Source: Prochlorococcus sp. AG-363-A16
Lineage (GTDB): Bacteria; Cyanobacteriota; Cyanobacteriia; PCC-6307; Cyanobiaceae
NCBI GenBank assembly: GCA_003280345.1
Contig: QCFB01000003.1
Coordinates: 1-64,000 of the forward strand
DNA length: 64,000 bases
Direction: 5' to 3'
In this document: positions 1-64,000 of the stretch, one piece after another
Numbering within the stretch: the stretch's first letter is position 1
Layout: every line of letters starts with the position of its first letter
Notes under the pieces: generated by a model
Database searches by the model: none
The model's input: the letters and a program-made list of their open reading frames with translations, nothing else
What the model was told of the DNA's origin: nothing
Translations under genes and position numbers: made by a program

Positions 1-342
1 GCAAACGAAGGGATCTAAAAGTAAGACTAAATGCTTATTAGAATCAATGTCCTGGAAGATATTTCCCACATTAAGTTCTTATATTGAAAGCAGATTATTC
101 GATATGAATTGACCAAAAATCTGCCTACTTATTGGTCAATTTAAATAATCCTGATAACCAAATGTCTTCAATATATCAATCCAAACTAGAATCAATATGA
201 AAATCTGCGGCTGGTCTCAGATAATTAAATTAGTGTATATAAGGCAAGTAAGCACAATCCATGCTGAATTATTTTATTTAAGATGCAAGAATATTGACAC
301 TTTCCAAAAGCTAGCCTCTTCATAAGACGAGCAATTCTAAAG

Positions 343-1080
343 ATGCCAACACATCGTCTACAAAAGTTGATTGCAGCGTCAGGGATGTGCTCAAGAAGAC
401 ATGCAGAGAAATTGTTAGTCGATTCACGTGTAAAGGTCAACGGGAAAGTGGCAAATCTAGGAGACAAAGCAGATCCAATCATGGATGAAGTTTTGGTCGA
501 CAACTCTCCAATTCCTCAAGCAAATGAATGCAAAGTAATTCTTTTAAATAAACCACTTGGAGTTATATGTAGTTGCCATGACCCTCACAACAGAAAAACA
601 GTTCTAGACCTCATTCCAAATAGATTACGCAAAGGTCTTTATCCTGTAGGGAGATTAGACCGTGATAGCAGAGGAGCGATTCTACTTACCAATATTGGAG
701 ATCTAACTCTTCGTTTAACTCATCCTAGATACTTACATTTAAAAACTTACAATGTTTGGCTCGAAGGAATTCCCTCAGACGAATCTCTAGACAAATGGAG
801 AAAAGGCTTAATCCTTGATGGGCGTCCAACAATGCCAGCCAAGATTGAAGTACTGCGATTCAAAAAGGCTCAAAGCCTGATAAAAGTTGTACTAGGTGAA
901 GGAAGAAATAGACAAATTCGAAGGATTGCTAGTCAGTTAGGTCATCCAGTAATTGACCTTAAAAGAACTGGAATTGCCAGTTTTAACCTTAATGACTTAA
1001 AAGAAGGTGAATGGAGAGACGTAGAACCAAATGAATGGCATCCCATCATCAGTCCTATAAAAACAAAAATGTCAGATTAA
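343..1080 (+). CDS. rluB: RsuA/RluB-family pseudouridine synthase (S4 domain + GRLDRDSRG catalytic motif)
   Basis: ORF with N-terminal S4-like RLQKLIAASGMCSRRHAEKLL and catalytic PVGRLDRDSRGAILLTNIGDL. Confidence 0.85.
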   Translation: MPTHRLQKLIAASGMCSRRHAEKLLVDSRVKVNGKVANLGDKADPIMDEVLVDNSPIPQANECKVILLNKPLGVICSCHDPHNRKTVLDLIPNRLRKGLYPVGRLDRDSRGAILLTNIGDLTLRLTHPRYLHLKTYNVWLEGIPSDESLDKWRKGLILDGRPTMPAKIEVLRFKKAQSLIKVVLGEGRNRQIRRIASQLGHPVIDLKRTGIASFNLNDLKEGEWRDVEPNEWHPIISPIKTKMSD

Positions 1081-2003
1081 TGAGAATTAATTCGCCATGG
1101 CTGAACCGAAAAAACAAATCAATGGATGAAAATAATTCGCCAAAAATTTTAGAAAATTCATTTTTGAAAGCTGGTCAAATATTAAAGCGACGAAGACTTG
1201 AATATGGAATTAGCCGCAATGATCTTGGAGTTAAAACACGTATTTCTACGACAGTATTAGAAGCCATAGAGGAAGGTTGGGTTAATAAACTTCCAGAGAG
1301 GGCTTACTTAGCCTCAATGCTAATCATTCTCGAAAATCAACTAAATCTTGAAAGAGGCAGTCTCAAAGGAGCTCTAATAGAAACGAAAGAGGCAAAGGAA
1401 GCAACAATTGTAAGAACATTTATACCTGAAAGTATTGATTTATTTACAACCTGGCAAGGATCTGCAGCTTACATTTCTCTAATGCTTTTAAGCATATTAT
1501 TGCTAAATAATCATCAAAGAAATATAGCCATCTCGAATAATCAAACAATAAGCCCTATCATGCAAACAAAGAAACATATAGCCAGTTCAAAACAAGTTAT
1601 ATCTAATCAAGAGTCTAAACAACCAATCAATCAAATACCAAAAACTAAGAGGTTTACTCCATGGATAGTCTTCAAAAATATGTTTAATAAAGCTTTAAAT
1701 TTAAACAAAACCGAAACTTTAATAATTAATTTAATTAATCCAAGCAAGTTAACTGTAAAAGAGTTAAAAGGAGGGTATCAAGCTAATTTAAGCAGAGTAA
1801 GTGGTGAAATTAAATTAAATATAACACCACCAGTAGTCATCACTGTAAATCCCCCTCCAACTTCCAAAGACTCTATTACTTGGAAAGGTAGCAGATACAT
1901 TCCAAGTTCTAATGATGAAGGTGTCTATAGGCTCGACGAAAATTTTAATAAAGAAGCTGCATCATCAAAGCTTCTACCCCAAAAAATACCTCGCTCACCA
2001 TAA
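1080..2003 (+). CDS. RodZ-like protein: N-terminal helix-turn-helix (HTH_25-like), one TM segment, C-terminal domain
   Basis: GQILKRRRLEYGISRNDLGVKTRISTTVLEAIEEG HTH; TM AAYISLMLLSILLL; ATG at 1080 overlaps the preceding stop (TAATG). Confidence 0.65.
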   Translation: MRINSPWLNRKNKSMDENNSPKILENSFLKAGQILKRRRLEYGISRNDLGVKTRISTTVLEAIEEGWVNKLPERAYLASMLIILENQLNLERGSLKGALIETKEAKEATIVRTFIPESIDLFTTWQGSAAYISLMLLSILLLNNHQRNIAISNNQTISPIMQTKKHIASSKQVISNQESKQPINQIPKTKRFTPWIVFKNMFNKALNLNKTETLIINLINPSKLTVKELKGGYQANLSRVSGEIKLNITPPVVITVNPPPTSKDSITWKGSRYIPSSNDEGVYRLDENFNKEAASSKLLPQKIPRSP

Positions 2004-3487
2004 AGTTTTAACGAGTCAAAAAAGTAAGCATTAAAAGCATCTAATCGCCATCGCCAATTGCTTACAATTGAGCCGGGTTTATTAAACCGGGCATCATCAT
2101 CTAGACAAAGTATATCCTGTAAAGGAGCGACAAATAATTTAGCTTTTGACGCTAAGCCAATCTCAAGCAACTGCCAACATGGCTGACCAAATTCATTCTT
2201 AATTTCTTCAAATACTCTCTCCCGAACTTCTTCATTGAGACTTTTCCACCAACCAAGAGTTGTGGGGTTGTCGTGAGTCCCTGTATAAGCAACCCAAGCA
2301 TTCCCATGGAAATTCTCAGGAAGGTGCGGGTTACATAAGTCTCCATCAAAAGCGAACTGAAGTATCTTCATTCCAGGAAGAGAGAATTGAGTTCTTAACT
2401 CTTCGACGCCTGAAGTAATTATTCCCAAATCTTCGGCAACTAAAGGGATTCTCCCATTACAGTCATCTCTTAACAGCTCAAGCAACTCTGAACCAGGAGA
2501 AGGCAACCACTCCCCATCTTCAGCAGTTTCTTTATCTCCTGGTACTGACCAATACGAATATAAAGCTCGAAAATGATCAAGGCGCAACAAGTCCATTTGC
2601 TGCCAATGGCGAGCAAATCTGCTTCTCCACCAACGAAATTCTGAATTTTGGTGGTTTTTCCAACGATAAACAGGAGTTCCCCACAGCTGACCTGTATTTG
2701 AGAAATAATCTGGCGGAACTCCGCTTTGAAATTCTAATTCTCCTTCTGGAAAAACTGAAAAGAGTGAGCGATTACTCCAAACATCTGCACTATCTCTAGA
2801 AACGTAAAAAGGCAAATCTCCAAATAGCAAAACACCAAGTTCTCTTGCCTGCATCCTTAAAACCTGCCATTGCCTATCAAGATGCCACTGCAACAAACGA
2901 TGCTCTAACAAATTATTCTGATGCTGATTTTTCCAGCTATTCAAAGAACTCTCTTCACGCAAAGAAAACTTTTCAGGCCACTGCCACCATGGCAACCCTT
3001 GAAACTGACGACGTAACTCCATAAAAGAGGCATGATCTTCAAGCCAAAACTGTTCACGACACCAATCATCAAAAGCCAAGTGTCTTTCAGAACCTTGATT
3101 AGCCCAACCTTCTAGCAGTAGACGTCCCAATGTTTTGCTGCGTAAATCTGCCAAATCAAAATCAACGAAATGTGTTTGCCCCTCTAAAGCAACAGGAAGT
3201 TCATCCATTAGAGATGAATCGAGGAATCCCTGTTCAACAAGATCATCTACATCTAAGAACCATGGGTTGTAAGCAAAACTTGAAGGAGAGCTATATGGAG
3301 AGCCTGTTGAATCGGGTGGGGCAAGGGGCAAAAATTGCCAAACACCAATTCCATTGCAAGCTAGATATTTCAACCAATTGCGTGCAGGCGCACCAAAGCT
3401 TCCACATACTGGACTATTAGGTAAAGCAGTTGGATGGAGAAGAACTCCGGTAGCACCTGCTAATACTTGATTGGACTCAACCATCAT
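1925..3487 (-). CDS. malQ: 4-alpha-glucanotransferase (amylomaltase)
   Basis: GVLLHPTALPNSPVCGSFG, LGVLLFGDLPFYVSRDSADVW, LRLDHFRALYSYWSVP, VAEDLGIITSGVEELR are GH77 motifs. Confidence 0.95.
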   Translation of the reverse strand: MMVESNQVLAGATGVLLHPTALPNSPVCGSFGAPARNWLKYLACNGIGVWQFLPLAPPDSTGSPYSSPSSFAYNPWFLDVDDLVEQGFLDSSLMDELPVALEGQTHFVDFDLADLRSKTLGRLLLEGWANQGSERHLAFDDWCREQFWLEDHASFMELRRQFQGLPWWQWPEKFSLREESSLNSWKNQHQNNLLEHRLLQWHLDRQWQVLRMQARELGVLLFGDLPFYVSRDSADVWSNRSLFSVFPEGELEFQSGVPPDYFSNTGQLWGTPVYRWKNHQNSEFRWWRSRFARHWQQMDLLRLDHFRALYSYWSVPGDKETAEDGEWLPSPGSELLELLRDDCNGRIPLVAEDLGIITSGVEELRTQFSLPGMKILQFAFDGDLCNPHLPENFHGNAWVAYTGTHDNPTTLGWWKSLNEEVRERVFEEIKNEFGQPCWQLLEIGLASKAKLFVAPLQDILCLDDDARFNKPGSIVSNWRWRLDAFNAYFFDSLKLYGERGIFWGRSFDDAASLLKFSSSL

Positions 3488-3722
3488 GAATTAGAAGAAA
3501 AAGAAAATCAAAGACAATCAAATAGAGTCTGTATTCTCTATGTTATTTAAACTCAATTGGAGAAGCTTTTTATGCCAATGATAATGGCGTAGAAGCTCTT
3601 GGCTGGGTTATTTCGTCAAAAATAGTCAAATCAAAACCAGTCAGGAAAATAATTTTCCAAATTTATCTAATTAATTCCATGGTCATGAATATTTGAGGTA
3701 ATTAAAACTTAAAATCAAAAGT

Positions 3723-4694
3723 ATGAAGGAAACTGCTCGCAAGAATACAAAGCCGCTGACTCCATCCATTCCTTGGTTGGGTAACTATCCAGGTCGAGCA
3801 CTTCATCGTATTGGAACTGCGCTCGCAGGGGCTTGGATTGTAAGCACAACATTGAACATAATATGGCCAGTCCCTGACCAAGTTGAAATTATCGGATCTA
3901 GCATTGAAAGAAATATAAGAAACACCCCCATTCCCTCAGAACCAATAAGTATCCTACTAATTTTGACAAACAACAAAAGCATTGAAAACCTGAATAATAA
4001 ATCAGGAAAAAATAGCATAGACAAAATAGATAGCTTATTACTAATAAAGTTTGAACCCAAAGGAATAATAACTGTAATCCAAGTTCCAACTGATGCTGAA
4101 ATCACCCTTCCAGAAGAAGAAGATTTCGGCTTACTTTCTTCAGCATATAACAATGGTGGAGTTGCTCTTACAGCTGATTTGATAAAGCTAGCAGTCGATC
4201 TCTCACCAAAGGCACCTCAACGTTATGCAGTTACAAATATAGAAGTCCTTAGAGAAATTGTAGAGGGCCTTGGAGGAATAAAAGTTGAGTTGAAACCAGA
4301 ATTATTGAAGGAGGCTATTAAAGATCAAAATAGTATAGAGGTTTCTACTGTGACTAAAAAAATTGACGGAGATTTTGCAAAGAATCTATATATATTAAGA
4401 GACAAACTATATTCTCCAATCACAAAGTTAAATAGGAGAGAGGCTATAATAAAAGGAATTTTAATTAAAATAACAACGTCAAGAGGTCTAGGCAAACTAA
4501 AACTTATTCAACGAAAAGTTTCCAAAAAAATCAAAACAAATCTTACAAAAAATGAATTCAATAGTTTACTTTCAATTGCATTAAATAAAAATAGGTCTAT
4601 TGTTTTCCGCCAGATTCCTCTAGTAAAGATAAATATAACAAGGGAAAAACTTAAAGATATAAATAGATTTAGCGAGCAAAGATTGTCTCAGTGA
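3723..4694 (+). CDS. LytR-CpsA-Psr (LCP) family protein
   Basis: N-terminal TM followed by LLIKFEPKGIITVIQVPTDAEI and YAVTNIEVLREIVEGLGGIKVEL, LCP-like pattern. Confidence 0.7.
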   Translation: MKETARKNTKPLTPSIPWLGNYPGRALHRIGTALAGAWIVSTTLNIIWPVPDQVEIIGSSIERNIRNTPIPSEPISILLILTNNKSIENLNNKSGKNSIDKIDSLLLIKFEPKGIITVIQVPTDAEITLPEEEDFGLLSSAYNNGGVALTADLIKLAVDLSPKAPQRYAVTNIEVLREIVEGLGGIKVELKPELLKEAIKDQNSIEVSTVTKKIDGDFAKNLYILRDKLYSPITKLNRREAIIKGILIKITTSRGLGKLKLIQRKVSKKIKTNLTKNEFNSLLSIALNKNRSIVFRQIPLVKINITREKLKDINRFSEQRLSQ

Positions 4695-4703
4695 AGACAC
4701 ACT

Positions 4704-5243
4704 CTAATTATCCATCAATTTATAGAACCTAGAACGAGCTATAGAGACTACATGCTCGAGATTAGTATCATCTGTAGGAACAAAGATATGTTGAGATTTA
4801 TCATCAGCTTGATAGTCACCTGCAAGGCAACCGCACCAAGGCAAGCCATCTAGCCTTCGGTCATGTTGTCTCCAAGTTCCTCCGATTTGCAAAATTCCTA
4901 TAAGAGGCACAGAAAGCACTTTGCAAAGAGCCACATAGGCTGCCGCCATCCCAGGAATATCTCCAGTATCTAATGGGGAGACCATCAATAGCGTTGGCTG
5001 TCGCCATGCAGCCAGTGCCTCTAACCAGCTTCCTTCATCGGGGATCAAAAGGGCAGGATCACCAACCAACTGAACCAAGCCCTCTTCATTAGGCAAGCAA
5101 TTCAGGACTTGCTTAGGAGAAGAAGAGCATGAAAATTGGATAAGATCTCCTCCCCAGGACTGGGAAAGAGCACTCCTTCCGGCCCTCATTTGATGACTTG
5201 GCCAGTTTCCAGTGCTAACTAAAAAAGGTTTATGAGGCATCAT
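4704..5243 (-). CDS. conserved cyanobacterial hypothetical protein
   Basis: 179-aa ORF with coding-like composition between two core genes. Confidence 0.7.
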   Translation of the reverse strand: MMPHKPFLVSTGNWPSHQMRAGRSALSQSWGGDLIQFSCSSSPKQVLNCLPNEEGLVQLVGDPALLIPDEGSWLEALAAWRQPTLLMVSPLDTGDIPGMAAAYVALCKVLSVPLIGILQIGGTWRQHDRRLDGLPWCGCLAGDYQADDKSQHIFVPTDDTNLEHVVSIARSRFYKLMDN

Positions 5244-5324
5244 CTTTTCAAAATAACCATAACGTGATTAAAAAAAAATTGTTGTTGTAGCCATCACAGC
5301 ACTACGATTGGTATACAGCAGATA

Positions 5325-6338
5325 TTGCTTGCGGGCACCGTGACAATTTTTCAAACCGCAGCACGTACTGATCAGGAGAACCTCAGCCATAACGACACAA
5401 GAAGGCTGAGGATCTTCAGCGGAACATCAAACCCTCATTTAGCTAAAGAGATAGCTCATTATTTAGGGATTACTGATGGACCTCTTGTTTGCAAAAGATT
5501 TGCTGATGGTGAGCTTTACGTACAAATACAACAATCAATTCGTGGTTGTGATGTCTTTCTAATACAACCTACATGTGCGCCAGTTAATGACAACCTAATG
5601 GAGCTCATGATCATGGTCGATGCATGTAAACGTGCATCAGCAAGACAGATAACTGCTGTAATCCCTTATTACGGATATGCACGGGCGGATCGCAAAACAG
5701 CTGGTAGAGAATCAATAACCGCGAAACTTACTGCCAACCTACTTGTTTCGTCTGGAGTAGATCGAGTTCTTGCAATGGACCTCCATTCAGCACAAATCCA
5801 GGGATATTTTGACATCCCTTGTGACCATATTTATGGGTCTCCGGTATTAGTTGACTATCTCTCAACAAAAGACTTGGGAGAGATCGTAGTTGTATCTCCT
5901 GATGTAGGAGGAGTTGCAAGAGCTAGAGCTTTTGCAAAACAAATGAAAGATGCTCCATTGGCAATTATTGACAAACGTCGATCAGCTCACAACGTTGCAG
6001 AAAGTCTCACAGTTATTGGAGATGTAGCAGGAAAAACAGCAATACTTATCGACGACATGATTGATACTGGAGGAACCATTTGTAATGGAGCAGAACTTCT
6101 TAGGAAAGAAGGTGCCAAAAGAGTAATAGCATGCGCCTCTCATGCTGTATTTTCTCCACCTGCAAGTGAAAGATTATCTAAAGAAGGCCTATTTGAAAAA
6201 GTTATAGTTACTAATAGTATTCCAATTAAACAAAAACAAAATTTTCAACAATTAGAGGTATTGTCAGTAGCAAATATGTTGGGTGAAGCAATTTGGCGAA
6301 TTCATGAGGAAAGCTCAGTAAGCTCAATGTTTCGCTAA
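5325..6338 (+). CDS. prs: ribose-phosphate pyrophosphokinase
   Basis: LRIFSGTSNPHLAKEIAHYLG, YYGYARADRKTAGRESITAKL, DMIDTGGTICNGAELL PRPP-binding motif. Confidence 0.97.
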   Translation: MLAGTVTIFQTAARTDQENLSHNDTRRLRIFSGTSNPHLAKEIAHYLGITDGPLVCKRFADGELYVQIQQSIRGCDVFLIQPTCAPVNDNLMELMIMVDACKRASARQITAVIPYYGYARADRKTAGRESITAKLTANLLVSSGVDRVLAMDLHSAQIQGYFDIPCDHIYGSPVLVDYLSTKDLGEIVVVSPDVGGVARARAFAKQMKDAPLAIIDKRRSAHNVAESLTVIGDVAGKTAILIDDMIDTGGTICNGAELLRKEGAKRVIACASHAVFSPPASERLSKEGLFEKVIVTNSIPIKQKQNFQQLEVLSVANMLGEAIWRIHEESSVSSMFR

Positions 6339-6430
6339 ATCAAAGAATTAGTTATCCAATAAAATGGAAATATTCTCGGAATAGTCGAACTGATTTTCTG
6401 TAAAAATGAAACCACTTAATAATATTTAGA

Positions 6431-9070
6431 TCATGAATCTATTAAATCAACTACTTCTCTAGTATTTGAAGATAGGTTTTCCTTAGAAAGCTTTCTAATT
6501 GCTTTAGACATAGCATTTCGATTTATAGGGACATAACTCCGCCACCGACTAAAAACTTTTGCCAAGCGAGAGGCCGTAATTGGGTTTCTGCTATCAATAG
6601 AACAAATTTGCTCAGCCATAAACATATATCCACTTCCATCTTGTGAATGAAAAGCCTTTGTATTTGAGGCGAATCCGCCTAATACTGCGCGAATTGAATT
6701 TGGAGCAATTGGATCAAATCTAGGATGTGATAATAAGGATCTAACTCGATCCAAAGCATCTGGCCTTGGAGTGGAAGCTTCTAAGGCAAACCAAGTATCA
6801 AGAATTATCGGATGATTTTTCCAACGCCTATAAAAGTTATTAAAAGCAATTTCCCTTTCATTGCAATCAATTGGTTGCAATGCGTTTAGAGCAGCTCTAG
6901 CCAAAGTCATCGATCCACTATCTATCGCATTTAACGCTTGTTTGCGAATTTCATGGTCTCCAGCCAATGCTAGCCAACTCCAAAAGATCTCATTAATCTT
7001 TCTCTCTCCACATCCATGTGGCCACTCAAAACTTATTGCTAAAAGGTTTCTATCTAACAACGGGCTCAAAGAATCTAAAAGTTTCTTTCCTAGAAATGAT
7101 TTAAAATATATTATTGCCTCATACAAACCAATTGGATCAGCTGGTTGTTGAAAAGCTTCCAATTCAGATAATCCAGGAATTTGGAGCAAAGTGGCTAGGG
7201 TAGTCTGATCTTGATTTGACATTGTTTGTATAAGTTTCTCAAAGACTTTATATAAACTCTCCTCTAGTTTATATTCAGGAGTGGAATTTGCTCTGGCAAT
7301 AATTACTTCTCGAATAAGTGACTGTGCAGCTTCCCAGCGAGAAAATGGATCATCATCTGACTGCAATAAGAGTAAAGATTCTTCTCGGGAAAGATCAGAT
7401 TTCCATTTAACTGGAGCAGTAAAATTCCTAAAGGCTGATACAACAGGGGCAGATGATGTTTTAGGTAGACCTTCAATTATCAACTCTTGTTTAGGTTTAT
7501 CCAAAACAAACAATTTTGCCTCTCCAATCCGCCCATTGGAATTAACTAAAGCAAAAGCTACCGGAATTACAAATGAATCTTCCTTACTCTTATTCTTGTC
7601 TTGTAAAGATGGTGCAAATTGCTGAAAGGTTAAGGTTAATTGCCCTTCCTGCGCATCCCAATTTCTACTAATAGAAACTTGTGGGGTTCCAGGTTGAGAA
7701 TACCAAAGAAAAAACTGATCAATATCAAAATTAAGCTCCTCATTAAAATTACAAGCCCCATCCACTATGGCTTTTACAAAATCTTCTGTTGTAACAGCAC
7801 ATCCATCAAAACGTTCTATAAAAAGTTCAATACCTGCCATAAATCCTTCTGCACCAATCAATGTCTGAAGCATTCGAATCAACTCTGCTCCTTTCTCATA
7901 AATAGTTGTCGTATAAAAGTTATCAATCGCTACATATTTAGTTGGCTTCACAGGATGAGCAGTTGGTCCAGCATCTTCACGAAATTGAGTATTCCTAAGA
8001 AATCGAACATCTTGTATACGTTTTACAGAAGCTGAATGCATATCTGACGTAAAACACTGATCTCTAAATACTGTCAGTCCTTCCTTTAAAGAAAGCTGAA
8101 ACCAATCTCTACATGTAATTCTATTGCCAGTCCAATTATGGAAATATTCATGGGCTATTACTCCTTCAATCCTTTCAAGTTCATCGTCAGTAGCGATTTC
8201 CGAATTAGCTAAAACAAGTTTCGAATTAAATATATTTAAGCTTTTATTCTCCATTGCACCCATATTAAAATGTCTAACAGCGACAATATTATATTCATCT
8301 AAATCATACTCAAGACCATATACCAATTCATCCCATTTCATCGCTCTAATTAAAGATTCTATAGCATGTTGTGTATATTTTTCATCGCCATGTTCAACAT
8401 ACAAATTAATAGATATTCGCCTCCCAGATTTAGATTTATATTCCGCACTGACATCAATAAGATCTGCCGCAACCAAAGCAAATAGATAAGAAGGTTTTGG
8501 GAAAGGGTCCTCCCAATAAACCTCATGTCTGGACGAATTATTTTTTACTGCTCTTGCATAGATTTGGTTGCCATTTGATATAAGTACAGGGTATTTCTCC
8601 CTCTCAGCTTCTATTCTGACCTTATAAGTGCTTAATACGTCTGGCCTATCAGGGTGAAAACAAATTCTCCTGAATCCCTCAGCCTCACACTGTGTAGTCA
8701 ACATTTTGTCGCTAGAGTAAAGCCCTTCCAGTGAAGTATTACTAAAAGGGTCTAACCTTGTTTTTAAATTGAGCTTAAATGGCTTTTCTGGAGTTTTAAG
8801 TATAACCAACTTGTCACTGTCTATAAAATAAGAATCACACTCCAAGTCAATTCCATTTAACGATATTGAATCTAATTGCAAGTCAACTCCTTGTAAGATT
8901 AGTGGCTGTAAAGTACAAAATAAAGGCTCTATATATAAAGTGCTCTCTACATCAACATGCTTTTCATGTAGAGAGAAATCTAGCTCAATCTTAGGGATTA
9001 GAAATGGATATGGAGCGTAATCGGAAAGGCTGATTGCTTTTTTCTTTGACATATACTTAAGCTGGGGCAA
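6431..9070 (-). CDS. pepN: aminopeptidase N (M1 family); start may be 9052
   Basis: GAMEN motif (FNMGAMENKSLNIFN) and HEYFHNWTGNR zinc site. Confidence 0.97.
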   Translation of the reverse strand: MPQLKYMSKKKAISLSDYAPYPFLIPKIELDFSLHEKHVDVESTLYIEPLFCTLQPLILQGVDLQLDSISLNGIDLECDSYFIDSDKLVILKTPEKPFKLNLKTRLDPFSNTSLEGLYSSDKMLTTQCEAEGFRRICFHPDRPDVLSTYKVRIEAEREKYPVLISNGNQIYARAVKNNSSRHEVYWEDPFPKPSYLFALVAADLIDVSAEYKSKSGRRISINLYVEHGDEKYTQHAIESLIRAMKWDELVYGLEYDLDEYNIVAVRHFNMGAMENKSLNIFNSKLVLANSEIATDDELERIEGVIAHEYFHNWTGNRITCRDWFQLSLKEGLTVFRDQCFTSDMHSASVKRIQDVRFLRNTQFREDAGPTAHPVKPTKYVAIDNFYTTTIYEKGAELIRMLQTLIGAEGFMAGIELFIERFDGCAVTTEDFVKAIVDGACNFNEELNFDIDQFFLWYSQPGTPQVSISRNWDAQEGQLTLTFQQFAPSLQDKNKSKEDSFVIPVAFALVNSNGRIGEAKLFVLDKPKQELIIEGLPKTSSAPVVSAFRNFTAPVKWKSDLSREESLLLLQSDDDPFSRWEAAQSLIREVIIARANSTPEYKLEESLYKVFEKLIQTMSNQDQTTLATLLQIPGLSELEAFQQPADPIGLYEAIIYFKSFLGKKLLDSLSPLLDRNLLAISFEWPHGCGERKINEIFWSWLALAGDHEIRKQALNAIDSGSMTLARAALNALQPIDCNEREIAFNNFYRRWKNHPIILDTWFALEASTPRPDALDRVRSLLSHPRFDPIAPNSIRAVLGGFASNTKAFHSQDGSGYMFMAEQICSIDSRNPITASRLAKVFSRWRSYVPINRNAMSKAIRKLSKENLSSNTREVVDLIDS

Positions 9071-9119
9071 AAAGCAAGGAATAACAATCTTTTGAATTGA
9101 TTTTAATCAAAAGATTATA

Positions 9120-9205
9120 AGATAATTGAACAAATAGTTCAATTATCTGTATTTAAAGGTCCAAGTAAATACTTTGTCTTGATTTTCATCAAGACAAAGT
9201 ATTTA
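9120..9205. repeat. two adjacent perfect inverted repeats (12-bp arms 9120-9131/9137-9148; 17-bp arms 9166-9182/9189-9205)
   Basis: AGATAATTGAAC-aaata-GTTCAATTATCT and TAAATACTTTGTCTTGA-ttttca-TCAAGACAAAGTATTTA; the second overlaps the stop codon of the lipoprotein gene and is a likely terminator. Confidence 0.85.
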
Positions 9206-9640
9206 TAATTTTCCACCCTCATTTTGTTTTCGAAGTGCGTCCTGAACCTTTTCCTTTACATCGTCTGGGACCTGTTTAGGGCAGTACTGCAAAGCACCAG
9301 TAACTATCTGGAACTCAGCTCCACTAAAAAGCTGTTTATTAGTTAGTTTCTCTTCTCCTGCAGAAACAACGAAGCCTCCATGCCTACCATTTAGAACTTG
9401 TGCATAAGTTGCTGCTGCAATACCAACCGCCTTAGGGAACTCAATCCCTGCAGATCTAGCATTACAAAGATATGAGGCGCCAATACCCCTATACAAGAAA
9501 ATTTCCTCTGTGGTTGCAGGCGATAGCTTTTTAGAATTAGCTTCTGACTGGGCCGAGGAGCCACAGCTTGCAAGGGCTAAAGGAACTAGTAAAAAAGGAG
9601 TTGCTAGTACCTTGCCTAGACGACTTGAAAAGGTTCCCAA
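9203..9640 (-). CDS. putative lipoprotein, conserved hypothetical
   Basis: Signal peptide with lipobox LALASC; 145 aa. Confidence 0.65.
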   Translation of the reverse strand: MGTFSSRLGKVLATPFLLVPLALASCGSSAQSEANSKKLSPATTEEIFLYRGIGASYLCNARSAGIEFPKAVGIAAATYAQVLNGRHGGFVVSAGEEKLTNKQLFSGAEFQIVTGALQYCPKQVPDDVKEKVQDALRKQNEGGKL

Positions 9641-9955
9641 CGGATTGAAAGTGAATATTCAGTAATGGTGGCTAAACCCACCAATGTTTAGCTCAACAAT
9701 GATTACATGTTTTTCGAAATAGGTCTATTCGGAAAGCTAGCCAATGAAAGAGATGACATGAATCAAATTAATTTATAGATTAATGGTTGATCAACTAATT
9801 ACAACCTTAGAAGAAATTTGCTCTGAACTAATGGGTTACCACTGCCTCATTAAGGCTAAATTCAGGAAAATAATCTTCAACAATCCATTAATTGTTCTAT
9901 AAATCGATACAAAGCCCGATAATGTATCTCTCAACTTTGAAAGGCGTTTGACGCT

Positions 9956-11101
9956 TTGGATGGGGTCAAAGTAAATAAGCGGCAGCACCTACAGCTGCTA
10001 CTTGTGGCAGCTCGCCACCATCTCTCAAGAGGAGATTTGAGATCGCTTGTTCAATATCTTGAGAACGAAGAGTGTGGTTTCGATGTAACTCTCCAAGTCT
10101 CAGAGCCAAGCGAGAATCCAGAACTACTCGAACTCCATAGATTAGTAGCTATCCCTGCTCTAATAAAACTTTCACCAGGTCCCAAGCAAATTTTTGCAGG
10201 TAGTAGCATTTCTCAGCAAGTCAGAAGTTGGTTGCCAAGATGGCAACAAGAAAGAGTAATTAGCAGGTTAGGGCTTAGTTTGAGACCTACAGAACTAGAT
10301 GGGCGAAGAACTCAAAAGGAATTACAATTAGAAGATGAGTTGTTGGGATTGAAACAAGAGAATGAGACTCTGATCAACCGAATAAATTCTCAGGAAAGTC
10401 TGTTAAGGATGGTTGCGCATGAATTGAGGACTCCTCTTACGGCAGCCGCCTTAGCTGTTCAAAGTCAACAACTAGGTCAAATTGATACTAAAAAATTTCA
10501 AGATGTCATTAAGAGGCGTCTTGATGAAATAGAGGTGCTCTCTAAGGACCTTCTAGAAGTTGGGAGCACCAAATGGGAAGATCTTTTCAACCCTCAAAGT
10601 CTTGATTTAGCCAATGTTTCTGCAGAAGCAATCCTTGAGCTGGAGAAACTATGGCTAAAAAGAGGAATTGGCATAAATACGGATATTCCCTTAGACCTGC
10701 CCAAAGTTTTTGCAGATCAACGTCGAATGAAGCAGGTTTTATTGAACCTCATTGAAAACGCCCTGAAATTTACAGAAAGTGGTGGGAAAATCTCAATAAA
10801 GATGTTGCACAGAACGAGTCAATGGGTAGAGGTAAGTGTTTGTGATAATGGGCCAGGAGTGCCCCTAGAAGAACAGCAAAGAATATTTCTTGATCGAGTT
10901 CGGCTGCCTCAAACATCAACCCTCACGAAAGGCTTTGGGATTGGTCTTTCTGTCTGCAGACGGTTAGTAGAAGTGCATGGTGGAAGAATTTGGGTTGTAT
11001 CCCAACCTGGGGAAGGAGCCTGCTTTTACTTCACTGTTCCAGTTTGGCAAGGACAAAGCAAGGAAGAGTTGGCCTTGACGGAGGGTGATCCTGGCCCGTA
11101 A
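9956..11101 (+). CDS. sasA: circadian clock-output-type histidine kinase with N-terminal KaiB-like domain
   Basis: KaiB-like N-terminus ([25 protein letters not shown]...), H-box [15 protein letters not shown]-box [16 protein letters not shown]-box [19 protein letters not shown]. Confidence 0.9.
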
Positions 11102-11150
11102 CTTCAAGTGTGATCTTAGGGACACTTGTCTCTAAAAAGATCACGGCCTC

Positions 11151-11223
11151 GCCCCCATCGTCTAGAGGCCTAGGACACCTCCCTTTCACGGAGGCGACAG
11201 GGGTTCGAATCCCCTTGGGGGTA
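11151..11223 (+). tRNA. tRNA-Glu (anticodon TTC)
   Basis: Acceptor GCCCCCA/TGGGGGT, anticodon arm CCTCC-CTTTCAC-GGAGG, T-arm CAGGGGTTCGAATCCCCTT. Confidence 0.97.
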
Positions 11224-11340
11224 TTTTCTCAACTTATGATTAAGAAAAAACTTTTAAATTTTTTCCTTAAGCAATTTAGCCAATTACCAAAATTGTTAGA
11301 GGTTTCATGAAAAGTTGCCATTTGCCTATCCTCAAAATAT

Positions 11341-11913
11341 TCACATGTTGAGCGCTGCTTCATAAGCAGATTGCTCAACAGCCAAAAGATTTGCAGAGAG
11401 GTCTTCTCTAAGGCGCCTTTCAATAAGAGCAACTGGCATCCCAATACAACCTTGAACGATTAGTTCGTAAAGCAACCAACTTCCTTTCCCTTCTGGAAGC
11501 TCTTTCATCCTCCATGAACCTTCGAATCGCCTGAAATCACCTTTAAGCAGATGAAACCGCAATATTCCATTCGAGAGGTCTTCCTCTAACTCCAAATGAA
11601 CCTCAGCCGAAAACTTAAATCCCATTAATGTTTGAGATCCAACCTGCTTTAAACGAACTCGGTTCGAGTCCCTTGAAAGCAAAGTACTGCTAGCAAGGTT
11701 GGGAATAAAATCACTCAGGTGATCGTAGTCAGTAAGTACTTTCCATAAAAAATCGATGCCAATAGGTGTGCAAACTTGAGCAGCAAGCCTCCTGACTCCA
11801 TTGGGTAGTTTCTCCATCGTTTGTTCAATGGTGCGATTCTTTAAATATTTATCTCCAACATGCTTCAAAGAGTTTGATCCAGAAGGACTCTGAAGGGCTG
11901 CAAGAGATTCCAA
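11341..11913 (-). CDS. SRPBCC/polyketide cyclase-like (Coq10/START fold) protein
   Basis: GIDFLWKVLTDYDHLSDFIPNLASSTLLSRDSNRVRLKQVGSQTLMGFKFSAEV typical of the family. Confidence 0.75.
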   Translation of the reverse strand: MESLAALQSPSGSNSLKHVGDKYLKNRTIEQTMEKLPNGVRRLAAQVCTPIGIDFLWKVLTDYDHLSDFIPNLASSTLLSRDSNRVRLKQVGSQTLMGFKFSAEVHLELEEDLSNGILRFHLLKGDFRRFEGSWRMKELPEGKGSWLLYELIVQGCIGMPVALIERRLREDLSANLLAVEQSAYEAALNM

Positions 11914-12046
11914 CTGGGAAGCATTTGAATGAAAAGGAACTATATAGAAGAAGCTCTAAAAACGCTTGTTAAATTGGACGCCTTAACTGTGCCAATCCCA
12001 AAACGTGAACTGTGAAGACTTGCTGAGCAACCAAATCAAGCAATGA

Positions 12047-13147
<1,101 letters not shown>

Positions 13148-13168
13148 GAACCAAGCAAAAAATATTAA

Positions 13169-13228
13169 CTAGCAACTAAAAGCTCTTGAAAGACCAAAAT
13201 TGTTTTTTCAAGAGCTTTTAGTTGCTAG
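13169..13228. repeat. 23-bp perfect inverted repeat, 14-nt spacer, between petH and zwf
   Basis: CTAGCAACTAAAAGCTCTTGAAA (13169-13191) / TTTCAAGAGCTTTTAGTTGCTAG (13206-13228). Confidence 0.95.
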
Positions 13229-13348
13229 AACAACCTATGAAATTTCAATATGGTTTTTGGGCATCCGACCACAAAACATGGCGATATGCGTCTTAGGACT
13301 TTGAATTTATACATTCTTGATTAATCCATCGGCGGAGGTCCGTTTTAA

Positions 13349-14872
13349 ATGAGCTCGCCGATCACGAACCCATTGAGGGTAGGGCTCCGCCAAGAGAGAG
13401 TTATACCACCTCAGTGCCTAGTTATTTTTGGTGCAAGTGGAGACCTAACTCACCGAAAACTAGTCCCTTCTCTATTTGAACTATATAAACAACGTCGTTT
13501 ACCAAGTGAATTTGCTCTGCTTGGATGTGCTCGCAGGCCTTGGAGCGACCATGATTTTAGACAGAAAATGGCGGCCAGTCTGTCCGATAAAATTAAGGAA
13601 AGTCCCATTGAATGGGATGAATTCTGTAAAGGTTTATTTTATGAGCCTGTAAATATCACTCATCGAGAAGATCTTATAAAGCTTGGACAAAGGCTGGAGG
13701 AAATTGATCGTTTACGCGCAACCCACAGCAACCGCACCTTCTATCTTTCTATATCGCCAGAGTTCTACGGCATCGCATGTAGATCTTTAGCAGAAGCAAA
13801 CTTACTTAAAGACCCTAAACGTAGTCGTGTAGTAATTGAAAAGCCTTTTGGGAGAGACTATAGAAGTGCTCAAGCGCTCAACAAATTAGTCCAAAACTAC
13901 TGTCAAGAAAGTCAGGTTTTCCGAATTGACCACTACCTCGGCAAGGAAACAGTTCAAAACATACTTGTACTGAGATTTGCTAACACAATTTTTGAGCCAA
14001 TTTGGAATCGGAATTACATTTCAAGCATACAAATCACAGCAGCAGAAACCGTAGGAGTTGAAGAGCGTGCTGGATATTACGAAAGCTCTGGGGCACTCCG
14101 AGACATGGTTCAGAACCATTTAACACAAATGCTTTCAATTACCGCAATGGAACCACCTGGACACTTTGACCCAGAAGCAATCCGGAATGAGAAAGCCAAA
14201 GTTTTACAAGCGGCTCGCATTGCAGATGAAATTGAACCTTGGAAATGTTGTATACGAGGACAATACGGAAGAGGAGGTAACAAAGAAGAACCTCTGCTTG
14301 GATATCGAGAAGAATCAGGTGTTAGTCCAAGTAGTACAACTGAGACGTATGTAGCGATAAAGCTATTTATTGACAATTGGCGTTGGCAAGGCGTGCCGTT
14401 TTATATACGTACAGGGAAGCGATTGCCAAAACGCGTTAGCGAAGTAGTACTTACCTTCAGAGAAGCTCCAGTTCACCTTTTTGATGCGGCTGGAGGTAGT
14501 CCTACTTCAAATCAACTGATTCTGAGGATTCAACCTGATGAAGGAGCTGTATTTCGTTTTGATGTTAAATCTCCTGGTTCTGGAATGCGTAGTCGCCCAG
14601 TAGAGATGGACTTTTCCTATGAACAATCTTTTGGAGAACCCTCTGATGAAGGTTATGTGCGCCTACTAGCAGATGCCATGCTTGGCGATCCAACACTTTT
14701 TACACGAAGTGACGAAGTTGAAGCAGCTTGGCGGCTATACACACCTCTTCTTGAACTAATAGAGGACAAACCTTGGCAATTACCTATTCATCAATATGAA
14801 TCCAGAACATGGGGGCCAGCTGCAGCGGATGTTCTTCTGGCTAGAGATGAGCTTCTTTGGCGCCGCCCTTGA
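13349..14872 (+). CDS. zwf: glucose-6-phosphate 1-dehydrogenase
   Basis: VIFGASGDLTHRKLVPSLFELY, VIEKPFGRDYRSAQALN, FRIDHYLGKETVQNILVLRFAN. Confidence 0.98.
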   Translation: MSSPITNPLRVGLRQERVIPPQCLVIFGASGDLTHRKLVPSLFELYKQRRLPSEFALLGCARRPWSDHDFRQKMAASLSDKIKESPIEWDEFCKGLFYEPVNITHREDLIKLGQRLEEIDRLRATHSNRTFYLSISPEFYGIACRSLAEANLLKDPKRSRVVIEKPFGRDYRSAQALNKLVQNYCQESQVFRIDHYLGKETVQNILVLRFANTIFEPIWNRNYISSIQITAAETVGVEERAGYYESSGALRDMVQNHLTQMLSITAMEPPGHFDPEAIRNEKAKVLQAARIADEIEPWKCCIRGQYGRGGNKEEPLLGYREESGVSPSSTTETYVAIKLFIDNWRWQGVPFYIRTGKRLPKRVSEVVLTFREAPVHLFDAAGGSPTSNQLILRIQPDEGAVFRFDVKSPGSGMRSRPVEMDFSYEQSFGEPSDEGYVRLLADAMLGDPTLFTRSDEVEAAWRLYTPLLELIEDKPWQLPIHQYESRTWGPAAADVLLARDELLWRRP

Positions 14873-14910
14873 ACTTTTAAATACTTTAATTCTTTTTATT
14901 TGGCCGAATC

Positions 14911-16233
14911 ATGTCTCCTCAATTAACACTTCAGACACCTCTTCAACTTCCCCCCGATGAAATACCAAGCTATCTAGATCAACTTTGGGAAAAAGATCAA
15001 CCTGGGAATTCAGGAGCAAACACTTTTTGCTTACTTGTTTGGCAACCTGCCTGGATTGAACAAGAACTTGTTCGTGTAGGAAAAATCAAAGCCCCAATTC
15101 TTGGAACACAACGTAATGAGCTTATTGAAGCTGCTCGTCAGATTGTTTTAAAAGGAGATTTACCTCATAGCACTCCTCCCTTCGATAAAAGAGTTGTCGA
15201 ATCCCTATCAGAGCTAAGTGGTAAAGAACAGAAAGATGACCTAAGAGGACAACATGTTGATTCAGCAATTAGTGCATTACAACCAAGACGCCTAATCACA
15301 CTTGCTCCAACTCTTGACAAAAATCATGCCTTAGAAGCTCTTGTGGCAGCATATTGTCCCCTTCCAGAAGAAGGTGGGGGTAATTCTGCCTGTGGGGATG
15401 TAGTCGTCCTGCGAGGCAGCATTAATTCCTTAGAAAAAGGACTAGATATTCTTGATGGACTTTTACCAGAAGAACTACCCGCCTGGCTTTGGTGGAATGG
15501 CAATCTCGATGAAGCCCCCAACCTTCTCTCCCAACTTGCTTTACCTAAGCAAAGGCTTGTTATAGATACTGCCCTAGGAGAGCCAATGAAATGTCTTGAT
15601 CTACTTAAAGGGAAAGTGACCTCAGGACAAGCTGTAAATGATTTGAATTGGTTAAGGCTTAGGACGTGGAGAGAAACTCTGGCAATGGTTTTCGACCCAC
15701 CTTCTAGAAGAAATGCTCTAAACAACATAGTGAAATTAGATATAGATATAGAAGGGAAAAATCCAGTGCAAGGCTTACTACTAGCAGCCTGGATTGCAGA
15801 GCGCCTTAACTGGAAACTTCAAGAAAGTAATTTGCTAAATAATGAAAGTATTGAGGCAAAGTTTCGGCGGCCTGATGGAATTATCGCGAACTTCCGATTG
15901 GTTCATTTACCAATTGGGAAGCCAAGCATTCACCCTGGTCAAATTGTTGGAATTAGATTGATATGCAAGCCATATCAAAACCCAAGGCAAGGTATGTGCG
16001 TAATACTGGCCTCAGAATCTGGTGAATGCATGCGACTTGAAGCTGGTGGGATGGCAAATATGGAACTTGTCGAAGAGGTAGTTCCTATACAAAATAATTC
16101 GGTGGAGATGGATGTCGCTCGACTACTTAGCACTAGTCGAGGAAGTACTAGTCCCCTACTTGAGAGAGCTGCCCCGATAGCTACAAAGATGCTTAGTTTG
16201 TCCCAAAGTTCCAACTCGGCCAAATTCAACTAA
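14911..16233 (+). CDS. opcA: OpcA, G6PDH assembly/activation protein
   Basis: Directly downstream of zwf; cyanobacterial OpcA-like sequence (LVWQPAWIEQELVRVGKIKAPILGTQRNELIEAAR). Confidence 0.92.
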   Translation: MSPQLTLQTPLQLPPDEIPSYLDQLWEKDQPGNSGANTFCLLVWQPAWIEQELVRVGKIKAPILGTQRNELIEAARQIVLKGDLPHSTPPFDKRVVESLSELSGKEQKDDLRGQHVDSAISALQPRRLITLAPTLDKNHALEALVAAYCPLPEEGGGNSACGDVVVLRGSINSLEKGLDILDGLLPEELPAWLWWNGNLDEAPNLLSQLALPKQRLVIDTALGEPMKCLDLLKGKVTSGQAVNDLNWLRLRTWRETLAMVFDPPSRRNALNNIVKLDIDIEGKNPVQGLLLAAWIAERLNWKLQESNLLNNESIEAKFRRPDGIIANFRLVHLPIGKPSIHPGQIVGIRLICKPYQNPRQGMCVILASESGECMRLEAGGMANMELVEEVVPIQNNSVEMDVARLLSTSRGSTSPLLERAAPIATKMLSLSQSSNSAKFN

Positions 16234-16246
16234 AAGTTCAGCTCCT

Positions 16247-17668
16247 ATGGCTTGTGTAATTGCTGCTCCAACAAGTGGAAGTGGTAAAACCTTACTAAGC
16301 CTTCTCCTCGCATCTTGGGCTCGTTGTAATGGCCAAAGCCTTCAAACCTTTAAAACAGGACCAGATTATCTAGACCCACAGCAACTTACAGCCGTCTCTA
16401 AAAGGCCTTGTCGCAATCTAGATATCAAACTCTGCGGTAATAACTGGGTAAAAGATAGCTTTCATGGCTTTGGCGGGTCTGCAGACCTAGCTCTAGTTGA
16501 AGGAGTTATGGGTTTATTTGACGGGGTTGGTAGCTCTACAGAAGGAAGCACCGCAAACCTAGCCCGTTTTCTTAAACTGCCAATAGTTCTAATAATTGAT
16601 GCAAGAGGTCAAGCTGCCTCATTGGCAGCTTTAGTAAAGGGGTTCAGAGACCATGATTCTTCTATTGAACTTGCCGGAGTAGTCCTCAATCAAGTAAGCA
16701 CTAAACGTCATAAGGATTTACTAATAGAAGTGCTTAATGGAATTAATGTACAAATATTGGGTTGTCTTTTCAAGAATCCTGAACTGAACTTATCCAGCAG
16801 ATATTTAGGTCTGGCACCCGCTCACGAAATTAAAAATCTCAATACGAAGATTCATTTATGGGCAAAGATAGCAAAATCGAATCTTGATCTCGAAAAATTC
16901 GAGCAGCTTCTTCAAGCTCCAACACCATCAAAAACTCCTATAGAGAAAATAATTAATAACAGAGAGAAAAGTCATGAATTAAAAAAGTTCCCAATTGCAA
17001 TTGCTCAAGACAAAGCTTTTCATTTTCGTTATCCAGAAACCAAAGAATTTCTTGAAGCCTTTGGAATGCCCTGCATTAATTGGAAGCCACTTGAAAACGA
17101 AAAAATACCTTTTGAGGCAAAAGGTTTAATTATTCCAGGAGGTTTTCCAGAGCAATATGCAAAAGAAATTAGCAATTCTGATATAAGCAGAAAAGAGCTT
17201 TGGAGGTTTATTAGAAAGCATCCAATATACGCAGAATGTGGAGGGATGTTATTTCTAGGGAATTCAATTACAGACTTAAATGGAGAAACCTACCCTATGA
17301 GCGGCCTACTTCCATTTAATGCACGTGAAGGAAAACTTGTTGTTGGATATAGAGAGATCGAAGCAATAAATAATAATCCTATTTTAACGAAGGGAGATAG
17401 GCTTATTGGCCATGAGTTCCACAAATGGGAAGTTATAAATGCCAATAGTATATATTTAATTGATAAAAAAAGGCATAGTGGAAATTCTTCACTAAACAAA
17501 GAATATAAACCTTCATGGAATTTAAAAGGCTGGAAAATAGAACAAAGAGAAGAAGGGTGGAGCAGCAAATTCTTACATGCAAGCTGGGTGCATTTACACT
17601 GGCCGAGCCAACCAAAGATTTTAACTCGTTGGCGTAAAACTATAGAATCTTCAATTGAAAATAGTTGA
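16247..17668 (+). CDS. cobB: cobyrinic acid a,c-diamide synthase
   Basis: APTSGSGKTLLSLLLASWARCNGQSLQTFKTGPDYLDPQQLTAVSKRPCRNLD; glutaminase ECGGMLFLG. Confidence 0.95.
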   Translation: MACVIAAPTSGSGKTLLSLLLASWARCNGQSLQTFKTGPDYLDPQQLTAVSKRPCRNLDIKLCGNNWVKDSFHGFGGSADLALVEGVMGLFDGVGSSTEGSTANLARFLKLPIVLIIDARGQAASLAALVKGFRDHDSSIELAGVVLNQVSTKRHKDLLIEVLNGINVQILGCLFKNPELNLSSRYLGLAPAHEIKNLNTKIHLWAKIAKSNLDLEKFEQLLQAPTPSKTPIEKIINNREKSHELKKFPIAIAQDKAFHFRYPETKEFLEAFGMPCINWKPLENEKIPFEAKGLIIPGGFPEQYAKEISNSDISRKELWRFIRKHPIYAECGGMLFLGNSITDLNGETYPMSGLLPFNAREGKLVVGYREIEAINNNPILTKGDRLIGHEFHKWEVINANSIYLIDKKRHSGNSSLNKEYKPSWNLKGWKIEQREEGWSSKFLHASWVHLHWPSQPKILTRWRKTIESSIENS

Positions 17669-17721
17669 TTAAATTTAGGGCATTCAATCTCTTTAATTAG
17701 AAATTTTTTGAAAATATATTT

Positions 17722-19194
17722 TCAAAAACCTTCCGATTTTTTAAATTGTTTAAGCCAATAAGATTGAACTAATTCCCCTTGGTCTTTGCTTGCCAACCAC
17801 ACACAATCACTTGCCCTCGTAACAGCAACGTAAACCAACTGCTTACGCAACAACAAGTCCTTAGGCCAAAAGACATCTGGAGCTATAAATACCTCTCTGA
17901 AGGTACTGCCCTGACTTCGGTGAACTGTCAAAACAGATGCAGGTCCTAAAGAGGCAAATGCATCACGGATAAAAAAGAACTTTCGCCAAAGAGAACGTCC
18001 CTCTTTTTTGCCTGCCTCTTTCGCCTGTCCTCGAAGCCTTTGCAAGGTCAGATCAAGTTGATTTCTCGCAGAAGTTCCTACCGGAGGAGCAAGTCGCAGA
18101 GAAACTTCAAGCTCCCCAGCTCTAACTTTCACCATCAATGTTTCAATAACTGGAGCTGTCCAATCCATCTCTGATGAAAGGCCAAAATCTCCGAGGTCAC
18201 ATCTTTCAGGGGAAACATCTCTTACCAAAAGCTCCCTATTTGAGCCAAGAACCATGTCAGGCTCTTCGCCCATATCGCTTCCATTTATAGATGCTGGTGC
18301 CATAACTGCATTTCGACTAATCAAAACTTCTCCTGGCAAAACAGGTAACTGATCAGCCATTTCTCCATGTATTGCTCTTCTTGCATGAGGAACCAAGCTT
18401 TCTAATGTGCGATTGGTATAGCAAAGAATGCGAGCTGCATCGGGATTATCTTGCTCGGCCGCAACTTTCAAAGCCGTAGTTGCTCTTGCTAACCAACTCT
18501 TCGTTTCAATACATCCAACTAAACCTTTTTCTGTTTGGATTACAGGCAAGCATGGAGGCCTCTGACATTTAAGACTTCCATCTCTAAGAAGACTCGCGAG
18601 ATGAAGGACTGGACCTTGATGTCTTACTACATCTTTTAAATGTGCTTTAGCTGCTCTCTTAATTGAAAAAACAGGACTTTGGCTCTCTCCTATTGGCGGA
18701 AGCTGCTCAGGGTCTCCTACAAAAACAAGTCGAGTCTTAAAAGGTTGAGCACACTCTAGAGCTATTGCCAAAAGGGTGCTATCAACCATGGAAGCCTCAT
18801 CTATAAGCACCAAACCCAACTGTTCCAAAGAGTTAGCTGTCTGATCTGTTCTCTCACAAATCTCCGCATCCCCTTTCCTCCTTAATTTCAACCGAAGCAA
18901 TCTATGAATAGTGGAGGGGTACCAACTCGGCTTTAACTCTTCAAGTTCCAACTCTCTTCGCAAAACACCAACAGCTTTATGAGTTGGAGCAACGACAGTC
19001 CAACAAAGCCCAGTTGCTTCTACCAAGCGGAGCAATCTAATAGAAAGAAATGTCTTTCCACTTCCTGCATATCCGCTTAAGACGAAAGGTTCTCCTAATT
19101 GTTTTTTTTCTAACCAATCTCTGAAAGAAATGACCGCCTTGTTTTGGTCGAGAGTTAAGCCTCTAGAACCGATTTCATCTGAAAGTTCAGTCAC
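17722..19194 (-). CDS. RecD-like ATP-dependent helicase/exonuclease
   Basis: Walker A FVLSGYAGSGKTFLSIRLL, LVLIDEASMVDS, FVGDPEQLPPIGE, VLTVHRSQGSTFREV. Confidence 0.9.
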   Translation of the reverse strand: MTELSDEIGSRGLTLDQNKAVISFRDWLEKKQLGEPFVLSGYAGSGKTFLSIRLLRLVEATGLCWTVVAPTHKAVGVLRRELELEELKPSWYPSTIHRLLRLKLRRKGDAEICERTDQTANSLEQLGLVLIDEASMVDSTLLAIALECAQPFKTRLVFVGDPEQLPPIGESQSPVFSIKRAAKAHLKDVVRHQGPVLHLASLLRDGSLKCQRPPCLPVIQTEKGLVGCIETKSWLARATTALKVAAEQDNPDAARILCYTNRTLESLVPHARRAIHGEMADQLPVLPGEVLISRNAVMAPASINGSDMGEEPDMVLGSNRELLVRDVSPERCDLGDFGLSSEMDWTAPVIETLMVKVRAGELEVSLRLAPPVGTSARNQLDLTLQRLRGQAKEAGKKEGRSLWRKFFFIRDAFASLGPASVLTVHRSQGSTFREVFIAPDVFWPKDLLLRKQLVYVAVTRASDCVWLASKDQGELVQSYWLKQFKKSEGF

Positions 19195-19703
19195 CCCAAA
19201 CCAAAGCCAAATATTTGAGCCAAATGAAGCGGTGAACCTACAAAAATAATTCCAGGCAAAGCCACTGCTGGGCCAAAGAGACTACCAATAAATACTTCAA
19301 GTCGAGTATGTCCCAAACTTTCTTTCAGAGGTTTCTGTGGTGTTATCGGCCAATTCTCAATAGGAAGTTCGTTGACCCTAGTAGCAATCAATCCCGAAGC
19401 TCTTCTTATTCCACTAGCGTCATACATAACAACTAACGCCACTGTGGAAGCTATTGCAAAGGCTGGGTGCCCAAAACCAAGCTCAATTCCCACTCCTGAA
19501 GCAGTACCCGTAACAAGAGCAGAATGACTTGAAGGCATCCCACCCGTTTCAAGTAAAACCGATGGACGCCATTGACGATGTTGAACAAGCTCCACAAATA
19601 ATTTGGACAATTGAGCCAATCCACAAGCAACAAGTGCCCAAGCAAGAACTGCGTTATCAAAAAACTCCATTACAGGATTAGTTGAAATCTCAGCAAAGAT
19701 CAT
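19191..19703 (-). CDS. DUF212 divergent PAP2-family membrane protein
   Basis: [50 protein letters not shown] are diagnostic. Confidence 0.9.
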
Positions 19704-20602
19704 CTGTCTCTATTTGTTATGTAATCAGCCAAAGCGAGTAGGGGAGCAGAGTTATTCTTCCATGGCTCCAATGCTGCTTTAGCTTCTTTTACAAGATCAT
19801 CAGCTCTTCTTCGTGATTCATCCAATCCAAGAAGCTTTGGATAAGTAGTTTTGTCTGCAATCAAGTCTTTACCAGCTGTCTTCCCAAGCACATCGCTACT
19901 AGCCGTGACATCTAAAATGTCATCGATTATCTGAAAGGCCAACCCAATCCCTCTCGCATAAACACGCAACGCTTCTAATAGGTCTTCTGAAGCACCACCA
20001 ATAAGAGCGCCACATGTAACACATGCTTTAAGCAAAGAACCCGTCTTGTGTAGGTGAATGAACTCCAAAGTCTCAAGGTCGACTTCTTTCCCTTCACATT
20101 CAAGGTCAGCCACCTGACCCCCAACTAATCCAGGTGCACCAGCTACCAAAGATAATTCTCCAACAACCTTCAAAAGTCGCTCTTTAGGTACATCATTGCT
20201 TCTCAAAGAAACCATCTCAAATGCCCGAGTCAGCAATGCATCCCCTGCCAAGATCGCTATTGCATCTCCATAAACTTTGTGATTAGTAGGGCGTCCACGG
20301 CGCAGATCATCATTATCCATGGCAGGCAAGTCATCATGAATAAGTGACATCGTATGAATCATCTCAAGAGCAACTGCCGTAGGAAGAGCCTTTTGAGGGT
20401 TCCCACCAGCAAGCTCGCATGCTGCAAGACAAAGAATTGGCCTCAGCCTTTTACCCCCAGCGAGTAGTGAATATCTCATCGCTTCTCGAAGATGCTCTGG
20501 TCTCTCTGGACCAAGAGAATCATCTAAAGCAGCTTCAACGCTAACTCTGGCTTGAGCCAGATAAGCGGAAAAGTCGAAATTAGAATTGACTGATTCCGCC
20601 AT
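19700..20602 (-). CDS. crtE: geranylgeranyl diphosphate synthase
   Basis: [25 protein letters not shown] and [10 protein letters not shown] aspartate-rich motifs. Confidence 0.95.
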
Positions 20603-20644
20603 GAAGATTTTCCACCCCTCCGAATTCTCTCAGGCTCAACTGCT

Positions 20645-21553
20645 TCATGGGAGCAAATCACCCAGGCTGAAAGATAAACCGCAATGCTGTTGCCATCGAG
20701 AAAGAGTATTAACAAGAAGCATTGCGACTGTCATCGGCCCCACGCCCCCTGGGACTGGAGTAATAGCACTAGCAATAGAAGCTACTTCATCAAATCGAAC
20801 ATCTCCACAAAGTTTTGGCTTTGAGCCTTCCTTAAATGGAAGTGATGAGGGAATTCTATGAATACCAATATCCACTACAACTGTTCCAGGACTTACATGT
20901 TCACTACCAATCATCTGAGGACGCCCAGCTGCTACAACAAGCAAGTCAGCTTGCCTAGTCAAATCAGTCAATTCCTTTGTGAATGAATGAGCAACACTCA
21001 CAGTTGCATTGGCAGCTTGAAGCATCAGCGCCATTGGTTTCCCCACAAGAATGCTTCTGCCAATAACCACTGCTCTCTTTTCTTTAATTGGGATCTGATA
21101 ATGATCCAACAAAGTCATAACCCCCGCAGGAGTGCATGATCTTGGCCCAGTCTCACCCTTAACCAATCTACCTAAGTTCAAAGTATGTAAACCATCTGCA
21201 TCTTTGTCTGGGTCAATAAGTTTGAGCAAAGAAGCTTCATCAATTTCCCTTGGAAGTGGAAGCTGTAAAAGAATGCCATCAACATTCTCATCAGCATTCA
21301 ATGCTTTTATCTTGAGCGCAATCTCTTCATATGAAGAGTCCCCAGACAAATGTGCTCCATAATTAGCCACTCCAATACGTGCACAAGCCTTTTCCTTATG
21401 CGAAACATAAACTCCACTAGCAGGATCATCTCCTACTCGAATCACTGCTAGGCCAGGGGGACGTTTAGCGTATGCAAGACCACTAGAAATCTCTTGCTGC
21501 AGTCTCTTCTCGATTTCCTGAGCAAGCTTCTTACCATCGAGCCGAAGAGCCAT
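20645..21553 (-). CDS. folD: bifunctional methylenetetrahydrofolate dehydrogenase/cyclohydrolase
   Basis: [46 protein letters not shown]. Confidence 0.97.
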
Positions 21554-21623
21554 GCAAAAAAATTACGCTAAATACAGCATGCCTTGAATTGAGAGCTAGC
21601 GTTATCCATAGGTATCAAATTCT

Positions 21624-23720
21624 GTGAAAAGAATTCCAAGCTTTAATAAGATCTGGCGAAACTGGTTACGCAACGAATCTCCCAGGCGCTCAGTAATTCA
21701 ATGGTCTGCCCCATACAAAGCAGGCCTTTTAGTTATTTGTTTTGTTGTTGCAATTATTTCAAGCTGGCACTTACTAGTTGAACCAGATTTACGCCCAGGA
21801 ATCCTTGCCCCTTTTGAAGCAATAGCTCCAAAAGATGCTCTTGTAGAAGATAGCCAAGCACTACAACAAAAACGTTCTGATCTAGTTCCTCGAACATTCG
21901 TTCAAATAATTGATCAGGAATCATCCAATCAACTTAGAGAACTCCTCACAAGACAACTAGAGGAACTTGAGCTTGTAGCCATTAGTGAAGATGCTGACCG
22001 CATTGGCCCTGTAAACCTCAACAAACAAGAGCGCAATTGGCTAACAAAACGCTCCAAATCTTCTAGAAAAAAATGGGAAAGAGATGTCAAACAGGCTTCC
22101 GAAAGAATGCTTAGCCAGGGATTAATCAAAACTCTTGCCTTTGATCAACTAAAAGATGCAGCCTCTCTTCATTTGTCTCTACTTGGGGAAAGTGAAAGTC
22201 CTGCAAGAAGCCTTGGAAGCAAATTAATTACCAATACCTTTCATGGGAAAAGCAACCTTCGCATGGACCCAGCAAGGAGCCAGCGTCTTTTAGAGGAACT
22301 AATTACCAAGCAAGGGATCCCAAAAATTCAAGTAAAAAGAGGTGATTTGATTACTAGAAAAGGTGAACCAATAAGCACTCAAGCCTATGAAGTTTTAGAT
22401 CACTTCGGAATGGTCAGTCGAAGTCCTCGACCAATTACCTGGCTATGTGGTTTTGGAGAAGCTTTAGCCAGTTGCGGTGTTTTGTTATTGATTATGAGAA
22501 GAGAGAAGCCATGTCTACAAGCTAGGCATGGGCTATTAGCCCTAACTCTGCTCTTAATAAGCCAAATAAGCAAAGTTTGGTTTGGAGCAGCAGTTAGTCC
22601 ATTGGCAGTAATTGTCCCTCCTACATTATTAATTTCTCAAGGCATTGGAACAACATCTGCACTTGCTTGGATGGCCATTGCAAGCCTTCAATGGCCTGTC
22701 TCTGTTAACGGAATCGGAGAAGGAAGATTAATTGTTGCTTGTGCAGCGGCAACATTAGTAGCTTTTCAAGGAGGGCACATAAGAAGTCGCGCGCAACTTC
22801 TACAAATGGTCATCTTGTTGCCTTTTGGTGCACTTATAAGCGAATGGATACTTCTTCGAAGTCAAATAGCACCTGCTCTAAGTGCTTGGGGAAAATTAGC
22901 CCCAAATTCTGAGGAACTGATTCATGAAGCTCTATTTTTAGGGGCAATGTTAATGCTAACGATACTAGTTATACCAATACTTGAAAGCACTTTCGGCCTA
23001 ATAACAAGAGCAAGACTAATGGAACTCGCCGACCAAGAAAGACCTCTATTGAGAAGACTTTCTAGAGAAGCTCCAGGCACCTTCGAGCACACAATGATGA
23101 TCTGTGGACTAGCAGAAGAAGGCGCTCGCTCCATAGGAGCTGATGTGGATTTAATTAGGACAGGCGCTTTATATCACGACATTGGCAAATTACATGCCCC
23201 AAATTGGTTCATAGAAAATCAAAAAGATGGTGAAAACCCACATGACAAAATAAACAACCCTTATACCAGCGCAGATGTATTACAAGCACATGTAGATGAA
23301 GGTTTAAAACTCGCACGCAAACATCGACTGCCTCGCCCAATTTCAGACTTTATTCCTGAACATCAAGGGACCTTAAAAATGGGTTATTTCCTTCATCTGG
23401 CACGTAAAAATGACCCTTCTGTACCAGAATCAAGGTTTCGCTATCACGGACCAATTCCTCGGTCAAGAGAAACTGCAATACTTATGCTTGCTGATGGTTG
23501 TGAGGCAGCACTTAGAGCCCTCGCTCAATCAAGTACTGATGAAGAAGCCTGTTCAACTGTTCGTACAATTATCGAGTCCAGGCAACTTGATGGTCAACTC
23601 AACGAAAGCAGCCTTACTAGAGCAGAAATTGAATTAGTAGTTCGTTCTTTTGTAAGTGTTTGGAGGAGAATGCGACACAGGCGCATTGCATATCCAATGC
23701 CAACCTCCATTAAAAAGTAA
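21624..23720 (+). CDS. 7TM-HD family metal-dependent phosphohydrolase (PgpH-like)
   Basis: 7TM region then HD domain: SREAPGTFEHTMMICGLAEEGARSIGADVDLIRTGALYHDIGKL. Confidence 0.92.
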   Translation: MKRIPSFNKIWRNWLRNESPRRSVIQWSAPYKAGLLVICFVVAIISSWHLLVEPDLRPGILAPFEAIAPKDALVEDSQALQQKRSDLVPRTFVQIIDQESSNQLRELLTRQLEELELVAISEDADRIGPVNLNKQERNWLTKRSKSSRKKWERDVKQASERMLSQGLIKTLAFDQLKDAASLHLSLLGESESPARSLGSKLITNTFHGKSNLRMDPARSQRLLEELITKQGIPKIQVKRGDLITRKGEPISTQAYEVLDHFGMVSRSPRPITWLCGFGEALASCGVLLLIMRREKPCLQARHGLLALTLLLISQISKVWFGAAVSPLAVIVPPTLLISQGIGTTSALAWMAIASLQWPVSVNGIGEGRLIVACAAATLVAFQGGHIRSRAQLLQMVILLPFGALISEWILLRSQIAPALSAWGKLAPNSEELIHEALFLGAMLMLTILVIPILESTFGLITRARLMELADQERPLLRRLSREAPGTFEHTMMICGLAEEGARSIGADVDLIRTGALYHDIGKLHAPNWFIENQKDGENPHDKINNPYTSADVLQAHVDEGLKLARKHRLPRPISDFIPEHQGTLKMGYFLHLARKNDPSVPESRFRYHGPIPRSRETAILMLADGCEAALRALAQSSTDEEACSTVRTIIESRQLDGQLNESSLTRAEIELVVRSFVSVWRRMRHRRIAYPMPTSIKK

Positions 23721-23859
23721 TAATTAACTCTCATGTAACTAAATAAATAGTAATTACTCGATTTTTAAATTCCTGTTCTTAAGTTTTTAGAATTTGAAAA
23801 CTCAATGAAACTCTAGAGGGCAAAACATTTTTGCACACAAAACAACAACAAAGTGATGG

Positions 23860-24255
23860 TTAAAGCCTCACACTTTTTCTATGAGCTGGCCTACACCAAT
23901 AAATCAAGGCAAGCAAATTAAATATCGCCATTAACAATGAAAGCCCACTTAAAGCGTGAGGATCTCTAACAAGGACTAGTCGCACAATTCCATATGGTAA
24001 TGATGCTGACAATGCCATAGACAAAGCAACTATTGCCAAAATGACTCCCCAACGGCGCTCTGCCAGGAGCCCAGCAGAAGCTACGATTCCAACAATGGCA
24101 GCTGGCCAAGCAAGACTTATTGCCAAGCTTATATTTGCTGCTTGCAAAGGTGGTCCTGCAAATGCAACCAATCCAATTACTGGTAGCGCCGCAACATTAG
24201 CCAACAAACCAATCCAAGTAAGGAGCCAATAACCGCGCACACCTTTACTCATCAC
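23860..24255 (-). CDS. hypothetical membrane protein
   Basis: 131-aa ORF with several hydrophobic segments. Confidence 0.6.
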   Translation of the reverse strand: MMSKGVRGYWLLTWIGLLANVAALPVIGLVAFAGPPLQAANISLAISLAWPAAIVGIVASAGLLAERRWGVILAIVALSMALSASLPYGIVRLVLVRDPHALSGLSLLMAIFNLLALIYWCRPAHRKSVRL

Positions 24256-24381
24256 TTAAAAGTATCACTACTTACCAAAGTAAACATATATCTTCCCAAT
24301 GTTTAGAAAGTCCATTTGAATTATTAACGAGAGTTATTTAAGACAATCCAACGAAAGTCCTTCTTACAGAGAAAGAATATT

Positions 24382-24690
24382 TCAAGTCTCTAAAGAAAGT
24401 GAAGAGATTACATTGGGAACCTTTTCCCGAAATGACTGATTTCTGTCTATGCGAGTATTCACTTTCAAAGTTGTATAAATCCTTGTAGCACCCAGACTAT
24501 GCACAGCTTCATGACAAGCCTTAACGCAATCAAAAACTTTTTCCCACTCACCCTCTATCGCGGTACCACTTGGACCAAGTTCATAATCAAGACCTGTTTT
24601 TTCAATAACCTTTTGACAAGCGGCAACAAAGGGTGAAAGGGAAATACCTACGCCTAAAGGCACCACACAAAGATCAACGCTTACCCACAT
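24382..24690 (-). CDS. MTH1187/YkoF-like thiamine-binding family protein
   Basis: VDLCVVPLGVGISLSPFVAACQKVIEKTGLDYELGPSGTAIEGEWEKVF. Confidence 0.85.
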   Translation of the reverse strand: MWVSVDLCVVPLGVGISLSPFVAACQKVIEKTGLDYELGPSGTAIEGEWEKVFDCVKACHEAVHSLGATRIYTTLKVNTRIDRNQSFREKVPNVISSLSLET

Positions 24691-24719
24691 TTATTTTTTA
24701 AATCCAAAGGACATAGTTT

Positions 24720-24962
24720 TCAACACCCCAATCCTGAGCTCAAGCAATTAGTGGGATATCTAACTGTCCTCCAAGCTCCACTTCTTGTCATCACCTCAAC
24801 CCCAATAGCTCTTTGACTAAGAGAGCAGTTATGACCTTGTCCATCACACCAGTTCTGAGCCGCCACCATTGCCGCTTCTATTGATTCATAGGGCATATCT
24901 AAAACTGGATGAGGCCTACCATCAAGTCCAGCCAATCTATAAAGCTTTTGCTTTAACGCCAT
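24720..24962 (-). CDS. conserved hypothetical protein
   Basis: 80-aa ORF, intact and coding-like. Confidence 0.6.
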   Translation of the reverse strand: MALKQKLYRLAGLDGRPHPVLDMPYESIEAAMVAAQNWCDGQGHNCSLSQRAIGVEVMTRSGAWRTVRYPTNCLSSGLGC

Positions 24963-25047
24963 CTATTGTCCAATTACAAAATCGTCCTTCCATGATCTCA
25001 TGAAGAAGTGCGGCATGCCAAATGGGACATATTTAGTTTTGATATCT

Positions 25048-26670
25048 TCAGATGCTTGGTCGTGTATCTGACTGAACAAGATCTCGCTGAGGATGAATGG
25101 AATTTTTCTCATCTGCAAAAACAAGCCTATTTAGGGCATTTACGTATGCCTGTGCAGCAGCTACCACAACATCAGTATCTGCCGAATGACCAGAGTAAAG
25201 CTTGCCATTACGCCTAAGGCGAATGGTGACCTCCCCCATAGCATCAATGCCTTCAGTTACCGATTTCACTGAAAATTCAACTAATTCATTAGGCTCATCT
25301 GCAAGAGAGTTCAATGCACTACATACTGCATCAACTGGTCCAGTGCCTAAGCAAACAGCAGTTTCTTCTTTACCCTCATGATCTAAAAGTGTAACTGTAG
25401 CCGTTGGTTTCAGAGAACTACCACAACTTACCTGAACAAGTTTTAGTTGGAACCTTGCCTCTGGCTGTTGAACTTGTTCACTTACTATTGCTTCAAGATC
25501 TCTATCAGTAATATCCCGTTTCCTATCAGCTAAATCTTTAAATCGAGCAAATGCCTCATTGAGATCATCTCTATTGAGGTCATAACCAAGTTCCTCCAGC
25601 CTTGCTCTAACCGCACTCCTACCACTTAGTTTTCCTAATGAAATCCTATTATCAGTCAAACCAACTGTTTGAGCGTCAACAATTTCATATGTAAGGCGAT
25701 TTTTAAGGACGCCATCTTGATGTATTCCAGATTCATGAGCAAAAGCATTCGCTCCAACAATTGCCTTGTTGGGTTGAACCACCATCCCAGTAAGGTTTGA
25801 AACTAATCGAGAAGTTTTAGTTATCTCTTCAGTTCTTACAGCAGTCAAAGGTGTAGGACTTTCAGGGTCTTTCCCAAAAAAGGGATTGAAATAACGCCTA
25901 CGTACATGTAACCCCATAACTAATTCTTCTAACGCTGCGTTCCCTGCACGCTCACCGATACCATTTATTGTGCATTCAAGTTGTCTGGCTCCATTTTTTA
26001 CGGCTTCAAGAAAATTCGCAACAGCCAAGCCTAAATCATTGTGGCCATGTACTGATAAAACAGCATCATTAATATTCGGCACATTTTTATTAATTCCAGC
26101 AATCAAACCACCAAATTCTGAGGGGGTTGTATATCCAACAGTGTCAGGAATATTGATTGTTCCTGCACCTGCAGAAATTGCAAGTTCTATAACCTCATAA
26201 AGGAATTCAGGGTCACTTCTCCCAGCATCTTCACAGGAGAATTCAACATCATTAACGAATGTTTTTGCATATTGAACCATTTCAGGAACAATCTCAAGTA
26301 CATCTGATCGTGATTTTCGAAGCTTATGTTCTAAATGTATATCGCTCGTCGCGATAAATGTATGAATACGGCTTCTAGGAGCAGGGTTAACAGCTTCTGC
26401 TGCAGCTTTAATATCAGCACGAGAAGCACGTGCAAGGCCACAAATAATCGGCCCATCTCCACCACCCACCTGCTCAGCAATCCTCTGAACTGCTGCAAAA
26501 TCACCTTGACTAGCAAAAGGGAAACCTGCTTCTATTACATCTACGCCAAGTCTTGCCAGCTGAAGAGCAATAGCAAGTTTTTCTTCAAGGTTAAGACTTG
26601 CCCCTGGGGACTGCTCTCCATCTCTAAGTGTGGTGTCAAAAATCAGAACTCGCCCTGGATCCTTAGCCAT
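25048..26670 (-). CDS. leuA: 2-isopropylmalate synthase
   Basis: [60 protein letters not shown]. Confidence 0.98.
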
Positions 26671-27031
26671 AAATGAATCTTTAGAGAAAATTGACCAATT
26701 TGATTAATTAATCAAATTCTAATTCAAATTTGACTAGAAATAAACAAAAACAACCTAATAATCAATTTCATAAGAATTCCAGTAAATAGCCATATAAAAA
26801 TCTCTTAGAAAACTCATACCCATAATGAGTAAATTTACATAGACATATTCTACCTTTTTAAAGTCTTTTTTATTCCAAAAAATCTATGTTTTCAGGGCAA
26901 GCAATACTCATTTTGAAAACTAATTTCCCAACCAAGCTTTTGAAAATCAGTCCTAACCTCAAAAAACGATAGGACCAGGGCTTTAAAAAGCACAAAAATC
27001 ATTATAAATTTAGCGAACCGGTGCTCAGAAC

Positions 27032-28603
27032 TTGTCCAAAGGCGAAATAGCCCTGGTTTTACATGCTCACCTTCCTTACGTGAAATCGGCAAAGGCCGGT
27101 TCATTGGAAGAAGATTGGTTTTTTCAGGCTCTGATGGAGTGCTATCTCCCTCTGCTGAACATCCTTGAGGGAACATCAAGCAATTCAAAATATCTGGCAA
27201 AGATCACCATTGGATTATCTCCAACACTCCTATCACTACTTGAAGATCAAGAGCTAAAAGATCGCTTTCCAAAATGGGTAAACCTTCGTCTAAAGCTATT
27301 AACCAATGCACCAAAACACCAAGAAAGCGCCGCAAGACATCTTTGGGAAAGAATCCAAAGCCAATTACAACATTGGAATTCCTGCAAAGGAGACCTTGTT
27401 GAACGCTTCAGAGCACTCCAGGTTTCCGGTGTAGTCGATCTGCTGACATGCGCTGCAACTCATGGATACCTTCCTCTCCTGCGCGAGAACCCCGAAGCAG
27501 TAAGGGGACAATTAAATACTGCTGTTAGAGAGCACCATCGTTTATTGGGACTTCAGCCAAGAGGGATTTGGTTGCCAGAATGCGCCTATTACGAAGGCCT
27601 CGACAAACTTTTGCAAGAGGCTGGTCTCAAATATGCAGTGCTTGATGGACATGGGCTTCTAAATGCGCATCCACGCCCTAGATATGGAATATATGCTCCA
27701 ATTTGCAGTAGAAATGCTATTGCCTTTTTTGGGCGGGATGGGGAATCTACGCTACCAATTTGGTCAGCAAAAGATGGATATCCAGGCGATCCTGAATATC
27801 GTGAGTTTCATCGAGATATGGGATGGGATTTACCAATTGAAAAGCTCCATGAAATCGGACTAAATGAACCCAGACCTCTCGGGATAAAGCTACACAAGGT
27901 CACAAGTCAAAAAACTTCTCTAAATGAAAAGGAAACTTACGAGCCAGATCTTGCAGCAAAAAAAATCAAAGAGCACGCCAAGGATTATTTAAATAAACGG
28001 CGAATTCAATTAAAAATATTAAACACCACAATGACAAATAAACCCTTGCTAGTAGCTCCATTTGATGCAGAGCTATTTGGGCATTGGTGGTTCGAAGGTC
28101 CCTACTTTCTTGCAGAATTATTCCAAGAAGCAGAAAAACAAGACATCAAATTCACACGACTGCTTGATGTGCTTATGGAAGAGCCACAACTTCAACTATG
28201 TGACCCAAGCCCCTCTAGCTGGGGGCAAGGTGGGTATCACAATTACTGGCTTAATGAGACAAATGCCTGGATTGTTCACGAATGGAGTAAAGCAAGTAAA
28301 GCAATGATTAAATTTTGCAGTCAGACTTCAATCCAAAAGATTCAAGAAAGAGTCCTTAAACAAGCTGGAAGAGAATTACTGCTTTCTCAATCATCAGATT
28401 GGAGCTTTATTTTACGTTCTAAAACAACAACTGAGCTCGCGAAAGAACGAATAAATCTTCATTTAAAAAGATTCTGGACTTTAATTAGCCTCTTAGAGAA
28501 AGAAGAGGAAGTACCAATAGAATTATTATCTAAACTTGAAAAGGAAGATCATCTATTTCCCTTAATTGATATAAAAGACTGGTCTAAAAAACTAGAGGGT
28601 TAA
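27032..28603 (+). CDS. glycoside hydrolase family 57 protein (putative 1,4-alpha-glucan branching enzyme/amylase)
   Basis: IALVLHAHLPYVKS, GIWLPECAYYEGLDKLL, APFDAELFGHWWFEGPYFL. Confidence 0.9.
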   Translation: MSKGEIALVLHAHLPYVKSAKAGSLEEDWFFQALMECYLPLLNILEGTSSNSKYLAKITIGLSPTLLSLLEDQELKDRFPKWVNLRLKLLTNAPKHQESAARHLWERIQSQLQHWNSCKGDLVERFRALQVSGVVDLLTCAATHGYLPLLRENPEAVRGQLNTAVREHHRLLGLQPRGIWLPECAYYEGLDKLLQEAGLKYAVLDGHGLLNAHPRPRYGIYAPICSRNAIAFFGRDGESTLPIWSAKDGYPGDPEYREFHRDMGWDLPIEKLHEIGLNEPRPLGIKLHKVTSQKTSLNEKETYEPDLAAKKIKEHAKDYLNKRRIQLKILNTTMTNKPLLVAPFDAELFGHWWFEGPYFLAELFQEAEKQDIKFTRLLDVLMEEPQLQLCDPSPSSWGQGGYHNYWLNETNAWIVHEWSKASKAMIKFCSQTSIQKIQERVLKQAGRELLLSQSSDWSFILRSKTTTELAKERINLHLKRFWTLISLLEKEEEVPIELLSKLEKEDHLFPLIDIKDWSKKLEG

Positions 28604-29823
28604 GAATCAAGAAAACCAACCATACCTAATCTTACTCTCCAAGGAGAAATTAAAAACAATTTCATCATAACAATCAAAAGCCTTGGCAAAGGAAGCGTAT
28701 TTGCTAAAAATCCTGACCAATCTTCACGAGGTAATTTAAAAAAATTAGAAAAAAAGCATCGCAAAAGAGTCTCATCAAAGCTCATTAAACGGCTCAAGCC
28801 AAACTGATAAAGACGATGACGTTGTACTAACTCTGGAGTCCATAAAGCCTTCCATCCTTCCTGAGCTATAGAAGCCGAGTCCATGGCAGGTTCTTTTGCT
28901 AGGGCATTAGCCAAATGCCTAGCCAATGCCGGTGCCCTCCTTAACAAAGCACCAACCATATAACCAGAAGCTGGGTGAACCATGCTCGCTGCACCACCAA
29001 AGGCAAGCACAGGTTGTGTACGAATTGGCAAAGGCAAGTTCATTGGGAACAAACAATTTTCTTCATGAATCACCTCCTCAACCTCAACACCACGATGAGA
29101 CAAGCGTTTATACAATCTTTCTTTCAAAATGCTCGAAGAAAGTGGCGGGGTACAGGCAAGAGATGTCTCCTCCACAAAAAAAACTCCTCCTCCAAAATCC
29201 ATTGCATATAAAAAAGTAGGTGGTTCATTTAATTCAGCTTTGCTCAGATGGTCAGGTCGAAAGTCCATCAAAACGAATTGACCTTTCTCTACTGGCGGCG
29301 AACTAAAACGTCCAACTACTCCATAAGCAGCCTGCTGAGCAACAGGTCCATGATCAGGCCGCTTTATAAAAATGCTTCTATGTCCACTGGCATCAATAAC
29401 AACTCTTCCTCTATATGTTTTTCCTGATCTACAAACAACCTCAGTATTAGAGCCTACAAGCTCAATTTTTTCGGCAGTCTCAACACACCAATTGGTGTCT
29501 TTACATCTAAGAAGTAAGGATTTTTGCAACGCTTCTTGGTCAAAGAGACCGTAATCAAAATGGTGTTTTATTGGTGCAACACCTTCTTCTCCTTGACCAT
29601 CACCAAAAAAGCTAACTGTATTAGTCCAACGATGACCTAATAATGAAGCCATTCCTAATGACTCCAACTCTTCAGCCCAGATTCCATAGGTGTTCGGCCA
29701 TGGTTTGTCTGGGACATGAGAAGCAAGAGCTGTTACGACTAAACCTTGCTCAACTAACTCCGCAACGATGCACTGAGCGGAGGGTCCTGCGCCTAAAACA
29801 AGTACATCAGAAAAATTGACCAA
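28600..29823 (-). CDS. crtL: lycopene cyclase (CrtL family)
   Basis: VLGAGPSAQCIVAELVEQGL, WPNTYGIWAEELESLG, FGGAASMVHPASGYMVGALLRRAP. Confidence 0.9.
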   Translation of the reverse strand: MVNFSDVLVLGAGPSAQCIVAELVEQGLVVTALASHVPDKPWPNTYGIWAEELESLGMASLLGHRWTNTVSFFGDGQGEEGVAPIKHHFDYGLFDQEALQKSLLLRCKDTNWCVETAEKIELVGSNTEVVCRSGKTYRGRVVIDASGHRSIFIKRPDHGPVAQQAAYGVVGRFSSPPVEKGQFVLMDFRPDHLSKAELNEPPTFLYAMDFGGGVFFVEETSLACTPPLSSSILKERLYKRLSHRGVEVEEVIHEENCLFPMNLPLPIRTQPVLAFGGAASMVHPASGYMVGALLRRAPALARHLANALAKEPAMDSASIAQEGWKALWTPELVQRHRLYQFGLSRLMSFDETLLRCFFSNFFKLPREDWSGFLANTLPLPRLLIVMMKLFLISPWRVRLGMVGFLDS

Positions 29824-29826
29824 TTT

Positions 29827-32466
29827 TCAAATAGAGGGAGTCTCATCTTTCCCTGGAACCTCAATGGACTCATCAGGTGGCTGAGGGTTACTTTGATCTT
29901 CGGCCTCAGGTGGAACCAATACAACCTCTGAGAGCCTGTCACCAGAATCAAGACGTTGGACCCTAACACCAGTTGCAGCACGAGATTGCTGCGGAATTTG
30001 ATCAGCACTTGTTCTAACGATCACCCCACGCTCGCTGACCAGCAATAGTTCTTCTCCCAGGCCTAAAACTCTCAATCCAACCAATTCATCCCCGTCTCGC
30101 CTGAACTTAATTGCACGCAAACCCATACCAGCTCTCTTCTGCAATCGAAACTGAGTTACAGGGACACGTTTGCCCAAGCCTGTTGCAGATGCAACCAAAA
30201 CCCAGGGTCCTTCAGTAACACTATCAACTCCACCCTCTATTTCTTCCTCAGAACAACTAGCGATTTGATCAGCTAATTCTGTAGGCAATACATCCATGCT
30301 TACCAAAGAGTCGCCAGGTCGCAAATTCATTGATCTCACACCTCTTGCAGTTCTTCCAAGAGGCCTTAGTTCATCATCATTAATTCGAAAGTGGATTGTC
30401 ATGCCAGCCTTTGAACCAATCAAAACACTGTCATCAGAAGCCGCCAGCCTTACCCAAGTAAGCGCATCGCCCTGCTCAAGACCAATTGCTATAAGACCAT
30501 TAGAACGAATCTTGCTAAAAGCTGATACAGAGGTTCTCTTGATAAAACCTCCTTTAGTAAGCATTAATAAATGAGTGTCATCGTCAAAAGACGTCACTGA
30601 TAGCAATGACGTAATTGCTTCTTCGCGAGGAATAGGCAATAGCTGTACTACAGGGGTACCTTTAGCAGTACGGCTACATTGAGGTACCCGGTAAGCGGGA
30701 AGAGCGTATGCAACTCCACGATCGCTGAAAAGAAGAAGAGTGTCGTGGTCATTGCAGCTAATAAATAACCTCACCGCTTCCTCTCCCTGACTTCGAGTAC
30801 CAGCCTTTCCCCTAGTACCTCTACTGGTTGCAACAAATTCACTTACAGGCATACGCTTTAAATAACCCGTCTCTGTAAGCAAGACAACTGAACGTTCATT
30901 AGCTATAAGGTCAATATCTTCAAGCCCTCCTCCAAGGTCAAGAATTTCGGTACGGCGTGGAGAAAAATATCTTTCACGTAACTTGCCTAATTCATCGTTA
31001 ATAAGTGTCAAGACTCTCTCTCTGTTTTCTAAAATATCTTTGAAATCGGCAATCTTCTTTACAAGATCTTCATGTTCAAGTTTTATCTTGTCAGCCTCTA
31101 AAGCAGTTAAGCGCCTTAGCTGCATTTGCAAGATTGAATCTGCCTGAATATCAGTTAAGCCATGAAGATCCTGGAGTTTTTGTTTTGCACTTGCAGTATC
31201 TGAGGCGGCACGAATTAATGCAATTATTGGGTCGATCTGATCAAGAGCAAGAAGGAGTCCTAATAAAATATGATCACGTTCCTCCGCTTTACGTAGTAAA
31301 TAACGAGTCCTTCTTTCAATTGTTGCAATTCGAAAATCTAAAAAAACCTGCAACATTTTACGTAGAGTTAATAGAACAGGTTCACCATCAACTAATGCCA
31401 ACATATTCGCACTAAAATTACTTTGTATAGGCGTAAGTTTAAAAAGATTGTTGAGAACAACTTGAGGATATGCGTCTCGTCGTAACTCAACTACCACTCT
31501 CATTCCATCTCGATCACTTTCATCTCTGATATCAGAAATTCCTTCCAACTTCTTATCATTCACCATATCGGCAATACGTTCTATAAGAGCTGCTTTATTT
31601 GTTTGATAAGGAAGCTGAGTAATAATCACTGCATCCCTATCCGGCCTTCCAGGAGATTCAATAGTCTCGATTTCTGCAACGCCCCTCATTGTCACTGAAC
31701 CTCTACCAGTAAGGTATGTTTCTCGAATTCCTTTTCTGCCTAAAATTTGCCCACCAGTAGGGAAATCTGGCCCAGTTATTATGCCCATCAATTCCTGATC
31801 ATTTAACTCTGGATTAGAAATAAGCGCCTTAAGTCCATCAATTAATTCACCCAGGTTATGAGGTGGGATATTGGTAGCCATCCCAACAGCTATTCCAGAA
31901 GAACCATTCAGCAATAACTGAGGAATACGAGCTGGTAAAACAGTTGGCTCCTGCTGTGAGCCATCAAAATTGTCAGAGAAATCAACCGTTTCTGCCTCAA
32001 TATCTTCTAAAAGACTGTCTGTAGTAAGTGCCTGCAATCGCGATTCTGTATATCTCATTGCAGCTGGAGGATCATTATCAATAGATCCAAAATTGCCATG
32101 CCCGTCTATCAAGGGCATTTGCATTGAAAAGTCCTGAGCCATGCGCACCAGTGCGTCATACACGGCTGTATCGCCATGCGGGTGATACTTACCAAGCACC
32201 TCACCCACAACACGAGCACACTTTCTATAAGGCCTTTCACTGGTAAGGCCAAGCTCATACATCGCATAAAGAATGCGCCTATGAACTGGCTTAAGGCCAT
32301 CTCTCGCGTCTGGCAAAGCGCGGCCCACTATTACGCTCATCGCGTACTCCAAGTAGGAGCGCGACATCTCATTCCTCAAGTCTGTCTGGATGATCCGATC
32401 GTCGGACTCTCCGGGAGCACCGCTACCGGGTCCCAAAGGATCAGCCATAGAAGAGACGGTTGCCAA
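29827..32466 (-). CDS. gyrA: DNA gyrase subunit A (start may be downstream, at MADPLGPG)
   Basis: [66 protein letters not shown]. Confidence 0.98.
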
Positions 32467-32602
32467 ACCTAAGGTTATCTCGGCATCTGATCACTTGCCG
32501 ATACAAACCAAGTGAACATTTGCTCTATTAGCGCTTAATACAGCCATCTACTCAGTGGTGAACTTGCCTTTTAAAATCAAGAAATTATTTTAGATGTAGG
32601 TT

Positions 32603-33268
32603 ATGGGCTCGTCAGAGGAATCAAAACCAGAAGAGACATCCAACCTTTCAGGCGCACCCCAATCCGCTGACACAAAAGGAATGTCAGAAAAAAATGCTGA
32701 GTCCAAAACTCAGGGAGCTGCTTCTTTTTCTATCAAATCAGATCCTCCAGGATCTTCAGAAGTGAAAGCAAATAGCAATCAAACAGAGGAAATTAGGCCT
32801 AAAGCTTCTTACTTCCAAGAAGCTTTAGGGACAAGTACGTCTTCAGTTCCTGACAATTCATCCATCAATGAAATTTCATCTAACGAAAAAACTTCTCAAA
32901 ATTCAAGTTTCAATTCACCACTCGAAGGCAACTCAGTAAAGGGAGGTGAATGGGAGTTACTGAAAGGCAAAATCTCAGAATTGTGGGAGCGCAATCAACT
33001 TCCTAGCCAAATGAACCAATTAATCCAACCTTTAAGGGTTCTGCTGGGGCTAGTAGGACTATTACTTGTAGTTCAATTATATGGAATTATTTTGGGTACA
33101 ATTGCTAAATTCCCTTTAGCCCCAAGGCTTTTCGAATTAGCAGGAATAATATGGCTCGTCAAGTTTTCCAGTAATAATTTAGTTCGGAGTAAAGATAGAG
33201 AAGATGTGATGACTGGAATAAAAAGTCGATGGAGCAAGTTCAGCAATGGTTCAAAAAGCGATGGATAA
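32603..33268 (+). CDS. hypothetical protein with C-terminal CAAD-like two-TM domain
   Basis: Ser/Asn-rich N-terminus then LRVLLGLVGLLLVVQLYGIILGTIAKFPLAPRLFELAGIIWLVKF-NNLV resembling CAAD. Confidence 0.65.
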   Translation: MGSSEESKPEETSNLSGAPQSADTKGMSEKNAESKTQGAASFSIKSDPPGSSEVKANSNQTEEIRPKASYFQEALGTSTSSVPDNSSINEISSNEKTSQNSSFNSPLEGNSVKGGEWELLKGKISELWERNQLPSQMNQLIQPLRVLLGLVGLLLVVQLYGIILGTIAKFPLAPRLFELAGIIWLVKFSSNNLVRSKDREDVMTGIKSRWSKFSNGSKSDG

Positions 33269-33343
33269 ATCCCTCTATCCATACACGAATTCGGTTTTAG
33301 ACACCCAAGTTGGTATTTTGGCTGGACTTTAATAAAGCATGCG

Positions 33344-34507
33344 GTGAATATTCAGCTCGGACGCTCCAAAGTTGTTCGAAGGGCCTATGGCATCGACGAA
33401 ATCGCCCTAGTGCCTGGTGGAAAAACAGTGGATCCAGAAATTACTGATGCAAGCTGGGAAATAGGAGGAATCAAACGGGAAGTCCCAATCATTGCAAGCG
33501 CAATGGATGGAGTAGTCGACGTCAGAACAGCAGTAAAACTATCAAATTTGGGAGCACTTGGAGTCCTCAATCTGGAAGGCATCCATACAAGGTATGAAGA
33601 CCCAAGCCCCCTTCTAGAAAAGATTTCATCTGTTGGGAAGGACGAATTCGTCCCTTTAATGCAAGACATTTACAACCAGCCAATCAAAGAGGAACTAATT
33701 ACAAAACGGATTCAAGAAATTAAATCTCAAGGAGGTATTCCTGCTGTTAGTGGAACTCCTATTGCAGCAATACGCTTTAGCAAAACTATTGCTGAAGCTG
33801 GAGCAAGCCTTTTCTTTGTTCAAGCAACAGTAGTTTCTACAGAACACGTTGGACCTGAGGGGAAAGCAAGCCTTGACCTAACCAAACTTTGCAAGGAGAT
33901 GGGCATTCCTGTCGTAATAGGTAATTGCGTGACCTATGAAGTTGCAATTCAACTTATGAGAGCAGGCGCTTCAGGTGTAATGGTTGGGATCGGGCCTGGT
34001 GCGGCTTGTACTTCCAGAGGGGTTCTAGGGGTTGGGATTCCTCAAGCAACAGCTGTAGCAGACTGTGCTGCTGCTAGGGATGACTATCAGAAAGAAAGTG
34101 GACGATATGTACCAATAATTGCTGATGGAGGAATCGTGAATGGTGGAGACATTTGCAAATGCATTGCTTGCGGAGCGAATGCAGTGATGATTGGATCTCC
34201 TATTGCAAAAGCGGAAGAAGCTCCTGGGAGAGGCTTTCACTGGGGCATGGCAACGCCTAGCCCATTACTACCCCGTGGAACAAGAATAAAAGTTGGTTCT
34301 TCAGGCAGCCTCAAAGAAATAATTCTTGGTCCTGCAAAGCTCGATGATGGGACTCAAAACCTATTAGGTGCAATAAAAACTTCTATGGGGACCCTAGGAG
34401 CAAGCACAATCAAAGAAATGCAACAGGTCGAGGTAGTTGTAGCGCCATCACTACTTACAGAAGGCAAGGTTTATCAAAAAGCCCAACAACTAGGAATGGG
34501 CAAATAA
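33344..34507 (+). CDS. guaB: IMP dehydrogenase family protein (GuaB type)
   Basis: DEIALVPGGKTVDPEITDAS, ASGVMVGIGPGAACTSRGVLGVGIPQ, IIADGGIVNGGDICKCIACGANAVMIGSPIA. Confidence 0.93.
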   Translation: MNIQLGRSKVVRRAYGIDEIALVPGGKTVDPEITDASWEIGGIKREVPIIASAMDGVVDVRTAVKLSNLGALGVLNLEGIHTRYEDPSPLLEKISSVGKDEFVPLMQDIYNQPIKEELITKRIQEIKSQGGIPAVSGTPIAAIRFSKTIAEAGASLFFVQATVVSTEHVGPEGKASLDLTKLCKEMGIPVVIGNCVTYEVAIQLMRAGASGVMVGIGPGAACTSRGVLGVGIPQATAVADCAAARDDYQKESGRYVPIIADGGIVNGGDICKCIACGANAVMIGSPIAKAEEAPGRGFHWGMATPSPLLPRGTRIKVGSSGSLKEIILGPAKLDDGTQNLLGAIKTSMGTLGASTIKEMQQVEVVVAPSLLTEGKVYQKAQQLGMGK

Positions 34508-34550
34508 ATTTTCAAACCAGAAATACTGATAAGACAGAGTTAATATCAAA

Positions 34551-34612
34551 TCGTGAGAGTTTCGGCTCCCACACTCCTCACACCACCAGCCCGACGAGCT
34601 CGGGCTTTTTGT
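34551..34612 (+). ncRNA. yfr1: Yfr1 small RNA
   Basis: guaB-trxA intergenic; unpaired motif ACTCCTCACAC (34573-34583) between a 5' stem (GTGAGAG/CTCCCAC, one mismatch) and terminator AGCCCGA-cgagc-TCGGGCTTTTT. Confidence 0.95.
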
Positions 34613-34714
34613 TTTGACCATTACACGACCGTCACATTTCACACACTCTTTGCTCTAAAGCGTTTACTAAGCAAACACGGTTGCTAAATTTCACGAGACA
34701 AGACGTTTTAAGGT

Positions 34715-35038
34715 ATGTCAAACGCCGCTGCAGTAACTGATTCTTCTTTTGAACAGGAAGTCCTCCAGAGTGACGTACCAGTACTTGTTGACTTCTGGGC
34801 TCCCTGGTGTGGACCTTGTCGAATGGTCTCTCCCATTGTGGAAGAGATCTCCAAGGAGTTTGAAGGCAAAATCAAAGTCTTCAAATTAAATACTGATGAA
34901 AACCCTAATGTTGCAAGCCAATACGGCATTCGCAGCATCCCAACATTAATGATTTTCAAAGGAGGGCAAAAAGTTGACACAGTTGTAGGTGCTGTCCCTA
35001 AAGCAACACTTTCCGGGACAATATCTAAGCACCTCTAA
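34715..35038 (+). CDS. trxA: thioredoxin
   Basis: [22 protein letters not shown]. Confidence 0.98.
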
Positions 35039-35117
35039 AAACCTATCTAAATAAGGCGTTTTCCTCCAAAAAAAACAAGTTCTCTCAAGCAAGCAATGGT
35101 ACTGATTCAATACCAGT

Positions 35118-35759
35118 TTGAGATTTAATGACGTGGCAACTAACATCGGCCTGATTGATTACGGTATGGGCAATTTGCACTCTGTGCAAAAAGCTTTTAA
35201 ACGAATTGGCCAACCACTAAGAATTGTTAGCAATCCGCAAGAACTAAATGGATGTGATGCATTGATCTTGCCAGGAGTAGGTGCATTTGATCCAGCAATG
35301 GAACAACTCAAGCAAACAAAATTAATTCCTTGTTTAACAAAATGGGGAGAAGAAGATAAACCTCTCCTAGGGATATGCCTTGGTCTGCAGTTGTTATTCG
35401 AATCAAGCGATGAGGGTTCTTCAAAAGGATTAGGGATTTTGAAAGGCAATGTTCATCGACTCCCAAAAGGTCAAGGGGAAAGGATTCCTCACATGGGATG
35501 GGCTCTTCTAAACCATCAAAATAACTGCCCACTAATCGACAACAATGATCAACAAAACTGGATGTATTTCGTCCATTCCTATGCAGCTGTCCCAATAGAA
35601 AAGGGTGACTTAGCCGCAACTGCAAAGTTTGGACAAACCGAAGTCACTGCAATGGTTTGGAAGGGAAGAATTGGCGCTTGTCAATTTCATCCTGAGAAAT
35701 CTGCAAAGGCAGGTCAAAGACTTCTGATTCGTTGGCTCAAATGGCTAAATGATGGATAA
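35118..35759 (+). CDS. hisH: imidazole glycerol phosphate synthase subunit HisH
   Basis: GLIDYGMGNLHSVQKAFKR, LLGICLGLQLLFESSDEG, ACQFHPEKSAKAGQRLL. Confidence 0.97.
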   Translation: MRFNDVATNIGLIDYGMGNLHSVQKAFKRIGQPLRIVSNPQELNGCDALILPGVGAFDPAMEQLKQTKLIPCLTKWGEEDKPLLGICLGLQLLFESSDEGSSKGLGILKGNVHRLPKGQGERIPHMGWALLNHQNNCPLIDNNDQQNWMYFVHSYAAVPIEKGDLAATAKFGQTEVTAMVWKGRIGACQFHPEKSAKAGQRLLIRWLKWLNDG

Positions 35760-35768
35760 ACACTTGTT

Positions 35769-36419
35769 ATGAAAGGGACTCTAAGAATCTCTGGAGGGAA
35801 ACGCATAAAAAGTCCATCAGGCCTAACCACAAGGCCAACAACTTCAATGGTTAGAGAAGCCGTAATGAACCTTGTTGGGAGAATGTTAGAAAATTGCCAT
35901 TGGCTAGATCTATTTAGTGGAAGCGGAGTTATGGGATGCGAAGCTCTACAGAGAGGAGCAAAAAAAGTGATTGCAATTGAAAGCAACAAGAAGACAGCTC
36001 AAATATGCAAAACAAACCTTATCTCTATAACAAGAAGCCTATCTAATAGAAAACATATTCAGGTTCTAAACCATGATGTAATTACCTTGCTAAACAAAGG
36101 GTTTCATTCAATAAATATCAAAGAAACCTCTGACAAAAAAGAAAAAGACCCTCGTTTTAACCTGATTTATTTAGACCCTCCATATGGGTCAAATCTTTAT
36201 TCATCAGTTTTTGAAAGTTTGCAAAAAGGGAATTGGCTAACAAATGATGCAATTGTTATATGCGAACACTCTTCTGAAGTGCCTATAAGGACTCCTAATG
36301 GATGGACAGAGCAAAAAAGACGTAAATATGGCAAAAGTGCCTTGCTTTTAATCAGCCCCCCAAAGGAGTACTCCTACGATATTGATTCCAAGCAGCGACA
36401 AAAAGGCCCAAAAGCGTGA
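35769..36419 (+). CDS. rsmD: 16S rRNA (guanine966-N2)-methyltransferase
   Basis: [61 protein letters not shown]. Confidence 0.95.
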
Positions 36420-36465
36420 CAGAGACTAGACCTAAAACAATTCCACAAAGTAGAGGTTCAATCAT
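36352..36465 (-). CDS. petG: cytochrome b6f complex subunit 5
   Basis: Hand-translated 37 aa: [37 protein letters not shown]; below the ORF-track cutoff; PetG signature. Confidence 0.96.
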
Positions 36466-36521
36466 TTGCGTAATTCAGCTATGACTATTAAGCATAATTC
36501 TTTCATGCGTTAGAAGTTCCT

Positions 36522-36917
36522 GTGTCGAGCCCGTCATCAAATGCTGCAAGTGAGGCTAAAAACAAGGGTGGGCTCATTAGAGCTCTGATCGTTTTCGCTA
36601 CCTTATCTTGCACAGTTTTAGTCCTATGGGCGCTAAGGACATCACAAATAGATCCATACGTAAAAGCTACGGTGAACCTCCAAGGCTCTATCGAAAAAGG
36701 AAGTCGTCTTTTCAGAATGAACTGTGCTGGATGTCATGGTATTAATGCACAAGGACTTGTCGGGCCAAATCTACAAAAAGTCAGTTCCAAATTCACTAAA
36801 GCCCAAATTATTAATCAAGTCGTCAAAGGAAACACTCCTCCGATGCCTAGTTTTCAATTAGAGCCCCAATCAATGGCCGATTTACTGGCCTATCTAAATG
36901 CCGCTGGGCAATCGTGA
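36522..36917 (+). CDS. cytM: membrane-anchored c-type cytochrome (CytM-like)
   Basis: N-terminal TM, CAGCH heme motif (FRMNCAGCHGINAQGLVGPNL), distal PPMPSF Met. Confidence 0.8.
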   Translation: MSSPSSNAASEAKNKGGLIRALIVFATLSCTVLVLWALRTSQIDPYVKATVNLQGSIEKGSRLFRMNCAGCHGINAQGLVGPNLQKVSSKFTKAQIINQVVKGNTPPMPSFQLEPQSMADLLAYLNAAGQS

Positions 36918-37660
36918 ACAGTTGGGCTAATCCAATAAAATTAGTTCTCGTGGAACCTTCTGGGACACTGAATTTAGGAAGTGTTGCAAGGCTCTGTGAA
37001 AATTTCGGAATTCAGGAATTACGTTTAGTTGAACCAAGATGCAATCCCGTCGATACCGAAGCAATAAAAATGGCAGTGAGAGGGGCGAAGCTGCTAGAAA
37101 CCGCTTCTCAATTTTCTTGCTTAATTGATGCAATTGCAGATTGCAGTCGAGTAATTGCAACCTGTGGCAGGATTGATCATGGGGAAATCCCTCTACATCA
37201 ATCAGAAGACGCTCTGAAATGGCTATTAGAGAGTTGCAGCTCATCTCCTGTTGCCCTCGTTTTTGGAAGAGAAGATAGAGGACTTACAAATCAGGAGCTT
37301 CTCCTTGCTCAAAAGGTCATTACACTTCAAACACAACCAAGTTATCCATCTTTAAACCTCTCGCATGCAGTAGCAATCGTGCTGCATGAATTACAAAGGT
37401 GTAAACAGAATGTCTCAAAAAAAGGCTTTGAAAAAGCAAAAAAAAACGATCCTGCTTCACCTACTCAAATAAATGACTGCCTTATCGATGCACAAAACCT
37501 ATTGCTTGAAATTGGATTCCTTCAGAAACATACTGCTGAGTCTCGTATGAACAAATTCAAAGGATTACTTCAACGAGCGCAAGTCCGTCCTGAAGAAGTT
37601 TCATTAATAAGAGGTGTTTTGAGACAAATGCGTTGGGCAATTAAGTCATGCAACTCCTAA
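36914..37660 (+). CDS. TrmJ/SpoU-family RNA 2'-O-methyltransferase
   Basis: LVEPSGTLNLGSVARLCENFGIQELRLVEPR, ALVFGREDRGLTNQEL, NLSHAVAIVLHEL. Confidence 0.93.
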   Translation: MNSWANPIKLVLVEPSGTLNLGSVARLCENFGIQELRLVEPRCNPVDTEAIKMAVRGAKLLETASQFSCLIDAIADCSRVIATCGRIDHGEIPLHQSEDALKWLLESCSSSPVALVFGREDRGLTNQELLLAQKVITLQTQPSYPSLNLSHAVAIVLHELQRCKQNVSKKGFEKAKKNDPASPTQINDCLIDAQNLLLEIGFLQKHTAESRMNKFKGLLQRAQVRPEEVSLIRGVLRQMRWAIKSCNS

Positions 37661-37690
37661 CCTCAGTCGAAATAAGAGCGCACATTTCAA

Positions 37691-38788
37691 TTGGCAATTA
37701 ATCGCCCTAAACAAACCGGCTCGATCTTGGCAAGAAGCTTGAGAATGTTTCTTCATCTAACTTTTTTAGGGGTAGGTCTAGGAGTAATAACTGGCTCAAC
37801 ACTTAAATCAATCTCCTTGCATGAGAATGGACTGCAATCAATACTTTCAAACTGGATCTCAACCAAAAAAAATCCGCTTGTGAGAGGGAAAAAACATGGC
37901 CGGGTTTATAAGAAAAGTCATATTAATAAACTATTAAAACAGGCAAATAGTCAAAAAGCAATTAAAGAATTAAATGAAAAATGGATGCAAATTGCTAACC
38001 TTCAAAAAGATTTACAAGCAAGTGCTTATCTCTTATCTCTAGATGATGGTAGATATGCAGAACTAAATCCAAATACAAGTTTACCTGCTGCTAGTTCTAT
38101 AAAAATAGCAATACTGCTTGCAGCTCTTGAATTAGTTGATTCAGGAGAATTACGCTGGAACGAACCACTCAAATTGACAAAAGAATTAAGAGGAAGTGGA
38201 GCAGGATGGATGGCATATCAACCTTTAGGGAAAAGCTTCCCTGCCCACGAAGTGGCTACAGAAATGATCAGAGTTAGTGATAATACTGCTACTAATCTTC
38301 TAATTGATCGTATAGGTGGATTTCAGGTTTTAAATGAACGTTTTAGATCACTTGGTCTTAACTCAACTGTCTTAAATAACTGGTTGCCAGACTTAGGTGG
38401 AACCAACACAACTAGTGCCAAAGACCTAGCCCTTTCAATTGCAATGGTTGACGAAGGAGAAATCCTTCAACAAAGGACAAGAGATCTATTTAGAGAAATA
38501 ATGAGCACATCAACAAGCAACCGTATGCTTCCTAGTGGCCTATTAAGAGGTTTAGGTGTTTCTAGTGGCGACCCTGACTACAACTTATTAATTAAGGGTT
38601 ATCGTGTTTACAATAAAACTGGAGATATTGGGATTTCATATGCTGATGCAGGATTAATACAACTTCCAAACAACACTCGGTTCGTAGCTGGCTTTATCGT
38701 GAAAGGTCCATTTAACGACCCTCGTTCTCCAAGGTTAATTTACGAGCTTTCTGCTGCTATGGCTCCTGTACTTCAAGCATTCGATTAG
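37691..38788 (+). CDS. class A beta-lactamase-fold serine hydrolase
   Basis: SxxK (AASSIKIAILLAAL), SDN (VSDNTATNLLID), KTG (YNKTGDIG) motifs in order; N-terminal TM. Confidence 0.88.
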   Translation: MAINRPKQTGSILARSLRMFLHLTFLGVGLGVITGSTLKSISLHENGLQSILSNWISTKKNPLVRGKKHGRVYKKSHINKLLKQANSQKAIKELNEKWMQIANLQKDLQASAYLLSLDDGRYAELNPNTSLPAASSIKIAILLAALELVDSGELRWNEPLKLTKELRGSGAGWMAYQPLGKSFPAHEVATEMIRVSDNTATNLLIDRIGGFQVLNERFRSLGLNSTVLNNWLPDLGGTNTTSAKDLALSIAMVDEGEILQQRTRDLFREIMSTSTSNRMLPSGLLRGLGVSSGDPDYNLLIKGYRVYNKTGDIGISYADAGLIQLPNNTRFVAGFIVKGPFNDPRSPRLIYELSAAMAPVLQAFD

Positions 38789-38851
38789 TGCCTTCGAAGG
38801 TCTGAGGTCTGACTATTATGTAGCAATCCAAAACAACATCAAATATCGCTC

Positions 38852-39940
38852 GTGGTTTCAACTAGGAAGCGCAGGGTCTTCCCCTTCACCGCAGTTATTG
38901 GCCAAGAGGAGATGAAATTAGCCCTCCTCCTAAATGTAATAGATCCTCGTATTGGCGGGGTAATGATCATGGGAGATCGAGGAACAGGCAAGTCAACAAC
39001 AATCCGAGCACTTGCAGATCTACTCCCAGGCATTGATGTTGTTTCTGGTGACCCATATAACAGTTCGCCAGTAGATCCTGATCTACAAAGCAGTGAGGTA
39101 AGACAACTCATCGATAATGGTGGAGATCTAGAAACAGAAGAGAGGAAGGTTCCAATGGTGGACCTCCCTCTTGGTGCAACAGAAGATCGCCTTTGTGGAA
39201 CTATTGATATCGAAAAGGCTCTAAGCGAAGGAGTAAGAGCTTTCGAGCCAGGGCTATTAGCAAAGGCAAACAGAGGTTTGCTCTATGTAGACGAAGTGAA
39301 CTTGCTTGATGACCATCTTGTTGACGTTTTACTGGATTCTGCTGCTTCTGGCTGGAATACTGTTGAACGAGAGGGGGTTTCAGTCAGACATCCTGCAAGA
39401 TTCGTTCTCATTGGCTCAGGGAATCCTGAAGAAGGCGAACTAAGGCCTCAACTGCTCGACCGCTTCGGAATGAGTGTAGAAGTCCGCACAGTTAGAGATC
39501 CAGAGCTGCGAGTGAAAGTCGTTGATCAACGCACAGCCTTTGATAGTGATCCCGATTCTTTCTCCGTCTCTTCAGAATCAGACCAACAGTCACTTCAGAA
39601 AAAAGTCGTTGAAGCACAAGAGCGTCTTCAAAAAGTCAAGATGGATGATGATCTAAGGCTAAGTATTTCCGCAGTATGTAGCGAACTTGATGTTGACGGT
39701 TTACGGGGAGATATTGTTACAAATAGAGCCGCAAGAGCCTTGGCAGCCTTTGAAAGTCGAACAGAAGTCTCTGAAGAAGATGTAGCACGTGTCATCTCAT
39801 GCTCCTTAAGGCATAGACTAAGAAAAGACCCTCTTGAGCAAGTAGATTCTGGAGACAGAGTAGTCAAAGCCTTTTGCAAGATTTTTGAGAGAAGCGAAAA
39901 TAATGATCTTTCAGATTTTGAATTATCGGCTGTGGAGTAA
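38852..39940 (+). CDS. chlI: magnesium chelatase ATPase subunit I
   Basis: [50 protein letters not shown]. Confidence 0.98.
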
Positions 39941-39944
39941 TTTC

Positions 39945-40409
39945 TTGCGAATCCTAGGCATAGATCCAGGGCTAGCAAGAGTTGGCTATGGAGTCATCGA
40001 CACAAGCCAAGGAGAGCAAAAAATGCTTGATTGTGGAATCATCCGCACTGATCCAAAGCAAACTGAAGGGGAGCGAATGGTTGAAATAGCTGATGATCTT
40101 AACCAATTAATGATGGAATGGAATCCAAAGCTTGCAGCGGTAGAAAAATTCTTTTTCTACCGTTCAAGCACAACTATTAGTGTTGTTCAAGCTCGAGGTG
40201 TAGTGATGATGACCCTTGCAAGATTCAAAGTGCAAACTGTGGAATTTCCACCAATGCAAATCAAAATGGCTTTAACAGGTTCGGGGAAAGCTGATAAAAG
40301 TGATGTCTTAAATGCAGTGATGCGTGAATTAAACCTCGATCATCCACCTCGCCCCGACGATGCATCTGATGCTCTTGCAATAGCACTTACGGGCTGGTTC
40401 CAACGCTAA
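39945..40409 (+). CDS. ruvC: crossover junction endodeoxyribonuclease RuvC (proposed TTG start, 4 nt after chlI stop)
   Basis: [55 protein letters not shown]; the listed ORF start at 39885 would overlap chlI. Confidence 0.95.
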
Positions 40410-40464
40410 ATACTGGAAGAAAACTTTCCATAAATTTTCAATTTCTCAAATAGGAAGTTAACCA

Positions 40465-41043
40465 ATGAAAATGAGCACAAATAGCCTCAAGAAGAATCAT
40501 CGCCTTAAGTACAAAGCAATAAGGGAAAAGGTGTTACCAAAAGTAGAGGAGCTAATACTTAATCAAGTAACAAAAAAACTACAGAATCTTCTTATCCATG
40601 GGGAACTAAATGGCTACCTGGGACTATACTGGCCTTTAAAAGGTGAAGTCGACCTACTTAAACTAAAGAGCAAGTTAAAGACGCCAATAGCACTACCAGC
40701 AAGTCAAAAAGATAGAACATTAAGCTACCACCCCTGGAAACAAAGCCCACTAAAAAAAGACTTTTGCGGCATCCCCGCGCCACTTGACGAACCAATTCTT
40801 ATGCCAAAAGAAATATCTTTACTCCTTGTACCTGCTCTAGCTGTAGATCTATATGGACAACGCCTTGGATATGGTGGGGGTTTCTATGATCGCCTTAGAA
40901 AGGATCCAATTTGGAGAACAGTCAAGGCATTAATCGTACTTCCACAAGAATGTGTAGCTATCGAACCATTGCCTCATGAGGATTGGGATGTGCCCTTTGA
41001 TGGCTGGATAAGTGAAAAAGGAGCATTCAACCCTTGTTATTAA
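40465..41043 (+). CDS. 5-formyltetrahydrofolate cyclo-ligase
   Basis: LLVPALAVDLYGQRLGYGGGFYDRLR. Confidence 0.92.
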   Translation: MKMSTNSLKKNHRLKYKAIREKVLPKVEELILNQVTKKLQNLLIHGELNGYLGLYWPLKGEVDLLKLKSKLKTPIALPASQKDRTLSYHPWKQSPLKKDFCGIPAPLDEPILMPKEISLLLVPALAVDLYGQRLGYGGGFYDRLRKDPIWRTVKALIVLPQECVAIEPLPHEDWDVPFDGWISEKGAFNPCY

Positions 41044-41250
41044 CTAAAAAAGGATCAAAAATCGAATCTTGTTGGTCATTTTCAAAATTTCCTTAAAGGA
41101 ATTCTGGAGAATACGAATTTTTAGTAATAGAAACCAATGGAAATTTCTTCAAGAGGAAGGTTTTAGAATTAATTCTAGAAAATCTGTCAGCATTAAATAC
41201 ATTGCTTTAAGCTGATCGATAATTTTTCATTCATTGCCTGAGATCTTTCC

Positions 41251-41718
41251 ATGACTGAGGTTTCCACCTCCTCCTCTTCAAAAAAGTATGGCAGTGCAGT
41301 AATTGATGAAATAGTCGAAAAACTCCGTTCAACAACTGATCCTCGTAGAAGGTACGAATACGTGCTTTGGCTAGGGAAAAAACTTCCGCTGTTACCTAAA
41401 GAGTCTTTGAACGAAGCAATCAAAGTTAAAGGTTGCGTTTCAAGCGTTTATGTTCTTGGAGAGCTTGAGGACGGCAGAATTAACTGGAAAGGATTCTCCG
41501 ACTCGTTAATCACTAAAGGGTTACTAGCATTACTTGTAAAAGGTCTCTCCAACCTCACACCAGAGCAAGTATCTGAAGTAGACGTTCATTTTATTGAAGA
41601 GACTGGGCTTAGAGGCAGCCTCACCCCATCGCGAGCTAATGGCTTCCTTAATATTCTTCTAAATATGAAAGCCCAAGCTCGATCATTGGCCAAACAAGAA
41701 GCACCAACTAATTTATAG
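41251..41718 (+). CDS. sufE: SufE-like Fe-S cluster assembly protein
   Basis: RRRYEYVLWLGKKLPLLP, VKGCVSSVYVLGELEDGRI. Confidence 0.92.
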   Translation: MTEVSTSSSSKKYGSAVIDEIVEKLRSTTDPRRRYEYVLWLGKKLPLLPKESLNEAIKVKGCVSSVYVLGELEDGRINWKGFSDSLITKGLLALLVKGLSNLTPEQVSEVDVHFIEETGLRGSLTPSRANGFLNILLNMKAQARSLAKQEAPTNL

Positions 41719-41755
41719 ATACGCGTGAGAGACTAATCATCTTAAATAATCAACT

Positions 41756-43072
41756 ATGAGGAAAAAAATTGGCATAGGTCTGCTTGGCCTTGGAACAGTA
41801 GGAACTGGTGTTGCAAAGATCATCCAAAAATCTCAGGGGCGAAATCCTCTTGTTTCAGAAATAGAAATAGTCCGAATAGGTGTTAGGGAACTAAACCGTC
41901 CAAGATCAATTGAATTACCACAGCATTTACTAACTCAAAAACCAGAGGAAGTTATAGATGATCCTTCAGTAGAAGTTGTAGTTGAAATGATGGGGGGTAT
42001 AGAACCAGCCAGAACATTAATTCTTAGAGCTATATCCGCAGGGAAATCAGTTGTTACTGCAAACAAAGCTGTTATAGCAAGATACGGTGAAGAGATTTCT
42101 TCTGCTGCAAATAAAGCAGGGGTTTACGTTCTTATTGAAGCAGCGGTTGGTGGTGGAATACCAATTATTGAGCCATTAAAGCAATCTCTTGGTGGAAATA
42201 GAATTCAAAGAATCAGCGGAATTATCAACGGAACTACTAATTACATTCTTAGCAGAATGGCAAAAGAAGGCACCTCATATAAAAACGTATTACAAGATGC
42301 ACAAAAACTTGGTTATGCAGAAGCCGATCCATCAGCAGACATTGAAGGAGGTGATGCTGCAGATAAAATCGCAATCCTTTGCGGATTAGCTTTTGGAGGA
42401 CGAATCGAGCGCTCAAAAATCCCCACCCAAGGTATTAAGAACGTAGAGATTCGAGATATTGAATACGCCGCCCAACTTGGTTACAGCGTAAAGCTTCTTG
42501 CTATAGCAACCTCTTTCGAAACAAAATCTACTAATAAATCCTCTATCCCCTTAGCTGCATGGGTGCAGCCCACTCTTGTTGCTAACGAACATCCATTGTC
42601 ACGAGTAAATGGCGTAAATAACGCAATTCTTGTTGAAGGAGATCCAATTGGGGAAGTAATGTTTTATGGACCTGGAGCAGGAGCGGGGCCAACCGCTTCA
42701 GCTGTTGTTGCAGATATCCTCAATATCGCTGGCATCCATTCACTAGGATCTACAAACAATTCCTTAGACCCCTTACTTGCCGCCAGCAGTTGGAGAAACT
42801 GCCATCTTGTTGAGCCTAGCGAAATAATTCAAAGGAACTATGTTCGTCTCAATGCAAAAGACACCCCAGGTGTAATAGGTCTAATCGGAAATCAATTCGG
42901 CAATCATGGCGTCTCAATTCAGTCAATTGTTCAATTTGATGCAAGTGCGAATGATGCAGAAATCGTTGTCATTACTCATGAAGTAACTAAAGGTCAAGCC
43001 ATGAAAGCACTATCAGCTATCAAAAATTTACCGGAAATCAATAGCATTACAGCGCATATGGGCTGCCTATAA
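41756..43072 (+). CDS. hom: homoserine dehydrogenase with C-terminal ACT domain
   Basis: GIGLLGLGTVGTGVAKII, ISGIINGTTNYILSRM, GYAEADPSADIEGGDAADKIAIL. Confidence 0.97.
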   Translation: MRKKIGIGLLGLGTVGTGVAKIIQKSQGRNPLVSEIEIVRIGVRELNRPRSIELPQHLLTQKPEEVIDDPSVEVVVEMMGGIEPARTLILRAISAGKSVVTANKAVIARYGEEISSAANKAGVYVLIEAAVGGGIPIIEPLKQSLGGNRIQRISGIINGTTNYILSRMAKEGTSYKNVLQDAQKLGYAEADPSADIEGGDAADKIAILCGLAFGGRIERSKIPTQGIKNVEIRDIEYAAQLGYSVKLLAIATSFETKSTNKSSIPLAAWVQPTLVANEHPLSRVNGVNNAILVEGDPIGEVMFYGPGAGAGPTASAVVADILNIAGIHSLGSTNNSLDPLLAASSWRNCHLVEPSEIIQRNYVRLNAKDTPGVIGLIGNQFGNHGVSIQSIVQFDASANDAEIVVITHEVTKGQAMKALSAIKNLPEINSITAHMGCL

Positions 43073-43094
43073 AAATTCCGCATAAGACAAGCAT

Positions 43095-43193
43095 TTAATT
43101 TCTCTGTACCAAATCAAAAAAATCTAAAGACCCTGACTTGTCCTCCTCAAAGTGCTCCATCAGCGCTTCAATTAATTCAATAGAAACCTTCAT
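43095..43193 (-). CDS. possible 32-aa small protein MKVSIELIEALMEHFEEDKSGSLDFFDLVQRN
   Basis: Hand-read ORF; acidic, amphipathic, coding-like composition; no other support. Confidence 0.3.
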   Translation of the reverse strand: MKVSIELIEALMEHFEEDKSGSLDFFDLVQRN

Positions 43194-43213
43194 CTCATAA
43201 GGACATCCGAAAT

Positions 43214-43402
43214 ATGGGGGATCTCCATCAGGGTGACTGCATTCAACTAATCACAGGGGAGACATTATTCCAAGTGATAGGAGTAGATGAAAAACATCAA
43301 AGATGTTGGGTGAGGCATTGGCCCCTCCTACCAAAAGGATCTCCTGTTTTTGAGGTATCAATACAACAAATTGCTGGACTTTCCAAAAGTGAGCAATTAT
43401 GA
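43214..43402 (+). CDS. small conserved hypothetical protein
   Basis: 62-aa ORF, coding-like. Confidence 0.55.
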   Translation: MGDLHQGDCIQLITGETLFQVIGVDEKHQRCWVRHWPLLPKGSPVFEVSIQQIAGLSKSEQL

Positions 43403-43413
43403 ATTAATACACC

Positions 43414-45036
43414 TTGATCATAAGGCCCCTTATAAAAGACTTGATTCTCCCTAAATCCAATTTTAGGAAAGGTCCAAGGTGTGCTTTTTGGATATCTATT
43501 TTATTAATCGCATTAACTCAAACATCTTGTAGGCCTACCAGGAAAAGTTCTCGTATAATTGTTGCGAGCGCAGGAAAAATCACATCGCTAGACCCTGCTC
43601 AGGCAAGTACTTATCATTCTCTCCAAATAATAAGTGCATTAGGCGATACCCTTTATAAGCTAGGGCCAAACGGCTTAATAAAACCAAACTTAGCCAAAGC
43701 ACTTCCGCAAGTTAATGACGAAGGTCTAACAATCACTATTCCACTTCGAGAAGATGTGATCTTTCACGATAAGACTCGTTTCGACGCAAAAGCAATGGCA
43801 TTTAGCATAAGGCGCTTTAGAGAAATAGGAACACTAAATTATATTTTAGATGGGCGAATAGCTGCTATAGAAACCCCAGAGAAATTTGTCCTCAGGCTCC
43901 GGTTAACAAGGCCATCAAGTTCAATCAATGGATTGCTAACATCAATAAACCTCACTCCTATTTCTCCTAAAGCATATAAAAATTACAAGGATAGGTTCCT
44001 TAACAAAAAGTTCATAGGTACAGGTCCATATAAACTTGTAAGCTTCAACTCTCAACAACAAATACTTAAGCCATTCGATCTATACTGGGGTAGTCCAGCA
44101 AGAAATTCAGGGATAAATTTTATAAATCTTAGCAACTCAATATCTCTTTTTTCAGCCATGAAAAGTGGCGAGGTTGATGTTCTTCTCTCTAATTCAATTG
44201 ATGAAGATCAAAGACATTACCTCCATAAGATGTCCAAGCAAAATATGTTCAAAGAAGGTGAAGGTTCTGCTATGGAAATTGGGTACATAACCTTCCTAAG
44301 TAACACTCCGCCGCTTAACCAACAAATTCTAAGAAAAGCTCTTACTTATAGCATTGATAGAAATCTAATTAGCAAGAGAGTTAGTTATGGCTTAAGAGCA
44401 CCTCTACGTTCATTAATCCCTCCAAGGTTGAAAACTATCGATAGCAATCCCTGGCCTCTATATAATCCAAGTCATGCAAGATTTTTATTTCAAAAAGCTG
44501 GTTATTGTGGCACAAAAAAAATTACAGTCCCATTAACTTTCAGATCAAATGTACCTGCTGACAAACTGTTAGCACTTACATGGCAAGCACAGGTAAAAAG
44601 AGACCTTTCAGATTGCCTTATATTGAGCCTTAATGGAGTCGAATCTACAACTATCTATAGACAATTAGGAGAAGGAGCTTTTCAGGCTGTAATGCTCGAC
44701 TGGAGAGGTGCTTATCCCGACCCAGAGGCCTATCTTTCTCCTTTCCTTAGCTGTAAAAAAATCAATAAGAATATCTGCGAAAAGGGGGAGTCCGTTAGCA
44801 GTGGCAGTTTCTGGGCCGACTCATTTATTGAAAAGAACTTAAGGGAAAGCGATCAACTTATTGGAACAAAACGATTGGAAAGACTATATAAAGTCGAAAG
44901 AATTGCAGCAGAAGGAGCTGCCTATCTTCCTATTTGGCTAGTTAAACCTCGGGCCTGGAGCCAACTTGATTTGCAAAGGCCAGAATTCGATGCAAGCGGC
45001 CAATTGCGTCTAGATCGACTCAGGAAAATAAAATAA
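43414..45036 (+). CDS. ABC transporter substrate-binding protein, peptide/nickel (SBP_5) family
   Basis: Lipoprotein-like N-terminus (LIALTQTSC), SLDPAQASTYHSLQIISALGDTLYK, GTGPYKLVSFN. Confidence 0.9.
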   Translation: MIIRPLIKDLILPKSNFRKGPRCAFWISILLIALTQTSCRPTRKSSRIIVASAGKITSLDPAQASTYHSLQIISALGDTLYKLGPNGLIKPNLAKALPQVNDEGLTITIPLREDVIFHDKTRFDAKAMAFSIRRFREIGTLNYILDGRIAAIETPEKFVLRLRLTRPSSSINGLLTSINLTPISPKAYKNYKDRFLNKKFIGTGPYKLVSFNSQQQILKPFDLYWGSPARNSGINFINLSNSISLFSAMKSGEVDVLLSNSIDEDQRHYLHKMSKQNMFKEGEGSAMEIGYITFLSNTPPLNQQILRKALTYSIDRNLISKRVSYGLRAPLRSLIPPRLKTIDSNPWPLYNPSHARFLFQKAGYCGTKKITVPLTFRSNVPADKLLALTWQAQVKRDLSDCLILSLNGVESTTIYRQLGEGAFQAVMLDWRGAYPDPEAYLSPFLSCKKINKNICEKGESVSSGSFWADSFIEKNLRESDQLIGTKRLERLYKVERIAAEGAAYLPIWLVKPRAWSQLDLQRPEFDASGQLRLDRLRKIK

Positions 45037-45039
45037 ATA

Positions 45040-46059
45040 ATGAGTAGAAAAAAAGCACTACTTCAATACAGCGTAACTCGTTTGGCACTGATTCCCATAA
45101 TGCTTTGGCTTATCTCAAGCATGGTTTTTGTCCTACTACGAATTGCCCCTGGAGACCCTGTGGATGCAATACTTGGGAATAGAGCAAATGCAATTGCAAG
45201 GGAAACTTTAAGAGCGAAGCTGGGATTAGACCAGCCTCTATTAAATCAATATTTAAACTTTATTAATGGACTAAGTCATGGTGATCTAGGAGAAGCCCTT
45301 GTTAATCAAGAGCCAGTTTCAGAAATAATTTCAAAAGCTCTTCCCGCAAGTATTGAACTTGGAGTCTGTTCACTAATAATTGCAATAGCACTCGGATTAT
45401 TGGTTGGGTTTAGTGGACTTGCAAAAGCCGAAGGAAAAATAGATCTACTTGCACGGATATACGGGATAAGCACCTATGCGATGCCACCATTCTGGGCAGC
45501 AATACTTGTTCAACTTCTATTTTCAGTGGCGCTAGGATGGCTTCCTGTTGGAGGCCGATTCCCACCAGGTTTGATTCAACCTGAAGGAAGCGGATTCTTG
45601 CTCTTAGACAGCATTTGCACTGGAAATTTACCAGCTTTACAAGGGACAATTAGACACTTAATTCTTCCTGCTAGCACTCTTGGGGTACTTCTTAGCGGAA
45701 TCTTCAGTAGATCTCTAAGGATAAACCTAGGCAGAATGCTTGAAGCAGATCATATAGAGGCTGCAAGAAGTAGAGGAATTAATGAGTCTCGCGTAGTTCT
45801 TTATCATGCACTCCCAAATGCACTATTACCTGTACTTACTATTGCAGGGATAACAATAGCTTCATTAATTGGTGGAGCTCTACTTATAGAGGTCACATTT
45901 TCTTGGCCTGGTATAGCATTAAGGCTTCAAGAAGCAATTAATCAACGTGATTACCCTGTAGTTCAAGGAATTGTTGTTGTTGTTGCAAGCCTAGTTGTTT
46001 TATTAAGTGTAGTAGTTGATCTTTTAGTTGCTTCTATTGACCCTCGAATTCGCTATTAG
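45040..46059 (+). CDS. ABC transporter permease, DppB/OppB family
   Basis: VLLRIAPGDPVDAILG and EAARSRGINESRVVLYHALPNALLPVLTIAG EAA loop. Confidence 0.93.
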   Translation: MSRKKALLQYSVTRLALIPIMLWLISSMVFVLLRIAPGDPVDAILGNRANAIARETLRAKLGLDQPLLNQYLNFINGLSHGDLGEALVNQEPVSEIISKALPASIELGVCSLIIAIALGLLVGFSGLAKAEGKIDLLARIYGISTYAMPPFWAAILVQLLFSVALGWLPVGGRFPPGLIQPEGSGFLLLDSICTGNLPALQGTIRHLILPASTLGVLLSGIFSRSLRINLGRMLEADHIEAARSRGINESRVVLYHALPNALLPVLTIAGITIASLIGGALLIEVTFSWPGIALRLQEAINQRDYPVVQGIVVVVASLVVLLSVVVDLLVASIDPRIRY

Positions 46060-47806
46060 ATTTTATAAGGTTCTTTATTGTAGAGCGGTCTAGGATATGA
46101 AAATGTAGACCTTTTTTTTCATTCCCAAAAAACTTACTAAGTCCTTTGCCAGCTTCGAAGTTCTCCAAGAAGCTGATTATTTCTTTTGCTAATAAACTCT
46201 GTACGGCAAGAGGTTGGAAACCTACTAACGCCTCACCAAGCTGAAAAAGGTCATCACCTTGCTGCTGATCAAACTGACTTTCAACACGAACTGGAGAGAA
46301 ATGACTAGCACCTTCAATTAACAAAGTTCGACTGAATTTATTTGGAGTTGTAGCAATCATTAAACCAAGCTGTTCGCTAAGAGCAGGTGTAACCAAGTCA
46401 TAAGTTCCACCTATTAAAAAAACTGGTATAGATAACTTTGCACTTCCCTCACTAGGCCAAAGCAAACTCCCAAAACTATTCAATGCAACTATTGCACTTA
46501 ACTGAGGAATTTCCTTCTGTTTTAATAATGGGTCGTCAATCAACTGGCATTGCAAAAGTTGAGAAAGATTAGTTAAAGAAAGGTCGTCAAGTGCTTCTTC
46601 ACAACGAATAGCAAGACCTGGCTCTGGTGTAGCTCCAGCAGCAAAAAAAGTAGTCAATGCTCCCAATGAATGGCCCATCAAAATCAACTTTTCGCCAGAT
46701 ACATCTAACTCACCTTGCGCTTGCGCTTTTAAGACTTCATAAAGATCTTCCAACCGATCTGGCAGGACTTCAGCACCTGGAACAGTGCTTCTACCTTCCA
46801 ACAAATCTTTTACAGCTTCTGGATCACTGCCTGGATGCTCAAGTAAAACAACTGGCCAACCTTCTCGACTAAGACTCCGAGCTAACCAACGAAAATGTTC
46901 TTGAGCTCCACCTAACCCAGGCATAAATACAACCCAAGCTTTTCTTTGAGTAGCACCTATCGATGGTTTCCATAATTCAAGAGTTAAAGGGGTAGAGCGG
47001 TGGCTAACAAACAAAGGTTGTTTCTCTGAGACAGGAACAGGGAGATTGTTTGTAACCAGAGGAGTCTTTTCAAAAGGTGGGTTCTTTTTAGAAAGGTTTG
47101 AAAGAAAAACCAAAAGTTTTTGCTGATTTTTCAATTCAGTACGCCAACGAGTGGCAATTTTCAATAACGCGTCAAGGTCTAGAAGAATGCTTTCGGCTGG
47201 CAATTCTTTGAGAAGGTCTAAAGTCGAAACTTGAGACTGAGATGCAAGAAGTGATTCCAAAGTACTAAAAACTCTTTGACCACTTCTGTCGTCATCCAAT
47301 CTCACCAAATCACTAACTTCATCTAGCAACTCGCGACCCACCCAACTGCGTAACATCTGTCGAGCCATACTTATATCTTTTATCAGTGGAGCTTGAAGCA
47401 ATTTGACTAAGCCGGCCCTGCTTTCAAGATCAAGCAAGTTCAGCCAAGCAGCTAGCTCAGAATCCATTGTCTTTCCATCTCTAGCCCAATCAGCGAGCTC
47501 TTTAATCGAGTCAGGCAAAGACATTCCTTCTACCCAACTAGTCAACTCCTTTATTGATATAGGTATAGACATATCTTCAAACTGAACTTCAATCCTTTCA
47601 GCAGCTTTTAATTGCATAACTCCTATAGGCCCAAGCATCAGACTCCCTATCAGTCCAATCAAAAATCTTTTTCCTATTGAGCGTCCTAAACGCAAAGAGT
47701 AATACCAAACAGTGGTGGAACCATTTTCCCCCAGCACTGCGCGTTTTAACCAGAACACGTCTCTTGGCTTCGTTTGGCGCTGGTGGTGTGATCTATCTTT
47801 CCCCAT
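46034..47806 (-). CDS. alpha/beta hydrolase with N-terminal DUF1400-like domain; true start probably near 47690
   Basis: AERIEVQFEDMSIPISIKELTSW; FMPGLGGAQEHFRWLARSL; LILMGHSLGALTTFFAAG nucleophile elbow. Confidence 0.85.
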   Translation of the reverse strand: MGKDRSHHQRQTKPRDVFWLKRAVLGENGSTTVWYYSLRLGRSIGKRFLIGLIGSLMLGPIGVMQLKAAERIEVQFEDMSIPISIKELTSWVEGMSLPDSIKELADWARDGKTMDSELAAWLNLLDLESRAGLVKLLQAPLIKDISMARQMLRSWVGRELLDEVSDLVRLDDDRSGQRVFSTLESLLASQSQVSTLDLLKELPAESILLDLDALLKIATRWRTELKNQQKLLVFLSNLSKKNPPFEKTPLVTNNLPVPVSEKQPLFVSHRSTPLTLELWKPSIGATQRKAWVVFMPGLGGAQEHFRWLARSLSREGWPVVLLEHPGSDPEAVKDLLEGRSTVPGAEVLPDRLEDLYEVLKAQAQGELDVSGEKLILMGHSLGALTTFFAAGATPEPGLAIRCEEALDDLSLTNLSQLLQCQLIDDPLLKQKEIPQLSAIVALNSFGSLLWPSEGSAKLSIPVFLIGGTYDLVTPALSEQLGLMIATTPNKFSRTLLIEGASHFSPVRVESQFDQQQGDDLFQLGEALVGFQPLAVQSLLAKEIISFLENFEAGKGLSKFFGNEKKGLHFHILDRSTIKNLIKSNSEFEGQ

Positions 47807-48942
47807 TGGTTTTTAACCAACTAAATCTTTCTGCAGCCAAAATTGGCAGTGGATTAGCAGCTGCAGCAATTGCAGGAACAATTTCCCGTCTCATAAGCGG
47901 CAGATTGCTTGATATAGGGAAAAGCTCTTCATTCTTAATAAAACTTGCTGCCTTCGTTGCAATTATTGGAGATCTATGGCTCCTAATTGCTCAAAACTAT
48001 TCTGAATACATAGGAGGTCAATTATTTGTAGGCGCTGCAGCAGGACTCTATTGGCCTGCTGTTGAATTAGCCGTACCTGCTAGTTGCACCAACCTTCTAT
48101 CAAGCAAAGGCTTCGCACTAGTTCGTAGTGCAGATGCTCTGGGGACAAGTCTTGGTGCTCTGTTGGGATCAATATCAGCATGGTTAGGCATTATTCGCGC
48201 AATCTATTTAATAGATATCTTTTGCATGCTTTTATTGTTAAGTCTATTGGCCAAACAACCTATAAAGACTCTGCAAAAACCTACAAAAAAACAACTTGCT
48301 AAAATCTCATTCCAAATAAAGAAAGCAACTATTCAAAATAACTTTACATGGTTAAATCTACTCTTTCCGATTCTTGCGCTTAGCCTTCTTTCAACAGGAA
48401 TTTTCTCCCTTCTCCAAAGCACTTTGCCACTTGACCTAGTCAAGGGTGGAATATTAAGGCCTCCACTAAGCGAGGCTTGGAGTGGAAGTCTAATTGCTAT
48501 TCAATTGGGCTTATTAGTCATTTTTCAATGGCCAGTAGGTAATTGGTTAGCTGGAAGAAGTATCAAAGTTGGCTTGAGAATAAGCCTTTTGTGTTTCTCA
48601 TCAGGATGCTTCCTTCTTGGAATATCAGCTCTTTCAAAGTTTGGAATAATCATTGCTTTAGCCTCCCAAGTCCCTTTAGCAGTTGCGTTGGCTGCATTTT
48701 TACCTACTGCAACTGAGGCGATAACTCAAGTCCCCCCAAAAGAACATCGAGGTATTGCAATGGCAATGTATTCACAATGTTTTGCAGTTAGTGCCTTCAT
48801 TGCACCTACTTTCGCTGGGTGGATATTAGATAAGCATGGGAACGGGGTATTTCTTTGGCTATTAATGAGTGCAGCATGCATAATTATGCTTCCAACAGTT
48901 CAAAAAGTCCGTATAAAAAAGAAACCCAACTTTAAACAATAA
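47677..48942 (+). CDS. major facilitator superfamily transporter
   Basis: 12-TM-like hydrophobic pattern; AGTISRLISGRLLDIG; GIAMAMYSQCFAVSAFIAPTFAGWILD. Confidence 0.85.
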   Translation: MSVLNAKSNTKQWWNHFPPALRVLTRTRLLASFGAGGVIYLSPLVFNQLNLSAAKIGSGLAAAAIAGTISRLISGRLLDIGKSSSFLIKLAAFVAIIGDLWLLIAQNYSEYIGGQLFVGAAAGLYWPAVELAVPASCTNLLSSKGFALVRSADALGTSLGALLGSISAWLGIIRAIYLIDIFCMLLLLSLLAKQPIKTLQKPTKKQLAKISFQIKKATIQNNFTWLNLLFPILALSLLSTGIFSLLQSTLPLDLVKGGILRPPLSEAWSGSLIAIQLGLLVIFQWPVGNWLAGRSIKVGLRISLLCFSSGCFLLGISALSKFGIIIALASQVPLAVALAAFLPTATEAITQVPPKEHRGIAMAMYSQCFAVSAFIAPTFAGWILDKHGNGVFLWLLMSAACIIMLPTVQKVRIKKKPNFKQ

Positions 48943-48989
48943 TCAGAGATAGTAAAAAAAATTCCTAACCCTCTATTAAATGTTAATAA

Positions 48990-49340
48990 CTACTCGTTAT
49001 CCAATTCTAAAAGGCGACGCTCCCTCAAGAAAAGAAATAAGGGCGCTCCAAATGCAAATGCAATTGTAAATATGCCAAGAATAACTATCCACAAGTTTTT
49101 CATTTTGAGCCTACGTGACTCAAAAATAATCCAAATTGTTATTGACCCAGCTCCAATAAATAAATCTCTTGAGAGAGACTGTGAGGCAGAGTTTTCATTG
49201 GCAAGTGCAATAAATTTTTGAATATCAAACCCAGGTCCATAGGTTAGAACAAAATCAATATTGGCCAACGTAGGTAAAACTGCGCCTAAAATTGCAAAAA
49301 GCAAGTAAATCCAACTAAGCCAATTTCTTTTAAAATCCAT
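48990..49340 (-). CDS. DUF2834-like small membrane protein
   Basis: Hydrophobic 116-aa ORF; RDLFIGAGSITIWIIFESRRL. Confidence 0.6.
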   Translation of the reverse strand: MDFKRNWLSWIYLLFAILGAVLPTLANIDFVLTYGPGFDIQKFIALANENSASQSLSRDLFIGAGSITIWIIFESRRLKMKNLWIVILGIFTIAFAFGAPLFLFLRERRLLELDNE

Positions 49341-49462
49341 TTAATGTTTAATACTCGTATTACTAAGCTTCATCTAATCGAGCTAAATATGTCAACAGTT
49401 AAATTATTGTGGCTTAATAATATAACTGCTTATTTAAGCCACAGAACAACTATTTAATTTAA

Positions 49463-50314
49463 ATGAAACAGTGGCATCTTAAAGATCTACCAAAACTACA
49501 AAAGCTAAAGCTTGCAGTTGTAGGACATGTGGAATGGGTAACTTTTTCAAAAGTAAACAAACTTCCTACAGCTGGCGTTATATGCCATGGTAATGAAATC
49601 CTAGAAGAGCCTGCGGGAGGAGGTGCAGTAACTGCTATTGAACTAGCAAGGCTTACTGGAGATTCAGTGCATTTAATCACTAGTCTTGGCAATGATTTAT
49701 ATGGTAAAAAAAGCGCTCAAAGGCTAGAAGAACTTGGACTAAAACTTAGTGTTGCTTGGAGGGAGACTCCAACAAGAAGAGGCATCAGTCTTGTGGCCCC
49801 TGACGGCGAAAGGGCTATTACTGTTATTGGGAAACGACTACAACCATCTTCAACAGACCTTTTACCTTGGAGAGAATTGGCTAATTACGATGGGGTTTTC
49901 ATAACAGCAACCGATTCAGCATCCATACAATTTTGCAGACAGGCAAATGTACTAGTAGCCACTCCTCGAGTAGGACTAAAGGTTCTTAGAGACTCCAACG
50001 TAAAGCTTGATGCACTAATAGGAAGTGGCCTAGACCCTGATGAAAAAATAACAAGTGCAAACTGTCTGCCTGCTCACAACCTCAGGATCGCAACGGAAGG
50101 CGCGCAAGGAGGTGAGGCCTGGCCTGGAGGGCGTTTTAAAGCATTCCAACTAAAATCAAAACCAATAGATGCATATGGATGCGGCGATAGTTTTGCCGCT
50201 GGGGTTACTGCTGGCTTGGCGTCAGGATGGAGTGTTGAGCAATCAATAAATCTGGGAGCACACTGCGGAGCACACTGCGCAGCTCGTTTCGGGCCCTATG
50301 CTAGAAGAAACTAA
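49463..50314 (+). CDS. PfkB-family sugar kinase
   Basis: EPAGGGAVTAIELARLTGDSVHLITSLGNDLYG and DAYGCGDSFAAGVTAGLASG. Confidence 0.92.
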   Translation: MKQWHLKDLPKLQKLKLAVVGHVEWVTFSKVNKLPTAGVICHGNEILEEPAGGGAVTAIELARLTGDSVHLITSLGNDLYGKKSAQRLEELGLKLSVAWRETPTRRGISLVAPDGERAITVIGKRLQPSSTDLLPWRELANYDGVFITATDSASIQFCRQANVLVATPRVGLKVLRDSNVKLDALIGSGLDPDEKITSANCLPAHNLRIATEGAQGGEAWPGGRFKAFQLKSKPIDAYGCGDSFAAGVTAGLASGWSVEQSINLGAHCGAHCAARFGPYARRN

Positions 50315-50383
50315 GCCAAAACAGTCTTTTTACTCCTAGCTCCGCTTTTGAACATTCAACAATTTATTTAGGTGGTCTGAATA

Positions 50384-50578
50384 ATGAGTGACAATAAGAC
50401 AATCAAAAGAGCAAACCTTAGTCATAAGTCAATCTTTGCTGGAATAGTGATGACAATTCTCTTAGTTGATTCAGTAATCACAATTCTTTCTATATTTAAA
50501 AATGGCATCAGAAAAAAAGAGATACTTTCCTCAAAAACAACTTATGGGTTTGACTTTGACATTGTTATAAAGCCTTAA
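50384..50578 (+). CDS. small single-TM hypothetical protein
   Basis: 64-aa ORF with TM SIFAGIVMTILLVDSVITIL. Confidence 0.5.
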   Translation: MSDNKTIKRANLSHKSIFAGIVMTILLVDSVITILSIFKNGIRKKEILSSKTTYGFDFDIVIKP

Positions 50579-50703
50579 AAAGCTTTACTTTCTAAAGACG
50601 AACCTTTTCCATTTTTCGACATGGGAGTAATTGAGTAATATTAGCTATCGCAAGAAGGAATTTACATGGCTTTAATTGTATTGATGTTAAGTCAATTTTA
50701 TCA

Positions 50704-50856
50704 ATGCTTGTTCAAGCTACTCAAACTTCAGAAGAGAAAGTGGCTATGAATGAAAAGCACTACCAAGCAATAATGCAAGCATACAGTGAAGGGCTACTTT
50801 GGCCAAGCAACAGAAAAACAAGGTCAAAGTTTCTATTCCTTAAAGAAGATGAATAG
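50704..50856 (+). CDS. candidate 50-aa protein MLVQATQTSEEKVAMNEKHYQAIMQAYSEGLLWPSNRKTRSKFLFLKEDE
   Basis: Hand-read ORF; protein-like composition; start could be the internal ATG (MNEKHYQ). Confidence 0.45.
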   Translation: MLVQATQTSEEKVAMNEKHYQAIMQAYSEGLLWPSNRKTRSKFLFLKEDE

Positions 50857-51020
50857 AAGAGAATCAAAAATAGCTAATAAAAGTAATTTTTAGATCTCCT
50901 ATGAGTACATACTCTTTTAGAAAGATTATGTTTTACTAATAGAGTATGGATTTATATTTATCAGACTAGCGAAATACAAAGATTTTGCTTTAATATTATT
51001 AGACATTATATAATGCCAGA

Positions 51021-51377
51021 ATGATTATCATCATTAGTTCAATAATAATTTTTATATTTATTGGCATTATGATATTTTCAACCAACAAGAAGTCTCAATC
51101 AAGGCTAGTAATAAGGTTTAAAAATAGATTTAAAGATAAAAACCATCATAGAGAGAAATTAAAACTTTTGGTTTCAGACTCACTAATGAATGACCCTGAA
51201 AGCAATATAAAAATCTACAGTTGGGATTCTGAATCGGATTTACGCGAAAAGGCCGACATACACCGTGCAAGACTCCACAGATATGGTCGGTCAAAGATGA
51301 ATGGGAAAATGCTTTTCATGGGTCCAAAGGGTGGGGTTTATCTCTTCACCCAAAGTGGGAACAGAAAATATCTTTAA
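51021..51377 (+). CDS. TM-anchored protein with C-terminal GPKGGVYLFTQSGNRKYL motif
   Basis: N-terminal TM (MIIIISSIIIFIFIGIMIF), basic middle, C-terminal GPxGGxY...G.+.YL. Confidence 0.65.
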   Translation: MIIIISSIIIFIFIGIMIFSTNKKSQSRLVIRFKNRFKDKNHHREKLKLLVSDSLMNDPESNIKIYSWDSESDLREKADIHRARLHRYGRSKMNGKMLFMGPKGGVYLFTQSGNRKYL

Positions 51378-51574
51378 AATTCATCAATTTTCTATTAATT
51401 CAACATAAGTGTTCGCTCTAGAGAAAATCAATAACCCTATCTAAAACTATGCTTTATTCAATAATAATTATAAGAAACAAAAGAAAATCAAAACCACCAC
51501 CTATACGAAGCAGAAACAACTAACATTTAAGTAGGTATCTTTTTCTTACTAAAAAGCTAGGCGAAGCTCCTCAT

Positions 51575-51769
51575 TTGGTCCTACATAAACTAAATATCAT
51601 GAATCAGCTAAATTATTGCACAATGATTACAATGAGTCCTTTAAACAGTCTATTGCTATTAATGGTGGCTCTAGGACTTGCCTTTCTAATGCTTGTAATT
51701 TTCCTCGACAACAACGAAGGCTTTGCCCTGAAAAGGGATTGGAGGGAAAAAGAAACTGAGAAAAAATAG
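51575..51769 (+). CDS. small membrane protein (start may be internal, MITMSPLN...)
   Basis: TM SPLNSLLLLMVALGLAFLMLVIFL followed by charged tail. Confidence 0.5.
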   Translation: MVLHKLNIMNQLNYCTMITMSPLNSLLLLMVALGLAFLMLVIFLDNNEGFALKRDWREKETEKK

Positions 51770-51873
51770 TGGCCGAAAATACTCATAAATCACAAGATTT
51801 CTTGCCTGCAATAGTCCTATTGGCCTTAAATTTATATCTTATAGTTTTACTTATCATATTCTTTATAACTTAA
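51769..51873 (+). CDS. candidate 34-aa membrane peptide MAENTHKSQDFLPAIVLLALNLYLIVLLIIFFIT (GTG start)
   Basis: Hand-read; GTG overlaps the previous stop by 1 nt (TAGTG); single hydrophobic helix. Confidence 0.45.
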   Translation: MAENTHKSQDFLPAIVLLALNLYLIVLLIIFFIT

Positions 51874-52077
51874 GTATTTGCATATTTAGCCAAAAGATTA
51901 CCTGAGTAAAAAATATTAGCCAAAAAGGAGTTTCAAGAGAAAGTCTAAAATTACATGTAATAAATTTAACATAAAATAGCTAAAAGTAGAAATAACAAGG
52001 TGCAAAGAACATTAATATTGGATTACTTGCTATATCATTGACTTGCCAAGTACAACAGGACTCACCAATTTAAAGCC

Positions 52078-52416
52078 ATGCCACTAATCAACTTAATGAC
52101 CTCTGCAAATAAAAGCAAAGGACAGGAAAAATTACTGGAAGAGATGTCTGCTGAGTTAGCCCAACTTACTGGAAAGCCAGAGCAGTATGTAATGATAATT
52201 ATACAAAATAATGTTCCTATGATCTTTGCCGGTGACCGGGAAGACTGTTGCTATATAGAAGTGAAATCTATAGGATCACTTAGTCCAAGCAAAATGTCTA
52301 AAGTTCTAAGTAATCTAATTCACTCAAGGCTCGGAATCTCAGCAAATAGGGTTTATATAAATTTCGAAGATATTGATGCAAGTAAATGGGGTTTCAATGG
52401 AAATACCTTTGGGTAA
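52078..52416 (+). CDS. MIF-like tautomerase (macrophage migration inhibitory factor homologue)
   Basis: MPLINLMTSANK...LAQLTGKPEQYVMI...KSIGSLSP...RLGISANRVYINFEDIDASKWGFNGNTF; catalytic Pro after Met and Lys in TGKP conserved. Confidence 0.93.
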   Translation: MPLINLMTSANKSKGQEKLLEEMSAELAQLTGKPEQYVMIIIQNNVPMIFAGDREDCCYIEVKSIGSLSPSKMSKVLSNLIHSRLGISANRVYINFEDIDASKWGFNGNTFG

Positions 52417-52475
52417 AAAACACTTGCTATTATTTATTTAATATAAAGCCTTTTATTTAAGTATAGCGTATATGT

Positions 52476-53132
52476 TCACAAGAAGGTGCATATCATCTTT
52501 CTGTTTGCAGTTGGTGTCATACAAAGTTCGTCTAAGCAAGTCAAGTAGATACCATCATGATATAAATTACTTTGATAAGATAGTCTTAATTCTTGCTCAA
52601 ACTTTTTTTGATCTTCAAAAGGATTTTTTGAAAATCCAAGTGTAGTATGAGGCCTAACCAATCCAACCTTGGCCTTATATTGATAATCTAAAGCATTAAT
52701 TATATTCAATGGCTTATTTTCACTCCCTTCTAGATATAGAGTATTAATATCTGAAAAAGAAAGCAATAATTGATTTAACTCCAACTCTTCGCCTAAAGAA
52801 ATAGACAAATAACTTAAAAAATTTGCATATTTATAACTTAAGCAAATTGCAGAAAGATTTGAATCGCAGCCTTCAATATAAACCCCTTCAATGCCCTTGT
52901 AGCATTTGTCCCATAGAGAAAGCGCATTTTTTGTTTTTATTTGATTGATTACACTTTCCCCAGACAAGAACCATCCCAATAAACCTTCCATAGATTGAGA
53001 TACACCCTGAAAGACTGAAGTATGGAGAAATGCCTCGCATCCTTCAGCAGTTTTATACAGTCCATCAGTTATTGGCTTTAGAGCTCTTTGACTATCTTCA
53101 GAAAGGCCTAAGCTCAGACAAAAAACAAACAT
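52476..53132 (-). CDS. hypothetical protein, candidate 2H-phosphoesterase-like
   Basis: Two H-x-[TS] motifs: FLHTSVFQG (H37) and RPHTTLGF (H162). Confidence 0.5.
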   Translation of the reverse strand: MFVFCLSLGLSEDSQRALKPITDGLYKTAEGCEAFLHTSVFQGVSQSMEGLLGWFLSGESVINQIKTKNALSLWDKCYKGIEGVYIEGCDSNLSAICLSYKYANFLSYLSISLGEELELNQLLLSFSDINTLYLEGSENKPLNIINALDYQYKAKVGLVRPHTTLGFSKNPFEDQKKFEQELRLSYQSNLYHDGIYLTCLDELCMTPTANRKMICTFL

Positions 53133-53372
53133 AAGATCCTCCTCATTAATCTATTGATTAAGAACAATCTCAAGCTTAGAATAAATATCTGGAATCCAAA
53201 CAAAAATTAAAAGCAGTTAGTTATCGAGCTTAAGCCTACAAATAAAGTTGATAAAACTCCTTAGTCTAGAAATAATCTTTTAGGAATAACCTTCTAAAAG
53301 ACAACTTTAGTGTTATTATTATACCGTTAAGATGAACTAGCTAAAAGGGCTCCAGACCCTTAACTCAAAAAA

Positions 53373-53585
53373 ATGACTGCAAGAGAGTTTATCAGGAATC
53401 ATGCTTACCCAGTGTTGGCAACTGCAAGCACATTGAGCTTTATTTTGATTGCTATTTCTTTATTACCTATAGCTCATTGGGCAAGAAACCAAAATGACTG
53501 CATTGAAAGAACTTTTAGATCAGATGGAACTAATAATGCAGGAATGCCTTCAAAAGTCTGGAGCTGTAATGGAGGCGGAAACTAA
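53373..53585 (+). CDS. small single-TM hypothetical protein with two cysteines in the C-terminal part
   Basis: 70 aa; TM PVLATASTLSFILIAISLLPIAHW; DCIERTF...KVWSCNGGGN. Confidence 0.6.
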   Translation: MTAREFIRNHAYPVLATASTLSFILIAISLLPIAHWARNQNDCIERTFRSDGTNNAGMPSKVWSCNGGGN

Positions 53586-53819
53586 AGCAATTACCAATTA
53601 TTCTAAACTCTTAAGTCATGTTAAAATAGTAAATAGAAGAAATTAATTATTTTCCTACATATAGATTCTTTCCTAAAATTTAGGTTTATTAAACACAGTT
53701 AACACCTTTAAGCTTTAAGAGACATTCTCAAATCACTTTAATTATTGATTGGCTAATTTCAAGGTTTTAAGAGGACAATCCCTCTAGGAAAGAGACAACT
53801 TCAAAATTAGAATAGAACT

Positions 53820-53927
53820 ATGCTCGAGCGCCCATCATCTTTTTACTATTTCCAAGAACATCCATATATGGGACCCTCGCAAAAAGTTTTGCATTTGATA
53901 AGACAAGTGAGCTCATGGAATTGTTAA
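53820..53927 (+). CDS. candidate 35-aa ORF MLERPSSFYYFQEHPYMGPSQKVLHLIRQVSSWNC
   Basis: Hand-read; protein-like composition only. Confidence 0.3.
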   Translation: MLERPSSFYYFQEHPYMGPSQKVLHLIRQVSSWNC

Positions 53928-54165
53928 CAATGCAATTAATTTCAAAAAGGCACTTAATTCACTAAAGAATCCCTGTGTTAAGCGCTCAAAACCCAATCAT
54001 TGCAACCCTTCTCAAGGAATAGGATAGGTCTCCGAACAAAGTGTCTTGAATATGCCTATAAGGCTATTCATTTTTCAAGATGCAACAGAGACTCCCTTGA
54101 TTAAGCACTTCTCGTTTATATATGTCTGACTATCACAAAACAGGGCTTTCAAAGAGCCTCTTTTA

Positions 54166-54489
54166 TTGATGATTGACTTAAACCACATCATTGATTTCGC
54201 CACACAACTACCTCACCCTTCTGATATCGGATTAGTCAAGCCAGGTAATGGGTTTTCACTAGTACCAGCCATCTTTGGCCTAATCGCTCTCTTCCAAGTA
54301 AGTCAGTTCATTTGGTATGGATTACCCCAAAACGAACCAAAAGAAGGTTGGGGACTAAGTTCTGATTCTTCCACTTTCTCTTATCGCTGGAAACAGTTCA
54401 CTGGTGTACAAATTTTCGTTGTCCTAGTAGCTTGTTCAGTAATTCTTGCTGGACCAGAACTCATCTTCTTTCCTTTAGGTCTGAAGTAA
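54166..54489 (+). CDS. hypothetical two-TM protein
   Basis: 107 aa; PGNGFSLVPAIFGLIALFQVSQFIWYGL and VQIFVVLVACSVILAGPELIFF. Confidence 0.6.
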   Translation: MMIDLNHIIDFATQLPHPSDIGLVKPGNGFSLVPAIFGLIALFQVSQFIWYGLPQNEPKEGWGLSSDSSTFSYRWKQFTGVQIFVVLVACSVILAGPELIFFPLGLK

Positions 54490-54681
54490 TTGAGTTTAGA
54501 ATTTTGAGAAAAAATGAAGAGAGCCAAGCATTTCTTTATTGTTTGGCTTTCCATTAAAACAAATCTAAAAATATTCAAACATACTTGAAAGTAAATTATT
54601 TTTAATTTGGCCTTAATTTTGTTGATTTTTATTCAATTAAAGATTCATTATATATTAGGCTAATAAAAATACAAATAATTC

Positions 54682-55137
54682 TTATCTCCACCTAATCCTT
54701 TCAGGGTATTTCTTTTCAATTCTCTTTATTATTAATATGAGCAAGGCAATTGTTATTGGGCCAATTAAACCCACAGAAAAAATAAATATCTTTATCTCTG
54801 GAGTTAGAGCTGAAAGCAAAAAGTAGCTCATTGCAGCAAGAATTGAAAAATATTATTTAAATTTAAATTCCCAAAAGGAGGTAATTCATAAATACATCTC
54901 ATTTCTTTAGCCTTTTTGAAATCAATCGAACTTAAAGCTTTAGGCCATTCCAATTGCAATAAACTATCACTCCATTGGCTTGTCTAAACGAGCCTGATAG
55001 TTTCCCTGTAAGCCTAACAATCCATTTAAGAAGGTTTGGGGTGCCTCATTGAGCATGAGTATTGAGCATGTAGCAACAAACCTAATCACACTTAGAGTGG
55101 CTAGCCCTGGAAGCCAATAGAGCTGCACTACAAACAT
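54682..55137 (-). pseudogene. probable membrane-protein gene split over three frames by two 1-nt shifts (or three overlapping sORFs: 54967-55137 and 54682-54831 are clear)
   Basis: Frame 1 MFVVQLYWLPGLATLSVIRFVATCSILMLNEAPQTFLNGLLGLQGNYQARLDKP, frame 2 WSDSLLQLEWPKALSSIDFKKAKEMRCIYELPPFGNLNLNNIF, frame 3 SILAAMSYFLLSALTPEIKIFIFSVGLIGPITIALLILIIKRIEKKYPERIRWR*; GGAGG upstream of first ATG. Confidence 0.5.
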
Positions 55138-55448
55138 GATTCCTCCGAGCTTTTAACCTCGAACTGAAGGACTAAGAATTTAACGTGCCATGTTTCAAAG
55201 CTACTTCCGACTCACCTGGGAAGAAGGGGTGACTTGTCTTGCATAAATTAGCTCATAAAACTGGTCATCAGGATATCTGTGGATCTAATCTAGTTGTCTA
55301 TTTTCAATAGTGTCTTTTGTAATTAATAAGACAGGCTGTTTCCCAGTTCGATTAAATGAATCAGGGTTGCAATAATAAAAGCTAAACGAGACTATCTTCT
55401 TTTATCCAAGCATAGAAATAACTAAATTTGTAATGGCATATAGATTAA

Positions 55449-55622
55449 TTATTTCTGGCATAGAGAATGCCTCGCTATAGACCTGTGTCCAGATGTGTCA
55501 GCAAAATACCAGCCAATTGCTTTTTCTTCTATGCAGTTTGCCTTAGCTGTCATTTGATTTGAACTCAGAAAAGAGATCGGAGTACCTACAAGAAGAAATA
55601 ACAAAAATAACTTTAGTCGCAT
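55449..55622 (-). CDS. candidate 57-aa secreted peptide with two cysteines
   Basis: Hand-read: MRLKLFLLFLLVGTPISFLSSNQMTAKANCIEEKAIGWYFADTSGHRSIARHSLCQK; signal peptide-like N-terminus with AKA site. Confidence 0.55.
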   Translation of the reverse strand: MRLKLFLLFLLVGTPISFLSSNQMTAKANCIEEKAIGWYFADTSGHRSIARHSLCQK

Positions 55623-55644
55623 CGATGAATCCTATTCAAAATTC

Positions 55645-55884
55645 ATGTCCTTACAAATAAGGCCTTCTTTAGTTTTAGCTCAGCAATCGAATAGATTTCA
55701 ATCCCTTTATCTTTCATTTATTTTTTCCGTTGCAATACATAACGAGTCTAGAGATGAACTCATATTGATTATGGAGTTTCATAACAAATTTCTTAATTGC
55801 AATCAAGCAGAATTAAAGCCCTTAAAAGTTATCTTGAGTTTTTTGCAGCAAAAATATTTTTTCTATCTCGAGCAATTTAATTAG
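55645..55884 (+). CDS. hypothetical protein, 79 aa
   Basis: ORF only; divergent from the 55449 peptide. Confidence 0.35.
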   Translation: MSLQIRPSLVLAQQSNRFQSLYLSFIFSVAIHNESRDELILIMEFHNKFLNCNQAELKPLKVILSFLQQKYFFYLEQFN

Positions 55885-56035
55885 GAATTAGCGGCTAAAA
55901 AAAGATTATCGATTCAATCAGCATTTATAACTACATACAACATAGGAACTTATAGGTATAAAGGATTAGTAATTAATTAAAGGAATGTCTTTCCATAGGT
56001 TAAGCCTCCTAGAGATTTATTACGGGAGGTTTGCA

Positions 56036-56086
56036 ATGGTAATTATAATGTCATTAATATTAATTGGGCTATTTAAAATCCAATAG
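56036..56086 (+). CDS. candidate 16-aa hydrophobic peptide MVIIMSLILIGLFKIQ
   Basis: GGGAGG Shine-Dalgarno upstream of ATG; the Shine-Dalgarno can pair with CCTCC at 56006-56010. Confidence 0.25.
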   Translation: MVIIMSLILIGLFKIQ

Positions 56087-56244
56087 ACTATATTCATTTG
56101 AGACCAAATTGAGTTACGCTGTTTTTAGATAGGGAGTTCAGAAGTTTTTTCTATTCTTTAGAATATTAGATAATTTATTTATAAAAAATAATCATTTTAA
56201 TATTTTTAAGAATTAATTTAGTGCTTCATGGTATTTGATTAGTT

Positions 56245-56451
56245 TTATTCAACTCCTTTACTGAGAGTATTGATAGCAGCTTCTTTTGATAAGAGAATTA
56301 GCTGAGTAAGCCTTGCAACAATTCCCTGCCCTAATCCAGACTTAGATAACTTTTCAAAAGTGTCTAGATAGGTCTTATCTAGGCTTTCAAGTAATTCCTT
56401 TTGGATCTCTCTTGCGATTTCCAGCTGTTCTTGTCTATCTTTTTGAGGCAT
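56245..56451 (-). CDS. small helical hypothetical protein
   Basis: 68 aa MPQKDRQEQLEIAREIQKELLESLDKTYLDTFEKLSKSGLGQGIVARLTQLILLSKEAAINTLSKGVE. Confidence 0.6.
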   Translation of the reverse strand: MPQKDRQEQLEIAREIQKELLESLDKTYLDTFEKLSKSGLGQGIVARLTQLILLSKEAAINTLSKGVE

Positions 56452-56591
56452 TTCTTTAAAGATAAAATGTAAGTTTATCTACTATTCTTGTGTAATATAC
56501 TATAAACCTAAGAAAACTTCCGCCAAAGCAAATTTCTTCTCTATTTTATCTTATTTTTTCGAATCAAATTTTACATTCAAAAAATCATTCT

Positions 56592-56924
56592 TTGATTATG
56601 ACTAAATATCATTGTCCATATTGTAACTACAAGTTTGTAATAACAAAAGAAGAGGTTGGGCGCTCAATGTTATGCAGTGCTTGTGGAGAGCCTCTTGTTA
56701 AGACAGGCTTTTTCAGTCTAACTCGTTGCTTTGCTTTAATAAGTGTTCTCACATTCATAACACCTTTAGTACTTATGGTATTTGCATTAATCAAAGACCA
56801 ACAAGAATCAAGGAACCAAGATCCAATTTCTTATGTCGGGCTTGATAGAAACCCGGTTCAATTATCAACCTCATTTAATTCAAATCAGAATCAGAATCAG
56901 AATCAGAATCATTCTTGGTTTTAA
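56592..56924 (+). CDS. zinc-ribbon small membrane protein with NQ-repeat C-terminus
   Basis: CPYC...CSAC ribbon, TM CFALISVLTFITPLVLMVFAL, C-terminal NSNQNQNQNQNHSWF. Confidence 0.7.
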   Translation: MIMTKYHCPYCNYKFVITKEEVGRSMLCSACGEPLVKTGFFSLTRCFALISVLTFITPLVLMVFALIKDQQESRNQDPISYVGLDRNPVQLSTSFNSNQNQNQNQNHSWF

Positions 56925-57537
56925 TTGTTTGATTATAGTCGCTAACTTCACTTGAATCTTTCTCCTTTTTAAATATTTGGCTGTAGTCATTTATCTCACT
57001 TAAATCTTGATTCTTATTGTTTTCCCCAATATCATTGGCCTCAGTTGATCGTTTATTTTGATTAATCTCCTCAATTTGAATAGCTTCATTAATTAATTTT
57101 GATTCTATTTTAGCTTCTTCTTTACTAGCTTCCTTATTTAAGGTTGATTCTGGCTTAGCTTCTTCTTTACTAGCTTCCTTATTTAAGGTTGATTCTGGTG
57201 GCTCTTCTTCCTGATTAACTTCTTTCTTATCATTAACCACTAATGAAATTTCCTTGACTGCTGGTACTTCTACAGTCTCTAATTCAACTGAAATATCTTC
57301 TTCCTTTTTATCACTAGCATCAGCATTTGTATCTTGGAGATTTTCCTCGGTTTCCGCCTGAATTAGATCTTTGAGAACAATTAATAGGTCTTTAAAATTA
57401 ACAAATAAGTTTTTTAGATTAGTAAAAATTTCTTTTAAAATCGTTTTAATTTCATCAGACTTTGGACCTGAGTAAAACCAAAGGATTGCTGAGCCTACTA
57501 CCAAAGCAATGAGCAAAAAAAGGAAAACAGCAACCAT
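56875..57537 (-). CDS. TM-anchored acidic/low-complexity protein with 15-aa tandem repeat and SD-repeat C-terminus
   Basis: N-terminal TM VFLFLLIALVVGSAILWFYSG; repeat PESTLNKEASKEEAK; tail SDSDSDSDSDLN. Confidence 0.7.
   Translation of the reverse strand: MVAVFLFLLIALVVGSAILWFYSGPKSDEIKTILKEIFTNLKNLFVNFKDLLIVLKDLIQAETEENLQDTNADASDKKEEDISVELETVEVPAVKEISLVVNDKKEVNQEEEPPESTLNKEASKEEAKPESTLNKEASKEEAKIESKLINEAIQIEEINQNKRSTEANDIGENNKNQDLSEINDYSQIFKKEKDSSEVSDYNQTIKTKNDSDSDSDSDLN
56883..56911. repeat. hexanucleotide microsatellite (AATCAG)x4 plus partial
   Basis: aatcagaatcagaatcagaatcagaatca. Confidence 0.95.
57110..57198. repeat. tandem direct repeat, 45-bp period, identical over 44 nt
   Basis: TTAGCTTCTTCTTTACTAGCTTCCTTATTTAAGGTTGATTCTGG at 57110-57153 and 57155-57198. 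Confidence 0.95.
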
Positions 57538-58007
57538 GGGTTAAATCTGCATCAGCTACCCACAATCCCATCAAATCACATACAAAACAAGAGATCGCAA
57601 TAAACCTCTCGATTGCTCATCCCAATTCATCAAAAGAAAGCTTCAAATTTCTTTTAAGCCCAAATAAAGCAAAAGAACAAAATTAGACGATCAAAATCAC
57701 AAAGCCAAGTTTGACAAAGACCTTTTAAAAAGAGCCTCTCGCAAAGCTTGTCATGGCAAATACTAGATAAACGTTATCAAACTTGCTCAGTCAAAAGCCA
57801 AGTTCCCCACTACCCACAGTGTGCAAAGTTAAACTTTGATTAAGCGAAATCTATATCTAGTGTTACGAACAGCCACTCACTCATTTACCTTCGTTACTCT
57901 CACCCCATGGCCGGGTGATGGGGATCAATCGGTCGTTAACTCACGGAGTACGGCCTTCATCCCTGAATTCGAAGGTTCACTCCTCTCTTTAGTTATTTCT
58001 CAAAACC

Positions 58008-58181
58008 ATGAACCTAGGGATCCTTTTTCTTGAAACTCTCTCATCCGGAGTAATTACACCAGAAGAGATGGATTGGGTTGCCAATCATCAGCGAGATTTC
58101 TCACGTATTGAAGAGGCAACTGCACTGAAGCTAGGGAGGTTGCTAGATAGAGGCCTTATTCAGCTTGGTTGTCGCATCTAA
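58008..58181 (+). CDS. 57-aa conserved-looking small protein
   Basis: Hand-translated MNLGILFLETLSSGVITPEEMDWVANHQRDFSRIEEATALKLGRLLDRGLIQLGCRI; strong coding character. Confidence 0.8.
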   Translation: MNLGILFLETLSSGVITPEEMDWVANHQRDFSRIEEATALKLGRLLDRGLIQLGCRI

Positions 58182-58233
58182 TAGCGATTAGGGCCATATA
58201 AATAAGCCCAAATGGCTATGCAATAAATCAACA

Positions 58234-58271
58234 ATAAGGAGAAGCCCAAATAGCTTTGGACTTCTCCTTAT
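58234..58271 (+). terminator. hairpin downstream of the 58008 gene
   Basis: ATAAGGAGAAG / CTTCTCCTTAT 11-bp perfect arms with inner CCAAA/TTTGG; no strong U-tract. Confidence 0.5.
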
Positions 58272-58663
58272 GATTAAGCAAGCATCCTCTTCAGCTTTTA
58301 AAGTCCATATAAACAAAGCTGTTCATGAAATTCCTGTTTAAACCGTTTTCTCTCTTATCCCTTGTTAACCCTTAACAAGAACAATTACATAAGAACTAAA
58401 CAGACTTCAGGAACTTCGCTAGTAAACTGTGTTTTCTCTATAGCCATTAGGTCTCATTAGAGCTATTGATGGGACTGAAAAGAGATAAAATCGCTCTCTG
58501 CTTCTCATCTCTGAAGCGAAAGGAACGAATGATCTAACCAAACGCAATTAATGAAAAAGAAAGTTTTTGATCGAAATCAGTTTATATCTATTAATTCCTG
58601 AAGCAAAGAGTTCAAAATTGCCAAGTCAAAGACTTAGAATTGTTCTCTGGTTAGAAAAAGACT

Positions 58664-59707
58664 ATGACAGCTACTGCTACTACACCCAAAATGAGAGGAG
58701 CTGGAAGAAATGAGCTTCCTCCTCACCTCGACGAAAACCTTCTAACCCCACGTTTTTATACAACTGAATTCGACAAAGCAGCCAAAACAGATCTTGAGAT
58801 AGCTCGAAAAGATTTTGAGGCCATGTTCAAGGAGATGGAAAACGACTACAACCTCAAGCACTTCGACCGCAAAGCTTCTCTTGATCGACTGAATGAGCTT
58901 TCTCCTAAAGACAAATCAGTTTACGAGAGTTACCTAGTTCGCTCAGTCGTATCCGAATTTTCTGGATTTTTACTATTTAAGGAAATATCTAATCGGTTTA
59001 AGAAAGCAGGCAGACAAGAACTAGGCCAGTTTTTTCAATTTTTGGCTAGAGATGAAGCCAGGCATGCTGGTTTCCTAGGCAGAGCGTTAAAAGCCGAAGG
59101 TATAAATGTTGACCTCCCAAACTTAGGCAACAAGCGAGCAGCGACATTTTTTCCTCTTAGTTGGGTTCTCTATTCGTTATACCTTTCTGAAAAAATTGGA
59201 TATTGGCGTTACATATTGATTAATCGGCACCTAAAAGCGAATCCAGATAAGGCTTGTGCACCCTTGTTTGACTTCTTTGAACCTTGGTGTCAAGACGAAA
59301 ACCGCCATGGAGACTGCATCAACTTAATGATGCGCTGCTGGCCAGGAATGACTAAAGGTTTCAGGGGAAAAATGCTTAGTCGTTTTTTCCTTTGGACCGT
59401 TTTCCTTACCCACACACTAACTGTTTGCGAGAGAGGAGATTTTTATGAAATGTTAGGCATAGACCCTGTGCTTTTTGATGAAGAGGTAATCATCCAAACA
59501 AATAACACTTCTCGAAACGCATTCCCTTGGGTTTATAAGTTTAATGATGGCAAGTTCCTCGAAATGCGAATTCAAATCTTAACTGCATTCCGCAAATGGA
59601 GAGATAGCTCTGGCTTTTCTAAACCATTAGCTCTAGGCAAATTCATCTCACTAATGCTTAAGCAATTTGCATTACCAATGGAAAAGACCAATGCTGTGCG
59701 TTATTGA
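58664..59707 (+). CDS. acsF: Mg-protoporphyrin IX monomethyl ester (oxidative) cyclase
   Basis: Diiron motifs RDEARHAGFLGRAL and CQDENRHGDCINLMMR. Confidence 0.97.
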   Translation: MTATATTPKMRGAGRNELPPHLDENLLTPRFYTTEFDKAAKTDLEIARKDFEAMFKEMENDYNLKHFDRKASLDRLNELSPKDKSVYESYLVRSVVSEFSGFLLFKEISNRFKKAGRQELGQFFQFLARDEARHAGFLGRALKAEGINVDLPNLGNKRAATFFPLSWVLYSLYLSEKIGYWRYILINRHLKANPDKACAPLFDFFEPWCQDENRHGDCINLMMRCWPGMTKGFRGKMLSRFFLWTVFLTHTLTVCERGDFYEMLGIDPVLFDEEVIIQTNNTSRNAFPWVYKFNDGKFLEMRIQILTAFRKWRDSSGFSKPLALGKFISLMLKQFALPMEKTNAVRY

Positions 59708-59835
59708 TAAATAAATTTTCTTCTTTAGGTATAGTAAAAGTCGATTGATAACTAAATAAACCCGAAATTAAGTCTATATGAATTAATATTTTTGAAGCAA
59801 TTACTATATTTACTTGTTTAATTATATTTTCAAGT

Positions 59836-60210
59836 TTATATATCAAACGGACTACCTGCTTGAGCTTTTGCTTTTTCTAAGTATTTACCAAACTGCATTT
59901 CATAAACCTCGTCTTCATCCTGAGTCTCAAGCTCTAATGGGCCGATAGCCTTAGCAACACAAAGAAGACCATAACCCAATGCCTGCATCTCTTTTGAAAG
60001 ACCTATGCCATCATTTTGATCCATTTCACCAGACAAAACCTTGACCGCACAAGTTGTACAACAGCCATTTCTACATGAAAAAGGCAGTTCCTCTCCATGC
60101 GACTCGAAGCAACGAAGGATGTATTCACCCTCTGGTACTTCAAAAGTTATTGTTCGGCCTACTTGCCGGTGATGGATAGTTACCTTATGAAGAGGTTTCA
60201 TCTGATTCAC
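59836..60210 (-). CDS. plant-type [2Fe-2S] ferredoxin
   Basis: LPFSCRNGCCTTCAVKVLSG...GLLCVAKA cysteine pattern. Confidence 0.93.
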   Translation of the reverse strand: MNQMKPLHKVTIHHRQVGRTITFEVPEGEYILRCFESHGEELPFSCRNGCCTTCAVKVLSGEMDQNDGIGLSKEMQALGYGLLCVAKAIGPLELETQDEDEVYEMQFGKYLEKAKAQAGSPFDI

Positions 60211-60292
60211 ATTGGAAAAAGTTGATTTTGTTTTTAGGTGTTTTCTTCTATTGAAATAGCTCTTTTAAAAAAGCCTAAGCGACCTTAAGCTC

Positions 60293-60625
60293 CTAATTAC
60301 TTCCTACAACGCCTATATCCCTGTTAATTGGTCCAGGTGGAAGGGCCTTTGCATGTTCATGTAATTGATTTACATCAAGTTGCGCAGTGCAGCTCTCACC
60401 TCCAAAACGAAGCTTGAGCCAATTGATGGATGTAGATTCTGCTGCAACTACCGCTTCAACATCTTGTCCAGGAAGTTCGAATTTCTCTACTAATTCTGGG
60501 GATAAGTACCAAAACGGAACATCGTCCCCTTTACGCTTTCTGCGTTCTAAAACTGTTTCACGTAACTGCCCATTCCCGCTGAGCTGGCCAACAGGGGCTA
60601 AAAGTGCATAAAGAGTCTCTGACAT
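60293..60625 (-). CDS. conserved cyanobacterial hypothetical protein
   Basis: 110-aa coding-like ORF upstream of the ferredoxin gene. Confidence 0.65.
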   Translation of the reverse strand: MSETLYALLAPVGQLSGNGQLRETVLERRKRKGDDVPFWYLSPELVEKFELPGQDVEAVVAAESTSINWLKLRFGGESCTAQLDVNQLHEHAKALPPGPINRDIGVVGSN

Positions 60626-60795
60626 AGAGAAGAGGTCTGATTTAAATCCTCAAATACAAATTATAGTCAATTTAATGCTATATCAATCAAATTACTAGAA
60701 AGATAATTCCTACGTTGAAGCTATCGAAGGAGCCTAAAAAGTTTTTATTAATTCGAACTTGACTCAAAAGGGAAAAAAAATAGTAATGATGTTAA

Positions 60796-60840
60796 ACAAA
60801 AAAAGGCGATGATTTAAATCACCGCCTTTCTTTTTGTTTA
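60796..60840. terminator. likely bidirectional intrinsic terminator
   Basis: AAAGGCGaTGATTT/AAATCAcCGCCTTT flanked by A-tract and T-tract. Confidence 0.85.
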
Positions 60841-60849
60841 TTGAGTGAA

Positions 60850-61521
60850 TCAGAAAAGGAGTCTTATTCCAAGTTGACCTTTAACTGCGCTCATTCCATC
60901 AAAATCCTTATGACCTAAATAAGTATCAGAGACAATACTGTGGTAACTGACTTCACCAAAAAGATCAGTGTTATGCCACATAGGATATGAAAGACCTGTT
61001 TTGACTATCCAAGTTTGGGTGCTGTCTTCCTGTGGTCCAGTTTTTGGCTGAGATGTACCTGCATGATGAACTGCGTCAGTACTCAAAGTGGAATACCCCC
61101 ATCCGGCGCCAACGTAAGGGACAATCTGACCTCCTAGAAGTTCAGGCATGTCGTAATAAGCATTGATCATGTATGAACTTGCGTTCACATTGTTAATGTC
61201 AAAATATGGATGGCTTGTATCTTCAAGCCAGAAAGAAGTTTGGCTATAAGAAATTTCAGTCCTTAGGTTCTCATTTACACGATAACCAAGTCCAATTTCA
61301 CCATTTATGACGTTGTCTGTATCCAAACTTTTGTCTAGTGTTCCCGTTTCTTTGAAATTTATTTCATCCATAGCTAAAGCTGAACCAGCGCCAATAGATG
61401 CATAGAAACCAGAGGAATCTTCACCTGCTTTAACTGGTGAAATATCAGCAAGGCCAGGAGTGGCAATTGCAGAAAAAGCAAGTCCTGCTGCAAGCAAGGT
61501 TGACTTGAGATTAACGCCCAT
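60850..61521 (-). CDS. outer-membrane beta-barrel protein (opacity/OmpA-like); ORF could extend to 61584
   Basis: Signal peptide MGVNLKSTLLAAGLAFSAIATPGLAD; alternating beta-strand pattern; terminal ...GQLGIRLLF. Confidence 0.8.
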   Translation of the reverse strand: MGVNLKSTLLAAGLAFSAIATPGLADISPVKAGEDSSGFYASIGAGSALAMDEINFKETGTLDKSLDTDNVINGEIGLGYRVNENLRTEISYSQTSFWLEDTSHPYFDINNVNASSYMINAYYDMPELLGGQIVPYVGAGWGYSTLSTDAVHHAGTSQPKTGPQEDSTQTWIVKTGLSYPMWHNTDLFGEVSYHSIVSDTYLGHKDFDGMSAVKGQLGIRLLF

Positions 61522-61593
61522 TTTATGCAGAAAATGCAAATTTTTACTGAGTTTAAATGATATAGTCTTTCTAGCTGATATCAATTCGAAATT

Positions 61594-61656
61594 AACCGCT
61601 TCCTAGATTGGCATACGATCACGCAGTGAATGTGCGTGGGTCAGGCGGTTTTTTCT
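61594..61656. other. candidate structured RNA element (OMP 5' leader on -, or sRNA ending in a U-tract on +)
   Basis: Outer AACCGC/GCGGTT, inner CACGCA/TGCGTG, six Ts on + strand. Confidence 0.4.
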
Positions 61657-62109
61657 ATTTCTTAAATTAGAAGAAAAATATAAAGTATTAAAAAAGCATT
61701 AAAGTTATTTCAAGCTAAAAGAAAAAGTGTATTTTGAGCAGCGATTAGGCCAATCAAGACGCTATCCATCTATTAGGCAAAGGCAAAGAATCTGAATTAT
61801 TAGTTTTTTTCTTCAAAGCAACGCTCAAAGGAACTAGTAAAAATTTAAAAGCCCAGCTTTCTCAACAGTAGGTTTTTTAATAGGTTATAGCAAAATATTG
61901 GCTAAGTTTAACTGATCTTGCTCCCACACTGTTTTACCAAAGTAATACTTACTTAAAATTCTCAAACAAGCTTGAGTAGGTGAGGTAGTTCAATTTGTAG
62001 CTAATGGAGCTCGAAAACATTAAAGAATTTCTTTTTCGCACATAAGGTATTGATTTAATAAGTTTAAGTGTGATCCTTTGGGATGTATGCCTAATCAAAA
62101 AACAAATTT

Positions 62110-62370
62110 ATGGCTGCCTTCCCAAAAAACCTATTCAATCCAAATGGTTTCTTATCAAGCTATCTTTTAGATCTAATCAATAATGAAGGCCAAGCAAAAA
62201 ATGAGGAAACGGCCTTAAGCCTCTCTACAAATGCCTCACAAGATATTTTGGAGTCGGAAGGAATTGATAATGTCACAAGCGTTTCTGAAGCCAATGAAGA
62301 AACAACAGATGATCTAGAAAAATGCACTGTTCTAGAAATCAATCCTGATATTGAGCAAAATGCTGCCTAA
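62110..62370 (+). CDS. hypothetical protein, 86 aa, acidic C-terminus
   Basis: ORF with coding-like composition. Confidence 0.5.
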   Translation: MAAFPKNLFNPNGFLSSYLLDLINNEGQAKNEETALSLSTNASQDILESEGIDNVTSVSEANEETTDDLEKCTVLEINPDIEQNAA

Positions 62371-62441
62371 GAGCAGATCTAGATCATGTTGAGGCCTCTC
62401 TAAGGTGTCTCTTTTAAAAAGCTCCCTAAATCTTTTCACTC

Positions 62442-62472
62442 AAAAAAAAGCCTTGTCTTAATGACAAGGCTT
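62442..62472 (-). terminator. intrinsic terminator of pcb
   Basis: AAGCCTTGTC-ttaat-GACAAGGCTT with A-run on + (U-run on -) just downstream of pcb. Confidence 0.85.
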
Positions 62473-62537
62473 AAATAATTTAATCGACTTTGAAAGTAGG
62501 GCTAAATCAAATAAATGTTTAGACCTCTTTCTAATCC

Positions 62538-63587
62538 TTAGGAAGGATTCAAGTTTGCAAGGGTTTGGGGTATACGTCTGAAATCAAAGCCCGCTGCACG
62601 AAGTGCATGCCATAAATGACCTTGAATGCAGAAGAAGCCAAAGTAATACTGAACATTGACTAGAGCTGCACGAGTTGTGTGGCCCAAAAAGTACTTGCAA
62701 TCTGATATATCGCCAGTATCAACCCAATAAGGAGAAATACCAAACTTCAATGATAGGGGTTCTCCATACCACTCGATTGGATAAACCGTAGTGTTTTGAG
62801 AAGCCCAGAAAGCTACAAGAATTCCCATCCAACCTAAGCCAGCAAGAGACCAAGAAAGAACAGCCTCTGCAGAAAGAAGGCCTGAGCCTTTGAATTTGGT
62901 GTACTCACCAATTTGCCTAGTTGCAATATGGAAAGCTCCACCACTGATCTGTAGGAAAGCCAAGAATGCATGACCACTCATGACATCCTCAAGATTGTCA
63001 ATGGTTAGAAAATCAAATTGATGGCCTAAAAGCATCCCAAAATCGCCATATCCAGGGAAAACTGTTCTTACAGCTCCTATAGCTGGGTCGTAGATTCCAT
63101 GGACTCTGGCCCATTCAACGAACCAGATATTCGCGACACCAAGGAAGATCAAATGATGGCCAAGGATAAAAGTCAGATTGTCTGGGTTATCCCATTCCAA
63201 TTTGAACTTTTTAGTTTGAGGGATAGGGCCACCTTCAAGATCTCCATCAAAAAGAAGAGAGTGCAATAAGCCAGCTCCCCCATAGACCATTGAAAAGATC
63301 AAGTGGAAAATGGCAATTGTTGAAACTCCAACACCTGTCCACACACCAGCTTCATCAAATCCAATTCCTAAAGAAGCCAAATGGGATAGGTATATCGAGC
63401 TCTGATGCCCCATTGACACCGAGGGGTCAAAGCGTGCTAGCTCCCAAAGGCAGCTTGCACCAGTTGCGAAGCAAATCAATCCTGTATGCGCAACATGCGA
63501 GCCAATGAAACGGCCCGCTCTATTGGTCACCACAGAATTACCAACCCACCACCCATAGGTGACGTCTGGGTTTCCGTAGGTCTGCAT
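62538..63587 (-). CDS. pcb: Pcb/IsiA-family chlorophyll-binding antenna protein (six TM, CP43-like)
   Basis: MQTYGNPDVTYGWWVGNSVVTNRAGRFIGSHVAHTG, ILGHHLIFLGVANIWFVEWARVHGIYD, FGFFCIQGHLWHALRAAGFDFRRIP. Confidence 0.95.
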   Translation of the reverse strand: MQTYGNPDVTYGWWVGNSVVTNRAGRFIGSHVAHTGLICFATGASCLWELARFDPSVSMGHQSSIYLSHLASLGIGFDEAGVWTGVGVSTIAIFHLIFSMVYGGAGLLHSLLFDGDLEGGPIPQTKKFKLEWDNPDNLTFILGHHLIFLGVANIWFVEWARVHGIYDPAIGAVRTVFPGYGDFGMLLGHQFDFLTIDNLEDVMSGHAFLAFLQISGGAFHIATRQIGEYTKFKGSGLLSAEAVLSWSLAGLGWMGILVAFWASQNTTVYPIEWYGEPLSLKFGISPYWVDTGDISDCKYFLGHTTRAALVNVQYYFGFFCIQGHLWHALRAAGFDFRRIPQTLANLNPS

Positions 63588-63852
63588 AATTAAGAGTTCA
63601 AGACGGTAATACGCTTCGAAGACTACACTCAACTGGAGCTGGAACGGTTAAGCAGTTCAGCATCCGTAAAAGTCTGCGGTATTTGAGAATTGCCAAAGTT
63701 CATATTTTTCCAAAAGAAAAAGGTCTTTAGAAATTTTTTTTGCCTTTTTTTCGATAAATAAAAGTCAAGAAGGATCCATCATTGCCATAGGTCCAAAGAA
63801 GAGGTTGCTACTGAAGTTTGGAAATAATTTTCAAGATGATTCAAAAATAAAA

Positions 63853-63885
63853 GAAAAAAAAGCCTCGTCACAATGACGAGGCTTT
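63853..63885 (-). terminator. intrinsic terminator for the gene truncated at the right edge
   Basis: AAAGCCTCGTCA-caa-TGACGAGGCTTT 12-bp perfect stem, A-run on the left (U-run on -). Confidence 0.85.
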
Positions 63886-63936
63886 CAAACTGACTAAAAG
63901 GATCTCTTCAAAATAGTTGAATGAGCTTACCTTAAT

Positions 63937-64000
63937 TCAGTTCTTACCAGCATTTACGGCTGTATTGTCGAGATTCCCTACAGCATTAAGAATGCTCTTG
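63937..64000 (-). CDS. C-terminal fragment of a CDS cut by the window edge (...KSILNAVGNLDNTAVNAGKN*)
   Basis: Open frame to the right edge followed by the intrinsic terminator. Confidence 0.5.
   Translation of the reverse strand, partial: KSILNAVGNLDNTAVNAGKN

Follow-up and report, generated by a model that had tools for sequence, protein, structure and literature searches.

At the base of the sunlit ocean, low-light Prochlorococcus rely on several distinct Pcb antenna proteins to harvest light, and we know of no settled account of how these proteins are assembled and matched to photosystems. Small single-helix accessory proteins of photosystems and antennae, such as the Psb and Psa small subunits and the Hli proteins, are a general kind of protein encoded near photosynthesis genes. 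In low-light Prochlorococcus the pcb genes form tandem arrays, and the part of PMC11559063 considered here places their expansion at the LLVII grade, with pcb genes gained at LLVII and lost in the ancestors of HL; that part deals with the pcb and pigment genes rather than with the small genes that flank and separate them. The window described here (64,000 nucleotides of Prochlorococcus sp. AG-363-A16) leads into such an array, in the same clades and with the same pattern of gain and loss as given in that part.

Coding density, calculated from greedily selected ORFs of at least 100 aa in 4-kb bins, is 0.79–1.0 up to 48 kb of the window and then takes values of 0.63, 0.33, 0.54 and 0.59. The sparse stretch extends from 50.3 to 58.6 kb (0.33–0.54 per 4 kb, versus about 0.9 upstream in the window), and GC decreases from about 0.40 to 0.33–0.34 over 50–58 kb. 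A sequence-only reading had described a gappy stretch rich in small ORFs, many of them membrane or secreted, and this is borne out by the density drop, the 33–34% GC and the small, mostly membrane ORFs; between pfkB and acsF, 21 ORFs were tested and 12 contain a hydrophobic segment. The same reading had let the stretch end at acsF, where we found no natural end: low density continues to the Pcb genes from 62538. The features of the region are as follows.

49463–50314, forward: pfkB-family kinase (PF00294, 73.9 bits), the left flank, syntenic in relatives
50384–50578, forward: a64, single-TM protein directly 3' of pfkB; homologues in 33 genomes, dN/dS about 0.26 in genus g56
50704–50856, forward: a50, weakly supported small ORF; 7 homologues after iteration, in 6 genomes
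51021–51377, forward: gpkgg118, N-terminal TM and, from the alignment, a conserved LREKADIHRARL...GPKGGVY domain; dN/dS 0.10 in g56
51575–51769, forward: tm64, small single-TM protein; homologues in 2 genomes
52078–52416, forward: MIF-family tautomerase (PF01187, 81.9 bits, cut-off 22); dN/dS 0.15
52476–53132, reverse: r218, predicted 2H-phosphoesterase-like protein, patchy (5 of 201 genomes), with two HT[ST] motifs
53373–53585, forward: cc70, TM and a C-terminal domain with two Cys; a short version of a 160–165 aa family
54169–54489, forward: tm107, type A, two predicted helices; member of a Pcb-linked small membrane protein family
54682–54831, reverse: tm49, small single-TM protein; homologues in 4 genomes
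55985–56086, forward: hli33, Hli-like peptide of 33 aa carrying E..xGRxA[MW]; 13 genomes
56245–56451, reverse: egts68, divergent TIGR04374 small protein (54.8–55.4 bits, below the cut-off of 70)
56592–56924, forward: zr110, zinc-ribbon-like protein (two CxxC) with a TM; 6 genomes
56875–57537, reverse: tma220, N-terminal TM and acidic repeat tail; 17 genomes, dN/dS 0.27 in g56
58008–58181, forward: s57, conserved soluble small protein; 8 genomes, low pN/pS
58664–60625: acsF (forward), ferredoxin-like protein (reverse) and p110 (reverse), a block that separates the small genes from the pcb array in this sublineage alone
62538–63632, reverse: p364, Pcb antenna protein of 364 aa (PF00421, 121.8 bits), first of an array running past the window end

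Across 27 related loci, MFS, DUF2834, usually pfkB, a64 and the GPKGG protein follow one another in the left flank, which leads to tandem Pcb antenna genes. Among the 36 loci compared from low-light clades, the far flank is a Pcb array in 27 and acsF in only 5, and in five loci, the window and four relatives, the acsF-ferredoxin block stands before the pcb array. The protein p364 is Pcb/CP43-like in both its PF00421 match and its short, CP43-like length, and further Pcb copies follow (G000:C3 63967-65040 and 65458-66519). Given this synteny, the stretch is not an accessory island standing on its own; it is the hypervariable segment that separates pfkB from the tandem Pcb genes in low-light Prochlorococcus and leads into them. 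The sequence-only reading of an accessory or hypervariable island thus holds as regards variability, since length (1.4–13.6 kb among relatives) and content (r218 in few genomes) vary and gene content differs among the low-light clades, unlike that of a core locus; it does not hold as regards a separate island bounded by pfkB and acsF, since a64, gpkgg118 and MIF recur in place (in 29, 31 and 17 of the 36 loci, respectively) and Pcb is the usual far flank. The syntenic part of the interval consists of a64, gpkgg118 and often MIF and cc70; tm107, hli33, zr110, tma220 and s57 recur near Pcb loci in changing combinations. The remainder is made up of patchily distributed genes, r218 among them, and of DNA in which no genes are recognisable, and in this sublineage the acsF-ferredoxin block interrupts the interval.

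Several of the small genes could be placed individually. The GPKGG-Y protein belongs to a real family, present in 53 of 201 family genomes, and so does cc70, whose residues C43 and C65 are invariant in a family found in 109 of 201 genomes. For the zinc-ribbon protein zr110, Pfam matches are only sub-threshold, but its homologues in 6 genomes keep the CxxC pairs. The MIF homologue was correctly recognised, its best solved relative being the Prochlorococcus MIF 2XCZ (E 7e-31); the match is full-length, the starting MPLIN aligns to the MPLIN of 2XCZ with a catalytic-type Pro after the start Met in both, and the two differ by a three-residue deletion.

We predict that r218 is a 2H-phosphoesterase-like protein. 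It carries the two Hx[ST] motifs, H37-T-S and H162-T-T, with both His invariant in five homologues, and has the paired HT[ST] motifs in common with CPDase, LigT, Usb1 and ASCC1, which its predicted fold may also resemble. Foldseek returned 2H enzymes as top matches, but with a best E of only 3.5e-3 and TM of about 0.4–0.5, and r218 has no Pfam match. The peptide hli33 has the Hli ExxxGRxAM core, with E10, G14, R15 and A17 invariant in 9 sequences and M or W at residue 18; at 33 aa it has no match to the Pfam chlorophyll a/b-binding profile. A link of egts68 to ergothioneine through TIGR04374 (hercynine metabolism) was rejected, as EgtD was not found in G000 (genome 89% complete).

The tm107 family is restricted to Prochlorococcus and comprises predicted one- or two-helix membrane proteins of 45–110 aa, which we divide into types A–E. 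It has no Pfam or NCBIfam family match and no match to a solved PDB chain at E<=10, its structure model is weak (pLDDT 67), and it is apparently undescribed so far. It is under purifying selection, with dN/dS of 0.03–0.2 (type C 0.03 in g56; 0.07 in g10, where the rows 'tmB' and 'tmC' are the same ORF, counted once). A phage origin of tm107 was rejected, as neither PHROGs nor a set of 50,697 phage records gave a match. The region upstream of tm107 carries the following elements.

54072–54089, forward: M1 element TTTTCAAGATGCAACAGA, upstream of tm107
54114–54123, forward: -10-like box GTTTATATAT, at a spacing from M1 that is fixed in relatives
54142–54159, forward: leader hairpin AGGGCT..AGCCT in the presumed 5' UTR of tm107; position conserved, modest covariation

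Genome-wide, matches to M1 with 0–1 mismatch occur solely before tm107-family genes, and across 20 genomes the three subtype-specific upstream elements (M1–M3) reach full strength at no other place. The leader hairpin is suggestive only, with 4 pairs, one of which is unpaired in 5 of 15 sequences. Among the loci scanned, no pcb gene is preceded by M1–M3, and co-regulation of tm107 and pcb by common elements was rejected on this basis. Two tm107-family paralogues of this genome have a 171-bp promoter-plus-head block in common.

Presence of the family coincides with antenna expansion: it occurs in 54/54 genomes with at least three pcb matches, 6/48 with one or two and 0/99 with none, a correlation that is clade-confounded and underlain by few independent gains and losses. 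It is absent from the genera with two pcb matches that we take to be HL and LLIV. In 14 closed genomes, at least 26 of the 38 copies have a listed pcb gene within 3 kb (0.36 expected within 5 kb), two more adjoin pcb genes outside those listed, and a scan of genome contigs, made with a narrower alignment than the whole family, placed pcb within 6 kb in 64 of 77 loci. The range of the family also agrees with pcb gain and loss in the part of PMC11559063 considered, which we count in favour of a link to Pcb.

On balance we lean towards a joint explanation, in which the stretch is the hypervariable pfkB-to-Pcb interval and the tm107 family provides small partners of the expanded Pcb antenna. The role of tm107 itself is likely that of a small membrane partner: its proteins would be thylakoid-resident structural or assembly partners, placed next to Pcb or photosystem-Pcb complexes. 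By analogy they may resemble Psb/Psa small subunits and Hli proteins, which are likewise short membrane proteins of thylakoid type encoded close to photosynthesis genes, but tm107 has no sequence relation to any solved chain or Pfam/NCBIfam family, and homology to a solved photosystem chain, as expected for a described small subunit, was looked for and not found. Each subtype would be expressed from its own conserved promoter element, and paralogues would exchange promoter-plus-head cassettes by recombination, which is shown for the one pair in this genome. A more specific proposal, which we advance only tentatively, is that types A–E are small thylakoid subunits specific to the multi-Pcb antenna of low-light Prochlorococcus, with subtypes matched to particular Pcb paralogues. 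Their private promoter elements, deeply conserved, would drive their expression and would form one recombining cassette with the N-terminal head.

The same proteins could instead be small membrane proteins with a general thylakoid or regulatory role that has nothing to do with Pcb; their clustering with pcb would then be due to tandem duplication of the array, which carried them with it and rendered the array prone to recombination. Recombining 5' cassettes are compatible with this, as are type-E copies away from pcb genes, full-length type-A copies in loci L168, L169 and L173 with no pcb within about 9 kb, and a copy number that follows pcb only modestly within expanded-antenna genomes (Spearman 0.35). 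The outlying copies and the modest copy-number relation also speak against the Pcb-partner reading, as do the few independent gains and losses, the lack of M1–M3 before pcb genes and the weak structure model. We nevertheless regard the alternative as rather unlikely, given the strong purifying selection, the private conserved promoter elements and the absence of the family from all 99 genomes without pcb matches and from the two-pcb genera taken to be HL and LLIV.

Insertion of a horizontally acquired mobile island, tycheposon-like or other, between pfkB and acsF is very improbable. Prochlorococcus genomic islands and tycheposons are likewise variable and AT-rich with many small genes, and low GC, low density and patchy genes such as r218 fit such an origin; however, low GC (0.29–0.37) is common to the interval in all relatives, the flanks are fixed and the contents partly conserved, with syntenic core genes. 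The stretch has no tRNA that could serve as an anchor (the sole tRNA of the window is at 11151), and no recombinase, integrase or transposase gene was matched among the ORFs scanned; a mobile island was rejected on these grounds. Finally, mostly decaying non-coding DNA with chance ORFs is scarcely credible: density is low and, for seven listed ORFs (tm34, o35, o43, o56, sp57, o79 and o65), the loci searched yielded no homologue, but homologues exist for at least 12 ORFs, whose dN/dS is far below 1 wherever it could be measured. Many small ORFs are conserved and kept under purifying selection. The stretch contains no Rfam family, and structured RNA in the gaps was rejected after a permissive Rfam search gave one chance hit.

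What appears to be an island of unannotated small ORFs can thus prove to be an organised gene neighbourhood when synteny is compared across clades. A small protein family that accompanies the expanded pcb genes, lies amid them and is missed by standard family libraries would offer a direct handle on how Pcb proteins are assembled and matched to photosystems.

The sparse stretch at 50384-58200 picked out by the sequence-only reading is real: coding density (ORFs of at least 100 aa, per 4 kb) is 0.79–1.0 up to 48 kb and 0.33–0.63 past it, and GC drops from about 0.40 to 0.33–0.34. No tRNA or Rfam family was found within the stretch. The source assembly, G000, in which the window is C3:1-64000, measures 1.74 Mb and is 89% complete; since its acsF is 92% identical to that of genome G057 and its GC content is 40%, the window most likely comes from the low-light LLVII grade. 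The Yfr1 small RNA, expected in cyanobacteria, lies at 34553-34608. The main genes of the stretch are:

50384..50578 (+), a64
51021..51377 (+), gpkgg118, GPKGG-Y protein
52078..52416 (+), MIF homologue
52476..53132 (-), r218
53373..53585 (+), cc70, two-Cys protein
54169..54489 (+), tm107, small membrane protein (type A)
55985..56086 (+), hli33
56245..56451 (-), egts68
56592..56924 (+), zr110, zinc-ribbon protein
56875..57537 (-), tma220
58008..58181 (+), s57

We compared 36 loci, with searches that started at acsF and at gpkgg118 and moved outward. In 27 of the 36, the left flank (MFS, DUF2834) led to tandemly arranged 364-aa proteins, identified as Pcb antenna proteins (PF00421, 121.8 bits); pfkB was part of that flank in 24 of these 27. 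In no more than five loci (the window, G057, G018, G052 and G027) was the far flank acsF-ferredoxin-p110, and in each of these a pcb gene follows within approximately 2–4 kb; in four loci, neither acsF nor pcb was strongly matched inside the sequence retrieved. From this flank synteny, we conclude with little doubt that the stretch is the pfkB-to-antenna interval, interrupted in the window's sublineage. An outer-membrane beta-barrel gene (PF13505; 60850-61584) lies between p110 and the pcb array, and had no match near acsF in the relatives compared by acsF neighbourhood.

The interval is shortest in G057 (1.4 kb) and longest in G010 (13.6 kb). Some of its genes are common to relatives (a64 in 29 of the 36 loci, gpkgg118 in 31, MIF in 17), others patchy: of 201 genomes, 5 have r218, and four of these carry it at this locus. 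All intervals are AT-rich (GC 0.29–0.37); low GC thus belongs to the locus and does not point to recent import. Of the proposed accessory island between pfkB and acsF, the variable, partly patchy contents are supported; a separate island bounded by those two genes is not, as the usual far flank is the pcb array. Another type of pcb locus (L170, L172, L174) has the small genes rearranged to pcb, s57, zr110, tm107, with hli33 nearby.

Homologues were found in 33 genomes for a64, 17 for tma220, 13 for hli33, 8 for s57, 6 for zr110, and 4 and 2 for the small ORFs tm49 and tm64, as well as for gpkgg118, MIF, cc70, tm107, r218 and, weakly, a50; ORFs tm34, o35, o43, o56, sp57, o79 and o65 had none in the loci searched. 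The MIF assignment is secure (PF01187, 81.9 bits), the GPKGG-Y and two-Cys proteins both represent conserved families, and the zinc-ribbon protein has homologues but only weak profile matches. Pairwise NG86 dN/dS within the close genus g56 was 0.10 for gpkgg118, 0.15 for MIF, 0.26 for a64, 0.27 for tma220 and 0.03 for a type-C tm107 paralogue (pfkB, for comparison, 0.10); values of 0.1–0.5 between more distant genomes are indicative only, because dS is near saturation.

Among solved structures, MIF is closest to 2XCZ, which its depositors describe as possibly an ATLS1-like light-inducible protein. The r218 protein carries two invariant HT[ST] motifs, and the top PDB matches of its model are 2H phosphoesterases (ASCC1, Usb1, plant CPDase, LigT-like), though the best E is only 3.5e-3; we call it 2H-phosphoesterase-like. 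The 33-aa peptide hli33 has a Hli core motif with M or W as the motif's last residue; it is shorter than other Hli proteins known to us, and its 13 genomes carry it in pcb neighbourhoods. The egts68 product is a divergent member of TIGR04374. Genomes G108 and G008 have EgtD; it was not found in the window genome, MIT1223 (LLVIII), or LLVII strains MIT1300xe, MIT1307xe and MIT1341xe. That several low-light genomes keep the TIGR04374 protein when the search found no EgtD in them suggests that it has another role there or is a leftover. In the tma220 family (g56 homologues L155, L187-L193), the N-terminal helix is conserved and the acidic repeat tail, of EPEVT type in g56, varies greatly in length.

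Iterated searches with tm107 yielded five types, labelled by us:

type A, ~106 aa, two helices
type B, ~63 aa
type C, ~65 aa, ending in SDDSKRIDPWAKP or similar
type D, ~45–50 aa
type E, ~94 aa

Types A, B and C have in common a head resembling MIDLTHIIDFATQLPHPSDIGLVKP. Searches of PDB, Pfam, NCBIfam, PHROGs and phage genomes yielded no homologue, and the AF2 model of tm107 is weak (pLDDT 67; helices 32–52 and 70–95). All 54 genomes with at least three pcb hits carry the family, as do 6 of the 48 with one or two, of which five are 70–86% complete; none of the 99 genomes without pcb hits has it. This distribution is confounded by clade. According to PMC11559063, multiple pcb genes were gained at the LLVII grade and lost in the HL ancestor; the tm107 distribution agrees with this, since the genera taken, on genome size and pcb number, for LLIV (g29) and HL (g17) lack tm107 and show one or two pcb hits. 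Among 14 closed genomes, 26 of the 38 tm107 copies listed are at most 3 kb from a listed pcb gene (0.36 expected within 5 kb), and two more adjoin pcb genes outside that list; types B and C are frequently divergent beside pcb. When the genomes of 84,980 species were scanned, 77 family loci were kept, 64 with pcb within 6 kb, all titled Prochlorococcus except one Synechococcaceae. Copy numbers of tm107 and pcb correlate modestly in expanded-antenna genomes (Spearman 0.35). Some copies are decaying, as they are broken or split by stop codons between halves (L036 7556-8175, L108, L037 7302-7472).

Upstream of the start, at a nearly constant distance, subtypes have one of three elements, each followed by a -10-like box:

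M1, TTTTCAAGATGCAACAGA, ~70–98 nt before the start
M2, TTTGTAACGATCT, ~63–78 nt before the start
M3, GGGTTTGGCATAGTGGCCACC, ~47–61 nt before the start

Across 20 whole genomes, exact M2 occurs once in each of six, always at a type-A gene, and M1 (13 sites) and M3 (6 sites) with at most one mismatch precede family members only; two-mismatch matches lie mostly elsewhere, three preceding further family copies. A direct repeat of 171 bp (96% identity; 54072-54242 and G000:C3 67156-67326, i.e. L180 7156-7326), 13 kb apart, is shared by a type-A and a type-C paralogue of the window genome and covers M1, promoter, leader and the first ~25 codons. That it begins exactly at M1 and ends at about codon 25 suggests that promoter and head were swapped as one unit. 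The leader of M1 copies holds a short hairpin with modest covariation, a possible terminator-like or translational control element. In the window, it lies at 54142-54159, just 5' of the start codon and followed by T-rich sequence, as in L147, L151, L165, L186, L199, L200 and L205; its stem letters vary (GGCU/AGCC, GGCC/GGCC, GGCG/CGCC).

Loci of this type, variable neighbourhoods that contain small membrane proteins, are already known; the tm107 family and its tie to Pcb expansion appear new, and open-licence literature, seen mainly as titles and abstract openings, described neither the family nor the variable interval from pfkB to pcb, which is a lead rather than proof. In the main rival explanation, tm107 would be a regulator in the membrane or a general thylakoid protein, carried in a recombination-prone array; type-E copies, which lie away from pcb, keep this plausible. 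The analysis shows that the family is associated with pcb in the genome, confined to expanded-antenna Prochlorococcus, under purifying selection, predicted to form helices and preceded by conserved upstream elements. We consider the chances evenly balanced that the tm107 family is an antenna partner, whose proteins would be located in the thylakoid and may touch Pcb or photosystem-Pcb complexes, each subtype perhaps pairing specifically.
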